Shown piece after piece: positions 1 through 64,000 of a stretch of DNA of 64,000 bases; the stretch's first letter is position 1, and every line of letters starts with the position of its first letter. The position numbers and the translations under genes were made by a program. Source of the stretch: Chryseobacterium mulctrae (GTDB taxonomy: Bacteria; Bacteroidota; Bacteroidia; Flavobacteriales; Weeksellaceae). Below the pieces are notes generated by a model. That model had not been told where the DNA came from. It searched no databases and worked only from the letters and a program-made list of their open reading frames with translations. Location: assembly GCF_006175945.1 (NCBI RefSeq), contig NZ_VAJL01000001.1, forward strand, positions 1,922,001-1,986,000. Reading direction: 5' to 3'.

Positions 1-437
1 TTATCGGAGGAACACCTCCTTATAAGTACTCGATTAATAATATAAATTGGCAGGATTCTAATGTTTTCACCAATTTATCACGAGGAGATTATACTATTTT
101 CGTCAAAGACAACTACAATTGTAAACCTATTCAGGTAAATATCGTTGTACCAAATATTACAAATGTAATTACTCCAAATGGAGATGGTGTAAATGATGTA
201 ATTGATTACTCTGCATTATCAGGAAAACAAAACTTAGTTCTCAGTATTTTTGACAGGTACGGATCAAAAATCTACCAAGCAGACAAAACTAATGGGTATA
301 AGTGGGACGGTACAGCAAATGGAGGCAAGAAAGCATCAACAGGAAACTACTGGTATTCAGTGACATGGAATGAAAACAACAAGCAAAACACTCCAATTAA
401 ATTCTCCGGATGGGTATTATTAAAAAATAGAGAATAA
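1..437 (+). CDS. T9SS type B sorting domain protein, C-terminal part only (cut by window start)
   Basis: The reading frame is open from the first complete codon at base 3 to a TAA at 435-437. The roughly 144 residues visible are the C-terminal end of a secreted protein: a short repeat ending in a Gly-Gly-Thr-Pro-Pro-Tyr-like segment, then the hallmark VITPNGDGVNDVIDY, RYGSKIYQ and STGNYWYSVTW blocks, ending in KNRE. These blocks are the type B C-terminal domain (gliding-motility-associated CTD, CHU_C type) that routes proteins through the type IX secretion system. The same ending occurs in the three plus-strand genes at 549, 5067 and 7516, so this is a fourth paralogue. Its N-terminal function cannot be seen. 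Confidence 0.9.
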   Translation, partial: IGGTPPYKYSINNINWQDSNVFTNLSRGDYTIFVKDNYNCKPIQVNIVVPNITNVITPNGDGVNDVIDYSALSGKQNLVLSIFDRYGSKIYQADKTNGYKWDGTANGGKKASTGNYWYSVTWNENNKQNTPIKFSGWVLLKNRE

Positions 438-454
438 TAACCATAACAAATAGA

Positions 455-482
455 AAGTCGCTTAATTAGCGACTTTTTTTTG
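455..482 (+). terminator. Intrinsic terminator after the first type B protein gene
   Basis: An 8-bp stem (AAGTCGCT pairing with AGCGACTT) with a 5-base loop is followed by a run of T. Confidence 0.85.
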
Positions 483-521
483 ATTTTAAATGATATTTCG
501 CATAATTAATTAAATTTTTGT

Positions 522-529
522 TAAATTTG
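522..529 (+). promoter_or_regulatory. Candidate -7 box (TAAATTTG)
   Basis: Matches the Bacteroidota consensus TAnnTTTG, 19 bases before the ATG at 549 and just after the terminator of the preceding gene. Confidence 0.5.
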
Positions 530-548
530 TAATTAAAATCATTTGAAA

Positions 549-2621
549 ATGAGAAAACTACTACTTTTTTTTATTTTAATAACATCTCAGCTATTTTATT
601 CACAGTCAGACTGTATTAGTGCAATACCTGTTTGTGGTAACTCTGATATTTCATACAACCCAAGTAGCTCGGGACTTATTCAGGAGGCTACTTCGGGAAG
701 CTGTTTAGGTATGGAAAACTATTCTGTATGGTACGTTTTTACAGCTGCAACATCAGGAACAATTGAATTTACAATAAACCCCGATACGATTCCTGGTGTT
801 ACTCGCTATGATTACGATTTTGCAGTTTATGGTCCTAATATAGACTGTACAACCTGGGATTTCGGAGATGCTATTCGTTGTAATTATTCAGGAACAAGTG
901 GTCCTACAGGATTAAGTTCCACTCAAACAGGATCACAGTGGGGGCCTCCACTTCCAGTAGTTGCAGGAGAAATTTATTATCTTCTTATAGACAACTATAT
1001 TCCCACAAGTAATTTAGGGTTTTCTCTTACATGGGGTGGTACAGCAACATTAACGTCTGCTTTTAACGACCCGGCATTAACGCCTAACCCATTCATTACA
1101 CCTGGAGTTCCTAATGCAACAAACCCTACCCTTCCTAATGAAATTCTAAAGTGTAACTTACCTACACAGTTTAATTTCACAACTTTAACAACCGGTATAT
1201 TGAATGGTAACCCAAATTTCATTGTGACATATCATAATGTTAATAATGATGCAATTACAGGAGCTAACCCATTAACTACAACCATTGTAGATGGCACGAC
1301 ACTTTATTATTATAGAATAAAATATTTAGATCCTGCTAACCCGAATAATCCAGCCAACGGATGTTTTCAAACAGGAAAGTTCAAATTCAGACAAGGAAAT
1401 ATTGTTCCGAATAATGCTACAATCCAAGCATGTAATAATAATGGTTCAGGAACAGGAACATTTAATCTTACAACAGCAGCCGTCTTTGCTGATCCAACTG
1501 CAACGAAAAAATACTATCCTACATTGGCAGATTTAAATGCAGGAACCAACGAAATTACAAATCCTACAGCATATGTATCTGCCCCTAAAACAATTCATGT
1601 AAAAGTAACATCAGTAGAAGGTTGCACAGCTAATTCTACAATTACCCTAAGCTTCTTCCCTGTTGTAGTGGTAACACCAGCATCTTTAGAATCATGTTTT
1701 ATTGAAGGCGCAACCACAACTGCTTCTTTTGATCTTACACAAGCTAATGTAACATCTCAAACAGGCATTACTAAAAGATTTTTCACATCTCAAGCTAATG
1801 CTTTAGCCGGAACTAACGAAATTATCCCAGCTACGAACTATATCACTACAAGTACAGATGTGTATGTGAGAGTAACAAATAATGATGGGTGTTATGCTAT
1901 TACAAAAATCGCATTAAAAGTTTTACCGCCAGTAAAATCATCTGTTCTTAAAGATAAAACTATTTGTCCGGAAGATAAAACTACCCTAGATGCTGGACCT
2001 GGATTCACTGGGTACGAATGGAGCACAGGTGCTACAACACAATCCATTTCAAGTGTTGGTGTTGGAGCTTATTGGGTAAAATTAAAAACAGGTAAATGTT
2101 TTACACTTCAGCAAGTACATGTTTACGCTTCACAACAACCCGTGATTGCAAGTATCGACATTACAAATAATACAATTACAGTAAATGCATCAGGAGGAAC
2201 TGCACCATACAAATATTCATTGGATGGAATTAATTGGCAAGATTCTAATATATTTACAGGTTTACCAAGAGGTGAAAGTAAGATTTTCCTAAAAGATTCG
2301 TTTGATTGTAACCCTATACAGATACAAGTTACCGTTCCTAACCTTATCAATGCAATTACACCAAACGGGGACAACGTTAATGACGAAATAGATTATTCTG
2401 CATTAGCTTACAAAAAGAATTTATTATTCGTTGTTTACAACAGATATGGTAATAAAATCTATGAAGCTGACAAAATAAGAAACTTCAAATGGAATGGAAC
2501 TTCAGGAGGTAAAAAAATCCCTACAGGAACCTACTGGTACACCATTACTTGGAATGAAAACGACAAAAACAATACACAAACCAAATATGACGGATGGGTA
2601 TTGGTAAAAAACAGAGAATAA
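549..2621 (+). CDS. Secreted T9SS type B sorting domain protein
   Basis: 690 residues from the ATG at 549; a TTG six bases earlier is possible but less likely. A hydrophobic signal peptide (MRKLLLFFILITSQLFYSQS) is followed by a Cys-containing beta-sandwich-like region (about 20-170) resembling the PPC-type N-terminal domains of secreted Bacteroidota proteins, so the ligand is unknown. From about 280 two related modules of about 80 residues follow, each with an ACNNNG or SCFIEG start, a TKKYYPTLADLNAGTNEI-like strand and a GC(T/Y) turn. Then comes a GYEWSTGAT block, a PYKYSLDGINWQDSN block and the type B sorting signal from ITPNGDNVNDEIDY to the KNRE end. It is probably exported by the type IX system and anchored to or released from the surface. 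The last 400 residues are shared with the genes at 5067 and 7516; only the N-terminal region differs. Confidence 0.88.
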   Translation: MRKLLLFFILITSQLFYSQSDCISAIPVCGNSDISYNPSSSGLIQEATSGSCLGMENYSVWYVFTAATSGTIEFTINPDTIPGVTRYDYDFAVYGPNIDCTTWDFGDAIRCNYSGTSGPTGLSSTQTGSQWGPPLPVVAGEIYYLLIDNYIPTSNLGFSLTWGGTATLTSAFNDPALTPNPFITPGVPNATNPTLPNEILKCNLPTQFNFTTLTTGILNGNPNFIVTYHNVNNDAITGANPLTTTIVDGTTLYYYRIKYLDPANPNNPANGCFQTGKFKFRQGNIVPNNATIQACNNNGSGTGTFNLTTAAVFADPTATKKYYPTLADLNAGTNEITNPTAYVSAPKTIHVKVTSVEGCTANSTITLSFFPVVVVTPASLESCFIEGATTTASFDLTQANVTSQTGITKRFFTSQANALAGTNEIIPATNYITTSTDVYVRVTNNDGCYAITKIALKVLPPVKSSVLKDKTICPEDKTTLDAGPGFTGYEWSTGATTQSISSVGVGAYWVKLKTGKCFTLQQVHVYASQQPVIASIDITNNTITVNASGGTAPYKYSLDGINWQDSNIFTGLPRGESKIFLKDSFDCNPIQIQVTVPNLINAITPNGDNVNDEIDYSALAYKKNLLFVVYNRYGNKIYEADKIRNFKWNGTSGGKKIPTGTYWYTITWNENDKNNTQTKYDGWVLVKNRE

Positions 2622-2640
2622 TAATTTTCCTCAATCATAA

Positions 2641-2672
2641 AAAATCACCTCAGCAATGGGGTGATTTTTTTA
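2641..2672 (+). terminator. Intrinsic terminator
   Basis: A 9-bp stem (AAAATCACC with GGTGATTTT) is followed by a T run, directly after the type B protein gene. Confidence 0.85.
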
Positions 2673-2762
2673 TTAACACTCAACCTCATCTGTTTACGAT
2701 ACTTGAGTTATGTTTTTCATAGAATTGTTAGTTACTATTTTTAAATTATTTTTTAAAAAAAC

Positions 2763-2770
2763 TATCTTTG
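2763..2770 (+). promoter_or_regulatory. dnaB -7 box, 4 bases before the start codon
   Basis: TATCTTTG fits TAnnTTTG exactly. The ATG begins only 4 bases after the box, where transcription is expected to start in Bacteroidota, so the mRNA may be leaderless. Confidence 0.6.
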
Positions 2771-2774
2771 CACA

Positions 2775-4352
2775 ATGGCGCAGAAAGAAACACTCTCTTC
2801 TCTTACACAAGGGAACTTTGCAAGGGAACTATCGATTGCAGACGGAAAAATGCCTCCTAATGCAATAGATTTTGAAAGATTGGTAATTGGTACTTTTTTA
2901 ATTGATAAAAAAGGGCTCGATCATTCTATCGACCTGCTTACTCCTGAAGTCTTTTATGATCCGAGACATCAGGTTATATTTTCTGTTATCTTAAAACTGT
3001 ATGAAGGAAACCACCCTGTTGACATTATGACTGTTATTCAGGAAATGAGAAAAACAGACAAACTCAGTTCTGCAGGAGGAGACCATTATATAATCGAGCT
3101 TACGATGGGAGTAAGTTCATCTGCCCATATCGAATACCATGTACGTGTAATTCTTGAAAAATATATTTTAAGAAGTTTAATTAATGTTTCAGCAAACGTA
3201 ATTGACAATTCTTATAAAGAATCTACCGATGTTTTCGAACTTTTAGATAAGGCTGAACAGTCTTTTTTTGAAATCACAAATGGAACCATCAAAAAAGGAT
3301 TCGATACCGCCAATACTTTAGTAAAGGAAGCTATTGACATCATTAAAGCTTTAAAAGACAAAGAAGGAATTTCTGGTGTACCATCAGGATTTAGAGATGT
3401 TGATAAAGAAACCGGAGGTTGGCAAAATTCTGACCTTATCATTATCGCAGCACGTCCTGCGATGGGAAAAACAGCATTCATTCTTTCAATGGCGAGAAAT
3501 ATTGCCGTAGAGTACAAAATTCCGATGGCGCTATTCTCATTAGAGATGGCATCGGTGCAGCTCATCACAAGGATGATTGCTTCCGAAACAAAAATTTCAT
3601 CAGAAAAGCTAAGAAAAGGAACGTTGGACGATGAAGAATGGCAAAGACTATTTTCCAATGTATCAGAATTAGAAAATGCTCCTTTATATATTGATGAGAC
3701 TCCTTCCCTTTCCATATTTGACTTTAGAGCAAAATGCCGAAGACTGGTAATGCAACATGGAGTAAGATTAATCATGGTCGACTACCTTCAGCTGATGACT
3801 GCAGGAGGTGGCGGAAAAGGCGGCGGAAACCGTGAACAGGAAATTTCCATGATTTCACGTTCATTAAAAGCGATTGCAAAAGAATTAAATGTACCTGTAA
3901 TAGCACTTTCTCAGCTCTCAAGAAGTGTGGAAACGCGTCCTGGAAAACGACCTCAGCTTTCTGATCTAAGGGAATCCGGAGCAATTGAGCAGGATGCAGA
4001 TATCGTATCATTTATTTTCAGACCTGAATATTATAAAATCACTGTTTGGGATAATGATGAAGATGGAGCTGAAACTTCTACCGAAAACCAAGCCGAATTA
4101 ATTATTGCAAAACACAGAAATGGTGCTACCGCGGATGTAAGATTATCTTTCCTGAAGCATTTTGCAAAATTTGGGAATATTGAAGAGGCAACCAATGGAA
4201 TGGGCTATTCAAATACGCTTGGCGAACCAAGTGGTTTTGAAAAAATTAAAACAACGATACAGCCAGGAGCTGCGTTTGATTTACCAGACAATTCTAAACT
4301 TTCAGGATCTTCTATGAATGATCTTGATGATGAAGAAGATTTTCCGTTTTAA
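2775..4352 (+). CDS. dnaB: Replicative DNA helicase DnaB
   Basis: 525 residues, a little longer than E. coli DnaB (471). It is the hexameric 5'-3' helicase that unwinds the chromosome at the replication fork and contacts primase. An N-terminal helical domain (about 30-130) contains the PPNAIDFERLVIGTFL start typical of the family. The RecA-like motor follows, with Walker A ARPAMGKT at 226-233, a VDYLQLM Walker B region, and the LSQLSRSVE and SDLRESGAIEQDAD motifs. The C-terminal tail is acidic and low in complexity. No intein interrupts the motor. It lies between type B surface protein genes and has its own promoter. The ATG is fixed by the promoter box just upstream. Confidence 0.97.
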   Translation: MAQKETLSSLTQGNFARELSIADGKMPPNAIDFERLVIGTFLIDKKGLDHSIDLLTPEVFYDPRHQVIFSVILKLYEGNHPVDIMTVIQEMRKTDKLSSAGGDHYIIELTMGVSSSAHIEYHVRVILEKYILRSLINVSANVIDNSYKESTDVFELLDKAEQSFFEITNGTIKKGFDTANTLVKEAIDIIKALKDKEGISGVPSGFRDVDKETGGWQNSDLIIIAARPAMGKTAFILSMARNIAVEYKIPMALFSLEMASVQLITRMIASETKISSEKLRKGTLDDEEWQRLFSNVSELENAPLYIDETPSLSIFDFRAKCRRLVMQHGVRLIMVDYLQLMTAGGGGKGGGNREQEISMISRSLKAIAKELNVPVIALSQLSRSVETRPGKRPQLSDLRESGAIEQDADIVSFIFRPEYYKITVWDNDEDGAETSTENQAELIIAKHRNGATADVRLSFLKHFAKFGNIEEATNGMGYSNTLGEPSGFEKIKTTIQPGAAFDLPDNSKLSGSSMNDLDDEEDFPF

Positions 4353-4370
4353 AAATTAATTCAATAAATT

Positions 4371-4425
4371 AATGCCGCGAATGCACGAATGTTTTAAAAA
4401 AGAAATTCGTGTATTCGTGGCAACT
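4371..4425. repeat. Intergenic imperfect palindrome between dnaB and rnhA
   Basis: The left arm (4371-4390, ending in GAATGCACGAAT) and right arm (4405-4422, ATTCGTGTATTCGTGGCA) are reverse complements with few mismatches around a 14-base A/T loop. It resembles dispersed REP-like elements of flavobacteria. It could fold in RNA between the two genes but has no T tract. Confidence 0.6.
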
Positions 4426-4433
4426 TATCTTAA

Positions 4434-4910
4434 ATGAGAATTGAAATATATACTGACGGAGCTTGTAGCGGAAACCCCGGGAAAGGAGGTTACGGAATTT
4501 TGATGCGTGTTCCCGAAAAAAATTATCAGAAAACATTTTCAAAAGGTTTCAGAAAAACCACCAACAACCGAATGGAGCTTCTGGCTGTAATCACTGCATT
4601 AGAAAAGCTAAAATCTACAGAAAATGACATTCACGTTTTTACCGACAGCAAATATGTATCTGATGCCATCAACCAAAACTGGATTTCAGGTTGGATTAAA
4701 AGAGGCTGGAAAAACGTAAAAAACCCGGATCTTTGGAAGAGATTTGTTGTACTTTTTAATCAGCATACTCCTAAAATGCATTGGGTAAAAGGTCATGCAG
4801 GGCATTTTGAAAACGAGCTTTGTGATAAACTGGCAGTTGCAGCCGCAAGCTCGCAAAATCTTGAAGTAGATACTTACTTTGAGGACTTGGAAAAAAATTC
4901 TCTATTTTGA
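4434..4910 (+). CDS. rnhA: Ribonuclease HI
   Basis: 158 residues, the normal length. It cleaves the RNA strand of RNA-DNA hybrids, removing primers and R-loops. The YTDGACSGNPG start carries the first catalytic Asp (residue 8), NNRMELLAV carries the catalytic Glu, and FTDSKYV the second Asp. WVKGHAGHFENELCDKLA contains the conserved His and final Asp. It lies 81 bases downstream of dnaB on the same strand, separated by a palindromic repeat, and may be co-transcribed as a replication pair. Confidence 0.96.
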   Translation: MRIEIYTDGACSGNPGKGGYGILMRVPEKNYQKTFSKGFRKTTNNRMELLAVITALEKLKSTENDIHVFTDSKYVSDAINQNWISGWIKRGWKNVKNPDLWKRFVVLFNQHTPKMHWVKGHAGHFENELCDKLAVAAASSQNLEVDTYFEDLEKNSLF

Positions 4911-5032
4911 ATCAAACTAACATAACGCTTATCATATTCAACTTTTCGTTATCATTAATATTTTTCATTACAAAATAATCAAAATTTTCTACAAAATTAA
5001 CATTATGCATACATTTATTAGCAAAGATTCAA

Positions 5033-5040
5033 TATCTTTA
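5033..5040 (+). promoter_or_regulatory. Candidate -7 box (TATCTTTA)
   Basis: One mismatch to TAnnTTTG (final A), 26 bases before the start of the lectin-like gene at 5067. Confidence 0.35.
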
Positions 5041-5066
5041 CACGTCTAATAGAAGTATCCTAATAA

Positions 5067-7319
5067 ATGAATAAAAAATTACTGTTTTATTTTACCCTTT
5101 TTGTACTTTGTATTTCCGGAAATTTTTCCTCCCAAACTTATCAGCTCACAGGGAATCCTGTCATAACAACGGGTTGGGATATTGTACCTGGCGCAATCGT
5201 TAACACAGACTTTATTCAGCTTACAGCGGACCAAATAAGTCAAGTGGGTGGTGTTAAATTAAATGCCCCAATTAATCTTAAGTACTGCGACAAATGGAGA
5301 GTAGAATTCGATTTTAGGATTGACGGAAACGGAACAACCAATTATGGTAAAGGAGATGGATTAGCTTTTTGGTATTTATCAAATCCTCCTACTTCTTATA
5401 CTTCGGGTGGTGGTTTAGGAATTCCTGCAAATGCAACAGGATTGATGGTTGGTTTTGATACTTTCAACAATAGCACAGAAGCACAAATGAGCAAAGTACA
5501 TGTTTTATATGGTGTTAACAATACCACAGGCTCCAATATCGAATACAACAATACTCCAGGAAGCACTTACCACACTCCCGATCTTATTACTACACAACCT
5601 TTTGTAGGAACAAACTACAAACATGTTGAAGTGACTGGAGAGGTAAGTGGTGCTAATCCTGCAAATTGGATTATTAAGATAAAAATTGATAATGTTTTGG
5701 TGGTTGATCAAACACTTGCTCCATCAGGTGCTGCTATAGGAATGACTCAGGGTTATTTTGGGTTTTCTGCTTCGACAGGTGCTGCAAGCTCAAGACACTC
5801 TATTAAAAATGCTAAAATATATACTGACAAAGTAAATATTCTACAATCTTCAGTAACACAATCATTTTGCCCTAATCCCTCAACAGGTTTCGGAACGGCG
5901 AATTTAACATCATTTAATTCTCAGTTTGTTGCAAATCCGGCCAACTATACTTTCACTTATTCTGTTGGTGGTACTCCTATTACAACACCTATCAATTATC
6001 AGTTTAATGCCAATACAACGGTAAATGTTATCATCAGAGATAATAGTGCAATCCTTTGCGATAATCCTGACGGAAAAATCATCCTTACCCTTTCGCCGTT
6101 TACGGCAACCAACAGAACACTTTCTGCATGTAACAATAATGGTGCAACTACTGCAACATTTGATCTTTCTGCAGCGAATGTGACAGCAGTTCCCGGTGTT
6201 ACTAAAAAGTATTACAGAACATTAGCTGATTTAAATGCAGGGATAAATGAAATCACAAATCCTACAGCTTACGTTTCGGCTCCAGGAAAGGTTTATGTAA
6301 AAGTAACTACGCCTCAAGGTTGTACCGGAAATGCAGAGATTACACTTGTATTCTATCCTTTGCCTGTGTCAACTGATGCTATATTAGAATCATGTTTTAT
6401 TGAAGCAACTCCAACTGCAGCATTATTTAATCTGACCACAGCAAATGTTTCTACTGAAGCTGGTATTACTAAAAAGTTTTATACTACTTTGGCAAATGCA
6501 TTAGCCGGAACCAACGAAATCGTCACTCCTATTACGTACATTTCTCAATCTACAGAGGTCTATGTAAAAATAACGGGTACAAACAGCTGTTATATTATTA
6601 AAAAAATAACTTTGAAAGTAAGTCCTCCGGTAAGATCTTCAGTTTTAAAAGATAAAACAATCTGTATTGATGACAGAACAACATTATATGCAGGTCCAGG
6701 ATTTGATGGTTACGAATGGAGCACAGGAGCTACAACTTCATCTATCTCAAACGTAGCAGTGGGAGATTATTGGGTAAGATTAAAAACAGGAAGCTGCTAC
6801 ACATTACAAGCTGTAACTGTAAAACTAGCAACAAACCCAGTCATTTCAAGCATAGATATTACTAACAATACCATTACTGTGAATGTTTCCGGTGGTGTTG
6901 CTCCATACAAATATTCTTTAGACGGAATCAACTGGCAAGATTCTAATGTATTTACAGGACTTCCACGAGGTGAAAATAAAATTTTTGTGAAAGATTTTTA
7001 TAATTGTGATCCTACACACATTCAGGTAACAGTTCCGAATCTTATCAATGCAATCACACCAAATGGCGATAATGTGAACGACTTCATTGATTATTCAGCT
7101 CTTGCTTATAAGAAGAATCTTATCTTCACAGTCTATGACAGATATGGAAACATGAAGTACCAAGCAGACAAACTAAGAAATTATACTTGGGACGGAACTT
7201 CCGGAGGTAAAAAATTGTCAACCGGTACTTACTGGTACTCTATAACCTGGACAGAAAACGACAAAAACAATACAGAGACAAAATATGACGGCTGGGTATT
7301 GGTAAAAAATAGGGAGTAA
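5067..7319 (+). CDS. Secreted lectin-like domain protein with T9SS type B sorting signal
   Basis: 750 residues. A signal peptide ending near FSSQ is followed by an L-type (legume-like) lectin fold at about 23-255: TADQISQVGGVKLNAPINL, WRVEFDFRIDG, GDGLAFWYLSNPP, LMVGFDTFNN, and the closing GMTQGYFGFSAST. A carbohydrate-binding role is inferred from that fold. Residues about 270-510 hold tandem modules of the same type as in the gene at 549 (ACNNNGATTATFDLS, KKYYRTLADLNAG, GCTGN). The C-terminus is the type B sorting domain ending in KNRE. It is likely displayed on the cell surface. The gene at 7516 is a close tandem paralogue along its whole length. Confidence 0.88.
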   Translation: MNKKLLFYFTLFVLCISGNFSSQTYQLTGNPVITTGWDIVPGAIVNTDFIQLTADQISQVGGVKLNAPINLKYCDKWRVEFDFRIDGNGTTNYGKGDGLAFWYLSNPPTSYTSGGGLGIPANATGLMVGFDTFNNSTEAQMSKVHVLYGVNNTTGSNIEYNNTPGSTYHTPDLITTQPFVGTNYKHVEVTGEVSGANPANWIIKIKIDNVLVVDQTLAPSGAAIGMTQGYFGFSASTGAASSRHSIKNAKIYTDKVNILQSSVTQSFCPNPSTGFGTANLTSFNSQFVANPANYTFTYSVGGTPITTPINYQFNANTTVNVIIRDNSAILCDNPDGKIILTLSPFTATNRTLSACNNNGATTATFDLSAANVTAVPGVTKKYYRTLADLNAGINEITNPTAYVSAPGKVYVKVTTPQGCTGNAEITLVFYPLPVSTDAILESCFIEATPTAALFNLTTANVSTEAGITKKFYTTLANALAGTNEIVTPITYISQSTEVYVKITGTNSCYIIKKITLKVSPPVRSSVLKDKTICIDDRTTLYAGPGFDGYEWSTGATTSSISNVAVGDYWVRLKTGSCYTLQAVTVKLATNPVISSIDITNNTITVNVSGGVAPYKYSLDGINWQDSNVFTGLPRGENKIFVKDFYNCDPTHIQVTVPNLINAITPNGDNVNDFIDYSALAYKKNLIFTVYDRYGNMKYQADKLRNYTWDGTSGGKKLSTGTYWYSITWTENDKNNTETKYDGWVLVKNRE

Positions 7320-7323
7320 TCCT

Positions 7324-7357
7324 AAAAAGCACCACTTACTTTAACGTGGTGTTTTTT
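7324..7357 (+). terminator. Intrinsic terminator
   Basis: CACCAC pairs with GTGGTG around a 10-base loop, flanked by A and T runs. Confidence 0.75.
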
Positions 7358-7515
7358 AAATTTCAAAACCCTCATCAACAAAGCAATAATAAGCAGTAAG
7401 CAGACTATATTCAGTTATTATTTTTTAATACTCAATAGCTACTTCCTTACCTTTTTAACCTTATTTTAAACAAAAAAACGAATAATTTTACCAAATAATA
7501 AATATTAAAGTAAGT

Positions 7516-9786
7516 ATGAAAAAACTTTTACTCACCACTTTTCTGTTAATACTAACAATATTCAATACCCAAATCAATGCCCAAACTTATCAACTCACCG
7601 GTACACCTGTAATCAATACAACAGGATGGGACATCGTTCCGTCTGCAACAGCAACTGGAGACTTTGTACAGCTTACTGCAGATCAAATAAGTAAGTTTGG
7701 AGCGATTAAGCTTTCTAATCCTATCAACCTAAAATATTGTGACAAATGGAAAGTTGAATTTGACTTCAGAATAGACGGAAACGGAACAGCCGCTTACGGA
7801 AGAGGTGACGGTCTAACATTTTGGTATCTTTCTAATCCTCCAACTACATTTACAACCGGAGGCGGACTCGGAATCCCTGCAAATGCAAACGGATTAATGG
7901 TTGCGTTTGATATATTCAACAACTCTACAGAAGGACAGATGAGTAAAGTCCATGTTCTATATGGAACAAATAATGTGCCTTCCGGAAGCCCAAATATTGA
8001 ATATAATGTGACGGCTAATAGTACTTTTCACTCTGCGGATCTTAATCCTACCCAAGCCTTTGTAGGAGCTAATTATAAGCATGTTGAAGTAAATGGTGAA
8101 GTAGATGCTGCTAATATTAATAATTGGAAAATTCAAATAAGAATAGACGGTGTGCTTATCACTGATACTTCTTTCGCTCCTTCAGGAGGTGCAATTGGAA
8201 TGACTCAAGGGTATTTCGGATTTTCCGCAGGGACAGGATTAGCAAGTGCAAGACATTCTATAAAAAATGCGAAAATATTTATTGATAAAGTTCCGATTCT
8301 ACAAAACAGCATCACTCCGTTTGTATGTACAAACCCTGCGACTGGAAACGGATTTGTAGATTTAACTTCTTATGCCAATCAGTTTGTAAACAACCCGGGA
8401 AACTATATCATCACTTATTATGTTTTAGGAAGCTCTACGCCTATTGCAACTCCTACAAATTTTCAATATTCTGGGAATACTACAATTTCTGTAGTTATAA
8501 AAGATCCTTCATCTACGTTATGTGATAATGGTGATGCAAGAATTATTTTAAATCCGAGTCCGTTTGCCGCAGATGATGCCACGATAACAGCTTGTAACAA
8601 TAACAATGCAGGACTTGCTTACTTCGATTTGAGTACCGCTGCTGTAACTACACTTCCGGGTGTTACAAAAAGATATTATCCTACCCTTGCTAACCTTAAT
8701 GCAGGAACTAGTGAAATCCTAAACTGGGCAAATTATCCTGCCACAAACGGAGCAACAGTTCATGTAAAAGTTACCACTCCACAAGGATGTACAGATAATG
8801 CAGTTATTACTCTTAATCACTTCCCTGTTGTTGTTGTAAACGATGCAACTCTCAGATCATGTTTCCTGGAAAATAATGTTTCAATGGGATCATTTAATCT
8901 TACCAATGCGACAGTAACCCCACAGACCGGAATAACAAAAAAATATTACCCGTCATTACAAGATGCCATCAACGGAAGCAACGAAATAATCACGACTAAT
9001 CCTTACATTGCTCCAAATGGTGTAGTTTACATCAAAGTAACCAATGCAAACGGATGTTATGCAATTGCGAAGGTTACTTTAACGGTAATTCCACCAGTAT
9101 ATTCGACAGTTTTAAAAGATAAAATCATCTGCGTAGAAGATAAAACGACATTAGATGCAGGAACAGGTTTTGATAGCTACGAATGGAGCACAGGTGCGAC
9201 TACTCAAACTATTTCAAACGTAGGAGTTGGAACTTACTGGGTGAAACTGAAAACAGGAGACTGTACTGCTCTTCAAAATGTAAAAGTATTTGCTTCGGAG
9301 CAACCTGTAATTACATCAGTTGATGTCGCTGCAACAACAATTACAGTTTATGCTAATGGTGGAACTCCTGCTTACCAATATTCTTTAGATAATGTAACTT
9401 GGCAAGCTTCTAATGTATTTAAAGGACTTTCGAGAGGAGTACACAAGATTTTTGTAAAAGATTCTTACGATTGTGAACCAATGGAAACTGAAGTTACGGT
9501 TCCTAATATCATTAACGTAATCACTCCAAACGGAGACGGTCGTAACGATGTGATAGATTATTCTGCATTGGGAAGTAAAATAGATTTAACATTCAGTGTT
9601 TACAACCGATATGGAGCAAAAATTCATCAGGGGGACAAAACCAATAATTACAAATGGGACGGAACTGCAAATGGAAGAAAAGTTCCTACAGGAAGCTACT
9701 GGTATTCTGTAACATGGAACGAAAACAATAAAACCAAAACTCCGGTAAAATTATCTGGTTGGATTATTGTAAAAAACAGGGAATAA
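7516..9786 (+). CDS. Secreted lectin-like domain protein with T9SS type B sorting signal (tandem paralogue)
   Basis: 756 residues with the same architecture as the preceding gene: signal peptide ending near INAQ, an L-type lectin-like domain (GDGLTFWYLSNPP, LMVAFDIFNN, MTQGYFGFSAGTG), two repeat modules (ACNNNNAGLAYFDLS, KRYYPTLANLNAG, then SCFLENN), a YEWSTGATTQ block and the type B C-terminal domain (VITPNGDGRNDVIDYSALG, ending KNRE). The two lectin genes probably arose by duplication. Divergence is greater in the repeat modules and in surface-loop-like segments than in the core lectin strands. The start ATG is followed at once by Lys-Lys and a hydrophobic stretch, as expected for a signal peptide. 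Confidence 0.88.
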   Translation: MKKLLLTTFLLILTIFNTQINAQTYQLTGTPVINTTGWDIVPSATATGDFVQLTADQISKFGAIKLSNPINLKYCDKWKVEFDFRIDGNGTAAYGRGDGLTFWYLSNPPTTFTTGGGLGIPANANGLMVAFDIFNNSTEGQMSKVHVLYGTNNVPSGSPNIEYNVTANSTFHSADLNPTQAFVGANYKHVEVNGEVDAANINNWKIQIRIDGVLITDTSFAPSGGAIGMTQGYFGFSAGTGLASARHSIKNAKIFIDKVPILQNSITPFVCTNPATGNGFVDLTSYANQFVNNPGNYIITYYVLGSSTPIATPTNFQYSGNTTISVVIKDPSSTLCDNGDARIILNPSPFAADDATITACNNNNAGLAYFDLSTAAVTTLPGVTKRYYPTLANLNAGTSEILNWANYPATNGATVHVKVTTPQGCTDNAVITLNHFPVVVVNDATLRSCFLENNVSMGSFNLTNATVTPQTGITKKYYPSLQDAINGSNEIITTNPYIAPNGVVYIKVTNANGCYAIAKVTLTVIPPVYSTVLKDKIICVEDKTTLDAGTGFDSYEWSTGATTQTISNVGVGTYWVKLKTGDCTALQNVKVFASEQPVITSVDVAATTITVYANGGTPAYQYSLDNVTWQASNVFKGLSRGVHKIFVKDSYDCEPMETEVTVPNIINVITPNGDGRNDVIDYSALGSKIDLTFSVYNRYGAKIHQGDKTNNYKWDGTANGRKVPTGSYWYSVTWNENNKTKTPVKLSGWIIVKNRE

Positions 9787-9814
9787 TTTTTTTTTTCAAA
9801 CTATACTTAATTTT

Positions 9815-9853
9815 AAAGAATCTGTCTCATTCGTGAGATGGATTCTTTTTTTA
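9815..9853 (+). terminator. Intrinsic terminator of the second lectin-like gene
   Basis: AAAGAATC pairs with GATTCTTT, with an inner TCTCA/TGAGA stem and a T run. Confidence 0.85.
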
Positions 9854-10082
9854 TTTAATGTCATCCGTTAGTATAATTTTAATACTAAATAATCTATGTT
9901 ATTGAACGATTAAAAGAAATTAAGAAAGCTTAATTTATCTTCAAATATAATTCTCACCCCATTATGCATTTTAAATTTTGTCTTTCTGAAATAAATTACG
10001 TAGTCAAACAGCTTTGTTTATCTTCCAGTATTAAAATTCTCATTAAAAGTTTTACAAATAATTATTAAGTATCATAAGAAAA

Positions 10083-10110
10083 ACAAAAAACCACTGCAAA
10101 AGCAATGATT
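10083..10110 (-). terminator. Intrinsic terminator of the small secreted protein gene
   Basis: On the minus strand a 9-bp stem with G-U wobbles and a UUUU loop is followed by six T. Confidence 0.7.
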
Positions 10111-10135
10111 TCATTATTCATATTAGAAATTCTTT

Positions 10136-10606
10136 TTAAAAAGAAACTTCATTTACCTCTTTTCCGCGCTGAAAATTCATCATTTTCTGGTTTCCTTTAT
10201 ATGCAATGCTTACCAGGTTTATTTGCTTAGGAAACGCACTCAAAAGTAATGTGTTTTTTATTTTTAAAGTATTAATATCAGAAATACCTCCGGCTTCAAA
10301 ATACACCCAAACCGTTTCTCCGCTTACCTGACTTCCCGTGAAGGTTAAGGCTTGAGGAGAGCCATTTACAAATACATCAAAATTATTATTTACATATTTT
10401 TTTACTTCAGCTTCAAATCCTGCAGTATTTCTGTTGATTTTAATCGCATCAGAAATATGGCTTGTATTTACTTTCATCGTAAACTTTAGCGTTTTGCTAC
10501 CATCAACATAATCTGCTTTTGTCATGGACGAGAAAAAGTCTGCCACAGAAAAACTCATCAGTATAATCAATGTAAAAATACCCGATATATATAAAATTTT
10601 TTTCAT
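10136..10606 (-). CDS. Small secreted protein, DUF6702-like
   Basis: 156 residues with an N-terminal hydrophobic signal segment (about 4-22). The order of strands recalls DUF6702, a periplasmic or secreted family of Bacteroidota: a short TKADYVDGSKTLKFTMKV strand, then FEAEVKKYVNNNFDVFVNG, a WVYFEAGG strand, a KNTLLLSAFPKQINLV strand and a final MMNFQRGKE. That family often lies beside peptidase genes, but no such partner is present here. No catalytic residues are evident. It is the last gene of a minus-strand run that starts with an AmgK-like kinase, separated from its upstream neighbour by 57 bases. Function unknown. Confidence 0.7.
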   Translation of the reverse strand: MKKILYISGIFTLIILMSFSVADFFSSMTKADYVDGSKTLKFTMKVNTSHISDAIKINRNTAGFEAEVKKYVNNNFDVFVNGSPQALTFTGSQVSGETVWVYFEAGGISDINTLKIKNTLLLSAFPKQINLVSIAYKGNQKMMNFQRGKEVNEVSF

Positions 10607-10663
10607 CTCAATTTATAGATTTACAGCATATTGCTAAATATATTTGGTCAAATTTGATGCCAA

Positions 10664-11416
10664 TTAAAAGTTAACGTTCACAGAGTACTTGTCATAAAAA
10701 GCCTTAATGTGAGCTATTGCTTCGTCTGCGCTATCTACCACACGGTAAAGATCAAGATCACCATCAGAGATCATTCCTTCTTTTAGTAATGTTTCTTTAA
10801 ACCATTCCAGCAAACCGCCCCAAAACTCAGATCCTACCAAAACAATTGGAAAACGTCCTATTTTATTGGTTTGAATAAGAGTCATTGCCTCAGTAAGTTC
10901 GTCTAATGTACCAAATCCTCCCGGCATAACAATAAATCCTTGAGAGTATTTTACAAACATCACTTTTCTTACAAAGAAATAATCAAAATTCAGCGAATAC
11001 AGTTTGTTAATATACGGATTAAAATGTTGTTCGAAAGGAAGGTCGATATTTAGCCCGATTGATTTTCCTTCTGCATTGAAAGCTCCTTTGTTTCCGGCTT
11101 CCATAATTCCGGGACCACCTCCTGTAATTACACCGAAACCTATTTTGGTGATTTTTTCAGCAATTTCAACAGCCATTTGGTAATATTTACTTTCAGGTTT
11201 CAATCTTGCAGACCCGAAAATAGAAACGCAAGGTCCTATTCTTGCCATTTTTTCGTAGCCATCTACAAACTCTGCCATTACTTTGAAAACCATCCAGCTG
11301 TCTTTGGTAATGGTTTCGTCCCAGGTTTTTTCGCGTAAACTATTATGTAATTTAGTTTCGTTGATATCTAATTCTGTATTTTCTAAACTTTCGTCTCTTG
11401 TTCCTTCAGTTCTCAT
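10664..11416 (-). CDS. LOG family protein (TIGR00730-like Rossmann fold)
   Basis: 250 residues. It carries the two LOG signatures: GGGPGIMEA at 99-107 and PGGFGTLDE at 165-173, which in characterised members form the nucleotide-binding and catalytic site of a nucleoside 5'-monophosphate phosphoribohydrolase that releases the base. An N-terminal extension of about 60 residues precedes the Rossmann core, as in the longer LOG type. Whether this copy makes cytokinin-like bases or acts in nucleotide housekeeping cannot be told. It starts 5 bases after the MurU-like gene and is clearly co-transcribed with it. Confidence 0.9.
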   Translation of the reverse strand: MRTEGTRDESLENTELDINETKLHNSLREKTWDETITKDSWMVFKVMAEFVDGYEKMARIGPCVSIFGSARLKPESKYYQMAVEIAEKITKIGFGVITGGGPGIMEAGNKGAFNAEGKSIGLNIDLPFEQHFNPYINKLYSLNFDYFFVRKVMFVKYSQGFIVMPGGFGTLDELTEAMTLIQTNKIGRFPIVLVGSEFWGGLLEWFKETLLKEGMISDGDLDLYRVVDSADEAIAHIKAFYDKYSVNVNF

Positions 11417-11421
11417 TCAAA

Positions 11422-12135
11422 TTATTTAAAATATTTTTCTGCTTCAATTACAGACTCCGGTCTTCCTACGTCAACTAAAATGCTGTCGTGCACAAAACCG
11501 TGTATTTTTTCAGTCTGCATCAAATCCAGATACTCTTCCATCACAGAAAACTTTCCCTTTCTTTTTATTTTGTCAAAAATAACAGGATTAATGCAATGCA
11601 CCCCGCTAAAAGCCAAAGGTCTGAATCCCTTGTTGAATTCTGCAAGACGCTGTTCTCCTGTCTGTACATTAAGCCAGCCTCGTAAAACCAAGTCATCATT
11701 AAATAACAATTTTCTAGAACTCTCTCTGTCTGAAACCGCTAAGGTAGCAAAATCTTTAATTTCTTTGTGATAGCTTACAAAATCATCAATATTGATCTTG
11801 GTAAGGATATCGGCATTCATAATCAGGAAGTCTTCACTATGATTGAGGAATTCTTTAGCAAAAATCAAACCACCGCCTGTTTCCAGTAACTCATCAGACT
11901 CATCGGAAATTTCAATCTTACAACCAAAATTATCATTTTTCTTTAAAAACGTAACGATTTGATCCCCAAAATGATGGATATTGATCACAAAGTCAGTAAT
12001 CCCGAAACTTTTGAGATATTTTATATTTCTTTCTAAAAGCGGAACGCCATTCACTTTAGCCAAAGCTTTAGGATGATGATCCGTAAAAGGTTTCAATCGG
12101 GTGCCTTTTCCTGCTGCAAAAATTAATGCCTTCAT
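11422..12135 (-). CDS. Sugar-1-phosphate nucleotidyltransferase, MurU-like
   Basis: 237 residues, the size of MurU-type enzymes. The N-terminus has the nucleotidyltransferase loop AAGKGTRLKPFTDHHPKAL (G-x-G-T-R-x(4)-T-x(3)-P-K) that binds the NTP. The metal and sugar site is seen in LIMNADIL, and ETGGGL is the substrate loop of the family. In Pseudomonas MurU turns MurNAc-1-phosphate into UDP-MurNAc, bypassing MurA/MurB. The AmgK-like kinase gene two genes upstream makes that role likely here, though substrate choice cannot be proved from sequence. Confidence 0.85.
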   Translation of the reverse strand: MKALIFAAGKGTRLKPFTDHHPKALAKVNGVPLLERNIKYLKSFGITDFVINIHHFGDQIVTFLKKNDNFGCKIEISDESDELLETGGGLIFAKEFLNHSEDFLIMNADILTKINIDDFVSYHKEIKDFATLAVSDRESSRKLLFNDDLVLRGWLNVQTGEQRLAEFNKGFRPLAFSGVHCINPVIFDKIKRKGKFSVMEEYLDLMQTEKIHGFVHDSILVDVGRPESVIEAEKYFK

Positions 12136-12232
12136 AATTATGGGTAATAAATAATTGGTAATAAGTAATTTAAAAACATGTAAATAAATAATAATAGCGA
12201 AAACTAATATATTACTTATTGCACATCACCCA

Positions 12233-12643
12233 TTACTTATGATTAAGTTGGTGTTGCTCGTCGTGGTGAAGACTTATTTCTACTTTATCACCATATTTTT
12301 CTTCAATAAAATGAGCAATTTTAATGGCCGAATAAACCGATCTGTGTTGTCCTCCGGTACATCCGAAATTGATTTGCAGGTTTTCAAAACCTCTTCCTAA
12401 ATAATTATCAATGTTAATTGAAACTAAGTTTTTAATTAATTCTAAAAACTGAGGCATCTCTGTTTTTGTTTCTAAATATTCCTGAACTCCAATATCGTTT
12501 CCGGTCTGGATTTTATATTCTTCTACTCTTCCCGGATTTAAAATTCCTCGGCAATCGAATGTAAAACCACCTCCGTTTCCAGAGTCGTCTTTAGGGATTC
12601 CTCCTTTTTTATATGAAAAACTGTGAATGTCTATGTGTAGCAT
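12233..12643 (-). CDS. Stand-alone RapZ C-terminal domain protein
   Basis: 136 residues. It matches only the C-terminal half of RapZ (YvcJ/UPF0042): [11 protein letters not shown] at the start, [11 protein letters not shown], and the diagnostic [11 protein letters not shown] at 94-104. The N-terminal P-loop ATPase half of RapZ is absent, and no second frame supplies it nearby. In E. coli this half binds glucosamine-6-phosphate and RNA. Between an AmgK-like kinase and a MurU-like enzyme it may sense or process an amino-sugar phosphate of wall recycling. That is inference from context. Confidence 0.88.
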
Positions 12644-12659
12644 GTTTTATTATTTATAA

Positions 12660-12780
12660 TTGATTGTTGATAAATGATAATTGATTATTCGTTTTTAAAT
12701 TCTCTTTGTTATTCCGTAGGAATCTAAGCGAAGTTAATTCTATTCAAGAGTTGAGATTTCTACGGAATGACAAACCTTGA
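12660..12780. repeat. Intergenic inverted repeat (ATTCCGTAG family)
   Basis: ATTCCGTAGGAATCT (12711-12725) has its inverted counterpart AGATTTCTACGGAAT further right in the same gap, enclosing about 40 bases. It looks like a dispersed flavobacterial repeat in the 164-base gap between the kinase and RapZ-domain genes. Confidence 0.55.
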
Positions 12781-12807
12781 GTTTAATCAACCTTAATCCT
12801 TAATGGT

Positions 12808-13830
12808 TTAATTTACCTTTAATATTTCTAATATTTTAAATTTGACTTTTTCAGAACTCAGCTGTTCAATTACTTTTTTCAGCTCTGGGTAATTTTTCAT
12901 CTCATCCCAACCTTCTGAAAATTCTGTAATATTTTGAATGCCTTTATCGAGGCTTGCAATGAAATGTTGCTTTCTCTGAATCAGTCCACGGAAACCGTAT
13001 GCTCCCAAAACCTGTAAAAACCTCATCATCTGAATCGGTTTTACCGATTTTTTTAGTTGAGACTGAATTTCTTTATCTTCAAACTGTTGAATGTAAAAAT
13101 TAAGCATTTTGTTTTTGAAATTCTCAGGAAAATTGGCTTTAGCCTGAAACAAAAATGAAATGACATCATACATTAAAGGACCTTTCATTGCAGACTGATA
13201 ATCAATAAAAGAAACTTTATTTTCATTATTGACCATTATATTTCTTGCCTGAAAATCCCGAATCATTATACCTTTCGGCTCAAGGTTTTGTATCAGATTG
13301 ATGATTTCTTTAAATTCTTTCAGTAGAGATGATTTGTGATATTCTAATTCTAAAACATCAGCAACGAAATTTTTAAAGTAATACAAATCATGCATTACCG
13401 GAAGCTCGTCATAACTTTCGTATTCAAAAGTTTTTTGGAAATCTATTTTTCCGTTTGTTTTTTCCTGAAGTTCAAAAAGCTCTTTAAGAGTTTGCTTTAC
13501 CAAAGTCTTTACATTTTCAGACAAACCTTCTTCTGCAATGATTTCTGAAAAAGTTTTTTCTCCTAAAAATTCCTGAATATATAATTTCCGGTCTTCTGAA
13601 ACAGAGAATATTTTCGGTGTGTTTAGATTCAGTTCAGAAAACAGTTCTGAGAAATACAGGAAACTTTCATTTTCGGCAATATTCTCATTATAAGTAATGA
13701 TGTATTTCCCGATTTGATTTTGAGCCAAAAAATTGACCCTTGCAGAACCGCTTTGAGCTAACGTAAGAAATTGAGTTGATTTTTCGCCAAAATGGTTTTC
13801 AAAAAATCTTTTTGCGTTTTCAGAAGTCAT
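12808..13830 (-). CDS. AmgK-like aminoglycoside phosphotransferase-fold sugar kinase
   Basis: 340 residues of the APH/choline kinase fold. The catalytic loop is RDFQARN (191-197, giving Asp192 and Asn197) with an Arg where most APH enzymes have His. The metal-binding FIDYQSAMKGP lies at 208-218 (Asp210), followed by YDVISFL. The IDxQxAxxGPxxYD segment is characteristic of AmgK, the anomeric N-acetylmuramate/N-acetylglucosamine kinase of the wall-recycling bypass. With the MurU-like gene it would feed UDP-MurNAc. It is divergent from xrtF and heads the minus-strand cluster. Confidence 0.83.
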   Translation of the reverse strand: MTSENAKRFFENHFGEKSTQFLTLAQSGSARVNFLAQNQIGKYIITYNENIAENESFLYFSELFSELNLNTPKIFSVSEDRKLYIQEFLGEKTFSEIIAEEGLSENVKTLVKQTLKELFELQEKTNGKIDFQKTFEYESYDELPVMHDLYYFKNFVADVLELEYHKSSLLKEFKEIINLIQNLEPKGIMIRDFQARNIMVNNENKVSFIDYQSAMKGPLMYDVISFLFQAKANFPENFKNKMLNFYIQQFEDKEIQSQLKKSVKPIQMMRFLQVLGAYGFRGLIQRKQHFIASLDKGIQNITEFSEGWDEMKNYPELKKVIEQLSSEKVKFKILEILKVN

Positions 13831-13840
13831 AATATGGTAA

Positions 13841-13848
13841 CAAATATA
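13841..13848 (-). promoter_or_regulatory. -7 box of the AmgK-like gene (TATATTTG)
   Basis: Exact TAnnTTTG on the minus strand, ten bases before the ATG; the leader would be about 6 bases. The xrtF box lies 20 bases away on the other strand. Confidence 0.6.
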
Positions 13849-13868
13849 CTAATTTACGTGCTAATTGC

Positions 13869-13876
13869 TATCTTTG
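13869..13876 (+). promoter_or_regulatory. xrtF -7 box, 4 bases before the start codon
   Basis: TATCTTTG followed by CAGC and then ATG; same geometry as dnaB, predicting a leaderless mRNA. Confidence 0.6.
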
Positions 13877-13880
13877 CAGC

Positions 13881-14411
13881 ATGTTAAAAGACTTTAAGCC
13901 TGTTTTGGGTATTTTGCTACGCTTTATCATCATTTATTTGGTGCTGCTTTTTGCGTATCAGTTTTATCTTACCAGTTTTAAAGCACAAGGTCTTGATCCT
14001 TATTCGCGAATAATTGCCGATCATGTGATGTTTATTCAGAATAAAATGAATTTCCCGACCCATCTTTTTGATGATGTTCCCAATGAACAGGTTGGCTATA
14101 TTGTAAAAAACCAATATGTAACAAGAATGGTTGAAGGTTGTAATGCTGTCTCGGTAATCATTCTTTTTATGTCTTTTATTTTTGCATTTTATAAGGGAAT
14201 TAAAACTTTCGTGTTCGTTGCAGCCAGTATCATAGCACTATACGTCATGAATGTTCTACGAATTGTCGGACTGAATATTGTAACCAGTGATCACCCGCAA
14301 TACAGCAAAATGTCACATGATTATCTATTTCCGGCCGTTATTTACGGAAGTGTGGTTTTGCTTTGGTTAGTTTGGATTAAATTTTTTGCTTTGAAAAATG
14401 AAAATTCTTAA
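13881..14411 (+). CDS. xrtF: Exosortase family protein XrtF
   Basis: 176 residues with about five membrane helices. The three exosortase catalytic positions are present: Cys in VEGCNAVSV, Arg in NVLRIVGLN and His in SHDYLFPAVIY. Exosortases are membrane transpeptidases that cut a C-terminal sorting signal and couple the protein to the envelope; XrtF is the short Bacteroidota type. The next gene overlaps it by 14 bases, so the two are translated as a pair. No substrate with a recognisable XrtF signal is apparent in this window. Confidence 0.9.
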   Translation: MLKDFKPVLGILLRFIIIYLVLLFAYQFYLTSFKAQGLDPYSRIIADHVMFIQNKMNFPTHLFDDVPNEQVGYIVKNQYVTRMVEGCNAVSVIILFMSFIFAFYKGIKTFVFVAASIIALYVMNVLRIVGLNIVTSDHPQYSKMSHDYLFPAVIYGSVVLLWLVWIKFFALKNENS

Positions 14412-14838
14412 TTGGTTTCTGGTTATCGTTGGAGTTTTCGGACTAGTTGGAGTGAGAATGCTGGAAGACCAGATTTTCTACGATCCTTTTTTGAATTTTT
14501 TCCATGAAGGCAATAAAGATATTCCTTTTCCTGAATTTGAATGGGGAAAACTGATTATCAGTCATATTTTCAGGTTTGTTTTAAACCTATTTTTTTCATG
14601 TGTTATCATTCATTTTTTATTTAAAAATAAGGAATGGACAGTTCAAGGAGCGGTCTTAATTTCGATTATTTTCGTGATTACGTTTCCGATCTATCTGTTT
14701 TGTATTTCAGACAGGTTTGATATTGGTTATCTTTTCTCTTTTTATATGAGGAGGTTTGTGATACAGCCTTTGATTCTACTTTTGATTGTTCCTTTGTTTT
14801 ATTACAGAAAGCAAATGATGTTGAGGAATTCAAATTAA
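14398..14838 (+). CDS. Exosortase F system-associated membrane protein
   Basis: 146 residues with a hydrophobic N-terminus, about four membrane segments and a conserved soluble stretch (RMLEDQIFYDPFLNFFH). It matches the small protein that accompanies XrtF in flavobacteria (TIGR04127-type). Its ATG lies inside the end of xrtF (14-base overlap), indicating translational coupling. Its biochemical role is unknown; the pairing suggests it helps the exosortase or its substrate in the membrane. Confidence 0.85.
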   Translation: MKILNWFLVIVGVFGLVGVRMLEDQIFYDPFLNFFHEGNKDIPFPEFEWGKLIISHIFRFVLNLFFSCVIIHFLFKNKEWTVQGAVLISIIFVITFPIYLFCISDRFDIGYLFSFYMRRFVIQPLILLLIVPLFYYRKQMMLRNSN

Positions 14839-14866
14839 TTTAAAAGAAATCTTAAATATTAAGATA

Positions 14867-14935
14867 GCGCTCCTACGGAGCGCCTCGCTGTGATGATATT
14901 AATTTTTGCTACACAGATATCACTCCTACGGAGTG
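14867..14935. repeat. Two REP-like palindromes with CTCCTACGGAG core
   Basis: GCGCTCCTACGGAGCGC at 14867-14883 and CACTCCTACGGAGTG at 14921-14935 share the core and a preceding GATA. They may also help terminate the xrtF transcript. Confidence 0.75.
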
Positions 14936-15074
14936 TTTTTGTGAAAATTATATAAATGATTTTGTATAGATTCAATGAATTATACAGCAACTATTCCTGA
15001 CTACATTACCGTAAACACAATTTTTTTATACATAGTTAAGACAAACTGGTTTTGAAAACCTGTTAGGTTTGCGT

Positions 15075-15172
15075 TTTTATAGCCCCGATCGCAGCGGTTA
15101 CCCCGCAACAAGAGATGGAAATGCGGTTGTGTGAGGAGTATGAGCGTAGAGCGGGAAACAGCTTCTAAAAAA
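15075..15172. repeat. G/C-rich AGCCCCGAT...GAGCGGGAA dispersed element
   Basis: A block much richer in G+C than its surroundings begins TTTTTATAGCCCCGATCG and ends AGCGGGAAACAGCTTC plus an A run, so its ends can pair. This pattern recalls an uncharacterised dispersed noncoding element of flavobacterial genomes. It ends next to the CDF transporter stop codon. Confidence 0.55.
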
Positions 15173-15173
15173 A

Positions 15174-16169
15174 CTAATCGACAGTATGTTTTTCGACTCT
15201 TGTTACATTTTCTGCCGTCCATTCTACTCTTTTTACAAATGGTTGTTTTCGTACAGGGCAATCCATGATCTGACAAAGTGGGCAAGAAATGGTCTTGCAA
15301 TCATCCATATGGAAATTGAATTCTACGGTACGTTTGGTGTTTTTGGCTAAAAGAAGTATCACCTGCTCCATTTGATTATGCGCTTCGCGAAGGCTGTAAT
15401 AATATGGCAAAGTGATGTGCGCATCGATGTGAAGTGACGAACCAAACTGCTGGATTTTCATGTTGTGAATGTCAATCCATTCTATTTTTCTGTTTTTTTC
15501 GAGAAGATCAATAATGTTGTTTAGAAGTTCGGGATCTTGCTCGTCCATAATCCCACGAAGCGATTTTCTAACAATTTTGTAGCCTACGAAAATAATGTAG
15601 AAACCGAATATTAAGGCAACAACAGAGTCAATCCAATAGATTTTGGTGAAATACACGATAATTAAACTGATCACCACCCCCAATGTGGTAATCGTATCTG
15701 ACTGAAGATGTTTTCCTGATGATATGAGAACCAAAGAGTTTTCTCGTTCCCCTTTTTTAACTGAAATATATCCTAAAATATAATTGATAATGGCGGTTGC
15801 TGCAATAATGGCAATTCCCCAATCTAATTCGCTAAGCGTTTTTCCGGTCACCAAACTGTGGATCCCTTCATAGATAATCATTACTCCTGCAATGGCAATC
15901 AATGCTCCTTCAATTCCGGAGGTGACAAATTCTACTTTTCCGTGTCCGTAAGGATGGTCTTCGTCTTTTGGTTTTGATGCCAAATGCAAAGAATATAATC
16001 CCATAAAAGCACTGATAACATTAACAATACTTTCCATAGCATCAGAAAATACAGCATCGGAATCTGTGAGTTTCCACGCGATGATTTTTCCGATGAATAA
16101 AATGACTCCGAAAACGGCAATGATTTTCTGGAAGCCTATTTTGTCTTTATTGATATTTTTTGTTGCCAT
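15174..16169 (-). CDS. Cation diffusion facilitator (CDF) family metal transporter
   Basis: 331 residues with six predicted membrane helices. The transport-site pattern of CDF proteins is visible: SDAMES in helix 2, and the histidine-rich HPYGHGKVEF after it. The cytoplasmic C-terminal domain has the DIHNMKIQQFGSSLHIDAHI metal-binding fold. The tail is unusual in having four Cys within about 15 residues (CKTISCPLCQIMDC) followed by a basic stretch. It likely exports Zn, Fe or a related divalent ion by proton exchange; metal choice cannot be read reliably. A single gene downstream of asd, separated by a terminator. Confidence 0.9.
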   Translation of the reverse strand: MATKNINKDKIGFQKIIAVFGVILFIGKIIAWKLTDSDAVFSDAMESIVNVISAFMGLYSLHLASKPKDEDHPYGHGKVEFVTSGIEGALIAIAGVMIIYEGIHSLVTGKTLSELDWGIAIIAATAIINYILGYISVKKGERENSLVLISSGKHLQSDTITTLGVVISLIIVYFTKIYWIDSVVALIFGFYIIFVGYKIVRKSLRGIMDEQDPELLNNIIDLLEKNRKIEWIDIHNMKIQQFGSSLHIDAHITLPYYYSLREAHNQMEQVILLLAKNTKRTVEFNFHMDDCKTISCPLCQIMDCPVRKQPFVKRVEWTAENVTRVEKHTVD

Positions 16170-16320
16170 TTTTCTTTAATAGTTTGAAATTTAAATAAAT
16201 ATCAAAATTTTCAATGCTTTTTTGATAGGATTTTATCCTATCCTTTGTTAAATCGTCCTTTCAGAACTTGTTTAGCCATCAACTGACAACTAATTACTAT
16301 CAACCAAAAATTATTTGATA

Positions 16321-16352
16321 AAAAAAAGAATCTCTTTTGGAGACTCTTTTCT
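16321..16352 (-). terminator. asd terminator
   Basis: On the minus strand AAAGAGTCTC pairs with GAGATTCTTT (one wobble) and a T run follows. Confidence 0.8.
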
Positions 16353-16363
16353 TTTTTGTTAGT

Positions 16364-17356
16364 TTATACTAAGTTGTTTGCTACCAAGTATTCTGCAATT
16401 TGTACTGCGTTGGTTGCAGCGCCTTTTCGCAGATTGTCTGCTACAATCCAGAGGTTTAGTGTTTTCGGTTGCGAGAGATCTCTTCTGATTCTTCCGACGA
16501 AAACTTCGTCTTTGCCTTCTGAATAGAACGGCATAGGATATTCGTTATTTTTTACGTTATCCATTACGACAACTCCCGGAGTTTCAGATAAGATTTTTCT
16601 TACCTCATCCAATTCAAATTCGTTTTCAAATTCGATGTTTACACTTTCAGAATGACCTCCCTGAACGGGAACTCTTACCGCTGTTGCTGTTAAATTGAAT
16701 GTATCGTCACCTAAAATTTTCTTAGGCTCTTTCATTAATTTAATTTCTTCTTTAGTATAATCATCATCCGAAAATACATCACAATGCGGTAATGCATTTT
16801 TGAAGATCTGATAAGGATAAACTTTAGCAACAGAATCATCTCCGCTAATTTCTCCGTTCAACTGATCTACAGCAGCTTTTCCGGTTCCAGTTACAGACTG
16901 ATAGGTAGAAACAATGACTCTTTTTAAGTCGTATTTTTTATTCAACGGACCTAAAACCATTACCAACTGAATGGTAGAACAGTTTGGGTTGGCAATGATC
17001 TTGTCTTCTTTTGTTAAAACATCAGCATTGATCTCCGGAACAACTAATTTTTTAGTTGGATCCATTCTCCAAGCTGAAGAATTATCGATTACGGTAATTC
17101 CTGCTTCAGCAAATTTGGGAGCGTATTCTAAAGAAGTATCGCCTCCTGCAGAGAAAATTGCAATATCAGGTTTGGCAGCTATAGCGTCGTCGATGCTTAC
17201 GATAGTATAATCTACCTGTTTATACTTCACCTGTTTACCAATAGATCTTTCCGAAGCTACCGGAATTAATTCTGTTACAGGGAAATTTCTCTCTTCGAGA
17301 ACTTTAAGCATCACTTGTCCAACCATTCCTGTTGAACCTACTACAGCTACTTTCAT
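16364..17356 (-). CDS. asd: Aspartate-semialdehyde dehydrogenase
   Basis: 330 residues, the usual length. It reduces aspartyl phosphate to the semialdehyde with NADPH, the branch point for lysine/diaminopimelate, threonine and methionine. The N-terminal NADP loop VVGSTGMVGQVML is followed by the catalytic Cys126 in NPNCSTIQL and the HSESVNIEF region with the active-site His. The C-terminal NLRKGAATNAVQIAE helix is typical. It follows the small membrane protein gene on the same strand after 30 bases, and is closed by a terminator. Confidence 0.96.
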   Translation of the reverse strand: MKVAVVGSTGMVGQVMLKVLEERNFPVTELIPVASERSIGKQVKYKQVDYTIVSIDDAIAAKPDIAIFSAGGDTSLEYAPKFAEAGITVIDNSSAWRMDPTKKLVVPEINADVLTKEDKIIANPNCSTIQLVMVLGPLNKKYDLKRVIVSTYQSVTGTGKAAVDQLNGEISGDDSVAKVYPYQIFKNALPHCDVFSDDDYTKEEIKLMKEPKKILGDDTFNLTATAVRVPVQGGHSESVNIEFENEFELDEVRKILSETPGVVVMDNVKNNEYPMPFYSEGKDEVFVGRIRRDLSQPKTLNLWIVADNLRKGAATNAVQIAEYLVANNLV

Positions 17357-17386
17357 TGTTGTTTAAAAAAAATTAAGTTAATATAA

Positions 17387-17818
17387 TTAAGCTCCAAAGA
17401 CTCTTGTCCATGGAAATGCAAAAGCAAATAAACCTACTGCAATTAATCCCATGATTACAATTCCTAAAGAAATGGTATCATTAGATTTTACTTTTTTGTT
17501 GATGATGGTCATCAAAACTGCAGCAATTAACATAGAAAATGGATGTTCTACATACTGAAATCTAAGATCCGCATTTTTCATAACAGCTCCCATATCCAAT
17601 CCTTTAGTAAAGTTCATGATCAGCATAACGATCCCGATCGTAAACTGAACGTGGAAGAAGATCATAGTAAATAAAGTAACTTTCTTCAGTAACTTGTTTA
17701 CTTTCCCGCTATATCCGAACATTACGGTTAATAAAGCGACGATGAATAGTGCTGTTAATCCAAGTTCCAAATAGGCAAATCCTTTATGGGCACTCAGTAA
17801 AATTTTGTAAAAATCCAT
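17387..17818 (-). CDS. Four-helix membrane protein with conserved His positions
   Basis: 143 residues from the ATG at 17818; the frame is open further upstream but that part overlaps the neighbour's terminator and promoter. There are four hydrophobic helices. The motifs SAHKG (N-terminus), FFHVQFTIG (helix 2), YVEHPFSML (start of helix 3) and FPWTRVFG (C-terminus) recur in a Bacteroidota family that looks like a small cytochrome-b-type fold, so heme binding by the His residues is possible but unproven. It has its own promoter and may be co-transcribed with asd. Confidence 0.72.
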   Translation of the reverse strand: MDFYKILLSAHKGFAYLELGLTALFIVALLTVMFGYSGKVNKLLKKVTLFTMIFFHVQFTIGIVMLIMNFTKGLDMGAVMKNADLRFQYVEHPFSMLIAAVLMTIINKKVKSNDTISLGIVIMGLIAVGLFAFAFPWTRVFGA

Positions 17819-17847
17819 ACTTCTATTTTTTCTATTTTTAAAGTATA

Positions 17848-17855
17848 CAAATATA
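17848..17855 (-). promoter_or_regulatory. -7 box of the four-helix protein gene (TATATTTG)
   Basis: Exact TAnnTTTG on the minus strand, 29 bases before the ATG. It overlaps the T tract of the preceding TonB gene terminator. Confidence 0.55.
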
Positions 17856-17882
17856 AAAAAATCCCAGCGATAAAGCTGGGAT
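17855..17882 (-). terminator. Terminator of the TonB receptor gene
   Basis: ATCCCAGC pairs with GCTGGGAT around a 6-base loop, followed by a T run on the minus strand. Confidence 0.85.
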
Positions 17883-17907
17883 TTGATATGTAATAAAAAT
17901 GAATTTA

Positions 17908-20556
17908 TTAGAAGTTGAAAGATAAATTGGCTGCCCAAGTTCTTCCGAATCCAAAGAATACTCTGTTTGAAGTATCAATACCTTTGTAGAAATTCGCTGG
18001 ATTGTTGATGTAAGTATTATACAATGCCTGTGCTTGTGCATCTGTATTTGTAGGAGTTTTGAAATCTCCAACATTTTTCACAAAATTATTTGTTGCTCCA
18101 TCAGCGATGTAAGTAGTGTCAAACAAGTTATAAACGTTTGCTCCTACTGTAAAGTACTGAGCTGTGTTTTTTAATCTGATTTTAAATGACGCTCCTATAT
18201 CAAAAAGATTGAAATCTGGCAATTGAAGAGACCCTCTTTCTTGATTAGCGACCGTAGTGAACGTTGCTGCATCGATAGAAGAATATAACTTCCCAACATA
18301 TCTCCAAGTACCATAAATATTAAGGTCTCTTACAGGTCTCGCCGTAACACCTAAAGATGCTGTAACTTGTGGAATACTGTTATTACTACTTCCTCCTACT
18401 TTTACTCCATCCAAATAAAGTGTGTTGGTAGTTTTATTACCTACTACAGCAACTGGATTGTTGTTGTCATCAAAATTAGATCCTGTAGCATTACCTTTAT
18501 ATTGGTAGTCACCATAAGATAACATACCCTGGAATTCTAAGAAATGGAATGGTTTATAAACTGCATCTACTTCTACCCCCATGTGTAATTGGGTAATACC
18601 ACTGATTTCAGAGTATCCATTTACCTGAGCAATTCCTCCAGGTGCTGCTGGATCAGCAATATCGAATATTTGACTACCTCTTCTTAACCATCTGTCTTTC
18701 CATTCAGTTCTGTAAAGGTTAACATTTGCTGATAATTTAGGAGACCTGAAACCGTACCCAATTTCTGCTGAGAAGATTTTCTCGTTAGTCAAACTAGGAT
18801 TCAATACCTGATAGTTGCTAGGATATACAGAGTTCATAAACGGCTGCTTGCTGTAATAACCTACGTTTGCAAATACGTTGTGATAGTCGTTAATGTTATA
18901 GTTAGCTCCCCCTTTGATGTTATAACCAAATAGATCTTTAAATCCTGTTTTAGTATTCACAATCTGTCCTGTAGTTGGACTAGGTTGTCTAGTTACACCG
19001 TCTTTAACGAAGTTATCTATTCTCTGATAAGATTGGTTTGATACTGATCCTTGTAAGAATGCAGATAATTTATCTTTAGTATATTCTACCTGAGCAAAAC
19101 CGCTATACCAAAGAACTTCTCCATCATTACTAAATCCTACTTGGTCAGTTATAGGAGCTGTTTTCCCGCCAAAAGGGTTCCAAGAAAGTTTTTTGTAATC
19201 ATATACATTGCTTACTACATTAGGAGCAACATTAGCGTTTTTGTTATCTTTGTAACCTGTAGCACCATAAAGATCTGATATTACCTGATAGTGATATCCG
19301 TAATAATATCTGTCATCAGTTCCTACTGAGAAACTCCAATTGTCGTTTACTTTATGTTGGAAATTAGCTAAAATACCATACCAGTTGTGAGAATTAACAT
19401 TTGCTCTTCTAATAAGTGTTCCACCATTTGCTGCATTAGGCGCATATGGGTTTACAGCTGCATTAGCTGCGAAAATTGCATCATAATCGAAATGACCTGT
19501 GTTATCGTAGAAACCAGTCATACCTTTGTTTGCGACTCTACCTAGGTCACCGGTACCACCACCTCTACCGTTAGACATATATAAAACTGTACTTAACTTA
19601 GACTTTTCATTCATCGTCCAGTCCCAGTTTAACATCATTACCGGTTTTGAATAATAGTTTGATCTGTTTGCAATAGCATATCTGTCGCCATTAGCTCCAG
19701 TTTTATATCCGAAATCAGAATTGTATTGTCTGTACGGAGAACCATCATTATCCGGATTGAATTTAATATAATTAAAAATCGTTGAAGCGTATGTTCTTTG
19801 ATCGTGCCATTGTGGAGAAGACGTCAAAGTAAACTGGAAGTTATGCTTTTTGTTTGCCTCCCATCCTAATGCAAAATAATAAGCATATGATTCAAAGTCA
19901 GTATTTTCAATATAAGTACCTCCAGCAGTTCTACTCATTAAGAATGAAGAAGCCCAACCATTGTCACTTTTTCCGGTATTGTAAGCGAATGAAGTTTTTA
20001 AATAATCATTATTACCTACTCCTAATCGTACTACACCACCTTTCTTCATATCTGCTGTACGAGTAATGAAGTTCATTGTACCTCCAACAGAAGCGATTCC
20101 TAATTTAGAAGAACCTAAACCTCTCTGAGTTTGCATGAAACTAGTTACATCAGCAAGACCAGTCCAGTTAGAAAAATAAACAGAACCACCTTCCATATCA
20201 TTTACAGGCATACCGTTTACCATTACAGCGATGTTTCTTGATTCGAAACCTCTCATGGTGATACCTCCATCTCCAAAACCACCTCCTGATTTTGTAGCGT
20301 ACACTGATGGCGTTGTGTTTAAAATCTCAGTAAGTTCCTGATTTCCTAATCTTTCGATGATTTGTGCTGCCTTAATAGTAGAAGCAGCAACTGGTGTTTT
20401 TCTATCTTTAGCGATATCGGTTACACCTTGTAAAATAACTTCCTCAATGTCTTTAGACTTGGTTTTTACCGAGTCTTGAGTTTCTTGTGCGTAATATACA
20501 CTTGCCGTAGAAAGCGTGATTAACACAGTTAGCATCGATTTGTTGATTAATTTCAT
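17908..20556 (-). CDS. TonB-dependent outer-membrane receptor
   Basis: 882 residues. A signal peptide (to about YYAQ) and a short TonB-box-like IEEVILQGV segment precede the plug domain (TPVAASTIKAAQIIERLG, ITMRGFESRNIAVMVNGMPVNDMEGG, GLGSSKLGIASVGGTMNFIT), then a long beta-barrel ending in an aromatic Phe (LSFNF). There is no N-terminal carboxypeptidase-like domain and no SusD partner gene, so it is a siderophore/vitamin-type or general substrate receptor rather than a SusCD system. The substrate cannot be told. A terminator follows; the 212-base upstream region holds no perfect -7 box. Confidence 0.92.
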   Translation of the reverse strand: MKLINKSMLTVLITLSTASVYYAQETQDSVKTKSKDIEEVILQGVTDIAKDRKTPVAASTIKAAQIIERLGNQELTEILNTTPSVYATKSGGGFGDGGITMRGFESRNIAVMVNGMPVNDMEGGSVYFSNWTGLADVTSFMQTQRGLGSSKLGIASVGGTMNFITRTADMKKGGVVRLGVGNNDYLKTSFAYNTGKSDNGWASSFLMSRTAGGTYIENTDFESYAYYFALGWEANKKHNFQFTLTSSPQWHDQRTYASTIFNYIKFNPDNDGSPYRQYNSDFGYKTGANGDRYAIANRSNYYSKPVMMLNWDWTMNEKSKLSTVLYMSNGRGGGTGDLGRVANKGMTGFYDNTGHFDYDAIFAANAAVNPYAPNAANGGTLIRRANVNSHNWYGILANFQHKVNDNWSFSVGTDDRYYYGYHYQVISDLYGATGYKDNKNANVAPNVVSNVYDYKKLSWNPFGGKTAPITDQVGFSNDGEVLWYSGFAQVEYTKDKLSAFLQGSVSNQSYQRIDNFVKDGVTRQPSPTTGQIVNTKTGFKDLFGYNIKGGANYNINDYHNVFANVGYYSKQPFMNSVYPSNYQVLNPSLTNEKIFSAEIGYGFRSPKLSANVNLYRTEWKDRWLRRGSQIFDIADPAAPGGIAQVNGYSEISGITQLHMGVEVDAVYKPFHFLEFQGMLSYGDYQYKGNATGSNFDDNNNPVAVVGNKTTNTLYLDGVKVGGSSNNSIPQVTASLGVTARPVRDLNIYGTWRYVGKLYSSIDAATFTTVANQERGSLQLPDFNLFDIGASFKIRLKNTAQYFTVGANVYNLFDTTYIADGATNNFVKNVGDFKTPTNTDAQAQALYNTYINNPANFYKGIDTSNRVFFGFGRTWAANLSFNF

Positions 20557-20768
20557 AATCGTAAGTAATAGTTAGAATTAAATTTTATGCAAAATTCGAC
20601 AAATAAAATTTAACTATTATTAACTGAATGTTAATTTTTAACTATTCTTAACAAAGCTTAATCTGTTGATTTTCAGAACAAAATACAAAAACCGAATTAT
20701 GAGGTGAAAAAAATCATATTATTTAATTTTTAACAAAATACCTTTGTTTTTATTAAAAATATAATGTT

Positions 20769-21629
20769 TTACATAACAGCTTTTAAACTTAAATCGATAT
20801 TATTAGCAGAATGAGTAAGTGCTCCGACAGAGATAAAAGTAACTCCTGTGGTAGCAATATCTTTCAGCTGATCTCTTGTAATTCCACCGGAAGCTTCGCT
20901 TTCACACGTGCCATCGATTAGCTTAACTGCTTTTTTCATTGTGGCAACATCCATATTATCGAGCATAATTCTATCGACCTTTGCATTAATTGCTTCCTGT
21001 ACTTCTTCAAGATTTCTGGTTTCGACTTCAATCTTCAGCTTTTTCTTCGACTTTTTCACATAGTCTTTTGCCATTTTTACGGCGTTGGTAATACTTCCGT
21101 TATAATCAATGTGATTGTCTTTCAACATAATCATATCATACAAACCGTATCTGTGATTGGTTCCGCCACCGATAGCAACTGCCCATTTTTCACAAACCCT
21201 GAAATTAGGTGTGGTTTTTCGCGTATCTAAAAGTTTTGTTTTTGTACCGATTAATCTAGAATCCCAATCATGAGTTAATGTAGCGATCCCACTCATTCTC
21301 TGCATACAATTGAGAACTAATCTTTCCGTTGAAAGAATAGATCTTGCACTTCCTGTTACAATAAATGCGATATCGCCTGCTTTTGCAACGTCACCGTCTT
21401 TAATATAATTTTCAACTACTAAATTTTTATCAAAAGTTTTAAAAATAATTTCGGCCAGCTCAACACCTGCCAAAATACAGTTTTCTTTTACCAAAAGTTT
21501 TGCACTTTGCTGAAGGTCTTTAGGAATTGTAGACAAAGTAGAGTGATCTCCATCCTGAATGTCTTCTTCTAAAGCATTTTTTATAAACTGCTTTAAAACT
21601 TTATCTGTAGCGTAGCTTGGTCTTTTCAT
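20769..21629 (-). CDS. nadC: Nicotinate-nucleotide pyrophosphorylase (quinolinate phosphoribosyltransferase)
   Basis: 286 residues. It makes nicotinate mononucleotide from quinolinate and PRPP in de novo NAD synthesis. Signatures seen: NCMQRMSGIAT, the DTRKTTPNFRVCEKWAV active site with substrate-binding Arg and Lys, GGGTNHRYGLYDMIMLKDNHI, and the C-terminal barrel strands VDRIMLDNM and CESEASGGI. It starts 20 bases after nadB and is the last gene of the operon. No nadA is visible in the window. Confidence 0.96.
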   Translation of the reverse strand: MKRPSYATDKVLKQFIKNALEEDIQDGDHSTLSTIPKDLQQSAKLLVKENCILAGVELAEIIFKTFDKNLVVENYIKDGDVAKAGDIAFIVTGSARSILSTERLVLNCMQRMSGIATLTHDWDSRLIGTKTKLLDTRKTTPNFRVCEKWAVAIGGGTNHRYGLYDMIMLKDNHIDYNGSITNAVKMAKDYVKKSKKKLKIEVETRNLEEVQEAINAKVDRIMLDNMDVATMKKAVKLIDGTCESEASGGITRDQLKDIATTGVTFISVGALTHSANNIDLSLKAVM

Positions 21630-21649
21630 GATCCTTATTTAATAATCAA

Positions 21650-23227
21650 TTATGCTTGAACTAAATCTTTATTGTAAAATGCACCTTTATTTTGAGTCAT
21701 TTCCATCGATTGGGTGATAATCAGATGTGCAACTGTTGTAAGGTTTCTTAATTCTGAAAGTTGCGGCGAGAGGATAGAGTAATGATAAATTTCGTCAACG
21801 GCAGCAGCAATTTCTGCATGTTTCTGCAATGCCATTTTCAGCCTGTTATTACTTCTAACAATTCCTACCAGATTACTCATCATTTCCTGAAGCTGTTTTC
21901 TGAGGTAAGAAACAATCACCATTTCGTCAATGATTTTCATTCCTTCTTCATTCCATTCCGGAACGGCTTTTAAATCATCAAAATTAAAATTATTTTCTTT
22001 TAATAATTCTACCGTTTTCATCGCTGCGTTGTGGCCAAAAACCAAACCTTCCAATAAAGAATTTGAAGCCAGTCTGTTTGCTCCATGAAGTCCGGAATTG
22101 GTGCATTCTCCGACAGCGAATAAATTATTCAATGAAGATTGTCCGTCTTTATCAACATCAATCCCACCCATCAAGTAATGACATGCCGGAACTACAGGAA
22201 TCAATTGAGTGAAAGGATCAACCCCTTCACTTTTACATTTTTTATAAATATTTGGGAAATGTTCTAGAAATTTTTCCTGATTCATTTCACGACAATCGAG
22301 ACCAACATATTCATCACCTGTGATTTTCATTTCGGCATCAATAGCTCTTGCAACGATGTCTCTAGAAGCCAATTCTTCCCTCTCATCATACTTCTGCATA
22401 AACTTCTCCCCTCTTTTGGTCCTCAATTTTGCTCCGTCACCACGAACTGCCTCAGAAATTAAAAACAACATTCCATCGATTTTGCTATACAAAGCAGTCG
22501 GATGAAACTGATAATATTGCATATTGGTCACTTTCCCTTTTGCACGAGCAACGAAAGCGATTCCGTCTCCGGTTGCAATGGTAGGATTGGTCGTATTTTT
22601 ATAAACATGCCCTGCTCCACCAGTAGCAACCAACGTAATCTTGGAAGTAATTTTTTTTATTGTTTTTGATTTTTCATCTAAAATATAGGCACCATAACAA
22701 TTAATTTCACCTTCATTTAATTCTTTTCCGGGAACATGGTGCTGCGTAATGATATCGATTACGTAATGATGATCGAGAATTTCTATATTCGGGCTATTTT
22801 TAACCGTTTGAAGCAAAGCTCTTTCAATCTCAAAACCAGTAATATCTTTGTGATGTACAATTCTGTTTTCCGTATGACCTCCTTCTCTTCCTAAAGCAAA
22901 TTCGCCATTTTTCTTATCAAAATTGGCACCCCATTCTACAATTTCATTAAACCTTGCAGGAGCTTCTCTTACCACCATTTCTACAACATCACGTTTGTTT
23001 TCGCCGTCGCCGGCTCTCATGGTATCTTCGATGTGCTTTTCGAAATTATCATTTTTAGAATCGGTAACCACCGCCAAACCACCTTGAGCATATTTGGTAT
23101 TGCTCTCGTCCTCGTCTGATTTTGTTACAATGATTATTTTGGCATCGGGGAATTGTTCTGAAACTTTTATGGCATAAGATAATCCGGAAATTCCGGAACC
23201 AATCACTAATACATCCGCTTTTATCAT
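21650..23227 (-). CDS. nadB: L-aspartate oxidase
   Basis: 525 residues. The FAD enzyme oxidises aspartate to iminoaspartate, the first step of de novo NAD synthesis. The dinucleotide-binding start VLVIGSGISGLSYAI, the KYAQGGLAVV loop, the EGGHTENRIVHHKD active-site region, QFHPTALY and HGANRLASNSLLEG are all present, with the C-terminal helical bundle. It would normally pass its product to NadA; that gene must lie elsewhere or be replaced. Second gene of the nitroreductase-nadB-nadC operon. Confidence 0.96.
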   Translation of the reverse strand: MIKADVLVIGSGISGLSYAIKVSEQFPDAKIIIVTKSDEDESNTKYAQGGLAVVTDSKNDNFEKHIEDTMRAGDGENKRDVVEMVVREAPARFNEIVEWGANFDKKNGEFALGREGGHTENRIVHHKDITGFEIERALLQTVKNSPNIEILDHHYVIDIITQHHVPGKELNEGEINCYGAYILDEKSKTIKKITSKITLVATGGAGHVYKNTTNPTIATGDGIAFVARAKGKVTNMQYYQFHPTALYSKIDGMLFLISEAVRGDGAKLRTKRGEKFMQKYDEREELASRDIVARAIDAEMKITGDEYVGLDCREMNQEKFLEHFPNIYKKCKSEGVDPFTQLIPVVPACHYLMGGIDVDKDGQSSLNNLFAVGECTNSGLHGANRLASNSLLEGLVFGHNAAMKTVELLKENNFNFDDLKAVPEWNEEGMKIIDEMVIVSYLRKQLQEMMSNLVGIVRSNNRLKMALQKHAEIAAAVDEIYHYSILSPQLSELRNLTTVAHLIITQSMEMTQNKGAFYNKDLVQA

Positions 23228-23257
23228 ATTCTTGCTTTAAGACAATCGTCTAAATAA

Positions 23258-23887
23258 TTAAATAAATTTAAACAATTTTTCGTTTGGTTTTCTTACTTTT
23301 TTCATGTGTTGGAATTGATCTTCTTCTGATCTGTAGCCCAAAGCCAAAGTAACCGTTACTTTTTCTTTTTCAGAATCTATATTTAAAATCTCTTCAATGA
23401 TATCTTGCCTGAAACCTTCCATTGGACATGTATCAACACTTTCAATCGCAGCTGCATACATTAAATTGGCTAAAACGATATAAGATTGTTTTTCTGCCCA
23501 GTTTAAAATATCATCGTGTTCCTGTCTTCCAAAATGACCTGTAATACTATTCCTGAATAAATCTAAACTTTCTACAGGCTGATGACGCACTTCGGAGATG
23601 TGTCTGAAATATCCATCAAGATATGTCTCTTCAATATTTTTTTTTGAAACTAAAATAATGAGATGTGAACATGTAGAAATTTGTGAAGGATTGTAGAAAG
23701 CCGGTATTAACTTCTCCTTCATTTCTAAACTTTCCACTACGAATATTTTATAAGGCTGAAGTCCCAGTGAGCTTGCCGCCAGTTTTCCAGACTCAAGAAT
23801 ATTGAGAAGGATGTCTTGCGGAATAATCATTTCGGGGTTGAATTTTTTTACAGAATATCTTCTGCTTAAAGCTTCCAAATAATTCAT
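23258..23887 (-). CDS. Nitroreductase family NAD(P)H-dependent flavoprotein
   Basis: 209 residues. The FMN-binding start ALSRRYSVKKFNPEM has the conserved basic residues, ASSLGLQPYKIFVV is the classic S-x-x-x-x-Q-P-(W/Y) block, and the C-terminus has TVTLALGYRSEEDQ. It reduces nitro compounds or quinones with NAD(P)H; the natural substrate is unknown. It heads an operon with nadB and nadC (30-base gap), so expression is tied to NAD synthesis. The start is fixed by a -7 box 5 bases upstream. Confidence 0.88.
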   Translation of the reverse strand: MNYLEALSRRYSVKKFNPEMIIPQDILLNILESGKLAASSLGLQPYKIFVVESLEMKEKLIPAFYNPSQISTCSHLIILVSKKNIEETYLDGYFRHISEVRHQPVESLDLFRNSITGHFGRQEHDDILNWAEKQSYIVLANLMYAAAIESVDTCPMEGFRQDIIEEILNIDSEKEKVTVTLALGYRSEEDQFQHMKKVRKPNEKLFKFI

Positions 23888-23892
23888 AACAA

Positions 23893-23900
23893 CAAATTTA
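23893..23900 (-). promoter_or_regulatory. -7 box of the nitroreductase-nadB-nadC operon
   Basis: TAAATTTG on the minus strand, followed by TTGTT and then ATG: 5 bases only, so the mRNA may be leaderless. Confidence 0.55.
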
Positions 23901-23960
23901 AGAATTGATGCTGAATAAAGCCTGCTTTAAGTAAAATATCTATTTGGAAATTCTCTAAAT

Positions 23961-23998
23961 AAAAAAGGATCTGCCTCAATGATGAGACAGATCCTTTA
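23961..23998 (-). terminator. Terminator of the TonB-DUF5689 operon
   Basis: AAAGGATCTG pairs with CAGATCCTTT, with an inner TCA/TGA stem and a T run on the minus strand. Confidence 0.85.
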
Positions 23999-24020
23999 TA
24001 AATCTTAATGAATCAGTTAA

Positions 24021-26084
24021 TTACTGGCCTTTAATTTTGAAATCATCAATTTCCCACGTTGCAGCAGCAGCAGATGTTGATGTATATTTAAATGCAATTC
24101 TTACATTTTTCCCTAAGAATGCTGATAAATCTACGTTTCCTGAACTTACCCAGTCACCAAATGCAGCATTGTTTGTATCTAATGCAGCAGGTAAAAGAAC
24201 CCAAGTAGTTGTTGCAGGATTTCCTGTATAATTTTCTGTAGCATAAACCTGTAAAGCATTTCCGCCGTATCTTACATCACTAATAAAGTTTACAGCTGCT
24301 TTAGTTTTACCTACTAAACTCACTGATTTAGAAATTAACCAGTCTTCGTTTGCAGCATTTCCTAGTGGAGCACTCATTACCGCATAATAATTGGTTCCAT
24401 TACCTTGGCTTGAAGTATTCCAAACCTGAGTACCAGCAACATTAACAGCCGTCCAATCTGAACTAAAACCACCTGCAGCAAAACCATCACTATACAATAC
24501 TGGAAGTGGTGTATAAACTGAGCCATCACATCTTGGATCATCTAAATCTGCACCCAAAACATCTGTAATCCAAAGTTGGTAAGTACCATTAAATATACTT
24601 AAAACCCCATAAACATCACCTTTCCCAGATTCAATAACCTGACCTGCAAAATCAGCAAAGTTACTTGTTCTCAATAAAACTTTGTTTCCTGAACAGTCTT
24701 CTAAAGTTCTGTTTGTAACTGCACCAGAAGCATATACTTTTTCTAAATCTCCGGCAATGAATTGAAGATCTTTGATCTTAACCCATCTACCAACATCAGC
24801 CATTGTAAATTGAGTGATTGCTTTTTCAGTAGCCGTAACCGCAGTAATTGCTTTTTTAGAATCGAAGAAATATTTGTAAACATCTGCTTCAGCAATTCTA
24901 CCAACTGCTCCACTGAATGGAACTCCCAACTGAATCTCTCCGTTAACAGCTCCTACATATAAGTTCTTAAGCTTCACATAAACTTCTTTACCTACAACAA
25001 ATCGAGGATCATTGAACATATCTGCTTTATCAATATTAATTCTAATACCTCCTGTAGCATCTTCAACATAAATATATTTGAAAAGGTTTGCAGATTTATC
25101 ATTAGCGATTACTTTTGCTTTCAATACAAAATCACCAGTGATTAAAGTAAGCGGGCTTGTTACCAATTGCTTTACTTCTGCAACTGTTTTCTGAGTTAAG
25201 CCATTATCGCTGTATTCACAAGGGTTTGATGCAATACCATCGAGTCTTGGGAATTTAGTCATCTCAAGATCTGTAGCCTTATTGATATACATTTGGTATG
25301 TACTATTGAATTTACTATAAATACCAACAAATTTACCATTTCCTGAAGGCAAGATTTGATTTGCAAATGATGCATAACCACTGTTTCTTACCACTCTTGT
25401 TGTAGCTGTACTGTTATCTCTGATAAGTCTATCAACCGTAACTCCGTTTGGAGCATAATTTGTGCATAAGATTCTGCTGTCGAATTCAGCATTATCCATT
25501 TGAATCAAACATCCGATATACTGATCGTTCGCAGAAACCATCTGTAATGAAGTCATGATTTTAGGAACAATATTCGCTCTAACAGAACAAGATCTGAAAA
25601 TTTTTGCAGGTACAAGTTTTTCAGGAATTCTTGATACTGAAGTTGCTGCAGTTTCAGTTCCATTTTTCACTCCTAATTGTACAACACCACCATAAGTTCC
25701 TAAAGATAAACCTGCAAGTTTAATATAAACTTTAGAACCTTGAGGATAGTTTGTATATGTACTTACAGCATCTACACTGATCACAAATCCTTGAGTAGGA
25801 TTTTCAGGCTTATCCTGAATGTAAATTGTTTTGTAAATATTTCCTGTTTCATCTGTTGATGAAACATATCCTTCTACAATATCAGTAGAATTATCTGGAA
25901 AAGTGAAAGATGTAGTTGTATATTTCGCTCTCAACTGAGTAAGCGTCATTGTCGCAGTAAGATCTGCGCACTGATAGCCATCAAGATTGGGCTCATTATA
26001 TTTATCATCGTGTACGCAACCGGCAATTACCAACGCTGCAATCATCACGAAAATATACTTTAAAATTGAATTATATTTTTTCAT
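24021..26084 (-). CDS. DUF5689 lipoprotein with C-terminal choice-of-anchor J-like domain
   Basis: 687 residues. A lipoprotein signal ends at Cys23 (LVIAGC). Two DUF5689 units follow: one from TLTQLRAKY to about 280 and one from TVAEVKQLV to about 510. Each has an OB-like pattern (VEGYVSSTDETGNIYKTIYIQD, VIANDKSANLFKYIYVEDA, and QLGV-containing strands). The C-terminal 150 residues resemble a choice-of-anchor J beta-sandwich (LYSDGFAAGGFSSDW, WEIDDFKIKG at the end). It starts 12 bases after the TonB receptor gene. DUF5689 repeats resemble the OB-like parts of extracellular nucleases, so nucleic-acid binding is an inference; the family function is not known. Confidence 0.82.
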   Translation of the reverse strand: MKKYNSILKYIFVMIAALVIAGCVHDDKYNEPNLDGYQCADLTATMTLTQLRAKYTTTSFTFPDNSTDIVEGYVSSTDETGNIYKTIYIQDKPENPTQGFVISVDAVSTYTNYPQGSKVYIKLAGLSLGTYGGVVQLGVKNGTETAATSVSRIPEKLVPAKIFRSCSVRANIVPKIMTSLQMVSANDQYIGCLIQMDNAEFDSRILCTNYAPNGVTVDRLIRDNSTATTRVVRNSGYASFANQILPSGNGKFVGIYSKFNSTYQMYINKATDLEMTKFPRLDGIASNPCEYSDNGLTQKTVAEVKQLVTSPLTLITGDFVLKAKVIANDKSANLFKYIYVEDATGGIRINIDKADMFNDPRFVVGKEVYVKLKNLYVGAVNGEIQLGVPFSGAVGRIAEADVYKYFFDSKKAITAVTATEKAITQFTMADVGRWVKIKDLQFIAGDLEKVYASGAVTNRTLEDCSGNKVLLRTSNFADFAGQVIESGKGDVYGVLSIFNGTYQLWITDVLGADLDDPRCDGSVYTPLPVLYSDGFAAGGFSSDWTAVNVAGTQVWNTSSQGNGTNYYAVMSAPLGNAANEDWLISKSVSLVGKTKAAVNFISDVRYGGNALQVYATENYTGNPATTTWVLLPAALDTNNAAFGDWVSSGNVDLSAFLGKNVRIAFKYTSTSAAAATWEIDDFKIKGQ

Positions 26085-26096
26085 TATTACCTTGTT

Positions 26097-28835
26097 TTAG
26101 AATCTTAAATAAACATTTGTAAAGAAAGTAGTTCCTCTGTCATACCAAAGTTTTGGTCCAAAATATGGTGTTTGTCTCTGAGATTCTTCAAGAACACCGG
26201 GGAAATTAGCCAATCTCCCTTGTTCAAAACCACCTGTAACATAATTTCTGTTGTTCAGAATATTATTTACCGATACACTTATCCCCAATCTGTATTCACC
26301 AATTCTGAAAGATTTTCCTGCATTAGCATTTAACATAAACTGATCATCAAATTTCTTTTGCGCAGTTAATTGCTGAATAAGTTCTGGTGTAACACCTGCA
26401 TAAGGATCATTTGTCCCAGGATCTGTATACATATAAGGAGTCTTATTCAATGCTGAGAAATCAAGATATTGATCCATCAAATAATTTGCCGATGCTCCTA
26501 CCCACCAATATTTAGGTGAATTATATTTTAAACCGAATGAAAATGCTTTTTGTGGAGTTCCTGCGACTTTATAATCTTTGATATTTGCTTTTCCATAACT
26601 TCTATATCTCGATATAGTATTTAAATCATCAAAAGAATATACATCTGGACGATTTGTGTATTTGTATTCCCCAATACTAGCAACTCCAGTTGCATTTAAT
26701 GTTGGTGTAATTTTCACGTCAAAACCAAGCTCTGCACCAATGTATCTTTTATCAACACCCGTCATAGCCTCATTAATCAAAGTATTTGCAGATCCTGTCT
26801 GGTCACTTACCGCAGCATAATATCTAGAAATTTCTGTAGAATTACTTATTTTAGTATAATAACCAGAAAGTCTTAGTTTAAGAACCTGACCTCTCATAAT
26901 ATAGCTTAAATCATTTGAGTTAATGATTTGGTTTTTAACTCCGGGAGTCAAAAAATCTACCGCTCTTGGATTGATGTACAATTCATTCAACGTAGGAGCT
27001 AAGCTAAAGAATGCACCATTATAAACAATAAAGTTTTTACCATTGATCTTGTAAGTCACTTTACCTTTAATACCTGCATCTAAAGCATCATAAATTGCAC
27101 TTTTCCCTTTAGAATTATCTTTAAAAGCAGCAATTCCACTTCTGTAATCACCATCTCTCTGAGATTCTGAGTAAGAACTAAAGATAGATGCTACAACATT
27201 AAATTTGTTGAAATCTACTTCTGTAGAAACATTTAATGAATAGTGATCTTTCAAAAGCTCATAAGAATATTGTGTTCTGTCTCCTACTCTTACTTGTGTA
27301 TTTGTATCATCCGTATTGTATTGCACATCGTTATTGAATGCATTAAGATTATTAGCATAATTCGCTCCTAATAAATCTTTAACCCTTCTGAAGTTATCTG
27401 ATCTTAAATTCTGATAATTAAAGTTAACATTTAATTTCCAGTTTTCTTTTAATCTTGTATCAAAGTGAGAAGCAAAGTTGAACGTTTTATCTCTATTTAC
27501 ATCCTCTACGATTGTATAAACGGCACCTCTTTGAGAGCCATCCATATTTTGATTGTTAAGGTAGTTTGCCTGATAAAGACTATTCCAGTCGATTTGTGAC
27601 TGAGCTCTGAATTCGTCAGCTGTTAAAAGACCATAACTTGGTAATTTTCTGTAATAAGTAGGGTTTGGATCTGCTGCGTGGAACCAGTCTAGCCTACTTC
27701 TTGCATCGCTTCCGATTTGGTAAGAAACTGTATTGATCCAGTTTGAATTTTTACCGATCTTCAAATAATCAGTAAGCATAAACATCGGTTCGAATACTTT
27801 TCTGATTCTTGAGTTTCTCTTTTCACCATCTTGCCATCCCCAGTATGAGTTGTAATCTTTACCCATAATGTCATAAACTTCCTGAGTATTTGGAGAATTT
27901 GATGCTCTATAAGTAGGAGAACCAAAACCAGTGAAGTTAATTGAATGTCTTTCGCTGAATTTTTTCTCAACTGAAGCAAAATAAGCATAAGCATCTTGGT
28001 AAACACCATCGATGATTGCCTGATCTCCCCATCTTCTGCTTCCAGAAACTGTAAAGGCCCAACCATTTTTAGTCATTCCTGAAGAATAAGTTGCCATTGC
28101 TCTGTGCAAATAACTTCTATTCGTAAATGAATAGGCTAAAGATGTCTGTTTTCTGTAAGAAGAAGCTCTTGTATTGTAATAAGCAACACCTCCTAAATTA
28201 CCGAAAGCATATTCTGAAGGGGTAATGTTATCTACATTTTCATAAGGATATCTTGTTACATCATTCAAACCACCCCAGTTGTTGAAGTCAATTCTTCCAT
28301 CATCATTTTTAGACATCGAAACACCATTAAACATTACGTCTTCGAAACGGTTATCTACCCCTCTCGGTCTGAACCAATATGCTCCCAATTCAAAAGCAGA
28401 AACATTTTGAAATGCATCTCTACCTGAGCTCAAAAGCCCTACAGTAGGCTGCATTGCAGATCCTCCGTCTTCAGTATCAGTTGCAGAGTCATCAATCACA
28501 ACAACTCCGGCATCTGTTCCCAAACTATTGTTTAGCACAATAACACCTAAGTCTTTTCTTTTCTCATCGGCTGTTACATCAAACTCTAAGATTTTAGATT
28601 CAAAATTTGGTTTTGTAACTGTAATAAGATAATGTCCTGGCTTCAAATCTACAAACTGGAAGTAACCGATTTTGTCTGCAGTTACATCATCGACAGATTG
28701 TTCAAGATCAACCTCTGCTCTCTCTACAGGCTTACCATCCTGACCTTTAACATACGCATAAACAGTAGTTTGCGCATAATAATAAGAGGCAGGTAATAGT
28801 GTAAACAAAGAGATTAGGGATAGTTTTTTAATCAT
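26097..28835 (-). CDS. TonB-dependent receptor with N-terminal carboxypeptidase-like domain
   Basis: 912 residues. A signal peptide is followed by a carboxypeptidase regulatory-like domain at about 24-105 (VKGQDGKPVERAEVDLEQ, GYFQFVDLKPGHYLITV). Next comes a plug-type region with RGVDNRFEDVMFNGVSM and NITPSEYAFGNLGGVAYYNT, then a long barrel ending TNVYLRF. The partner is a DUF5689 lipoprotein, not SusD. The divergent gene at 29074 encodes a secreted nuclease/phosphatase-fold enzyme, so the trio may take up a nucleotide or phosphate product. Substrate unproven. Confidence 0.9.
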   Translation of the reverse strand: MIKKLSLISLFTLLPASYYYAQTTVYAYVKGQDGKPVERAEVDLEQSVDDVTADKIGYFQFVDLKPGHYLITVTKPNFESKILEFDVTADEKRKDLGVIVLNNSLGTDAGVVVIDDSATDTEDGGSAMQPTVGLLSSGRDAFQNVSAFELGAYWFRPRGVDNRFEDVMFNGVSMSKNDDGRIDFNNWGGLNDVTRYPYENVDNITPSEYAFGNLGGVAYYNTRASSYRKQTSLAYSFTNRSYLHRAMATYSSGMTKNGWAFTVSGSRRWGDQAIIDGVYQDAYAYFASVEKKFSERHSINFTGFGSPTYRASNSPNTQEVYDIMGKDYNSYWGWQDGEKRNSRIRKVFEPMFMLTDYLKIGKNSNWINTVSYQIGSDARSRLDWFHAADPNPTYYRKLPSYGLLTADEFRAQSQIDWNSLYQANYLNNQNMDGSQRGAVYTIVEDVNRDKTFNFASHFDTRLKENWKLNVNFNYQNLRSDNFRRVKDLLGANYANNLNAFNNDVQYNTDDTNTQVRVGDRTQYSYELLKDHYSLNVSTEVDFNKFNVVASIFSSYSESQRDGDYRSGIAAFKDNSKGKSAIYDALDAGIKGKVTYKINGKNFIVYNGAFFSLAPTLNELYINPRAVDFLTPGVKNQIINSNDLSYIMRGQVLKLRLSGYYTKISNSTEISRYYAAVSDQTGSANTLINEAMTGVDKRYIGAELGFDVKITPTLNATGVASIGEYKYTNRPDVYSFDDLNTISRYRSYGKANIKDYKVAGTPQKAFSFGLKYNSPKYWWVGASANYLMDQYLDFSALNKTPYMYTDPGTNDPYAGVTPELIQQLTAQKKFDDQFMLNANAGKSFRIGEYRLGISVSVNNILNNRNYVTGGFEQGRLANFPGVLEESQRQTPYFGPKLWYDRGTTFFTNVYLRF

Positions 28836-28875
28836 AATAAACTTATTTTTTACACCTTCTTTATTTAAGGGGCAA

Positions 28876-28883
28876 CAAATTTA
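28876..28883 (-). promoter_or_regulatory. -7 box of the TonB-DUF5689 operon (TAAATTTG)
   Basis: Exact TAnnTTTG on the minus strand, 40 bases before the ATG, leaving a leader of about 36 bases. Confidence 0.55.
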
Positions 28884-29073
28884 GGATTATTTTCATTAAC
28901 TAAAACATTTTTAGTACTTTATTCTATTAATTATTCTTAACACTTAATAATACCCTCAATAAAAAGTCAGTATTATGATTTAATTCAAAAATGCTTCTTA
29001 AGATTAATTTAATCTCTAAATGATTTTAAAATTTGTAATTTTAGCCCCTCAATTTTTTGAATATTTGAACAAC

Positions 29074-30273
29074 ATGAAAAAATATCTTATCATTTTTGCG
29101 GTATTGTGTTTTAATTTTGGGTTTTCTCAGCAGAAACAAGTTAAAAGAGCGGCCGTAGCTTTCCTGAATGTAGAAAATCTTTGGGACACTATTGCGTCTG
29201 CAGATTATATTGACGGAACACTTCCTTTTTCTAATCCTAAATTTCACAGAAGCGTACCTATCGATTCTCTGAAGTTTTTGGAAACAACTGAAGACTACAA
29301 GGGAGAATGGAGCAATGAACTTTTAGTTGGAAAGAAAGTAATTCGTCATCAAATTTTAGCTACCGACTTTACAGCAAACAGCCCAAAAAGATGGGGAACG
29401 AAATACTACAACCAAAAATTAGCTAACGAAGCAAAGGTAATTTCTGAGCTTGGAAGACAGTACACCAACGACAACCCTGCAATTTGTGGTTTAATTGAGG
29501 TAGAAAACAGACAGGTAATTGAAGACCTTATTAAGCAACCTGTTTTAGCAAAAAGCAATTATGGAATTGTGCACTACAATTCTTACGATGCAAGAGGAAT
29601 TGACATTGCAATTATTTATCAGAAAAACAGATTTGTAGTTCAGAACACTTATACTAAAGAAATAAAAATCTATAATGAAGATGGTAAAAGACAATACACA
29701 AGAGATGTTTTGGTAGCAATCGGACTTTTAGATGGTGAAAAAATTGCAGTTTTTATGAATCACTGGCCTTCAAGAAGTGGTGGTGAAGCTGCTTCCCTGC
29801 CAAAAAGAAATGCTGCTGCTGCCGTTTTGAAAGCGGAAATGGATAAATTATCTGCAGAATTTCCCGGAATTAAATTAATTTCAATGGGTGATTACAATGA
29901 CGATCCGGTAAGTCCGAGTTTGAAAAAACATTTAGGTGCAGTAGAAAATCCTGAAGATTTATCTGATAAAACTCCTTACTATAATTTAATGTACAAATTA
30001 TATAAAGCAGGAGTTGCTTCTTTAGCCTATAGAGACGCTCCGAATTTATTTGATCAGATTATCGTTTCTCAGAATTTATATTCAAAAGAAAAATTGACTC
30101 CTACTTACAGTATTTTTAAAGCAGAAATCTATGCCCCGTCTTATTTAGTTAATAAAGAAGGACAATGGAAAGGTTACCCGCTTCGTTCTTGGGATGGTGA
30201 CAGATTCACCGGTGGTTACAGCGATCACTTCCCGGCTGTATCGGTTCTTCAGAAAGAATACATCAAAAAATAA
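29074..30273 (+). CDS. Secreted endonuclease/exonuclease/phosphatase family protein
   Basis: 399 residues from the ATG at 29074, which begins a clean signal peptide (MKKYLIIFAVLCFNFGFSQQ); the frame is open for 18 codons upstream. EEP catalytic motifs are complete: FLNVENLWD (Asn), LIEVENRQ (metal-binding Glu), YDARGIDIAIIY (Tyr/Asp region), MNHWPSR (catalytic His), GDYNDDP (Asp/Asn) and SDHFPAV (Asp-His). It should cut phosphodiester or phosphomonoester bonds outside the cytoplasm, such as extracellular DNA or nucleotides. It is divergent from the TonB-DUF5689 operon. Confidence 0.9.
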   Translation: MKKYLIIFAVLCFNFGFSQQKQVKRAAVAFLNVENLWDTIASADYIDGTLPFSNPKFHRSVPIDSLKFLETTEDYKGEWSNELLVGKKVIRHQILATDFTANSPKRWGTKYYNQKLANEAKVISELGRQYTNDNPAICGLIEVENRQVIEDLIKQPVLAKSNYGIVHYNSYDARGIDIAIIYQKNRFVVQNTYTKEIKIYNEDGKRQYTRDVLVAIGLLDGEKIAVFMNHWPSRSGGEAASLPKRNAAAAVLKAEMDKLSAEFPGIKLISMGDYNDDPVSPSLKKHLGAVENPEDLSDKTPYYNLMYKLYKAGVASLAYRDAPNLFDQIIVSQNLYSKEKLTPTYSIFKAEIYAPSYLVNKEGQWKGYPLRSWDGDRFTGGYSDHFPAVSVLQKEYIKK

Positions 30274-30277
30274 AACA

Positions 30278-30305
30278 AGGCACTCTATTTGGAGTGCTTT
30301 TTTTG
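30278..30305 (+). terminator. Intrinsic terminator of the EEP gene
   Basis: GCACTC pairs with GAGTGC around TATTTG, followed by seven T. Confidence 0.85.
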
Positions 30306-30320
30306 TGTAAATTACTCATT

Positions 30321-30740
30321 ATGAAAAATTTAATCATCATATTATTTACAGTTCTTATTCCATTACATTCATTCGCTCAGAATAATCCTAAAAACGAAAA
30401 GAAAGATTCTACAATGAAACCATCAAAAAACGATGATGGAGAATGGGATCTGATTGTAATCGACACTCAGTTTGATTATTTTATGAATGCTATTGCAAGA
30501 CCAATGAATCAGTATACTGAAGCTAATTTGAAAAGTAGAAATGCAATTTTGGTCAATGAATGGAATTCTTATTTCATGTCGGGAAGATATCATAATATCA
30601 TTGAATCTTCAATAGATTATGACCCAAGAGAGAAATACGGAATTAAATTTGAGTACAAACTGTATCAGGTTTTCGCCTATGTTAATTGGAAGTACAAACT
30701 GAGAATGAATGGATTGAGCGCAAGTGACACATTCAGGTAA
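30321..30740 (+). CDS. Small secreted protein, DUF6146-like
   Basis: 139 residues from the ATG at 30321 (a GTG 27 bases earlier lies in the terminator). A signal peptide ending FAQ precedes a short charged linker. The body has EWDLIVIDTQFDYFM, a conserved SRNAILVNEWNSYF stretch, an IDYDPREKYGIKFEYKLYQ core and a C-terminal tail. This pattern (a variable start, then W-D-L-I-V, Y-D-P) matches the uncharacterised Bacteroidota family DUF6146. No catalytic motif is visible. Convergent with sodA across a shared terminator. Confidence 0.75.
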   Translation: MKNLIIILFTVLIPLHSFAQNNPKNEKKDSTMKPSKNDDGEWDLIVIDTQFDYFMNAIARPMNQYTEANLKSRNAILVNEWNSYFMSGRYHNIIESSIDYDPREKYGIKFEYKLYQVFAYVNWKYKLRMNGLSASDTFR

Positions 30741-30741
30741 T

Positions 30742-30775
30742 AAAAAAAGGTTCAGAAAATTCTGAACCTTTTTTT
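30742..30775. terminator. Bidirectional terminator between the DUF6146-like gene and sodA
   Basis: A long perfect palindrome, AAAGGTTCAGAA with TTCTGAACCTTT, has A and T runs on both sides. Confidence 0.9.
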
Positions 30776-30793
30776 ATTTGAAGTAATAGAAGA

Positions 30794-31390
30794 TTATTTG
30801 TTGAATAATTCTTCTACTTTATCCCAGTTTACAACATCGAAGAAGGCAGATACATAATCAGGTCTTCTGTTTTGATAATTTAAATAATAAGCGTGCTCCC
30901 AAACATCCAATCCTAAAACCGGAGTTCCTTTTGCATCAGCAACAGGCATTAATGGATTGTCTTGGTTTGGAGTAGAAGTTACAGAAACAGATCCGTCTTC
31001 ATTTTTCACCAACCAAGCCCATCCTGAACCAAATCTTGTTTTAGCAGCTTCAGAAAAATCATTTTTGAATTTTTCAAAACCACCATAATTTTCGATAGCA
31101 GCTTTTACGCTCCCTACAGGCTCTTTGCTTCCTCCTGGAGTTAAAATCTCCCAGAAAAGAGAGTGGTTGAAGTGACCACCACCGTTATTTCTTACAGCAG
31201 GTTTTTCAACACCCGTTCTGCAGATTTCTTCGATAGACAATCCTTCAAGATCAGTTCCTTCGATTGCTTTATTTAAGTTATCAACATACGCTTGGTGATG
31301 TTTTGAATGGTGGATTTCCATTGTTTTTGCATCAATTGTTGGCTCTAAAGCTTCGTAAGCATATCCTAATTTTGGTAATTCAAATGACAT
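30794..31390 (-). CDS. sodA: Superoxide dismutase (Fe/Mn type)
   Basis: 198 residues from the ATG at 31390 ([17 protein letters not shown], the standard family start; nine upstream codons are open). It converts superoxide to peroxide and oxygen in the cytoplasm. Metal ligands: His27 in EIHHSKHH, His76 in [11 protein letters not shown], Asp162 and His166 in [11 protein letters not shown]. The choice of Mn or Fe is not certain from sequence. Single gene with its own promoter. Confidence 0.95.
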
Positions 31391-31414
31391 AAGTTTATTT
31401 TTAATGTTATGACT

Positions 31415-31422
31415 CAAAGTTA
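31415..31422 (-). promoter_or_regulatory. sodA -7 box (TAACTTTG)
   Basis: Exact TAnnTTTG on the minus strand, 24 bases before the ATG. Confidence 0.55.
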
Positions 31423-31526
31423 GCCAATATTCAAGCCAATATCAAAAATTGAAGATTACTTTAATAAATCTTTAACATTGATAATAACAAAAAGGTGTCT
31501 AAATGTCGATAAATCCATTATTTTTT

Positions 31527-31534
31527 TAAATTTG
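31527..31534 (+). promoter_or_regulatory. -7 box of the lipoprotein gene, 5 bases before the start
   Basis: TAAATTTG followed by TCGTT and the ATG at 31540. Predicts a leaderless mRNA. Confidence 0.55.
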
Positions 31535-31539
31535 TCGTT

Positions 31540-32133
31540 ATGAAGAAAATTTATACAATCTCTGCATTATTTTTATTATTGATAAGCTGTAACTCTGACC
31601 GTATTTCTAAAGATGAATACGCTTTACTCAATGAATCAGTCAGCGAAATTCTAAAGCCATACGGAATGACCTATCTTTCACAGGATGAAATGAATGAAAT
31701 TGCCGCCAATAACGGAATTGATTTAAACAGAACGATGAATGAAAAAGATGCAAAAATCATTGAAGACGCAATTGCAATGAGAAGAAAATTTGAGTTTGCT
31801 ATTTCCGACAGCATCGAAGCTTCTTCTGCGAAAAGTAACGTATACCGTTCTCTTTTAGAATTAGATAGCATTGTTCCCGCAAAAGAAAATTTAAAAGCAA
31901 CGAGTTTAGATTTAACTAAAATAAAATTCCCTGAAAATTACGAGAAGGTAGAAAAACCAAGCGAAAATGGCGAATTTCTTGGCAAGATCACTTTAAGCAG
32001 ACCCATCATCGACAAATCGGGCGAGAAGGCAATTATTTATTATCAGAAATGTAAGAACATTACCGGTAACGATTGTATGCCAAGATTTATCCGCTTCCGA
32101 AAAATTCATAACGAATGGGTTAAAAGAAGTTAA
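31540..32133 (+). CDS. Unrecognised lipoprotein
   Basis: 197 residues. A lipoprotein signal (MKKIYTISALFLLLISC) has its lipobox Cys at 17. The mature part is mostly charged helix (about 25-110), then a segment with KIKFPENYEKVEKP and a C-terminal beta-rich part (EKAIIYYQKCKNITGNDCMPRFIRFRKIHNEW) containing two Cys that could form a disulfide. I do not recognise the family. It is single, between sodA and rho, ending at a shared terminator. Confidence 0.7.
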   Translation: MKKIYTISALFLLLISCNSDRISKDEYALLNESVSEILKPYGMTYLSQDEMNEIAANNGIDLNRTMNEKDAKIIEDAIAMRRKFEFAISDSIEASSAKSNVYRSLLELDSIVPAKENLKATSLDLTKIKFPENYEKVEKPSENGEFLGKITLSRPIIDKSGEKAIIYYQKCKNITGNDCMPRFIRFRKIHNEWVKRS

Positions 32134-32136
32134 TAC

Positions 32137-32168
32137 AAAAAAGCAGTCAAAATTTTGACTGCTTTTAT
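32137..32168. terminator. Bidirectional terminator between the lipoprotein gene and rho
   Basis: AAAAGCAGTCAAAA pairs perfectly with TTTTGACTGCTTTT. Confidence 0.9.
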
Positions 32169-32190
32169 ATTTTTAAAGTAAAATACTTTA

Positions 32191-34077
32191 TTATCTGTTC
32201 ATCGACATCAAGAACTCTTCGTTATTTAAAGTTCCTCTGATGTTTTTGTTGACAAATTCCATTGCTTCGATAGGATTCATCTCTGAAAGATACTTTCTGA
32301 AAATCCACATTCTCTGTGAAGTTACCTCATCAAGCAATAAATCGTCTCTTCTTGTACTTGAAGAAACCAAATCGATGGCAGGATAAATTCTTCTGTTCGC
32401 AATTTTTCTGTCTAACTGAAGCTCCATGTTTCCGGTACCTTTGAATTCCTCAAAAATAACCTCATCCATTTTAGAACCTGTATCAATTAAAGCAGTTGCG
32501 ATAATCGTTAACGATCCTCCGTTTTCAATTTTTCTTGCAGCTCCGAAGAATCTTTTTGGTTTGTGAAGAGCATTTGCATCAACACCACCAGAAAGTACTT
32601 TTCCAGAAGCAGGAGTTACGGTATTGTAAGCTCTCGCCAATCTTGTAATTGAATCTAAAAGAATCACCACATCATGGCCACATTCTACCATTCTCTGAGC
32701 TTTCGCTAAAACAAGGTTAGCCACTTTTACGTGTTTATCTGCAGCTTCGTCAAATGTAGAAGCAATTACTTCTGCATTTACGCTTCTTTCCATGTCGGTA
32801 ACTTCTTCAGGACGTTCGTCGATCAAAAGAACCATCATATAAACTTCTGGGTGATTGGCTGCGATAGAGTTTGCAATATCTTTAAGCAACATTGTTTTAC
32901 CGGTTTTCGGCTGAGCAACGATCATCGCTCTTTGCCCTTTTCCGATAGGTGCAAAAAGATCTACAATTCTTGTTGACATCGTAGAATTATCTCCCGAAAG
33001 ATTAAATTTCTCTTCAGGGAATAATGGCGTAAGATATTCAAAAGCAACACGATCTTTAATATATGCTAAATCGCGACCGTTAACTTCTGTTGGTTTTAGT
33101 AATGAGAAATATTTTTCACCTTCTTTCGGAAGTCTTACAATTCCTCTTACGGTATCTCCGGTTTTTAAACCAAAATTTCTGATCTGTGCTGTAGAAACAT
33201 ACACATCATCCGGTGAAGAAATATAAGAGAAGTCTGATGAACGTAAAAATCCGTAGTTGTCTGGTAAAATTTCTAAAACCCCTTCAATACTAACCATTCC
33301 GTCGAAGCTGAACTCTTTTTTCTGTTCGTGCTGCTCCTCGTGTCTTTCAGGCCTTTCAGCATGTTGCTGTCTGTTCTGATTAGGATTTTGGTTTTGATTA
33401 GGGTTGTTTTGATTAGAATTCTGATTTTGGTTATTGTTCTGATTTCTATTTTGAGAATTTCCACTGTTTTGTTGTGGATGGTTTTGACCTTTTTGTTGTT
33501 GAGGCTGACCTTGTTGTGCTTGTTGCGGTCTTTTAGGTCTTTCCTCTTTAGCTTGTGCAGGTGCATTTGGCTGAGAATCTATATTTAAAGGAAGTTCTAT
33601 TGTTCCTTTTGCTTCAATTTCACTGCTTTGCGCAGGAGGCGAAACTCTTTTTCTTTTTTGTCTGTTGTTAGAAGGAGCAGCTTTCTCTTCAGCTTCAGTC
33701 TGTGGTATTTCTGCTTTTACTTCTTCTACAGGAACTTCTTCTGTTTTAATAACTTCCGGCTCTTTTGCAGGCTGAGTTTCTTTTGGCTCAGTTTCAGCTT
33801 TTGGTTCTACCTTAGGTTTTGCGGTCTTTTTAGGAGCAGCCTTTTTAGGAGCTGGTTTAGTTACCTTCTCTGCCGGTTGTTCCTCTACAACAACAGTCGG
33901 TGTTTCTGTGGTATTGAAATAATCTTTTGTAACTTTAGGGTTGGAAGCCTGAAAATCTAGAATAGCAAAAATTTTATCATTTTCATTGCTGGTTCTTGCA
34001 ACCTTAACGCCCAAATCTTTTAAGATTTTAGTCAATTCCGTTACAGATTTTGACCTTAACGTTTCTATGTTAAACAT
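32191..34077 (-). CDS. rho: Transcription termination factor Rho with a long disordered insert
   Basis: 628 residues against 419 in E. coli. It is the hexameric RNA-dependent ATPase that ends transcription. An N-terminal SAP-like helical unit (1-55) is followed by a low-complexity stretch of about 200 residues: first Glu/Lys/Pro/Ala-rich (60-135), then Gln/Asn-rich (about 184-240). Next come the cold-shock-type RNA-binding domain (about 259-325, with [15 protein letters not shown]) and the motor, with Walker A QPKTGKT at 389-395 and the Q-loop region near [21 protein letters not shown]. Bacteroidota Rho proteins are known to carry such inserts. Confidence 0.96.
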
Positions 34078-34156
34078 ATTTAATGTAAAAATGTAATTAG
34101 TTGTGAGTAAGAAAAGTAAGTCGGGTGACTTTTGTTTTCAAGTACATTGTATGTTG

Positions 34157-34164
34157 CAAATCTA
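34157..34164 (-). promoter_or_regulatory. rho -7 box (TAGATTTG)
   Basis: Exact TAnnTTTG on the minus strand, 79 bases before the ATG; the long leader may allow Rho autoregulation. Confidence 0.5.
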
Positions 34165-34195
34165 CACTTATTTTTGAATTGTGCAAAATTTATGT

Positions 34196-34203
34196 TATTT
34201 TTG
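34196..34203 (+). promoter_or_regulatory. -7 box of the DUF4293 gene (TATTTTTG)
   Basis: Exact TAnnTTTG, 19 bases before the ATG, divergent from the rho promoter. Confidence 0.5.
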
Positions 34204-34222
34204 CTTCTGAATTTGAAATTCT

Positions 34223-34612
34223 ATGTTACAGAGAATACAGACCATTTGGATTTTGCTGTCTGTTTTAGCAGCAGCTTTCTTATATATTACGGGACAAGAT
34301 GTAGATGTTTTCGGAAAAAATCCGATTATCAGTATCTCGTCAATTGTTTTAGTTTTGGTAGGAGCATTGAGTTTATTCAGTTTTAAAAACAGAAAAAGAC
34401 AAATCTTGCTGAATAATATCAGCATCATTATAAACGCTTTGTTGATTGGTGTATTGGTGTACTGGATGCAAAACTTATCCGGAGGAATAGATTTTCCTGA
34501 GAAGGGTATTGAGCCGGTTTTCCCATCGATTGCGGTAATTTGTTTGTTTTTGGCAAATATTTTTATCAAGAAAGATGAGAGGCTCGTAAAATCTGTAGAC
34601 AGACTACGATAA
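34223..34612 (+). CDS. DUF4293 membrane protein
   Basis: 129 residues with four membrane helices. The start MLQRIQTIWILLSVL, the central FKNRKRQILLNNISII and the ending FIKKDERLVKSVDRLR are characteristic of DUF4293, a family of unknown function that is often divergent from rho in Bacteroidota, as here. The Cys and charged residues expected of an enzyme are lacking. A terminator follows. Confidence 0.88.
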   Translation: MLQRIQTIWILLSVLAAAFLYITGQDVDVFGKNPIISISSIVLVLVGALSLFSFKNRKRQILLNNISIIINALLIGVLVYWMQNLSGGIDFPEKGIEPVFPSIAVICLFLANIFIKKDERLVKSVDRLR

Positions 34613-34636
34613 CCTTACAACGATTTTTTGAGTGAG

Positions 34637-34667
34637 AACAGCTTCCTTTTGGGAGCTGTTTTTTTTA
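34637..34667 (+). terminator. Intrinsic terminator of the DUF4293 gene
   Basis: AACAGCTTCC pairs with GGGAGCTGTT (one wobble) followed by a T run. Confidence 0.8.
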
Positions 34668-34669
34668 TT

Positions 34670-34761
34670 TCCCAGAGATTTACGCAGATGATTAAAACAA
34701 AATAATATTATTAATTTCAGATAGAGAATAAAATCTGTGAGAATCCGTGAAATCTGTGGGA
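34670..34761. repeat. REP-like inverted repeat (CCCAnAGATTT family)
   Basis: The left arm TCCCAGAGATTTACGCAGAT begins at 34670. The right arm at 34731-34761 is the approximate inverted copy (AATCTGTGAGAATCCGTG then AAATCTGTGGGA). A/T-rich sequence separates the arms. Resembles dispersed flavobacterial intergenic repeats. Confidence 0.65.
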
Positions 34762-34845
34762 TGTAAATAAATTAAGATTACTTGCAACATTTTATATAAA
34801 ACCGCTACTTATTCAATTAGTATAAAGAAATAATATAATTTAAAT

Positions 34846-35769
34846 ATGAAAAAACTAATCTATCTTTCCCTATCATTTTTCGCAACTTCGGCTTTTGCAC
34901 AGGATGTTTCCGAAGAGAGAGTAAAAACCGTCATCACAACTCTGGCTTCAGATGAAATGAAAGGCCGCGAAATTGGAACTCCGGAAAATGACAAAGCTGC
35001 AGAATACATTTCACAACTTTTTAAAGAAAACAATCTGGAATATTGTACAGGCAATTCTTATCTCGTTCCTTTTAATTATAAAGGAAAAACAGCTTACAAT
35101 GTTTGCGCAGTTAAAAAAGGAAAATCTGAAAAATTTTTAGGATTTACTGGTCACTTTGATCATATCGGAGTAAGCAATAAATCCGGGGACAATATTAACA
35201 ATGGCGCAGATGACAACGCAAGCGGAATCACGACTTTGGTAGGTATCGCCGATTATTTTAAAAATAAAAAACCCGACTTCTCAATGGTTTTCATGGCATT
35301 TAATGGAGAAGAAAAAGGAATGTTGGGTTCAATCGCTATTTCTGAAGACAAAAAGCTAGATCACATCTACAATAATCTTTCAGCGTTATTTAATTTTGAA
35401 ATGGTTGCCACAGAAGCTGAGTTTGGAAAAAACACAGTCTTTATTACCGGTGATGAGTTTTCTGACCTTGATGAATTGTTTAATAAAAATGCGGTAAACG
35501 GATTAAAAATTTATCCCGATCCTTATGCGAAGCAACAATTATTTTACAGATCAGACAATGTAAGCTTTGTGAAAAAGAAAATTATTGCCCATTCTATTTC
35601 CACTGCAGACATGAGCAAAATTACTCATTATCATCAGGCAAACGATGATATGAGCATTGTAAATTCTGAAAATATGACGCAGATTATCAATAACTTTGCA
35701 AAAACTTTAGAGAAATTAAGCCCTAAAAATTTCAATCCGAAGTATAATGATAAAGTAAATTTCAATTAA
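34846..35769 (+). CDS. Secreted M28 family metallopeptidase
   Basis: 307 residues with signal peptide (MKKLIYLSLSFFATSAFAQ). The two-zinc site of M28 aminopeptidases is visible: GHFDHIG (His), NNGADDNASG (bridging Asp), NGEEKGMLGS (Glu pair) and the late His in HYHQANDD. The likely role is release of N-terminal amino acids from peptides in the periplasm or medium. Single gene, followed after 50 bases by the ABC exporter gene. Confidence 0.9.
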   Translation: MKKLIYLSLSFFATSAFAQDVSEERVKTVITTLASDEMKGREIGTPENDKAAEYISQLFKENNLEYCTGNSYLVPFNYKGKTAYNVCAVKKGKSEKFLGFTGHFDHIGVSNKSGDNINNGADDNASGITTLVGIADYFKNKKPDFSMVFMAFNGEEKGMLGSIAISEDKKLDHIYNNLSALFNFEMVATEAEFGKNTVFITGDEFSDLDELFNKNAVNGLKIYPDPYAKQQLFYRSDNVSFVKKKIIAHSISTADMSKITHYHQANDDMSIVNSENMTQIINNFAKTLEKLSPKNFNPKYNDKVNFN

Positions 35770-35794
35770 AAACGTCTTATCATTATATTTTAAT

Positions 35795-35802
35795 TAATTT
35801 TG
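35795..35802 (+). promoter_or_regulatory. -7 box of the ABC exporter gene (TAATTTTG)
   Basis: Exact TAnnTTTG, 17 bases before the ATG. Confidence 0.45.
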
Positions 35803-35819
35803 CTTTCCAATTTTATTGA

Positions 35820-37658
35820 ATGAACGAATATAAAAAAATACTCAAATTCGCCCGTCCGCATCAGAAATACATTTACGGAAGTTTATTCTTCAACTTGCTA
35901 TATTCTGTGTTTCAGATTGCTTCTTTAGGAACCATACTTCCGGTTTTGGGGATGCTTTTTGGCACCATCAAACGTGAAAACTTCAAATCTGCTCCTGTAT
36001 ATTCTGGAGAGCTTGTAGATTTATTTTCTTACTTAAAGACCTATTCTAATTATTATATCCAGACTCTAGTTGATGATTATGGTACGCTGAATGTTTTAGC
36101 TTGGCTTTGCGTCATCACGGCATTCATGTTTTTACTGAGAAATATTTTCAGATACTTAGGATCTTTCCTTTTAATTAACTATCGTGTCGGTGTTACCAAA
36201 GATCTTCGAGGCGAGATGTATCGTAAGGTTTTGTCTTTGCCTGTTTCATTTTTTACAGAAAGCAGAAAAGGTGATATGATGTCTCGTATGTCGAATGACG
36301 TAGGTGAAGTAGAAGGAAATATTTTGGGAAGTTTGGTTGATTTGATCAACGCTCCGTTTATGTTAGTCAGTACATTGATAAGTCTTTTTTGGCTAAGTTC
36401 TGAACTTACTCTATTCTCTCTTTTGGTTTTACCAGTAATGGGAACTATGATTGCTTTAATTGGAAAAAGTCTTAAAAAAGATTCTCATGAAGCGCAGAAC
36501 GAAATGGGAAATATCTTTTCTATTGTAGATGAAACCTTGAAATCATCAAAAGTGATCAAGATTTTCAGCGCTGAAAAAATAATGGACAACCGCTTTATGG
36601 GTTCCATGCAGAAATGGATCAACAGCTCTATAAGATTAGGTAGAAAAAAAGAATTAGCATCGCCAATGAGTGAGTTTTTAGGGTCAGTTACTTTTTTAAT
36701 AATCGCATGGTATGGTGGAAAGCAAATCATTGTAGATCAAAGTATTGCTCCGGAAGATTTTCTTGTATTTTTAGCCATGTTCTTCCAAATTTTACCTCCG
36801 GTAAAAAGTTTATCATCTTCTATTTCTAATGTTCAGAAAGGGGAAGCTTCTCTACAAAGAGTTTTGGAAATCCTTGAAGCCGATGTGAAAATAGAGGAAA
36901 TTGCAGAACCGGTTTCTATTTCTACTTTAGATAAACAAATACAGTTTAAAAATATTGGTTTTTATTACGATAAATCTAATTTAATCCTAAAAAATTTCAG
37001 TCTGACGATTCCAAAAGGAAAAACAGTTGCATTGGTCGGTCAAAGTGGAAGTGGAAAAACTACAATTGCCAATCTTTTGGCGCGATTTTATGATGTTTCA
37101 GAAGGTCAGATTTTAATTGACGAGACTGATATCAAACATCTAAAATTGACCGATTACAGAAAACTTTTAGGAATGGTTACCCAAGAATCTGTATTGTTCA
37201 ATGATACTGTTTACAACAATATTTTGATGGGTAAACCTGAAGCAACGAGAGACGAAGTAATTGCTGCAGCAAAAATTGCCAACGCGGATCACTTTATTAC
37301 TCAACTTCCGAATGGTTATGACACTAATATCGGTGATGATGGAGGAAAACTTTCAGGTGGACAAAAACAAAGAGTCTCTATTGCAAGAGCCGTGCTGAAA
37401 AACCCACCGATTATGATTTTGGATGAAGCAACTTCTGCTTTGGATACAGAATCTGAAAAGTTTGTACAGGATGCCCTTGAAAAAATGATGGAAAACAGAA
37501 CTTCACTGGTTATCGCTCACCGACTTTCAACCATTCAAAAAGCAGACTGGATTGTAGTTATGGAAAAAGGTGATATCGTAGAACAGGGAAGCCACCAAGA
37601 TTTAATGACAAGGAGAGGCACTTATCACAAGCTTGTGGAGCTTCAAAATTTCGACTAA
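35820..37658 (+). CDS. ABC transporter, fused permease and ATPase (MsbA-like)
   Basis: 612 residues. An exporter-type transmembrane domain (six helices, about 20-320) carries the typical FRYLGSFLLINYRVGVTKDLRGEMYRK coupling region. The nucleotide-binding domain has Walker A GQSGSGKT, the signature LSGGQKQRVSIARA, Walker B IMILDEATSALD and the switch His in VIAHRLSTI. MsbA-type exporters flip lipid A core or other lipids; substrate not provable. Starts after an M28 gene, followed by a DUF1801 gene 21 bases on. Confidence 0.93.
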   Translation: MNEYKKILKFARPHQKYIYGSLFFNLLYSVFQIASLGTILPVLGMLFGTIKRENFKSAPVYSGELVDLFSYLKTYSNYYIQTLVDDYGTLNVLAWLCVITAFMFLLRNIFRYLGSFLLINYRVGVTKDLRGEMYRKVLSLPVSFFTESRKGDMMSRMSNDVGEVEGNILGSLVDLINAPFMLVSTLISLFWLSSELTLFSLLVLPVMGTMIALIGKSLKKDSHEAQNEMGNIFSIVDETLKSSKVIKIFSAEKIMDNRFMGSMQKWINSSIRLGRKKELASPMSEFLGSVTFLIIAWYGGKQIIVDQSIAPEDFLVFLAMFFQILPPVKSLSSSISNVQKGEASLQRVLEILEADVKIEEIAEPVSISTLDKQIQFKNIGFYYDKSNLILKNFSLTIPKGKTVALVGQSGSGKTTIANLLARFYDVSEGQILIDETDIKHLKLTDYRKLLGMVTQESVLFNDTVYNNILMGKPEATRDEVIAAAKIANADHFITQLPNGYDTNIGDDGGKLSGGQKQRVSIARAVLKNPPIMILDEATSALDTESEKFVQDALEKMMENRTSLVIAHRLSTIQKADWIVVMEKGDIVEQGSHQDLMTRRGTYHKLVELQNFD

Positions 37659-37679
37659 ACTAATTTAAATTATTTTAAA

Positions 37680-38030
37680 ATGAACCCCATACAAGAGTAC
37701 TTCTACAGAATACAAGAACCTGAAAGAAGTACTCTTTTATTTTTGCGTGAAAAAATTCTGGCATCTGACACAGAACACATTACTGAAACGTTAAGCTTCG
37801 GACTTCCCTTTATAAAGTACAAAAAGAAAATGCTGTGTTATTTTTATTACAGCAAAAAATATAAAAAGCATTACATCAGTTTTTATCATGGTGATAAACT
37901 GGACTACCCTGAGCTGACCCAAGACGGAAGAAAAAAGTTTAAGATTCTGTTAATTGATATTGAAGAGGATCTTCCCGTAGAGTTTATATTGAGTCTACTG
38001 GAGGAGATAAAGCAGTATATTAAAGGATAA
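37680..38030 (+). CDS. DUF1801 domain protein
   Basis: 116 residues. The DUF1801 (YdhG-like) fold is shown by the start IQEYFYRIQEPERSTLLFLREKI, the ETLSFGLPFIKYKKKMLCYFYY core, YISFYHGDKL, and the C-terminal helix. These are small soluble proteins of unknown function with no catalytic motif. The gap of 21 bases to the ABC gene suggests one transcript. Its stop is two bases from that of the convergent sterol desaturase gene. Confidence 0.85.
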   Translation: MNPIQEYFYRIQEPERSTLLFLREKILASDTEHITETLSFGLPFIKYKKKMLCYFYYSKKYKKHYISFYHGDKLDYPELTQDGRKKFKILLIDIEEDLPVEFILSLLEEIKQYIKG

Positions 38031-38032
38031 TT

Positions 38033-38803
38033 TTATTGTTCATTTCCAAATCTCTTTTCTTGTATTTTATCATAGGTCTTTACGTAATCAGGGTTTTCAG
38101 TTTTCATGATCTGATCCCAGAATCGAAAATACAGACCATAATTTCCTTTAAATTTATTATGATGAAGGTTGTGATGTACTGATGTATTCAATATTTTAAA
38201 TATCATTGATTTCCTTAGCCATTTCGGAGCTACTTCATATCCTAAATGCCCATATACATTGATGATCAAAGAACTCACTACGAATATAGAAATACTGAGT
38301 GGGTGTAAAGGAATAACAAAAAGTAGGAGTGGTAAAATCAATCCCTCAGCTACGGCCTCGAAAAAATGAAAAGAGTAAGCTGCGAAAGGACTTGGGTTGG
38401 TTGATTTATGATGGATAAGATGTACATGCTTAAAAATTTTCCTATAATGCAAAAGTCTGTGCATCCAATAAAAGTAAGTATCATGAATAACTAGTCCCGT
38501 AACAATACTTCCCACAAACCAATATACAGAATAATCATCAACATTTTTGTAGATTTTAGTAAACTGATTTAATGGAGTATAGATTACTAAAAAAATCATG
38601 AACGCCATGATCAACGAGGAGGCTGCGGAGTGAAGCACTTCCCTTACAATATCCAACTTCTTAACTTCTTGCTGTTGAATTTTTGCATTATAAAGGGCTT
38701 TCTTAAATAAAAAGTAACAAATCCAATAACAAAATCCCGCTAAAAAGAAATACTGCAAGAAGCCCATGAAACTCAGATCAAAAAAATATTTCAGGTGTTT
38801 CAT
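38033..38803 (-). CDS. Sterol desaturase / fatty acid hydroxylase superfamily membrane protein
   Basis: 256 residues with about four membrane segments. The di-iron His clusters are present: HRLLH (H-x3-H), HLIHH (H-x2-HH), a further His in FHFFEAV, and HHNLHH (H-x2-HH) near the C-terminus. Members hydroxylate or desaturate sterols, carotenoids or acyl lipids with oxygen; the substrate here is unknown. Convergent with the DUF1801 gene. Confidence 0.88.
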   Translation of the reverse strand: MKHLKYFFDLSFMGFLQYFFLAGFCYWICYFLFKKALYNAKIQQQEVKKLDIVREVLHSAASSLIMAFMIFLVIYTPLNQFTKIYKNVDDYSVYWFVGSIVTGLVIHDTYFYWMHRLLHYRKIFKHVHLIHHKSTNPSPFAAYSFHFFEAVAEGLILPLLLFVIPLHPLSISIFVVSSLIINVYGHLGYEVAPKWLRKSMIFKILNTSVHHNLHHNKFKGNYGLYFRFWDQIMKTENPDYVKTYDKIQEKRFGNEQ

Positions 38804-38824
38804 AATATAATATTTTGTGATGGG

Positions 38825-38867
38825 AAAAAAGAAACACCAATGTTATATTTCTATAGCATCAGTGTTT
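38825..38867 (-). terminator. Terminator of the secreted surface protein gene
   Basis: GAAACAC pairs with GTGTTTC, with an inner CTATA/TATAG-like stem and a T run on the minus strand. Confidence 0.75.
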
Positions 38868-38924
38868 CCATCTTTATAAACTTATATTTCGTGTTTTTAA
38901 AATCGAATCGGAGAAAAAATAGTC

Positions 38925-40724
38925 TTATTTGGTATTTATCCCTTTAAATTCTGCTTGATTGAGAGCCCATGCAAATGCGTTGGCTGTAAAAGTAGAATTA
39001 TAGATAAGTGTGCCTGATGTTCCATAAGTAGTTTTAGGAACGGGCTTCTTATTTGTATCCAAAATAAAAGGACATATTGTGCTGGAAGCCTGATCTCCAC
39101 TATTTCCACTTTGTGAATTAAAGCCACCTTCTCCGACCCATATTAAATTAAAACTTTTATGTTTAAAAGCAGTCACAGATCCGGCTACAGTACCTGTATT
39201 ATTGTTAGCATTGGTTGCATTAGAATATGAAGAAATTTCACCAGATGGTAATCCTGTAAAATATACAACATCTGTTGCATCATCTCCCCAAAGCTTACCT
39301 CGGATGTCTCCAAAAGGTCCGTTGGTAATTTCATCACTTGTAATAGGTAATGTATAGGTTCTTCCATCTCCTGAGCCTCCTGTTGTAGACTGGCTCAAAC
39401 TCGGATCATTAAAAATGGTTCTGAAAAAGTTCTGATTTCCGGTAGTATCTTCACAGAAAGAAAGAATTACTCCCCCTTTTTGTAGATATTGTAAAAATAC
39501 TGCTGCATCATTGGTGCTCATTCCATAGCTATATCCTATTACAACAATATCAACCGGAGCCGAACCCAGCAGCCATGTATTCAATTGTGCTGTACTTGGA
39601 GAATTGCTTCCATCAATAACCTGGGACCATCCTTCATATTTTACCGTACTTGTTGCCAACGTTCCGTAATTAGTATTCGTTGTTATTAAAGTATTTGATG
39701 GTCTTCCCGAGTTACTTAGATTATATCCATACGTATTTCCCAATCCTATAGCCAGTAATTTTTTTGCAGGAATAACTACAATCACATTTACACTACATGT
39801 AGTAGAAACTCCACCCCCACTGTCTGAAGTAATGGTCATTTTTTTCACAGTAGTAGAGCTGGGTGATCCTGTACCCTGAAGAGTAACATTTTGATTTCCT
39901 GTAGCAGTAAACGTACCTGAACCACTAAATGAGATTCCATCTACAGTATTGGTCGTAATTGTATAACTTCCCAAGGCTGTAACATTTACAGGAAGAGTAA
40001 TTGTATTGGAAGCAGCCAAAGCTGTCCCTACTTTATAGACTCCATTTACAGTAGCACTACCACAACTCATTGTATAAGTTCCTGCAGGACTAAGAACATT
40101 CACTGTAACAGGAGGTGTACATGTAACATCTGTTCCATTTGCAGAAAGCTCTACAGTATCTACCTGAATGGTAGCCGGCACTCCTTGTCCCGGAACCTGG
40201 ATTTTTTGTACTCCAGTGTTAAGAAATACCCCTGTCCCGTAGAAATTATATCCATTAGTTGTAGTACCTGTAATGGTATAATTTCCAATTTTAGTTACAT
40301 TAACAGTTACACTAAGATAATTAGAAGCTGTAAGTTCTTTCGTCTGAACATACGCACCCATTGCCTTTGTATTGGAACAATCAATTGTAAAAACAGATTT
40401 TCCAATTTGCCCGCATACACTTTTCCATTCATTATCTGAAAGGCTCCAATAATTGTAACAGTCTTCAGTGGTGTTAAAGATCGTGAGACCATCATCACTA
40501 GTAGGGTTTATTGTTATTGCATTTCTTTGAGCCTCTGTAAGGCGTGGAACAAGTATTCCTTTATTATTATTTCCAGAAACAATATCCAAAACAGAATTGG
40601 GATTGGGAGAAGAGGTATTGATACCAACTGCTCCATTGTTTACCTGTGAATAAAACTTTCCGAAAATCATAAAGAGGACCAAAAAAAGCGTCCTAATTTT
40701 TACTTTTGTAAATTTCACATCCAT
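38925..40724 (-). CDS. Secreted surface protein with GINTxxP N-terminal motif and Rossmann-like C-terminal domain
   Basis: 599 residues. A signal peptide ends near KFYSQ. Residues 30-110 hold the GAVGINTSSPNPNSVLDI, KGILVPRLTEAQRNAI and GLTIFNTTEDCYNYW blocks, seen at the start of many flavobacterial surface proteins. From about 130 to 320 there are two related beta-rich units with Cys pairs (CTPPVTVNVLSPAGTYTMSCG and TTNTVDGISFSGSGTF). From about 325 an alpha/beta domain (KKLLAIGLGNTYGYNLS, VDIVVIGYSYGM, QKGGVILSFCED) resembles class I glutamine-amidotransferase-like folds. No type B sorting domain is present. Unknown function; it may be an adhesin. A 34-bp element lies upstream. Confidence 0.75.
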   Translation of the reverse strand: MDVKFTKVKIRTLFLVLFMIFGKFYSQVNNGAVGINTSSPNPNSVLDIVSGNNNKGILVPRLTEAQRNAITINPTSDDGLTIFNTTEDCYNYWSLSDNEWKSVCGQIGKSVFTIDCSNTKAMGAYVQTKELTASNYLSVTVNVTKIGNYTITGTTTNGYNFYGTGVFLNTGVQKIQVPGQGVPATIQVDTVELSANGTDVTCTPPVTVNVLSPAGTYTMSCGSATVNGVYKVGTALAASNTITLPVNVTALGSYTITTNTVDGISFSGSGTFTATGNQNVTLQGTGSPSSTTVKKMTITSDSGGGVSTTCSVNVIVVIPAKKLLAIGLGNTYGYNLSNSGRPSNTLITTNTNYGTLATSTVKYEGWSQVIDGSNSPSTAQLNTWLLGSAPVDIVVIGYSYGMSTNDAAVFLQYLQKGGVILSFCEDTTGNQNFFRTIFNDPSLSQSTTGGSGDGRTYTLPITSDEITNGPFGDIRGKLWGDDATDVVYFTGLPSGEISSYSNATNANNNTGTVAGSVTAFKHKSFNLIWVGEGGFNSQSGNSGDQASSTICPFILDTNKKPVPKTTYGTSGTLIYNSTFTANAFAWALNQAEFKGINTK

Positions 40725-40787
40725 CGTTGTTTTTTTGCGTTAATTGTTAATTATTTTCTCAAATTGCAAACACTTGGTTTAGCATCA

Positions 40788-40795
40788 CAAAACTA
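40788..40795 (-). promoter_or_regulatory. Candidate -7 box of the surface protein gene (TAGTTTTG)
   Basis: TAnnTTTG on the minus strand, 63 bases before the ATG and 30 bases downstream of the conserved 34-bp element. Confidence 0.45.
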
Positions 40796-40826
40796 TAATG
40801 CATTTGGGATTTAACTAAAAATATCA

Positions 40827-40860
40827 CTACGTAATACTACTCATGAGTATTAATACTCAT
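40827..40860 (-). promoter_or_regulatory. 34-bp upstream element, copy 1 (possible operator)
   Basis: Two overlapping palindromes, ACTCATGAGT (40839-40848) and GAGTATTAATACTC (40845-40858). 28 of 34 bases match copy 2 at 42929-42962, in the same orientation. It begins about 100 bases upstream of the surface protein gene. Confidence 0.6.
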
Positions 40861-40876
40861 TCGGAGGGGGTAAAAC

Positions 40877-41869
40877 TTAAATTTTGAGTATAAAATTATT
40901 AATATTAACATCTGAACCTAAGCCCATTTTTTTTCGAATCCTGTATTTCCTGCTCTCAACTGCCCTTACACTACTATTTGTACAAAGAGCTATTTTTTTG
41001 GTATCGAAATTTAATCTCATTAAAGCACAAATATGCAGTTCAGAATAAATAAGCCCCGGATTAATCTTTAAAATATTAGGAATGAATTCAGGAAAAAACA
41101 ATTGAAACCGTTCAAAAAAAATCGGAGAATCATTTTCTGCAAGCTCTATAATCTCTGTAACATTATCTTCTGTTAAATTATTAATGATGATCCGCTGTCT
41201 CATCAGTTCATTATTTACTTTCAAAAGATCTCCAATAGTAGAATCCTTAATTTCAGTTTCTCTGAGAAGACCATAAATTAGCTTATCTTTTTGTGAAATA
41301 AAATAAATATCAATTAAAAAAGTACTGATGGCAAAAATGATATTAAGAAGCTCAATAAGTTTAAAATCTTCTGTTTTTATAAACTTACTCTTAGATATAA
41401 AGCCCATGTCAAAATACAAACATCCTATAAAATTGATCGTGATAATCGTGACAATCAGTAATATAAAAAAAGAATCTTCCTTATAATTGAAATAGAAAGG
41501 AATAGCAAACAAAAGTGAAAAATAAAAATATTCTACACCTGCATTTTTCCAAGTATATATATAGAAGAAACTAACAATAAATGTAAGGATGATAAAAACA
41601 CTAGTAATGACTGTTTTCAAAATTTTTTTGAATCGACTTATTTTTCCCTTGATACTAATTAAAACGAACCAAAAGAAAGTAATAATGATTAAAAAAGTAG
41701 AACTTACCATATCTCCAAAGAAGAAAATGATAAATATTGAATAAAATAAAAACACTAAAAACAAAAACAAAAGATAGCGCTGTATAAGAGCTAAATACTG
41801 GTACTCAAAATCATTAGCAGATGGCTCAAAATTGTAAGTAATTATTTTAGAAAATACTTTACTTATCAT
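40877..41869 (-). CDS. Membrane-anchored regulator with C-terminal LuxR-type HTH
   Basis: 330 residues. Residues about 30-205 are six hydrophobic helices. A charged, coiled linker (about 215-245) leads to a C-terminal helix-turn-helix at about 275-330: LIYSELHICALMRLNFDTKKIALCTNSSVRAVESRKYRIRKKMG. This matches the LuxR/GerE-type arrangement (a scaffold helix, then recognition helix S-x-R-A-V-E). It would sense an envelope or membrane signal and bind DNA while attached to the membrane, perhaps controlling the neighbouring surface protein gene. No phosphoacceptor domain is seen. Confidence 0.72.
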   Translation of the reverse strand: MISKVFSKIITYNFEPSANDFEYQYLALIQRYLLFLFLVFLFYSIFIIFFFGDMVSSTFLIIITFFWFVLISIKGKISRFKKILKTVITSVFIILTFIVSFFYIYTWKNAGVEYFYFSLLFAIPFYFNYKEDSFFILLIVTIITINFIGCLYFDMGFISKSKFIKTEDFKLIELLNIIFAISTFLIDIYFISQKDKLIYGLLRETEIKDSTIGDLLKVNNELMRQRIIINNLTEDNVTEIIELAENDSPIFFERFQLFFPEFIPNILKINPGLIYSELHICALMRLNFDTKKIALCTNSSVRAVESRKYRIRKKMGLGSDVNINNFILKI

Positions 41870-42021
41870 ATTCTAAAATTTTTATTTAAAGATTGAATAA
41901 GGGGCTTTCACAGGGGCGCCCAATTAGGGTTTGGTACTTTAAATTTATAAAAAAAAGCAATCCCCCATTCAGGAGAATAGTAGATTTTTATCGAAATAAA
42001 GAATTTTATAGGAAATAATAA

Positions 42022-42061
42022 AAAAGCAAAAAACCTCATAATTTAATAGTCACTTATAAGG
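42022..42061 (-). terminator. Terminator of the HTH gene pair
   Basis: On the minus strand CCTTATAA pairs with TTATGAGG (one wobble), then a T run. Confidence 0.6.
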
Positions 42062-42065
42062 AGTT

Positions 42066-42401
42066 TTAAACTTTATCCTTAAAGATTCTGTGCCATTTTG
42101 TGAGTGTATTTCTGCTTATTTTAAAATGTCTGGCAGTTGTTATATTATTCAGTTTATTACTTCTTTGATATTCAAGAATCTTTAGAATAGAATTTTTATC
42201 ATAAGAACGAAGCCTACGGCTTTTAGATTCAGTTAGTTGCTTAGATGATCCAAAAATAAGTGTGTTAAGAGTAAGAACATCCATCACTGTTTCAATACAT
42301 TCTATTTTATTATTAATCTGCGCATTGCCTTTCTTTTCAGGGTATAATTCATCAATAATATCTGTATATATCTGCCTGTAATCCGGACACATATTCTTCA
42401 T
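42066..42401 (-). CDS. Small transposase-like helix-turn-helix protein, second of a coupled pair
   Basis: 111 residues from the ATG at 42401, whose ATGA overlaps the stop of the upstream gene; an ATG 18 bases earlier is possible. The N-terminal half (YRQIYTDIIDELYPEKK) is specific to this family. The C-terminus is an HTH with SRRLRSYDKNSILKILEYQ, ITTARHFKISRNTLTKWHRIF, like those of transposase orfA and Trp-repressor-like proteins. No catalytic transposase domain is present. It seems to be a DNA-binding accessory protein of unknown role. Confidence 0.68.
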   Translation of the reverse strand: MKNMCPDYRQIYTDIIDELYPEKKGNAQINNKIECIETVMDVLTLNTLIFGSSKQLTESKSRRLRSYDKNSILKILEYQRSNKLNNITTARHFKISRNTLTKWHRIFKDKV

Positions 42402-42814
42402 AATTCTTTTTTCATCCATTTAAATAAAGTAGTTTTCGGTATTCTATATTTAAGAATCACTTGTTGCGGGGTCATCTTTTTTGTGGAAATTTTGTTGAGA
42501 ATAAAGCTTTTAACTTCTTCAGTATATATATTTTTTCTAAAAACCGGAAAATCATTTTTTTGAGAAACAAGATTACCTACACTTTTTAAAGGAGCATAAA
42601 GAATCAAATGTCCCGTATAAAGCCTGAAAAAATCATATTCTAAAAGCTTGCTCCATCTAAGTAAGAGATCTGTATCAAGACTACTTTGCTGATACATTTT
42701 TTCAATATCAGCTTCAGTACATTTTAAAAATTTTGTTACTCTTTCCGAAGAAATTTGAAGTTCTTTCATACGATGGTAAATAAACTCACCAATATGTATC
42801 TCCTTTAAGTTCAT
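42398..42814 (-). CDS. Small helix-turn-helix protein, first of a coupled pair
   Basis: 138 residues from the ATG at 42814; a TTG six bases upstream is possible but the family starts MNLKEIHIG. The first half (IGEFIYHRMKELQISSERVTKFLKC, DTDLLLRWSKLLEYDFFRLYTGH) looks like an XRE-like helical unit. The second half ends in a short HTH (QQVILKYRIPKTTLFKWMKKEL). It is followed by a second HTH gene through an ATGA overlap. A homologue pair of this sort seems to recur in Chryseobacterium genomes (from memory, unchecked); function unknown. The 34-bp element lies about 110 bases upstream. Confidence 0.68.
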   Translation of the reverse strand: MNLKEIHIGEFIYHRMKELQISSERVTKFLKCTEADIEKMYQQSSLDTDLLLRWSKLLEYDFFRLYTGHLILYAPLKSVGNLVSQKNDFPVFRKNIYTEEVKSFILNKISTKKMTPQQVILKYRIPKTTLFKWMKKEL

Positions 42815-42928
42815 TTTCAATAGTCATTTGTGTTGAAACTTTTTAGAGGACTCATAAATCTTCTGAAAAGCCAATTATTTTGATGGGATAAAAGTATCAA
42901 GAAAGCAGCAAAAGCCATGCGTAACATA

Positions 42929-42962
42929 CTACGCAATACCACGCACGAGTAGTAAAACTCAT
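42929..42962 (-). promoter_or_regulatory. 34-bp upstream element, copy 2 (possible operator)
   Basis: 28 of 34 bases match the copy at 40827-40860, in the same orientation. The invariant segments include CTACG, AATAC, GAGTA and ACTCAT. A TACTTTTA box lies 31 bases downstream on the minus strand, close to the 30-base spacing at copy 1. Confidence 0.6.
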
Positions 42963-43013
42963 ATACTTAATTGTTCTACTTAATGTAAGTGCAACAAAAT
43001 GAATGTTATAATC

Positions 43014-43050
43014 AAAAAAAGGAGAAAACCATTTAAGATTTTCTCCTTTT
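43014..43050 (-). terminator. Terminator of the LUD-cdsA-psd operon
   Basis: AAAAGGAGAAAA pairs with TTTTCTCCTTTT around a 10-base loop, followed by T on the minus strand. Confidence 0.85.
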
Positions 43051-43068
43051 ATTATATATTAGATTAAA

Positions 43069-43725
43069 CTAGTTCTGCTTCAACTTTGCAATAACATCCA
43101 GACCTCCTTTTGCTATATCTCCGATCTTACAGATAATCTCTGTATCAAGTGGAAGGAAAATATCCATTCTTGAACCAAATTTAATAAACCCGAATTCATG
43201 TCCAGCTTTTGCTTTATCCCCTTTATTACAATAGAAAACAATTCTTCTCGCCACATATCCCGCAATCTGTCTGAAAACGACTTTATGATTGGTTAAACTC
43301 TGTACCGCAACAGTTGTTCTTTCATTTTCTGTAGACGATTTTTCGTGCCATGCAACCAGATATTTTCCTGGATGATATTTTTTATAAATTACATCTCCCG
43401 AAACCGGATATCTACAAATATGAACATTCAGCGGAGACATAAAGATAGAAACCTGAATTGCCTTTCCTTTGATAAATTCATCCTCTTCTACTTCTTTAAT
43501 CATCACTACTTTTCCGTCAACCGGAGCAATTACATTTTCTACGTGATCTAAAATATCACGATTCGGAACTCTAAAGAACCAAAATACCAAACTGTAAATA
43601 ACCAATAATGGTACGATGATCAGAAGCGACCACATTTCAAGAAAATAGATAGATGCCGCAGCAATAATTGCGAAAAGTATAGACGCTACCGTGATGGTTC
43701 CTTTCGACTCTTTATGTAATTTCAT
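43069..43725 (-). CDS. psd: Phosphatidylserine decarboxylase (short type)
   Basis: 218 residues. It decarboxylates phosphatidylserine to phosphatidylethanolamine. Two N-terminal membrane helices are followed by NVIAPVDGKVV, SIFMSPLNVHICR (His) and the self-cleavage site FGSRMD near the C-terminus, where the Ser becomes the pyruvoyl group. The FGS site is the short-type variant of LGST. Last gene of the LUD-cdsA-psd run, so phospholipid head-group synthesis is encoded in one operon. Confidence 0.93.
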   Translation of the reverse strand: MKLHKESKGTITVASILFAIIAAASIYFLEMWSLLIIVPLLVIYSLVFWFFRVPNRDILDHVENVIAPVDGKVVMIKEVEEDEFIKGKAIQVSIFMSPLNVHICRYPVSGDVIYKKYHPGKYLVAWHEKSSTENERTTVAVQSLTNHKVVFRQIAGYVARRIVFYCNKGDKAKAGHEFGFIKFGSRMDIFLPLDTEIICKIGDIAKGGLDVIAKLKQN

Positions 43726-43788
43726 AATGATACTAATTGTTGTTTGTTATAAGCAACGAAGTTTCCGAAGTATAACAGTAATATAAGT

Positions 43789-44661
43789 TTAAATAAATTT
43801 TTCTAAAATAAAGTACAAATATACGACAGGAACACAAATTAAAAAACTATCCAGTCTATCTAATACTCCACCGTGCCCCGGAATGATATTCCCGCTGTCT
43901 TTTACGCCAAAATTTCTTTTCAGCTGGCTTTCTACCAAATCTCCTAAAGGTGCAAATGCAGCGATCAGAAAACCTACAACCATCCAGTTTCCGCGAAGCT
44001 GTGGTTGATACTGCTCAACGAAATATGAAAGTACCAATGTTAAAACAACACCTCCGATATAACCTTCCCAGGTTTTTTTTGGTGAAATTTTCGGTGCCAT
44101 TTTATGTTTTCCGAAGAATTTTCCAACGAGATAAGCAAAGGTATCGCTACTCCAAATTAAAATAAATAAGAAAATAACTTCCAGTGAAAATGTATTTTCA
44201 ATTGAAGAATATTTAGGCAAACCTAAGGCAAAAGAAAATGGTAAAGCGATATAGATTACGGTAAAAATAAGCTTTCCGTTGTCGATATAAAGTTCGTTTG
44301 AGAATTTAAATAAAGTAATTACCGCAATAAGGGTTAATGAAATTGCCAAGATTTCCGACAGCCTGAAGTCAAAATAAAATCCGTGTTGGAAATATCGTTT
44401 AGAGAAAACATAGAAAATAAAAATGACTAACGGAAAAACAATCCACTTTTCGTAGCCGTCTCCGAATTTCATAATTTTCATACATTCCCATGTTCCAACC
44501 AGCAAAAGAAAGCTTATTAAACCATAATACAAATATTGCTGCTGAACGAGACCGGGAGAAACCGAATCTAGCAATTGCGCACCAAAAGGTGTTGCACAAA
44601 GAAATATTACGGCTACATAAACCAGCCCTGAAAGCGTTCTCTGAATAAGATTTTTGTCCAA
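43789..44661 (-). CDS. cdsA: Phosphatidate cytidylyltransferase
   Basis: 290 residues with about eight membrane helices. It makes CDP-diacylglycerol from phosphatidate and CTP, the precursor of all phospholipids. The C-terminal signature is complete: SDTFAYLVGKFFGKHKMAPKISPKKTWEG, then GDLVESQLKRNFGVKDSGNIIPGHGGVLDRLDS. It is followed by psd and preceded by the LUD gene on the same strand. Confidence 0.95.
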   Translation of the reverse strand: MDKNLIQRTLSGLVYVAVIFLCATPFGAQLLDSVSPGLVQQQYLYYGLISFLLLVGTWECMKIMKFGDGYEKWIVFPLVIFIFYVFSKRYFQHGFYFDFRLSEILAISLTLIAVITLFKFSNELYIDNGKLIFTVIYIALPFSFALGLPKYSSIENTFSLEVIFLFILIWSSDTFAYLVGKFFGKHKMAPKISPKKTWEGYIGGVVLTLVLSYFVEQYQPQLRGNWMVVGFLIAAFAPLGDLVESQLKRNFGVKDSGNIIPGHGGVLDRLDSFLICVPVVYLYFILEKFI

Positions 44662-44684
44662 AATTTAAAATTTAGAAAGCGATG

Positions 44685-45266
44685 CTAATCTTCCAGTAAA
44701 AGTAAAAATAGCTTCGTATTATTGTTTGCAGCAGCATCCAGCTTAGAGTGGTTTCCGCTGATTGAAGTAAGGTTTTTGATGTTTCCGGTGCGTTTGATCT
44801 TGCCCATCGCGTCATTCAGATTATTGACAATCTGAGAAACATTTGCCATAATAATTATTTTACCGGGTAATCTTGAAGAATGATAGTGCAGAATGTTATT
44901 GTGCGAAAGCATGATTCTGCCGTCGTACGCAATAAGGTATTCGCATGATATAAAAGCGGCATCGTTACGCGATTCCAGCTCGGGCGTATTATTGATTTTA
45001 ATTACATTTAAAAATCCCTGAAGATCTTTATCACAGCAAAAAACAGAGTTAATCCCCTCGATTTTTAAAATCTGGTTTAAGGTCTGCAATGCTTCTGCCT
45101 CATCTGCGCAATAGTTGAAAAAGCCACCAGAATGCGTAAATAATTGCGCAAACTTATAGTCGAGATCTGCATTTTTCAGTGAATCTCCAAGCTTTTCCAG
45201 GCTCTGCTTCTCATCATCTTCTGGCTGGTTGGTAAGTCTGCTTACAATTCTTTTAAATAAACTCAA
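44685..45266 (-). CDS. LUD domain protein
   Basis: 193 residues. The start codon is TTG at 45266 (MSLFKRIVSRL); no in-frame ATG gives a better start. The LUD (LutC/YkgG) fold is shown by AEALQTLNQIL, SVFCCDKDLQGFL, the AAFISCEYLIAYDGRIML strand, then SSRLPGKIIIMANVSQIV. LutC takes part in lactate oxidation in other bacteria. Here no lutAB genes are present, and adjacency to cdsA suggests a different or unknown role. Its own promoter sits 28 bases upstream. Confidence 0.75.
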   Translation of the reverse strand: MSLFKRIVSRLTNQPEDDEKQSLEKLGDSLKNADLDYKFAQLFTHSGGFFNYCADEAEALQTLNQILKIEGINSVFCCDKDLQGFLNVIKINNTPELESRNDAAFISCEYLIAYDGRIMLSHNNILHYHSSRLPGKIIIMANVSQIVNNLNDAMGKIKRTGNIKNLTSISGNHSKLDAAANNNTKLFLLLLED

Positions 45267-45294
45267 CTTAGTATATTTTTGGTCAACTTCTATA

Positions 45295-45302
45295 CAAAAA
45301 TA
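45295..45302 (-). promoter_or_regulatory. -7 box of the LUD-cdsA-psd operon (TATTTTTG)
   Basis: Exact TAnnTTTG on the minus strand, 28 bases before the TTG start. Confidence 0.45.
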
Positions 45303-45343
45303 GAAAATATAATTATAATTCGTCTAAGAATATAGTTTAAATA

Positions 45344-45377
45344 ACAAAAAACCCGACAAATAGATTTATTTGCCGGG
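45344..45377 (-). terminator. ftsH terminator
   Basis: On the minus strand CCCGGCAAAT pairs with ATTTGTCGGG (one wobble), then a T run. Confidence 0.85.
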
Positions 45378-45405
45378 AGTTATTTTAAATCCAATAAGGA
45401 TATTC

Positions 45406-47415
45406 TTAGATTTGACTTGAACTTTCAGGAGCTTGAATTTCACTATCCTTCAGTTCTTCGCTCGGTTGTTCTTCTTCTTTTTCAAGAATAGGAATTGTAT
45501 TGGTCACCGGTTTTTCAGTCAACTCAGGATCCCAAGCTCTTTGACCGAAAATCTCTTCCAAATCTTCACGGAAGATAACCTCTTTCTCTAACAGTTTATT
45601 TGCTAAAGCATTCAGCTTATCTTTATTCTCAGTAAGAATTCTTACCGCTCTCTCATATTGGTTTTCGATAATACCTTTAATTTCGGCATCAATCTTAGAG
45701 GCTGTTGCCTCAGAATACGGTTTTCCGAAACTATATTCAGACTGACCCGAGCTGTCGTAATAAGAAATATTTCCGATATTAGGACTCAATCCGTAGATTG
45801 TTACCATTGCCTGAGCTCTTTTTGTCACTGTTTCAAGATCAGAAAGGGCACCTGTAGAAATATTATCAAATATTACCTGCTCTGCAGCTCTTCCTCCTAA
45901 AGTAGCACACATTTCGTCTAGCATCTGCTCAGTCGTAGACAATTGTCTTTCTTCTGGAAGATACCAAGCTGCTCCTAAAGATCTTCCTCTCGGAACAATG
46001 GTTACTTTAAGAAGCGGTGAAGCGTGCTCTACCAACCAAGAAATTGTCGCATGACCTGCTTCGTGGAAGGCTACTCTTCTCTTCTCAGAAGGCTTAATTG
46101 CCATATTTTTCTTTTCAAGACCACCGATAATTCTGTCTACCGCATCAAGGAAATCTTGTTTAGTAACCGACTCGTGGCTATTTCTCGCTGCAATAAGTGC
46201 TGCTTCGTTACAAACATTTGCAATATCTGCTCCACTGAAACCAGGAGTTTGCTTAGATAAAAACTCTCTGTCTATATTTTCGTCTAATTTGATTTTCTTT
46301 AAATGGACATCAAAAATCTCTCTTCTTTCATGCAATTCCGGAAGGTCAACATAAACTGAACGGTCAAAACGACCTGCTCTCATTAATGCTTTATCTAAAA
46401 TATCTGCTCTGTTGGTCGCTGCCATAACGATAACGTTGACATCGGTACCAAAACCATCCATTTCTGTCAGAAGCTGGTTAAGCGTATTTTCTCTTTCGTC
46501 GTTTCCGCCAGAGAAATTATTTTTACCTCGTGCTCTACCAATTGCATCAATCTCATCGATGAAGATAATTGCCGGAGATTTTGCTTTAGCCTGAGCAAAC
46601 AAATCTCTCACTCTTGAAGCACCTACCCCAACAAACATTTCAACAAAATCTGAACCTGACAATGAGAAGAAAGGAACTTTAGCTTCACCTGCAACGGCTT
46701 TTGCCAATAAAGTTTTACCTGTTCCCGGAGGCCCTACCAAAAGAACCCCTTTAGGAATCTTACCTCCCAGTTTGGTATATTTTTCAGAGTTTTTCAAGAA
46801 ATCAACAACTTCCTGTACTTCTTCTTTAGCACCTTCTAAACCTGCAACATCTTTAAATGTTGTTTGAATTTTTTCTTTTTCGTCGAAAAGTTTAGCTTTA
46901 GATTTTCCTATTGAGAAAATTTGTCCACCAGGACCGCCACCGCCGCCCATTTTTCTGAAAAGAATGAAATAGAAAAGACCCAAAATTGTAATCCAAATCA
47001 ATGCCTGAATAAGAATACTCATTAAAGGGCTTTCGCCTTCTGCATAATCTTTTGTTGTCTTTAATGCGGGATTCTCAGCTTTCAAAGTTTCAAACTTTGA
47101 TAAAAACAGCTGTAAATCACCATATTTAAGTGTGTAATCTGCTTTTGGAGTCATTCCCAGTGATGAGAATGGGTTAGAACTTTTATCCTGAGTTTTTACC
47201 GTTTCCGTTTTAGCAGCTTGCGTTAAATAAACTTCAGCATTTTGTTTTTGCTTGTCTATCAACACTTTCTGAATTTTCCCAGCCTGCATCTCTTTGAAGA
47301 ACGAATCTTCATCGATCGATTTTGCACTGTTGTCACCCATAGAAGTGGCGATAAAAAATAGCACAAGTGCTATAATCATTACAGGGAAAAACCAGTTAAA
47401 TCCTTTATTATTCAT
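45406..47415 (-). CDS. ftsH: ATP-dependent zinc metalloprotease FtsH
   Basis: 669 residues, the normal length. It extracts and degrades membrane and regulatory proteins as a hexamer. One membrane helix (about 8-23), a periplasmic domain, and a second helix (about 131-153) are followed by a Gly-rich hinge. The AAA module has Walker A GPPGTGKT at 228-235 and Walker B IIFIDEID. The SRH region reads [19 protein letters not shown]. The protease zinc site is HEAGH at 451-455. The acidic C-terminal tail is low in complexity. Co-transcribed with rsfS (16-base gap). Confidence 0.97.
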
Positions 47416-47431
47416 TTATTACTTTTAAAAT

Positions 47432-47800
47432 TTATACTTCACTTTCTATCCTTGTGATTTTTGCATCTCCCCAAAGTTCTTCAATATCGTAATATTCACG
47501 AGTTTCTTTCTGGAAAATATGTACCACCACTGAAACGTAATCTACCAACACCCACATTGAATTTTCTGTACCTTCTACATGCCAAGGTCTGTCTTGAAGA
47601 TCGTTTCTTACCTTTTTTTCTACACTTCCTGCTAATGCCGAAACTTGTGTATTTGAGTTTCCGCTACAAATTATAAACGTTTCTGCAACTGAATTTTCGA
47701 TTTTAGTAAGGTCAAAAATCATAATATCTTCACCTTTTACGTCTTGAATTGCCTCTACAATTTTATCTATTAGCGCTTGCTTTTCTGCTGTTTTATTCAT
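47432..47800 (-). CDS. rsfS: Ribosome silencing factor RsfS
   Basis: 122 residues. It binds ribosomal protein L14 and blocks subunit joining in starved cells. Conserved parts seen: DIMIFDLTKIENSVAETFIICSGNSNTQV, the RPWHVEGTENSMWVLVDY segment and VVVHIFQKETREYYDIEELWGDAKI. It starts the rsfS-ftsH operon and is divergent from birA. Confidence 0.95.
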   Translation of the reverse strand: MNKTAEKQALIDKIVEAIQDVKGEDIMIFDLTKIENSVAETFIICSGNSNTQVSALAGSVEKKVRNDLQDRPWHVEGTENSMWVLVDYVSVVVHIFQKETREYYDIEELWGDAKITRIESEV

Positions 47801-47819
47801 TAAAATATACTATAATCTG

Positions 47820-47827
47820 CAAATTTA
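47820..47827 (-). promoter_or_regulatory. -7 box of the rsfS-ftsH operon (TAAATTTG)
   Basis: Exact TAnnTTTG on the minus strand, 20 bases before the ATG. Confidence 0.55.
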
Positions 47828-47886
47828 TTGTTTTTCTTTTACTTTAGCCTTACTTTTAGGGTTTTAAAGTCTTAAAGTTTTCTTAA

Positions 47887-48603
47887 ATGAGTGAGCTATT
47901 TTACCGCAATGCATGTTCTTCTACTAATGACGAAATAAATGACGTTTTACTTTATCCGCAATCAAATTTTGTTGGTCTTTATACATTTAATCAAATAAAA
48001 GGACGGGGACAATACGGAAACTCCTGGACATCAGTAGCGGAACAGAATTTAGCTTATACATTGGCCGTAAAAACCTCATGCTCTATTCACTCGGATTTCT
48101 TGTTCAATTATTATACCGCAATTGCTGTACAAAATTATCTTGCCAATCTGACTGAAAAGATAGTAAAAATAAAATGGCCAAATGATATTATCGTAAAAAA
48201 TAAGAAAGTTGTCGGAATACTGATTGAAAAGAAGAAAATGAATCAGGAAAACTATTTTGTTATTGGAATAGGAATTAACATTTTACAAGAAAAATTTAAC
48301 GAAATTTCTAATGCAGGATCACTTTTAACGCAAACAGGAAAAAGATTTAATTTAAAACAGTTTACAGAAGATCTGCATTCATTTTTAATTGAAAAGCTGA
48401 CCCATATTCCTGATGACGCAGAAATCTTGGCTCAGTTTAATTCAGACCTATTCAGAAAAGATGAAATTTCAGTTTTCGAATTGGACAATGTAAGACAAAA
48501 TGGCATCATTAAAAACGCTGACGAAAAAGGTAATATCTGGATAGAAATGGAACAATCCGGATTACAGTCTTTCTACCACAAAGAAATTAAGTTACTTTAT
48601 TGA
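47887..48603 (+). CDS. birA: Biotin--[acetyl-CoA-carboxylase] ligase
   Basis: 238 residues, the short form without the DNA-binding domain, so it can biotinylate but not repress. GRGQYGNSW is the biotinyl-AMP loop (usually GRGRxGRxW), KIKWPNDIIV gives the catalytic Lys and Asp, and VIGIGINI closes the site. It carries the C-terminal domain in reduced form. The gene runs into the convergent LptF/G gene, with seven overlapping bases. Confidence 0.9.
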   Translation: MSELFYRNACSSTNDEINDVLLYPQSNFVGLYTFNQIKGRGQYGNSWTSVAEQNLAYTLAVKTSCSIHSDFLFNYYTAIAVQNYLANLTEKIVKIKWPNDIIVKNKKVVGILIEKKKMNQENYFVIGIGINILQEKFNEISNAGSLLTQTGKRFNLKQFTEDLHSFLIEKLTHIPDDAEILAQFNSDLFRKDEISVFELDNVRQNGIIKNADEKGNIWIEMEQSGLQSFYHKEIKLLY

Positions 48604-49709
48604 TTGGCTCTTTTTAGATATAAAAATAAGGTGATCGGAAAGAATATAATATTAGGGAACCACATTGCCAATGCGGGTGACATACTTTTGTTCTCTGAAA
48701 CCACTTTTAAAGCTTCAAAAGAGAACACAAATACAAATGCCAGAGAAATCCCTATCGCAAGGTTAATTCCTAAACCTCCCCTTTTCTTTTGTGATGAAAG
48801 AGAAAGCGCCAAAAATGTCAGAATAATAATTGAAACCGGCATTGATGTACGCTGATGCAATTCATTCAGGTGAGAATTCAGGTTGCTGTTTCCTTTATCT
48901 TTTTCACGCTCAATGAACTTTATAAGCTCCGGGGTCACTTTATTTTGACCTAAAAGTTCGTTTGGAAACAGTTCTTCAGGATCTTGTCCGTAATTTTTTT
49001 TCAACTCAAAACCCTGTCCCAATTTTTCAGAATCATCTTTATTGATGGTCTTTTCCAAATAACTATTCAACACAAAACTTTTTTTGTCCTGTTGCCAGAA
49101 AACATCAGTTGCTTTAAGTTCATAAATGAGTTTTCGGTCTTTATCAAACTTTTGATAAAGAAATCCATAGCCTCTTTTTTCTCTTTTATTCCAAGAATTT
49201 ATAAAAATATATTCCGTTTTACTTAGCTGTGCAGAAACAGGAGCTGTTCCCAGAATTTTCTCTTTAGCAGCGGCATTGTAAGTATAGGCTTCTAGCTGGT
49301 TTTTCTTAACATTCGCCCAAGGCAAAACGAAATGATTCACCGTCAAAGAAATAAGGGCAATAAATAGAGATGTCAGCAAATATGGTTTTGCAAATCTGTG
49401 AAAACTTGCACCACTGCTGATAATTGCAACAATCTCGGTATTATTTGCCATTCTTGAGGTAAAATAAATCACCGATATAAAAACAAGAATCGCCAAGAAT
49501 GTGATCACCAAATTGATAATCCAATAAGGATAAAAATGAATAAGAAAGTACGTTAAATCTAGTTTAGGATCAATCTCAGTTGCTTTTTCTATTCTAGGAA
49601 TTTTCTGCTGAACATCAATTACCAAAACCACAATAGACAGCAATATCAACATGAAACTAAATGTTCCAAGGTATTTTTTTACGATATATCCGTCTACGAT
49701 TTTAAGCAT
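48597..49709 (-). CDS. LptF/LptG family permease
   Basis: 370 residues with the standard layout: three N-terminal helices (starting MLKIVDGYIVKKYLGTFSFMLILLSIVVLVIDV), a periplasmic jellyroll-like region (about 120-270) and three C-terminal helices (SMPVSIIILTFLALSLS, NLAIGISLAFVFVFSFEAL, and PNIIFFPITLFLYL). LptF and LptG pull lipopolysaccharide from the inner membrane together with LptB. Whether this is F or G cannot be decided. Last gene of the run dpm-DUF4296-tgt-lptF/G. Confidence 0.88.
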   Translation of the reverse strand: MLKIVDGYIVKKYLGTFSFMLILLSIVVLVIDVQQKIPRIEKATEIDPKLDLTYFLIHFYPYWIINLVITFLAILVFISVIYFTSRMANNTEIVAIISSGASFHRFAKPYLLTSLFIALISLTVNHFVLPWANVKKNQLEAYTYNAAAKEKILGTAPVSAQLSKTEYIFINSWNKREKRGYGFLYQKFDKDRKLIYELKATDVFWQQDKKSFVLNSYLEKTINKDDSEKLGQGFELKKNYGQDPEELFPNELLGQNKVTPELIKFIEREKDKGNSNLNSHLNELHQRTSMPVSIIILTFLALSLSSQKKRGGLGINLAIGISLAFVFVFSFEALKVVSENKSMSPALAMWFPNIIFFPITLFLYLKRANQ

Positions 49710-49781
49710 TTTTATTTATTTTTAAATAGAGTTACACCTATTTTCTTTTAAATCATCCTTACTAGGAATTCTTTTTTATTT

Positions 49782-50912
49782 CTAAAGTCTTTGTCTCAAT
49801 ATAGGAACTATAGAATCTTTCCATTGATAGAAATCTCCTGCTAAAATATGTTCTCTTGCTACTTTCACCAAATCTAAATAAAATGCAAGATTGTGGATTG
49901 ATGCAATTTGTTTTGCCAAATATTCTTTAGACACAAACAAATGACGCACATAAGCTTTCGAATATTCGTGATCTACAAAACTTGTCCCAAACTCGTCTAA
50001 TGGAGAAAAATCTTTCTTCCATTTTTCGTTTTTCATATTGATTACCCCTTGCCAAGTGAAAAGCATTCCATTTCTTGCGTTTCTTGTTGGCATCACACAA
50101 TCCATCATATCGATTCCCAAACCGATTGATTCAAGAATATTCCAAGGAGTTCCGACTCCCATCAAATATCTTGGCTTGTCTTTCGGTAAAATATCGGTTA
50201 CCTCATCGGTAATTCTATACAATTCCTCTTCAGGTTCACCTACAGAAAGACCGCCAATTGCATTTCCTTCTGCACCTGCTTCTGAGATTACTTCTGCAGA
50301 AATTTTTCTTAAATCTGAATACGTTGAACCTTGAACAATCGGAAAAAATCTTTGTTTATAACCATATAGTTCAGGATTTTCTGCATTCCAGTCGATGCAT
50401 CTTTTTAACCAACGATGCGTCATTTCCATCGATTTTTTCACTTGATTATAGTGTGCGGGATAAGCAACACATTCATCAAATGCCATGAAAATATCAGCTC
50501 CAATTTGTCTCTGAATTTCCATTGATTTTTCCGGAGTAAATAAATGATAACTTCCGTCGATATGAGATTTGAACTTCACCCCTTCTTCAGACATTTTTCT
50601 GCTTCCTGAAAGTGAAAACACCTGAAAACCTCCTGAATCGGTAAGAATCGGAAGATCCCAATTCATAAATTTATGTAAACCTCCTGCAGCTTCCATCACC
50701 TCCATTCCCGGACGAAGATAAAGGTGATACGTATTTCCCAAAATAATCTGAGCTTTAATATCGTCTTTTATTTCTCTTTGGTGAACGGTTTTTACACTTG
50801 CGACAGTTCCTACAGGCATGAAAATCGGTGTTTGAACGGTTCCGTGGTCTGTATTCAAAACTCCGGCTCTTGCTTTGCCTTCTGAGGTTTTCTCTATATT
50901 AAAAAAATTCAT
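49782..50912 (-). CDS. tgt: tRNA-guanine (queuine) transglycosylase
   Basis: 376 residues. It swaps guanine-34 of tRNA for preQ1 in queuosine synthesis. GNTYHLYLRPG, TDSGGFQVFSL (Asp92) and GIDMMDCVMPTRNARNG (nucleophile Asp268) are all normal. The zinc site is not: where most bacterial enzymes have C-x-C-x2-C, residues 309-314 are GTSFVD, so the three Cys are Gly, Ser and Asp, while the fourth ligand His340 remains. The same replacement appears in other Bacteroidota enzymes as I recall them. Gene order with lptF/G is conserved in this phylum. Confidence 0.94.
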   Translation of the reverse strand: MNFFNIEKTSEGKARAGVLNTDHGTVQTPIFMPVGTVASVKTVHQREIKDDIKAQIILGNTYHLYLRPGMEVMEAAGGLHKFMNWDLPILTDSGGFQVFSLSGSRKMSEEGVKFKSHIDGSYHLFTPEKSMEIQRQIGADIFMAFDECVAYPAHYNQVKKSMEMTHRWLKRCIDWNAENPELYGYKQRFFPIVQGSTYSDLRKISAEVISEAGAEGNAIGGLSVGEPEEELYRITDEVTDILPKDKPRYLMGVGTPWNILESIGLGIDMMDCVMPTRNARNGMLFTWQGVINMKNEKWKKDFSPLDEFGTSFVDHEYSKAYVRHLFVSKEYLAKQIASIHNLAFYLDLVKVAREHILAGDFYQWKDSIVPILRQRL

Positions 50913-50953
50913 TCTTATACATTTTAACTGCTTTGCGAGAAAGCATTACTTCA

Positions 50954-51328
50954 TTATTGTCTTTCCGGTTTTGGTAGTTCTGTATCTTTCAATTGAATAC
51001 TACCTTTTATTTTCTTTTCAGACTTCGGGTCTTTTTCTATAATAATTTTCTGGGCATCTTCCACAATCCCCTTCATTTTTTGCTTTACAATATAATAACG
51101 GTAGCTTTCAAGAAAATCTTCGTTCTTAACTTCATGATTTTTTAGAATAAATCTTGTTCCGCTTTCTAAATTTGTTTTGGGATACAAATAGATAACCTGA
51201 TCATTAATCGCCAAATCAGCAATAATTTCTGCCATCTTGGTTTTCCCAACAAGATTTTTCGGCTTATCTATATATTCATTACATGAAAATAAACTCAATA
51301 AAACAAAAAAGAAAATCAGCTTTTTCAT
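50954..51328 (-). CDS. DUF4296 lipoprotein
   Basis: 124 residues. A lipoprotein signal ends with LFSC (Cys16). The mature part KTKMAEIIADLAINDQVIY and the SYRYYIVKQKMKGIVEDAQKIII helix match DUF4296 of Bacteroidota, function unknown. Its ATG overlaps the glycosyltransferase stop as ATGA, so the two are coupled. tgt follows after 41 bases. Confidence 0.85.
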   Translation of the reverse strand: MKKLIFFFVLLSLFSCNEYIDKPKNLVGKTKMAEIIADLAINDQVIYLYPKTNLESGTRFILKNHEVKNEDFLESYRYYIVKQKMKGIVEDAQKIIIEKDPKSEKKIKGSIQLKDTELPKPERQ

Positions 51329-52041
51329 AACCTGTTAATAATTGATTTCCATTTTAAATTTAAAACACCAAAAACCGCTTCATGTATAATTCCGCCATTC
51401 ATTTTACTTTCACCCAAAATTCTGTTGGTAAAAATAATCGGAACTTCTACAATTTTGAAACCTTTTTTAAAAGCTCTGAATTTCATTTCAATCTGAAAGC
51501 CATACCCTTTCAATCTTACATTATCTAAACCTATTTCTTCTAAAACTTTTCTTGAAAAACATACAAAACCTGCCGTTGTATCATGAATTGGAAGGCCTAA
51601 AATAAATCTTACATATTTTGAAGCAAAATAAGAAAGCAAAACTCTTCCCATTGGCCAATTCACAACATTTACTCCTTTAGAATAACGTGAACCGACTGCC
51701 ATATCTGCATTTTTGCAGGCTTCAAAAAGTTTCGGTAAATCTTTCGGGTCATGAGAAAAATCGGCATCCATCTCAAAAATGTAATCATAATTATTTTGAA
51801 GTGCCCATTTAAAACCATGAATATATGCCTTTCCTAAGCCATCTTTAATATGTCTTATGGAAAGATGAAGCGTATGAGGAAACTTTTTTTGAAGTTCTTT
51901 TACGATGTCTGCCGTTTTATCTGGCGAAGAATCGTCTACGACCAAGACGTGAAACTCTTCTTCCAATGCAAAAACAGCGGAAATTATATTTTCTATATTC
52001 TCCTTTTCGTTATAGGTCGGAATTATGACGAGTTTTTTCAT
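51325..52041 (-). CDS. Polyprenol-phosphate mannosyltransferase-like GT2 glycosyltransferase
   Basis: 238 residues from the ATG at 52041, where the family begins (MKKLVIIPTYNEKENIENI); fifteen upstream codons are open. GT2 motifs are complete: VVDDSSPDKTADIV, IFEMDADFSHDPKDLP (D-x-D), SRYSKGVNVVNWP, DTTAGFVCFSR and a QIEMKFRAFK helix. It moves a mannose or other sugar from a nucleotide donor to a polyprenyl phosphate, for glycosylation outside the cell. There is no C-terminal membrane domain. The promoter just upstream supports this start. Confidence 0.88.
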   Translation of the reverse strand: MKKLVIIPTYNEKENIENIISAVFALEEEFHVLVVDDSSPDKTADIVKELQKKFPHTLHLSIRHIKDGLGKAYIHGFKWALQNNYDYIFEMDADFSHDPKDLPKLFEACKNADMAVGSRYSKGVNVVNWPMGRVLLSYFASKYVRFILGLPIHDTTAGFVCFSRKVLEEIGLDNVRLKGYGFQIEMKFRAFKKGFKIVEVPIIFTNRILGESKMNGGIIHEAVFGVLNLKWKSIINRL

Positions 52042-52050
52042 TTCAATTTG

Positions 52051-52058
52051 CAAAGATA
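52051..52058 (-). promoter_or_regulatory. -7 box of the glycosyltransferase operon (TATCTTTG)
   Basis: Exact TAnnTTTG on the minus strand, nine bases before the ATG. Confidence 0.55.
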
Positions 52059-52095
52059 GTTTATTTAAGTTTTTTATTTTATACAAAATAATCTA

Positions 52096-52103
52096 TAATT
52101 TTG
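52096..52103 (+). promoter_or_regulatory. -7 box of the DUF4271 gene (TAATTTTG)
   Basis: Exact TAnnTTTG, 13 bases before the TTG start at 52117, in the narrow gap shared with the divergent glycosyltransferase promoter. Confidence 0.45.
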
Positions 52104-52116
52104 CAAAAAATTTCCT

Positions 52117-52785
52117 TTGCCATTATTACAAACTTTCAAAAACGAAGTAAGAATACCTGAAAATAATGATTGGGTAGTTTTTATCCTTATCGGCTGCCTT
52201 TTTCTGTACATTTTTATGATGAATGTGATAGAGCGTGAAGCCAATCTTAAAGATTTTCTGCTGCAGAAATATTATGACTCCAGTAATAATCTTCCAAGTT
52301 GGATCATTACATCGCTTGTTACTGCTTTAAGTTTAAGTGTTCTGGTTTCTCAATATGTCCCGATTATCCCAAAATATATTGCCGACTTTCAGCCTTTCGG
52401 CTATCAACTTAATAAAATAGGATATACTTTAATAATTATTTCACTTTTTTATTTCATCAGAACAGCATTGGGCTTTTTATTTTACCAAGCGATAGGTGAC
52501 GGCAAAAAATGGAGTATTTTTTATTTTACCTCCACAAAATTTCACTTCATCCTGTCAGTTTTACTGATTATTTTGTGTGTAACCCACTACTATTTCCCGA
52601 TAGACAGAAATAGCGCATTTATTTATTATATTTATTTTTTCTCTTTTGTCTTCATTTTCAAGGTGTTTTTCTATTTGTTTCACAGAAACAACATCTTACC
52701 CCAGAAATGGTATTATAAATTTTTGTATATTTGCACCCTCCAAATTGCACCGCTGTTGATGCTTTGGAAGTTATTATTTATTTAA
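52117..52785 (+). CDS. DUF4271 membrane protein
   Basis: 222 residues with about six membrane helices. The start codon is TTG; the next ATG is 33 codons on, and a stop lies 21 bases upstream, so the TTG is forced. The family pattern NDWVVFILIGCLFLYIFM, GYQLNKIGYTLIIISLFYFIRTALGFLFYQ and the KWYYKFLYICTLQIAPLLML ending fits DUF4271, often found next to hemD in Bacteroidota. Function unknown. hemD starts 9 bases after its stop. Confidence 0.82.
   Translation: MPLLQTFKNEVRIPENNDWVVFILIGCLFLYIFMMNVIEREANLKDFLLQKYYDSSNNLPSWIITSLVTALSLSVLVSQYVPIIPKYIADFQPFGYQLNKIGYTLIIISLFYFIRTALGFLFYQAIGDGKKWSIFYFTSTKFHFILSVLLIILCVTHYYFPIDRNSAFIYYIYFFSFVFIFKVFFYLFHRNNILPQKWYYKFLYICTLQIAPLLMLWKLLFI
52726..52733 (+). 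promoter_or_regulatory. Possible internal promoter for hemD (TATATTTG)
   Basis: Exact TAnnTTTG inside the end of the DUF4271 gene, about 61 bases before the hemD ATG. Confidence 0.3.
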
Positions 52786-52794
52786 TAAAAGTAC

Positions 52795-53538
52795 ATGATG
52801 AGAATAAAGTCAATATTGGTTTCTCAACCAGCGCCTAGTGAGTCTTCTCCATATTTGGAAATTGCAAAGAAGGAAAAAATAAAGATTGACTTCCGCCCTT
52901 TTATCCACGTCGCAGGAGTAGACAATAAAGAACTGAGAACACAAAAGATTGATCTTACGCAACATACTGGTATTATTTTTACCAGTAAAAATGCGATAGA
53001 CCACTATTTCAGACTTGCTGAAGAATTAAGGTTTGCCGTACCAGACACAATGCGATATATTTGTCAGTCTGAGGCGATTGCCAATTATTTACAGAAGCAT
53101 ATTGTATACAGGAAAAGAAAGATCAGTTTTGGTGAGAAAAACTTTGCAGATCTTTTACCACTTTTCAAGAAGTTTCCTTCCGAAAAATACTTATTGCCTT
53201 CTTCGGATGTTTTGAGTCCGGATATTCCAAAAACTTTGGATGCGGCCAACATTGAATGGACGAGAGCGATAATGTACAGAACGGTTTGCAGTGATTTAAC
53301 AGATATCAACATTAACGATTATGACATGTTGATTTTCTTCAGTCCGCAAGGAATAAAATCTCTACAGCAAAACTTCCCCGATTTCAAACAGGAAGATACC
53401 AAAATAGGAGTTTTCGGACCTACTACTTCAGCGGCAGCAGAAGATGCAGGTTTAAAAATAGACTTAATGGCTCCAACAAAAGAAACGCCTTCTATGACTA
53501 TGGCTCTTGAAAAATACATCAAAAGCCTACACAAATAG
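52795..53538 (+). CDS. hemD: Uroporphyrinogen-III synthase
   Basis: 247 residues. It closes and inverts the last ring of hydroxymethylbilane to make uroporphyrinogen III for heme and related tetrapyrroles. Sequence conservation in this family is low. Supporting segments are the VSQPAPSESSPY start, the RPFIHVAGVD, the FTSKNAIDHYF and FFSPQGIKSLQQNF parallel positions in the two lobes, and GPTTSAAAEDAGL near the C-terminus. The linked DUF4271 gene supports the call. ATGATG leaves the first or second Met as start. Confidence 0.85.
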   Translation: MMRIKSILVSQPAPSESSPYLEIAKKEKIKIDFRPFIHVAGVDNKELRTQKIDLTQHTGIIFTSKNAIDHYFRLAEELRFAVPDTMRYICQSEAIANYLQKHIVYRKRKISFGEKNFADLLPLFKKFPSEKYLLPSSDVLSPDIPKTLDAANIEWTRAIMYRTVCSDLTDININDYDMLIFFSPQGIKSLQQNFPDFKQEDTKIGVFGPTTSAAAEDAGLKIDLMAPTKETPSMTMALEKYIKSLHK

Positions 53539-53560
53539 TTTTAAAATATTTGATACAAAA

Positions 53561-53600
53561 CAGCCGTCTTTTCGATAAAAAGAAAAGATGGTTTTTTTTT
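53561..53600 (+). terminator. hemD terminator
   Basis: CCGTCTTTTC pairs with GAAAAGATGG (one wobble), followed by nine T. Confidence 0.85.
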
Positions 53601-53603
53601 AAT

Positions 53604-53611
53604 TAAATTTG
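53604..53611 (+). promoter_or_regulatory. -7 box of the S9 peptidase gene (TAAATTTG)
   Basis: Exact TAnnTTTG, 17 bases before the ATG, just after the hemD terminator. Confidence 0.5.
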
Positions 53612-53628
53612 AACAAGAATTAACATTA

Positions 53629-55671
53629 ATGAAAGCTCCCACGGCAAAAAAAATAGAAAAAGTACTCGAAATACACGGTGACAGAAGAATTGACAACTAT
53701 TTCTGGCTGAATGAAAAAGAAAATCCCGAAGTTATACAATATCTTGAAGAAGAAAATGCCTATGCAGACTTTATAATGAAAGATTCTGAGGAATTTCAGG
53801 AAGAGCTTTTTCAGGAAATGAAAGCCCGTTATAAAAAAGATGATGAATCTTTGCCTTATTTCTTTAATCAATATTGGTATATCGTGCGCTATGAAGAAGG
53901 AAAAGAGTACCCGATTTTCTGCCGTAAATATAAAACTCTCGAAAACGAAGAAGAAATTGTTCTCGATGTTAACATTCTTGCAGAAGGAGAAGATTTTTTT
54001 GAAGTTGCCAATGTTGCGGTAAGCCCGAATAACAAATTAGCATCATTTTCATCAGACAATGTTGGGAGAAGAATTTATACTTTAAATTTTAAAGATTTAA
54101 AAACCAATGAAATTCTTTCTGATAAAATTGAAAATACTACAGGAAAAGCAGTTTGGGCAAATGATAACGAACATGTTTTTTACATCATAAAAGATGAAAG
54201 TTTAAGAGCTTATAAAGTTTACAGACATAAATTAGGAACCGACACTTCTGAAGATGTTTTAATTTTCCATGAAGAAGACGAAACTTTTGATGTGAATGTT
54301 TTCAAGACAAAGTCTATGGAATATATTTTCATGGCGAGCTCGAGTACGATTTCAGATGAGCATCATTTTATTCCGGCAAATAATGTTTTTGCAGAATGGA
54401 AAGTTATTCAGCCAAGAATTGATGATCTGGAATATTCGGTAGAACATTATGAAGACGAGTTTTACATCATTACCAATGCAGATGATTCTACCAATTTTAA
54501 AATTGTAAAAGCGAAAATCGACAATTGCGGAATGGAAAACTGGGTAGATGTTATTCCGCACCGTGAAGAAGTCTTACTGGAAGGATTTGAAATTTTTAAA
54601 AATTATCTCATTCTTGAAGAAAGAGAAGAGGGCTTGCTTCAGATAAAAATCATCGACGAAAAAACTCAGGAATCATATTATTTACCTTTTTCAGATCCTA
54701 CATACACCGCATATATAGGAACAAATCTAGAATTTGATACAGAAGTTCTGCGTTATGGCTACACTTCTTTAACACAGCCAAACTCGACTTACGAATATAA
54801 TTTAAAAGATAAAACCACCAAACTTCTGAAACAACAAGAAGTGTTGGGTGGAAAATTTTTCCCTGAAAATTATATTTCTGAAAGAATCTGGGCAGACTCA
54901 AGAGATGGCGAAGAACAAATTCCGATTTCTTTAGTTTATCATAAAGACACTAAAAAATCTGCTGAAACTCCGGTTCTTTTGTACGGTTACGGAAGTTATG
55001 GTCACACTGTTGATGCAAGTTTTTCAAATGTGAGGCTATCAATTTTAGACAGAGGATTTATTTATGCAATCGCTCATATTCGTGGTGGAGAATATTTAGG
55101 AAGAGAATGGTATGAAGATGGAAAAATGCTGTTTAAGAAAAATACATTCTTCGATTTTATTGATGCCGGGAAGCATTTAATTAAAAAAAATTACACTTCT
55201 TCAAAGCATTTGTATGCAATGGGCGGAAGCGCAGGAGGATTATTAGTGGGAGCTGTGATGAATTACGAACCTACTCTATTCAACGGAATTGTAGCACAAG
55301 TTCCTTTTGTGGATGTAGTTTCTACGATGTTGGACGAAACCATTCCTCTGACAACCGGAGAATATGACGAATGGGGAAATCCGAATGACGAAGAATATTA
55401 TCATTATATGAAAGAATATTCGCCATATGATAATGTTGAAGCAAAAGATTATCCGCACACATTGATTACGACTGGTTTCCACGATTCTCAGGTACAATAT
55501 TGGGAGCCGGCAAAATGGACAGCAAAACTGAGAGAATTAAAAACGGACAATAATCTTTTAATTTTTAAAACCGACATGAGCTCGGGACATGGTGGCGCAA
55601 GCGGAAGATTTGAATCATTAAAAGAAGATGCGCTGGAATATGCATTTCTTCTAAAGATTGACGGTATGTAA
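53629..55671 (+). CDS. S9 family serine oligopeptidase (oligopeptidase B-like)
   Basis: 680 residues, no signal peptide. An N-terminal beta-propeller (about 75-410, RYKKDDESLPYFFNQYWY onwards) is followed by the alpha/beta hydrolase: LLYGYGSYGHTVDASFS, AHIRGGEYLGREWYEDGK, catalytic Ser534 in MGGSAGGLL, Asp in TGFHDSQVQYWEPAKW and His in SGHGGASGRF. Family members cut peptides after basic residues or proline; here the type is close to oligopeptidase B (ptrB), cytoplasmic. Own promoter. Two small genes follow on the same strand. Confidence 0.92.
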   Translation: MKAPTAKKIEKVLEIHGDRRIDNYFWLNEKENPEVIQYLEEENAYADFIMKDSEEFQEELFQEMKARYKKDDESLPYFFNQYWYIVRYEEGKEYPIFCRKYKTLENEEEIVLDVNILAEGEDFFEVANVAVSPNNKLASFSSDNVGRRIYTLNFKDLKTNEILSDKIENTTGKAVWANDNEHVFYIIKDESLRAYKVYRHKLGTDTSEDVLIFHEEDETFDVNVFKTKSMEYIFMASSSTISDEHHFIPANNVFAEWKVIQPRIDDLEYSVEHYEDEFYIITNADDSTNFKIVKAKIDNCGMENWVDVIPHREEVLLEGFEIFKNYLILEEREEGLLQIKIIDEKTQESYYLPFSDPTYTAYIGTNLEFDTEVLRYGYTSLTQPNSTYEYNLKDKTTKLLKQQEVLGGKFFPENYISERIWADSRDGEEQIPISLVYHKDTKKSAETPVLLYGYGSYGHTVDASFSNVRLSILDRGFIYAIAHIRGGEYLGREWYEDGKMLFKKNTFFDFIDAGKHLIKKNYTSSKHLYAMGGSAGGLLVGAVMNYEPTLFNGIVAQVPFVDVVSTMLDETIPLTTGEYDEWGNPNDEEYYHYMKEYSPYDNVEAKDYPHTLITTGFHDSQVQYWEPAKWTAKLRELKTDNNLLIFKTDMSSGHGGASGRFESLKEDALEYAFLLKIDGM

Positions 55672-55707
55672 ATTTTAAACTTTCAATTAAACTCAAATTA
55701 TAATAAT

Positions 55708-55890
55708 ATGATATTAATTATAATAATGATTACGATTACTGTCATTTACTATCTTATCCAAAGAGAAAGAATCGTTAGAAATGAAAAGAGGGAGATTTTA
55801 AAATTTAAACAGGAAGAAAAACTTGCCGAACTTCTAAAAATGGCAAAAGAAGAAGATTTAAAGAAAAAAGAAGAACAAAATAATCTCTAA
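55708..55890 (+). CDS. Short membrane protein with charged coiled tail
   Basis: 60 residues. An N-terminal hydrophobic helix (about 2-17) is followed by a Glu/Lys/Arg-rich helix to the end (RNEKREILKFKQEEKLAELL...). I do not recognise the family. It lies 36 bases after the S9 peptidase gene and may be part of the same transcript. The codon pattern (A/T-rich third positions, no stop) is consistent with a coding frame but the call remains tentative. Confidence 0.5.
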   Translation: MILIIIMITITVIYYLIQRERIVRNEKREILKFKQEEKLAELLKMAKEEDLKKKEEQNNL

Positions 55891-55937
55891 ATAAAAATGT
55901 ATCATTCTAAAAACTGAATGAATACAGACCATATATT

Positions 55938-56279
55938 ATGACAGAAAGTGAAATTTGGCAAAAAATAGAACAATTTTTTATTGAAAATTTTGATACCGAA
56001 AAAAACGCTCCGATTGAGACCTATTTATTCTTAATCGGCATACAGGAATTAGGAAGCGGACAACAAAAATATACCAAAGACGATAAACTAAATATCCTTC
56101 ACATTGCAGTTTGCCGTTTGCTGGAACCTTTCGGGTATTTTAAGTTTTCACATTACGACGACGACGGTTATCCCCATTTTGAGGAGACGGAAAAACTTCC
56201 GGAACTGAAACCGAACGAACAACAAATCCTGATGAAAAAAGCTATTATTCAGTATTTTCAGGATGAAGAATTAATTTGA
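55938..56279 (+). CDS. Uncharacterised small soluble protein
   Basis: 113 residues, no signal or membrane helix. Distinctive parts are ENAPIETYLFLIGIQELG-like IETYLFLIGIQELGSG, KYTKDDKLNILHIAVCRLLEPFGYFKFSHYDDDGYPHF and a C-terminal helix (KPNEQQILMKKAIIQYF). This pattern is familiar from flavobacterial hypothetical proteins, but no function is known. It ends with a strong terminator and follows the small membrane protein gene by 47 bases. Confidence 0.75.
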   Translation: MTESEIWQKIEQFFIENFDTEKNAPIETYLFLIGIQELGSGQQKYTKDDKLNILHIAVCRLLEPFGYFKFSHYDDDGYPHFEETEKLPELKPNEQQILMKKAIIQYFQDEELI

Positions 56280-56297
56280 AAATTGATTAATTATATA

Positions 56298-56335
56298 AAA
56301 ATGGAAAGTAAGTTTTACTTTCCATTTTGTTTTTT
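56298..56335 (+). terminator. Intrinsic terminator
   Basis: A 14-bp perfect stem (AAAATGGAAAGTAA with TTACTTTCCATTTT) with a three-base loop and a T-rich tail. Confidence 0.85.
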
Positions 56336-56423
56336 ACACATCGTTACTTTAAGTAAATTTTGAAAAATCATATCGAGAAGTTTTCATTCGAATAAAAAAA
56401 ATAATTTTCAAATCAATACATTC

Positions 56424-56921
56424 TCAACTTTTCAAATTATTAAAAATCTCTTCCAACTGGTTTAAACCCATTTTAAAACCTTCTTCAAATCCCATTTCCA
56501 ATTGTTTTTTCATATCATCCTCCGATTGAAAATGGATATTCACAGAAACCTTTGTTCCTTCATCAGTTCCTGTAAAACCAATCAGCCATTGAGTTTGTGG
56601 AAATCTTGCATCAACATTTCCGTTTGCATCACAAAACGCATCAATTCCATCAAAACTCCGATGTTCATTAATCTCTCCGTATTTCACAAGAGAAAATATT
56701 TTCTCTCCTTCTGGTCCGTTCATCGAATATAGCCAAACGCCACCTTCTTCAAAATTTAATTTCTCGGTTTCACATTTCCAGGGTTTTGGAGCCCACCACA
56801 AATCCAGCAATTCAGATTTTGTAAAATACTCCCATACTTCCGATACTTCAGCAGAATAGACCTTCATCACATAAATGCTTTTTGTATGAAAATCTTGATT
56901 AAAAACAATTTTTGAGCTCAT
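56424..56921 (-). CDS. SRPBCC (AHSA1-like) domain protein
   Basis: 165 residues. The AHSA1/START-like fold is seen in KVYSAEVSEVWEYFTKSELLDLWWAPKPW, GGVWLYSMNGPEG, YGEINEHRSFDGIDAF and the C-terminal EEGFKMGLNQLEEIF helix. Such proteins bind hydrophobic ligands or act as co-chaperones; the ligand is unknown. Single gene, convergent with the small soluble protein gene and divergent from the sensor kinase gene. Confidence 0.85.
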   Translation of the reverse strand: MSSKIVFNQDFHTKSIYVMKVYSAEVSEVWEYFTKSELLDLWWAPKPWKCETEKLNFEEGGVWLYSMNGPEGEKIFSLVKYGEINEHRSFDGIDAFCDANGNVDARFPQTQWLIGFTGTDEGTKVSVNIHFQSEDDMKKQLEMGFEEGFKMGLNQLEEIFNNLKS

Positions 56922-57102
56922 AGTTATTTTGATTTTGGTTAATAATTATCACAAGTTTCTTTAAGAAATCTACACAAAATTTATAATAAAATGTTAAAAG
57001 CTTTATTTTTAAGAAAAAATAAACAATATTTTGGCGCATTTTTTGTTTATCAAATCTTAAAATGAGTAATTTTAACATTCACAACTTTAATTTTCCAATG
57101 CA

Positions 57103-58650
57103 ATGAATAACAAATTCATCCCGATAATCTCGGTTTTTATGACAATATCTCTTATTGTATTTGTCACGCTGCAGTTTTATTGGCTTAAAAATTATTACGT
57201 TGCATTAGAACAAGAGTTTTCTAACAAAGTTTATTCCGCTTTGGAAAATACTTCAAAAAATGTAGCAGAAATTGAAGTAGATAAGCTTTTTAATGAGAAT
57301 TATGCAAATTTAAGGGACAATGTAAAAGCAAACAGCAAAAAGCCTTCTCTTACCACAATTCAGCAAACTCAGGATTCCGGAACTCAAAAATCGATTGTTT
57401 ACTACAGAAATATTATTGAGACGCAACAACTTCCACTTTCAAAAAGAGGAGACTCGCTTCTTCTTACGAAAATGTATACCGATGATGCAGCATACACCGT
57501 CAAAAGGGATACTTCGCAGCGAGAATTGCTCACCTCCGAAATTAATAATGACATTGCAACCGGAGATTATAATTTTAAAGAATTTTTAAAAGTAAACGGA
57601 AACAATTTACCAATCAATAAAAGAGTTGATCCCAAAATTTTGGACTCTGTGATTACAAAAGAGCTTAGAATGAAAGGGATTACTGCCGATTTTGGGTACG
57701 GAGTTTCAGATAAAAACAATAAACTAACCAATATTGTAAACAAAGTTTTTAAAGAGAAAAAAGATGCTAATTCTTACTCTTATCCTTTATTTACCGATAC
57801 CAAAGATCGTACTTTATATACATTAGCATTGGTTTTTCCTAAAAAAGAATATTCTTTGGCAATGAATAACTGGCCGATGCTTTTGGGAACTTTCCTTTCT
57901 CTTCTGACGATTTTGGGAATTTATATTATTTCAATTAATTATATGATGAGGCAGAAAAAACTGGCAGAAGTAAAAACGGATTTCATCAATAACATGTCGC
58001 ACGAATTCAAAACACCACTTGCAACAATTTCTGTAGCTACAGATTCTTTGGCGAATGATAAAATTGCAACCAATCCTGATAAGGTAAAATATTACTCAAA
58101 CCTTATTAAACAGGAAAATCTGAGGATGAAAAAGCAGGTTGAAAACGTTCTGAACATGTCTAAATTAGAACGAAATGAAGTAGAATTATTCCTAAAAGAA
58201 ACCAATGTAAGAGAATTAATTAAGAAGACAACAGAATCATTTAATCTGATTATTCAGCAGAGAAACGGAAAGCTTACTCAAGAATTTAATGCAACTCATT
58301 ATAATTTTAAAATTGATGAATTCCATATTTCAAATATGCTGGTGAATCTTTTAGACAACGCCAACAAATATTCTCCGGAAGCTCCTGAAATCAGTATTAA
58401 AACTAAAAACGAAGGACTTTGGTACGTGTTGGAAATTTCAGACAAAGGAATGGGAATGGAAACCCACAATAAGACCAAAATTTTCGAAAAATTCTTCAGA
58501 GAAGAAACTGGAAATATTCATAATGTAAAAGGACAAGGTTTGGGACTTTCTTACGTAAAAAAAATTGTAGAACTTCATAAAGGAGTAATCATTGTAGAAT
58601 CAGAAAAAGATATGGGAAGTAAGTTTATCATTAAACTTCCAATGGCATAA
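57103..58650 (+). CDS. Sensor histidine kinase
   Basis: 515 residues. A first membrane helix (about 8-28), a periplasmic region of about 225 residues (30-255) with no recognised domain, and a second helix (256-280) lead straight into the kinase without HAMP. The phosphoacceptor is His300 in NNMSHEFKTPLATIS. The ATPase has the N box NLLDNANKYSPEAP, DKGMGMET, and QGLGLSYVKKIVE. It resembles the RprX type of Bacteroidota. Paired with the next gene; the signal is unknown, but the downstream metal-type genes suggest an envelope stress role. Confidence 0.92.
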   Translation: MNNKFIPIISVFMTISLIVFVTLQFYWLKNYYVALEQEFSNKVYSALENTSKNVAEIEVDKLFNENYANLRDNVKANSKKPSLTTIQQTQDSGTQKSIVYYRNIIETQQLPLSKRGDSLLLTKMYTDDAAYTVKRDTSQRELLTSEINNDIATGDYNFKEFLKVNGNNLPINKRVDPKILDSVITKELRMKGITADFGYGVSDKNNKLTNIVNKVFKEKKDANSYSYPLFTDTKDRTLYTLALVFPKKEYSLAMNNWPMLLGTFLSLLTILGIYIISINYMMRQKKLAEVKTDFINNMSHEFKTPLATISVATDSLANDKIATNPDKVKYYSNLIKQENLRMKKQVENVLNMSKLERNEVELFLKETNVRELIKKTTESFNLIIQQRNGKLTQEFNATHYNFKIDEFHISNMLVNLLDNANKYSPEAPEISIKTKNEGLWYVLEISDKGMGMETHNKTKIFEKFFREETGNIHNVKGQGLGLSYVKKIVELHKGVIIVESEKDMGSKFIIKLPMA

Positions 58651-58686
58651 AAAATAATTTAAACAAATAATAAAATATAAAAACAT

Positions 58687-59373
58687 ATGAGCAACAGGAT
58701 ATTATTAGTAGAAGACGATCAGAGTTTTGGTGCAGTACTGAAAGATTATCTTACAATAAACAATTTTGAGGTTACCCTTGCCGTAGATGGCGAACAAGGT
58801 CTAAAAGAGTTTACAGAGAGCGAATTTGACATTTGTATTTTCGACGTAATGATGCCTAAAAAAGACGGTTTTTCATTAGCTGAAGATGTAAAAAAGATTG
58901 ATAAAAATACACCGATCATTTTCTTGACCGCAAGAAACATGAGAGAAGATATTTTGAAAGGATATCAGTTGGGAGCAGATGATTACATCACAAAACCATT
59001 TGATACTGAATTGCTTTTATATAAAATTAAAGCGATTCTTCAGAGAAGCTCTACATTGGAAAACGAAGAGCAGGAGCAATTTAAAATAAGCAATATTTTC
59101 TTTGATTCTATGTTGAGACAATTGAGAGTTGGCGATAACGAATACAAACTTTCGCCTAAAGAAAATGAACTTTTAAAATTACTTTGTCTTCACAGAAACG
59201 ACTTTATGCCTAGAGATTTGGCATTGAGAAAAATCTGGAAAAAAGAAAACTATTTTACAGCAAGAAGTATGGACGTTTATATTGCCAAACTTAGAAAATT
59301 GCTGAAAGACGATGAAGGTTTAGAAATCATCAACGTACATGGTGAAGGTTTCAGACTTTTGGTTAAGAACTAA
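58687..59373 (+). CDS. OmpR-family response regulator
   Basis: 228 residues. The receiver domain has LLVEDDQSFG, phosphoacceptor Asp53 in IFDVMMPKKDG, FLTARN (Thr) and DDYITKPFD (Lys). A winged-helix DNA-binding domain follows (about 130-228): LSPKENELLKLLCLHRNDFMPRD, RSMDVYIAKLRKLLKDD, INVHGEGFRLL. Its gene follows the kinase by 36 bases and resembles RprY-type regulators. A terminator ends the transcript. Candidate targets are its own operon and the metal-type genes downstream, by position only. Confidence 0.94.
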   Translation: MSNRILLVEDDQSFGAVLKDYLTINNFEVTLAVDGEQGLKEFTESEFDICIFDVMMPKKDGFSLAEDVKKIDKNTPIIFLTARNMREDILKGYQLGADDYITKPFDTELLLYKIKAILQRSSTLENEEQEQFKISNIFFDSMLRQLRVGDNEYKLSPKENELLKLLCLHRNDFMPRDLALRKIWKKENYFTARSMDVYIAKLRKLLKDDEGLEIINVHGEGFRLLVKN

Positions 59374-59404
59374 CCGAACGTTAAAATAGCAACATAAAAA
59401 TTCA

Positions 59405-59446
59405 AATTAGCAAAACAATTCAAAATGTTTTGCTAATTTTGTTTTT
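59405..59446 (+). terminator. Terminator of the two-component system operon
   Basis: AATTAGCAAAACA pairs perfectly with TGTTTTGCTAATT, then a T-rich tail. Confidence 0.9.
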
Positions 59447-59537
59447 CAGGGCAATTTTTGATGTAAAATTCTAAACTTTGAATAAAAGTAAATACAAAAA
59501 TTCAAAAACCATTGTCAGGAAAAATAGAAATCTAATT

Positions 59538-60149
59538 ATGAAAAATTTACTTTTTGGGCTTTTGGCAACTTCTTTAATTGCTGTTTCATGTAAAAAAGAC
59601 GAAAAACCAACATATTTAAAAGATGAAAATGGAACTCAGCAACCCAATGTTGCAATGAATAATACTCCAAAACCTTCTTTAATTGATCAGGCAGGAATAA
59701 AAACTTCCAGTGGATCTACAATGGTTACTGCTTCAGGAATGAATCCTCCTCATGGACAACCAGGTCACAGATGTGAAATACCTGTTGGTCAACCTTTAAA
59801 CAGCGCTCCTGCAGCTCAAAATGCCACACCTCAAGCAGTTCAGGTAAATGGTAACAACACTATTCAGATTGATCCAAATTCTGTAAAGCCTACTCAAAAT
59901 AGTCAACCTGTAAAAACTGCTCCAGGAATGAATCCTCCACACGGAGAACCTGGTCATAGATGTGATATTGCTGTTGGACAACCTTTGAATAGTAAACCTA
60001 CAGCTCAGAATACTACTCCTGTACAAGCTCCGCAACCAGTTCCAACTCCGCAACCGGTAGTTGCCAATACAGGACCAAAACCAAAAAATAATCCTGCGCA
60101 TGGCCAACCTTGGCATGACTGCGCAAAACAAGTAGGTGCACCACTTTAA
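59538..60149 (+). CDS. Lipoprotein with three NPxHGxPxHxC repeats
   Basis: 203 residues from the ATG at 59538 (the frame is open 20 codons further upstream from a TTG). A lipoprotein signal (MKNLLFGLLATSLIAVSC) has Cys18. The mature protein is disordered, rich in Gln, Pro, Asn and Thr. It carries three copies of a motif: GMNPPHGQPGHRCEIPVG at 67-84, GMNPPHGEPGHRCDIAVG at 130-147, and NPAHGQPWHDCAKQVG at 185-200. Each has two His and one Cys in the spacing H-G-x-P-x-H-x-C. Metal binding is inferred from this and from the neighbours. Function unknown. Confidence 0.75.
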   Translation: MKNLLFGLLATSLIAVSCKKDEKPTYLKDENGTQQPNVAMNNTPKPSLIDQAGIKTSSGSTMVTASGMNPPHGQPGHRCEIPVGQPLNSAPAAQNATPQAVQVNGNNTIQIDPNSVKPTQNSQPVKTAPGMNPPHGEPGHRCDIAVGQPLNSKPTAQNTTPVQAPQPVPTPQPVVANTGPKPKNNPAHGQPWHDCAKQVGAPL

Positions 60150-60159
60150 TTATTTTTTG

Positions 60160-60167
60160 TAAATTTG
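60160..60167 (+). promoter_or_regulatory. -7 box of the Cys-rich protein gene, 4 bases before the GTG start
   Basis: TAAATTTG, then CACT and GTG. Same geometry as dnaB and xrtF, with a GTG start. Confidence 0.55.
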
Positions 60168-60171
60168 CACT

Positions 60172-60534
60172 GTGAAACCGATTCAGCTATTATTAATTAT
60201 CTTTTGTTTGGGAATTTTTTTAATTCCTAAAGATAATTTTTATGCTCAGGCTTCAAAGGAAAATTGTTGCAAATCTGAATCTAAAATGTCGTGTTGTGAA
60301 AAAAGCCACGACAACCATAATTCTAAAGACGGTAAAAGCAAACATAAATCATGTAATGATGATTGTTGCTCTTCTTGCATGACCTGCAACACTTTCGTAG
60401 AAAATAATTTTGCGAAAAACAATACTTGGGGAATTCCCTCATTCAAAACAATCTCAAAAATTCAGGTTCAGTACGCTGATCCTTATATTTCAAACGGTTT
60501 AAAAGAAATCTGGCAACCGCCTAAACTAGGTTAA
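60172..60534 (+). CDS. Cys-rich secreted protein next to the HMA-TonB receptor
   Basis: 120 residues with a GTG start. A signal peptide (to about FYAQ) is followed by CC pairs at 32-33 and 41-42, a His/Lys/Ser-rich linker (SHDNHNSKDGKSKHKS), and a second cluster CNDDCCSSCMTC at 61-72: nine Cys in about 40 residues. The C-terminus is distinct (YISNGLKEIWQPPKLG). It resembles Cys-rich proteins found next to copper-type genes in Bacteroidota; a thiolate metal-binding role is inferred. 22 bases after the repeat lipoprotein gene. Confidence 0.72.
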   Translation: MKPIQLLLIIFCLGIFLIPKDNFYAQASKENCCKSESKMSCCEKSHDNHNSKDGKSKHKSCNDDCCSSCMTCNTFVENNFAKNNTWGIPSFKTISKIQVQYADPYISNGLKEIWQPPKLG

Positions 60535-60540
60535 TTTAAA

Positions 60541-60611
60541 AATGTAACAATGTATCATTCAAACAATTTACCAATGATTGTTATACTTCTACATTGTTAA
60601 ATTGTTACATT
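60541..60611. repeat. Intergenic inverted repeat (AATGTAACAATGTA family)
   Basis: The left arm AATGTAACAATGTA (60541-60554) pairs with TACATTGTT (60590-60598) and ATTGTTACATT (60601-60611). Dispersed-repeat-like, between the Cys-rich and TonB genes. Confidence 0.6.
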
Positions 60612-60640
60612 AAATTCTATTAATCTAAATTTTAAACAAA

Positions 60641-63334
60641 ATGAAATTATATTTTACCAAGGTAATCCTTGGCGCATTCTTACTATTCGCAACATTTGTA
60701 TCAGCTCAAAATCTTTCTAAAAATCAGTTTAAGGTAAAAGGAAACTGCGAAATGTGCAAAGAAAGAATAGAAACAACTGCCAAAAAAGCAGGTGCAAAAT
60801 CAGCACAATATTCAATAGATTCACAAATCCTTACCATCGAAACTTCAGAAAAAGTTTCACCCGAAGACGTTCTAAAAAAAGTCGCAGAAGCTGGTCATGA
60901 CAATGAAAAATTCAAAGCTCCTGATGAAACATATGAGAAACTTCCGGGATGTTGTCATTACGACAGAGATTTAAAAACGGAAAATTCGAACGTAGAAAAT
61001 CACAATCACTCTAAAGGTGAAAACGAATTTTTCGTGAAAGGAAATTGCGAATCTTGTAAAGCCAGAATAGAAAAAGCAGCAAAATCTGCCGGAGCAAATT
61101 CCGCAGAATGGAGCGCTGAAAAACAAACAGTAACGTTAAACTTTGATTCTTCTAAAACATCTGCCGATCAAATTCTTAAAAAAATTGCAGAAGTAGGTCA
61201 TGATAATGAGAAGTACAAAACAACTGATGATGTTTACAAAAAACTTCCGGGATGTTGTCTTTACGACCGTGATATCGAGTTTGGAGAAAAAAACGAAAAG
61301 GTACACTATAACGAAACAGAAAAGGAATTTGCAGAAAAACAAGCCAACACAGAAATTTCTAATCACAGTTCTCATTCAACCGGTGAAAAAAACATAGAAG
61401 GAGTAACCATTACTGCCTCAAAAGCAGCAACTTCTATCAGTAAAAAAGAAGCTAGCTTGGTATTTAATATCGATTCTAAAGAGCTTTTAAAAGCAGCTTG
61501 TTGTAATTTGTCTGAAAGTTTTGAAACGAACGCAACTGTTGATGTTTCTTTCAGTAACGCTGTAACGGGAACGAAACAGCTTAAAATGTTAGGTTTAGAC
61601 CAAAAATATACGAGTTTAACGAAAGAATTATTACCGGAAATCAGAGGTTTGGCTTCCGCTTACGGATTGAATTTCATTCCGGGAAGATGGATCGAAAGCA
61701 TTCAGCTCACAAAAGGAGGAAGCACTGTAACCAACGGTTACGAAAGTATTACCGGGCAAATCAACACAGAACTTATTAAGAATTCTAAAACACCTGAAAC
61801 TTCATTAAACCTTTTTGCCGATTTCAACGGAAGAGCTGAAGCAAACGTTACGCACGTAGCAGCGATTAATGATAAATGGTCTCAAACTTTTCTCCTTCAT
61901 GGAAACGGAACTTTTGGAGACACCGATATGAATGATGACAATTTTCTTGACCGTCCGAAAGGAACTCAGATCAATGCAGCTTATTTATTGAATTATAACG
62001 ACTTGGAGCGTTCTGGTTTTGGGTCACATTTCGGAATTAATTTCATTAAAGACGAACGAACTGCAGGACAAATAGGATTTGATAAAAAACTTCCTCAAAG
62101 TGAGCAATCACTTTACGGTGTTGGAATTGACATTTCGAGATTTCAGGTTTGGAATAAAACGGGGTATGTTTTTAAAGGAAAACCTTATCAAAGCTTAGGT
62201 TGGATGAATCAATATGTGTATCATCAGCAAGACAGCTTTTTCGGTTTGAGAAATTATTCAGGACAGCAACACACTTATTATTCTAATTTGATTTTTGAAA
62301 GTATTTTAGGAAATACCAATCATAAATACAAAGCCGGAGCGAGTTTCTTATACGATGGTTATGAAGAAAATTATTTAGTTGATAACTTTAAAAGAAACGA
62401 AATTGTTCCGGGAGTTTTTGCTGAATATACTTTAACGGGCTTAAAATATACTTTGGTTGCAGGTACAAGAGCAGATTTTCACAACTTGGCAGGAACACAG
62501 TTTACACCGAGATTGAATTTCAAATATGATTTTACTCCGCAAACTATTTTTAGGCTTTCTGCGGGAAGAGGTTTCAGAACAGCGAATGTTTTTGCAGAAA
62601 GCCAGCAATATTTTGCATCAAACAGAAATATTCAGATTTTACAAAACGGCGGAGACATTTATGGTTTAAGACCGGAAATTGCTTGGAATTACGGGGTAAG
62701 TTTACAACAGGAGTTTAAAATTTTCGGTAAAAAATCTACTATTGTTGCCGATTTTTTCAGAACAGATTTCCAAGATCAGGTTTTAGTAGATCTTGACCGT
62801 TCACCTCAGCAATTGACGTTCTATAATCTTGATGGAAAATCTTTTGCCAACTCATTCCAAACACAGTGGGATTTTACTCCTTTCAAAAACTTTGATGTAA
62901 GATTGGCATACAAATATTATGATGTTCAGGCAGATTATTTAGACGGAAGACGTGAAGTTCCTTTTATGGCAAAACACAGAGGTTTTGTAAACCTTGCTTA
63001 TGCTACCAACAAAAATAAAAACGAAGGATTCTGGAGTTTTGATACGACATTGAATTGGGTTGGAAAACAAAGACTTCCAAATACTTCTACCAATCCGACA
63101 GAATTTCAATTACCGATGTATTCTGAATCTTATGCAGTTTTGAATGCACAAATCTCTAGAAATTTCAATAAAAAATTAAGAGCTTATTTAGGAGGTGAAA
63201 ACCTAACTTCTTATCACCAAGAAAATGCGATTATGGATTTTAGAAATCCTTTCGGAAATTATTTTGATGGCGGAATGGTTTACGCACCCATTATGAAAGC
63301 TAACTTTTACGTTGGGTTTGATGTAACATTTTAA
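60641..63334 (+). CDS. TonB-dependent receptor with two N-terminal HMA-like domains
   Basis: 897 residues. A signal peptide (to about SAQ) is followed by two homologous units of about 100 residues. Each has a G-N-C-x-x-C-K-x-R-I-E metal-site motif (Cys36/39 and Cys136/139), an AEAGHDNEKF or AEVGHDNEKY strand, and LPGCC (104-105, 205-206). A His-containing linker lies near 121-123 and 241-245. The TonB plug starts near 250: GVTITASKAATSISKKE, AACCNLSESFETNATVDVSF, GLNFIPGRWIESIQLTKGG and ITGQINTELI, then a barrel ending FYVGFDVTF. HMA domains bind Cu(I) or soft metals, so a copper-type receptor is likely; the metal is inferred. Confidence 0.88.
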   Translation: MKLYFTKVILGAFLLFATFVSAQNLSKNQFKVKGNCEMCKERIETTAKKAGAKSAQYSIDSQILTIETSEKVSPEDVLKKVAEAGHDNEKFKAPDETYEKLPGCCHYDRDLKTENSNVENHNHSKGENEFFVKGNCESCKARIEKAAKSAGANSAEWSAEKQTVTLNFDSSKTSADQILKKIAEVGHDNEKYKTTDDVYKKLPGCCLYDRDIEFGEKNEKVHYNETEKEFAEKQANTEISNHSSHSTGEKNIEGVTITASKAATSISKKEASLVFNIDSKELLKAACCNLSESFETNATVDVSFSNAVTGTKQLKMLGLDQKYTSLTKELLPEIRGLASAYGLNFIPGRWIESIQLTKGGSTVTNGYESITGQINTELIKNSKTPETSLNLFADFNGRAEANVTHVAAINDKWSQTFLLHGNGTFGDTDMNDDNFLDRPKGTQINAAYLLNYNDLERSGFGSHFGINFIKDERTAGQIGFDKKLPQSEQSLYGVGIDISRFQVWNKTGYVFKGKPYQSLGWMNQYVYHQQDSFFGLRNYSGQQHTYYSNLIFESILGNTNHKYKAGASFLYDGYEENYLVDNFKRNEIVPGVFAEYTLTGLKYTLVAGTRADFHNLAGTQFTPRLNFKYDFTPQTIFRLSAGRGFRTANVFAESQQYFASNRNIQILQNGGDIYGLRPEIAWNYGVSLQQEFKIFGKKSTIVADFFRTDFQDQVLVDLDRSPQQLTFYNLDGKSFANSFQTQWDFTPFKNFDVRLAYKYYDVQADYLDGRREVPFMAKHRGFVNLAYATNKNKNEGFWSFDTTLNWVGKQRLPNTSTNPTEFQLPMYSESYAVLNAQISRNFNKKLRAYLGGENLTSYHQENAIMDFRNPFGNYFDGGMVYAPIMKANFYVGFDVTF

Positions 63335-63403
63335 TGTAAACTGAGATTGGGAGGTTTGTGTAATTTCCAAATTATCTCATTTTCAAATTCTCAAATTAAA
63401 AAG

Positions 63404-63447
63404 GCATGGTTTCGATAATTTAATGATTATGAAATCATGCTTTTTTG
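63404..63447 (+). terminator. Terminator of the HMA-TonB gene
   Basis: GCATGGTTTC pairs with GAAATCATGC (one wobble), followed by six T. Confidence 0.75.
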
Positions 63448-63484
63448 TATCTTTATGTTAAATTTAAACATCAAAAATTTTAAT

Positions 63485-63904
63485 ATGAAACGTAACGCAA
63501 CAGCCGTTTGGAACGGCACCGTAAAAGAAGGAAAAGGACATTTAACAACACAAAGCACCACTTTAGATCAAACTCAATATTCTTTCGGAAGTCGTTTCGA
63601 AGATGGAGTTGGAACCAATCCTGAAGAATTATTGGCTGCAGCTCATGCAGGATGTTTCACCATGAAACTGAGTGCAGAATTGACTCAAGCCGGTTTTACT
63701 CCAGAAGAATTAACTACAAAATCAGTAATCACATTAGATCCTGCAGCAGGGAAAATCACAAAATCTGAATTGACATTAACCGCTAAAATCCCTGGAATTT
63801 CTGAAGAAGATTTTCAAAAGTATGCGAAGATCGCTGAAGAAGGTTGTCCTGTCAGTCAGGCTTTCAGTTTTGAGATTAGCTTGAATGCTACTTTGGAAAA
63901 CTAA
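63485..63904 (+). CDS. OsmC family peroxidase-like protein
   Basis: 139 residues from the ATG at 63485 (MKRNATAVWNG, the family start; 16 upstream codons are open). OsmC reduces organic hydroperoxides with two Cys: Cys57 in AAHAGCFTMKL and Cys121 in EEGCPVSQAF, both present. GTNPEELLAAAHA is also typical. A TATCTTTA box lies 29 bases upstream. Confidence 0.93.
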   Translation: MKRNATAVWNGTVKEGKGHLTTQSTTLDQTQYSFGSRFEDGVGTNPEELLAAAHAGCFTMKLSAELTQAGFTPEELTTKSVITLDPAAGKITKSELTLTAKIPGISEEDFQKYAKIAEEGCPVSQAFSFEISLNATLEN

Positions 63905-63939
63905 TTACAAAGATAAAATAGGAATTATCATCAATAGGA

Positions 63940-63959
63940 ACGGGCTTTAGCCCGTTTTT
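63940..63959 (+). terminator. OsmC gene terminator / REP-like palindrome
   Basis: AACGGGC pairs with GCCCGTT around a TTTA loop, then T. A related palindrome, TTGGCTTTAGCCAA, follows at 63979-63992. Confidence 0.75.
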
Positions 63960-64000
63960 CAGTTTAAAACAAAATCAATTGGCTTTAGCCAAAACCTCAA

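Follow-up and report, generated by a model that had tools for sequence, protein, structure and literature searches.

A conserved element of about 35 bp precedes the promoters of a small locus in Chryseobacterium mulctrae that encodes a membrane-bound LuxR-type protein (LuxRm), a predicted secreted protein (SURF) and two small HTH-like proteins (HTH1 and HTH2). The existence of the element is certain, and the reading we favor is that it is probably the cognate activator site of LuxRm, through which the locus would regulate itself. LuxRm very probably acts through the element because the element stands at a fixed distance before the genes of the locus and, across the genomes searched, goes with LuxRm. 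LuxRm is very likely its binder, as predicted, and activation via the element is likely; binding by LuxRm, activation, autoregulation and the signal are the parts that we infer from sequence comparison. Neither this element or regulator nor the binding sites of membrane-embedded LuxR-type proteins of the Bacteroidota were found in the literature searched. The analysis provides one site defined to the base, with a probable binder, targets and promoter geometry, and if the proposal is true, the control of a surface protein in these bacteria becomes directly testable.

Within the window, the whole stretch of 64,000 nucleotides that was analysed, a sequence-only reading had noted that the segments at 40827-40860 and 42929-42962 match at 28 of 34 positions in a shared orientation, and a recount gave the same figures. 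From base composition, 0.09 same-strand 34-mer pairs this alike are expected per 64 kb. A scan of the window gave 54 groups of such pairs no more than 20 kb apart, and 40 groups among the matches listed all fall within the first ~10 kb, a region of related coding genes. Three large predicted secreted proteins encoded at 543-9786 (692, 750 and 756 aa) have closely related C-terminal parts, which accounts for the further long direct repeats among the matches listed. The core pattern, at up to three mismatches, occurs twice in the window and in none of 100 shuffles; these are its only two occurrences in the 4.87-Mb genome, where a reversed control gives none. An exact scan of genome contigs with the gene-strand 23-mer, which perhaps left out records of or near this genome, returned no matches.

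A weight matrix built from the sites at LuxRm loci has the gene-strand consensus TGTGAGTTTTACTACKCRTGMGTARTATTGMGTAK. The repeat reported earlier stands, with its length corrected from 34 bp to about 35 bp. It contains three GMGTA-type half-sites and a TGAGTTT block upstream of them. The two palindromes named earlier are both present in the first site, while GAGTATTAATACTC does not hold as the family consensus; the palindrome conserved across orthologs is the inverted repeat TACKC-RT-GMGTA. Its inverted half-sites end in GTA and resemble NarL heptamers. The element differs from the sites of LuxR/NarL/RcsB (GerE-type) proteins in its 5-2-5 inverted arrangement followed by a direct third copy 10 bp on.

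Table 1. Features of the locus, in window coordinates.
Feature	Position	Strand	Description
SURF	38925..40724	-	599-aa predicted secreted protein; putative target gene
-7 box TAGTTTTG	40788-40795	-	31 bp downstream of the 3' end of element copy 1
Element copy 1	40827..40861	-	35 bp, upstream of the SURF gene; 38.7 bits
LuxRm	40877..41869	-	330-aa one-component regulator; N-terminal hydrophobic helices, long helix, C-terminal LuxR/NarL-type HTH (predicted)
HTH2	42066..42419	-	117-aa small HTH-like protein, second of the HTH pair
HTH1	42398..42814	-	138-aa small protein with HTH-like sequence, first of the pair
-7-like box TACTTTTA	42889-42896	-	32 bp downstream of the 3' end of element copy 2
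Element copy 2	42929..42963	-	35 bp, upstream of HTH1-HTH2; 53.6 bits

SURF and HTH1-HTH2 are minus-strand genes, each downstream of one element copy, and LuxRm lies between the copies (Table 1). The distances are 102 bp to the SURF ATG and 114 bp to the HTH1 ATG, in agreement with the approximate 100 and 110 bp claimed before. HTH1, which has no Pfam match, probably starts at the ATG at 42814 and not at the TTG at 42820 of the ORF list, because its orthologs start at the equivalent ATG. The N terminus of SURF is signal-peptide-like by eye, and its predicted fold combines beta-rich domains with a C-terminal alpha/beta region. The best structural matches of SURF are mostly unspecific beta-rich proteins, and a profile search of solved structures gave one marginal match (E 0.022). 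No element directly precedes LuxRm in the window. Its expression there would come via read-through from HTH1-HTH2 or from another promoter, so that copy 2 possibly serves LuxRm too; read-through is uncertain because HTH2 and LuxRm are separated by a weak terminator-like hairpin. Directly downstream of SURF, at 38033-38803, is a fatty-acid hydroxylase-family gene that is also found in two related loci (L052 and L067).

The promoter boxes assigned to both copies in the sequence-only reading are in place, although the spacing claimed (30-31 bp) gives way to measured values of 31 and 32 bp. Spacing was counted over 141 sites of at least 20 bits, with one weaker match dropped. A TAnnTTT[GA] box follows the element by 31-33 bp in 136 of them, with 70 sites at 31 bp and 63 at 32 bp, and any other offset is seen at most once. 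The strict form TAnnTTTG stands at 31 or 32 bp in 106 of the 141 sites, and the box is missing at five. This is a conserved, sense-oriented element at a fixed distance upstream of a promoter. Compared pairwise, 39 SURF-side sites have an identity of 0.85 within the element, 0.60 around the box and 0.33-0.41 in the flanks, and the spacer between element and box is poorly conserved.

The -7 box of the Bacteroidota sigma-A promoter is TAnnTTTG and spans -12 to -5 in Flavobacterium psychrophilum (PMC9723704). On this numbering, the element would therefore extend from about -44 to -80 with its dyad center near -61 (about -60.5/-61.5 from the placement of the -7 box; PMC9723704). The window promoters resemble the Bacteroidota sigma-A promoter in having a TAnnTTTG-like box and differ from it in that the -33 region is weak and a dedicated element stands upstream at a fixed distance. 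A site near -61, or wholly upstream of the -7 box, is an activator arrangement, and the 31-33 bp spacing fits the activator site proposed in the sequence-only reading.

LuxRm might instead bind the element as a repressor that keeps the promoters shut until a signal arrives, and autoregulation would be compatible with repression too. This is unlikely, given that no part of the element reaches the -7 box, from which it is set off upstream by 31 or 32 bp at nearly all sites, and that it adjoins a weak -33 region; activators are arranged in this way. The dyad, and the repetition of copies within one locus, could also bring to mind an element that acts in RNA as a 5' leader hairpin, or a mobile or structural repeat. 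However, the -7 box places the element upstream of the transcript, only two copies were found in this genome, and pairing between the arms is not preserved at the K and M positions: in 116 distinct sites the combinations are T-C in 45, G-A in 39 and C-C in 1, against G-C in 17 and T-A in 14. The hairpin and repeat readings were rejected on the lost arm pairing and the position upstream of the transcript, and we give them next to no weight.

The proposed activator site of LuxRm was followed across a genus sample of 148 genomes, including that of the window. The core pattern at up to three mismatches matches in 90 of the 148, many of the matches being chance-like, and the reversed control also gives some. 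A scan with the weight matrix (59 nonidentical ortholog loci, both strands, threshold 12 bits) gave 142 matches above 12 bits, and a control of one mononucleotide shuffle of the same loci, read on one strand, gave none above 8 bits. With L121 added, the set comprises 60 loci for the 60 ortholog-bearing genomes. A search of related genomes had been suggested on the basis of the window sequence, and it found the element beside the LuxRm ortholog in 60 of 60 carriers (60 of the 148 genus genomes). Matrix matches account for 57 of the 60 loci. Outside the matrix scan are L121, with two sites; L092, an incomplete locus whose genome (G012) has the site by the family pattern search; and L118, where a copy with one inserted base was seen by eye before SURF. 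Flanking markers on both sides (psd/cdsA/ftsH and DUF1801/ABC) were present at 43 of the 60 loci; 13 had the psd/cdsA/ftsH side only, 1 the DUF1801/ABC side only and 3, all short loci, neither.

In the family, 246 genomes were searched with a 32-base pattern at up to three mismatches and, for LuxRm orthologs, at E <= 1e-30. The pattern occurs in 38 genomes, with none for its reversed control, and the orthologs occur in the same 38; none of the 208 other genomes has the element. While the 60 genus loci were picked by the presence of LuxRm, these two family searches are independent of that choice, and their co-occurrence (38/38, 0/208 elsewhere) supports the earlier proposal of an activator site with a shared regulator and the membrane HTH protein as the candidate. 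Four more genomes of another genus, probably Elizabethkingia by the database names of near-identical proteins, carry relatives with 45-48% identity to LuxRm and lack the window-type pattern. Of the recurrent three-mismatch matches that the genus sample gave outside the locus, those in the eight loci L053-L060 (two types) lie inside long ORFs and were dropped, and those at L061 and L062 do not match the refined pattern.

The locus occurs in two gene orders, [LuxRm][HTH1-HTH2][SURF] and [HTH1-HTH2][LuxRm][SURF], and elements precede transcription units in either. In many relatives an element stands before LuxRm itself. Five loci have none before HTH1 (L042, L043, L047, L065 and L106), and four have an element of at least 20 bits before SURF only (L063, L064, L070 and L112). 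Loci in which another gene takes the place of SURF (L044 and L045) retain the element, and lower-scoring copies remain where SURF was not found (L049 and L051). HTH1/HTH2 were not found at 12 of the 60 loci; two of these, L078 and L079, are too short for a judgement. In one locus (L119 in G093), the match to LuxRm contains internal stops, possibly a recent loss, and elements remain before LuxRm and SURF.

The presence of the HTH1-HTH2 pair in the locus, and of the element before HTH1 in most loci that have the pair, would fit binding by HTH1 or HTH2 in place of LuxRm. We regard this as quite unlikely. The element is kept in 10 loci without HTH1/HTH2 detected at the locus, the only place where they were sought (L046, L069, L110, L114, L118-L122 and L097; all 8 kb or more save the short L097), and homologues encoded elsewhere in the genome may act on it in trans. 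In two of these loci, L097 and L110, a lower-scoring copy lacks its box. Conversely, homologues of HTH1/HTH2 in L127, L129, L138 and L141 come without this element, and some loci of the other genus have elements arranged in the same way and no HTH1/HTH2 in the ORF list. LuxRm as the candidate is further supported at SURF, whose distribution does not follow that of the element: the window-type element is absent, with negative best matrix scores, at six SURF homologues without an adjoining LuxRm ortholog (two in G013, one each in G109, G103 and G090, and a second copy in G016; in G090 the contig extends only ~400 bp upstream of SURF, and the check there covered just the usual position of the element).

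Diverged relatives of LuxRm extend the comparison. A paralog with 36-39% identity in G047, G068 and G104 has its own element, CACTCGTGAGTATTnATGAGTG, before the gene (with one mismatch in G104), and at up to two mismatches CACTCGTGAGTATTnATGAGTG occurs in exactly those 3 of 148 genomes. The four other-genus genomes have two tandem LuxR-type genes, with 33% and 45-48% identity. A 22-base variant, CACTCGYGAGTGYAAATGAGTG, stands before the first of these (the 33% one) in exactly those 4 of 246 genomes, and a related element precedes a SURF-like gene there; either tandem gene may encode the partner of CACTCGYGAGTGYAAATGAGTG. Both variant elements have a spacing to the box similar to that of the window type. 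Each variant motif was built from the very loci in which it was then found, and only its absence elsewhere is independent. The window-type orthologs shown have R-A in the recognition region, the variant regulators K-S, and the two variant regulator-element pairs hint at a recognition code.

A general rule that every paralog has an element was rejected. A strict layout template finds 8 of 23 paralog and other-genus loci (and none in reversed sequence), and no element of this layout was found beside a box in L123, L127, L129, L134, L136, L137, L138, L140 and L141. With 8 of 23 loci following it, and with L123, the closest paralog in the genus (45% identity, R-A type), and the eight others among the exceptions, the rule leaves part of the protein family uncovered. 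By eye only, L130, L132, L133 and perhaps L131 have variants.

A regulator encoded elsewhere might bind the element, whose link to LuxRm would then reflect nothing but shared inheritance of the locus; this is very unlikely. Co-occurrence by itself fits a binder or a neighbor alike, and at most paralog loci no element was found. Against this, some LuxRm proteins that have diverged come with elements that have diverged too, the element is absent at SURF homologues that lack a LuxRm ortholog, and of the genes followed, LuxRm alone is present at every element-bearing locus, SURF and HTH1/HTH2 being missing at some. The paralog comparison supports LuxRm as the candidate through these diverged pairs, though most paralog loci have none.

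LuxRm is predicted to carry membrane segments and a DNA-binding domain in one chain. Its hydrophobic stretches fall between about residues 24 and 193, and helices are predicted at 21-51, 54-72, 81-105, 114-126, 133-152 and 168-229 (model mean pLDDT 80.7, pTM 0.58). In a Foldseek search with the predicted model, the C-terminal HTH fold matches the DNA-binding domains of RcsB, DosR, VraR and NarL (7ve5, 1zlj, 5o8y and 1je8; probability 0.99-1.0, target TM up to 0.78, with weak E-values of at least 0.6), which points to an HTH of the LuxR/NarL type by fold. Its recognition region reads S300-V301-R302-A303-V304-E305. Pfam gave no HTH model above cut-off (Sigma70_r4_2 only at E 0.16) and no known sensor domain, Pfam and NCBIfam gave no receiver or kinase domain, and a profile search of solved structures gave no match. 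Orthologs are named "Two component regulator three Y domain-containing protein" in many database sources; Pfam finds no three-Y domain in the window protein, and the name has probably been propagated.

Like proteins of the ToxR/CadC type, LuxRm would have sensor and DNA-binding domain in one membrane protein and is proposed to act on nearby promoters. ToxR and CadC have one membrane helix and a winged OmpR-type HTH, whereas LuxRm has about six predicted N-terminal helices, the last of them long, and the LuxR/NarL-type HTH. In the proposed mechanism, a LuxRm dimer would bind the inverted pair TACKC-RT-GMGTA centered near -61. Further subunits or contacts would hold the upstream TGAGTTT block and, a helical turn downstream of the pair, the third GMGTA half-site. 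Bound there, LuxRm would bring RNA polymerase to a promoter of the Bacteroidota sigma-A type (TAnnTTTG) whose -33 region is weak. It would act on the units of its own locus, SURF, HTH1-HTH2 and LuxRm; action on LuxRm itself would be direct in many relatives and, in the window, only by read-through, which is uncertain. The outcome would be a small switch with positive autoregulation that controls one surface protein and answers to an envelope or membrane signal.

A broader and more doubtful idea is that a group of membrane LuxR proteins forms insulated switches with private elements, each built of repeated half-sites ~31-33 bp from a TAnnTTTG box, in which residue 302 sets the last base of the half-site, Arg going with GMGTA and Lys with GAGTG/GAGGG. 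A single cell could then host several such switches in parallel; G047, G068 and G104 each carry two element types. If this is true, one could deduce the operators of many uncharacterised surface-protein switches in Bacteroidota from the sequences of their regulators. The Arg/Lys code has exceptions: no element was found for L123 or for the type comprising L136, L137 and L140, all with Arg, and the sites of L124-L126 mix GAGTA and GAGTG.

HTH1-/HTH2-like genes without the window-type element turn up at many sites across the genus (L127, L129, L133, L137, L138, L141 and L165-L167), and their neighbors are often predicted secreted proteins and further membrane LuxR paralogs. In L139 (G131:C60, ~2414-2460), tandem GCGTA-type half-sites 10 bp apart precede a gene for a 686-aa protein that is the neighbor of a different LuxR-type protein of 507 aa, with the -7 box about one helical turn closer than in the window type.
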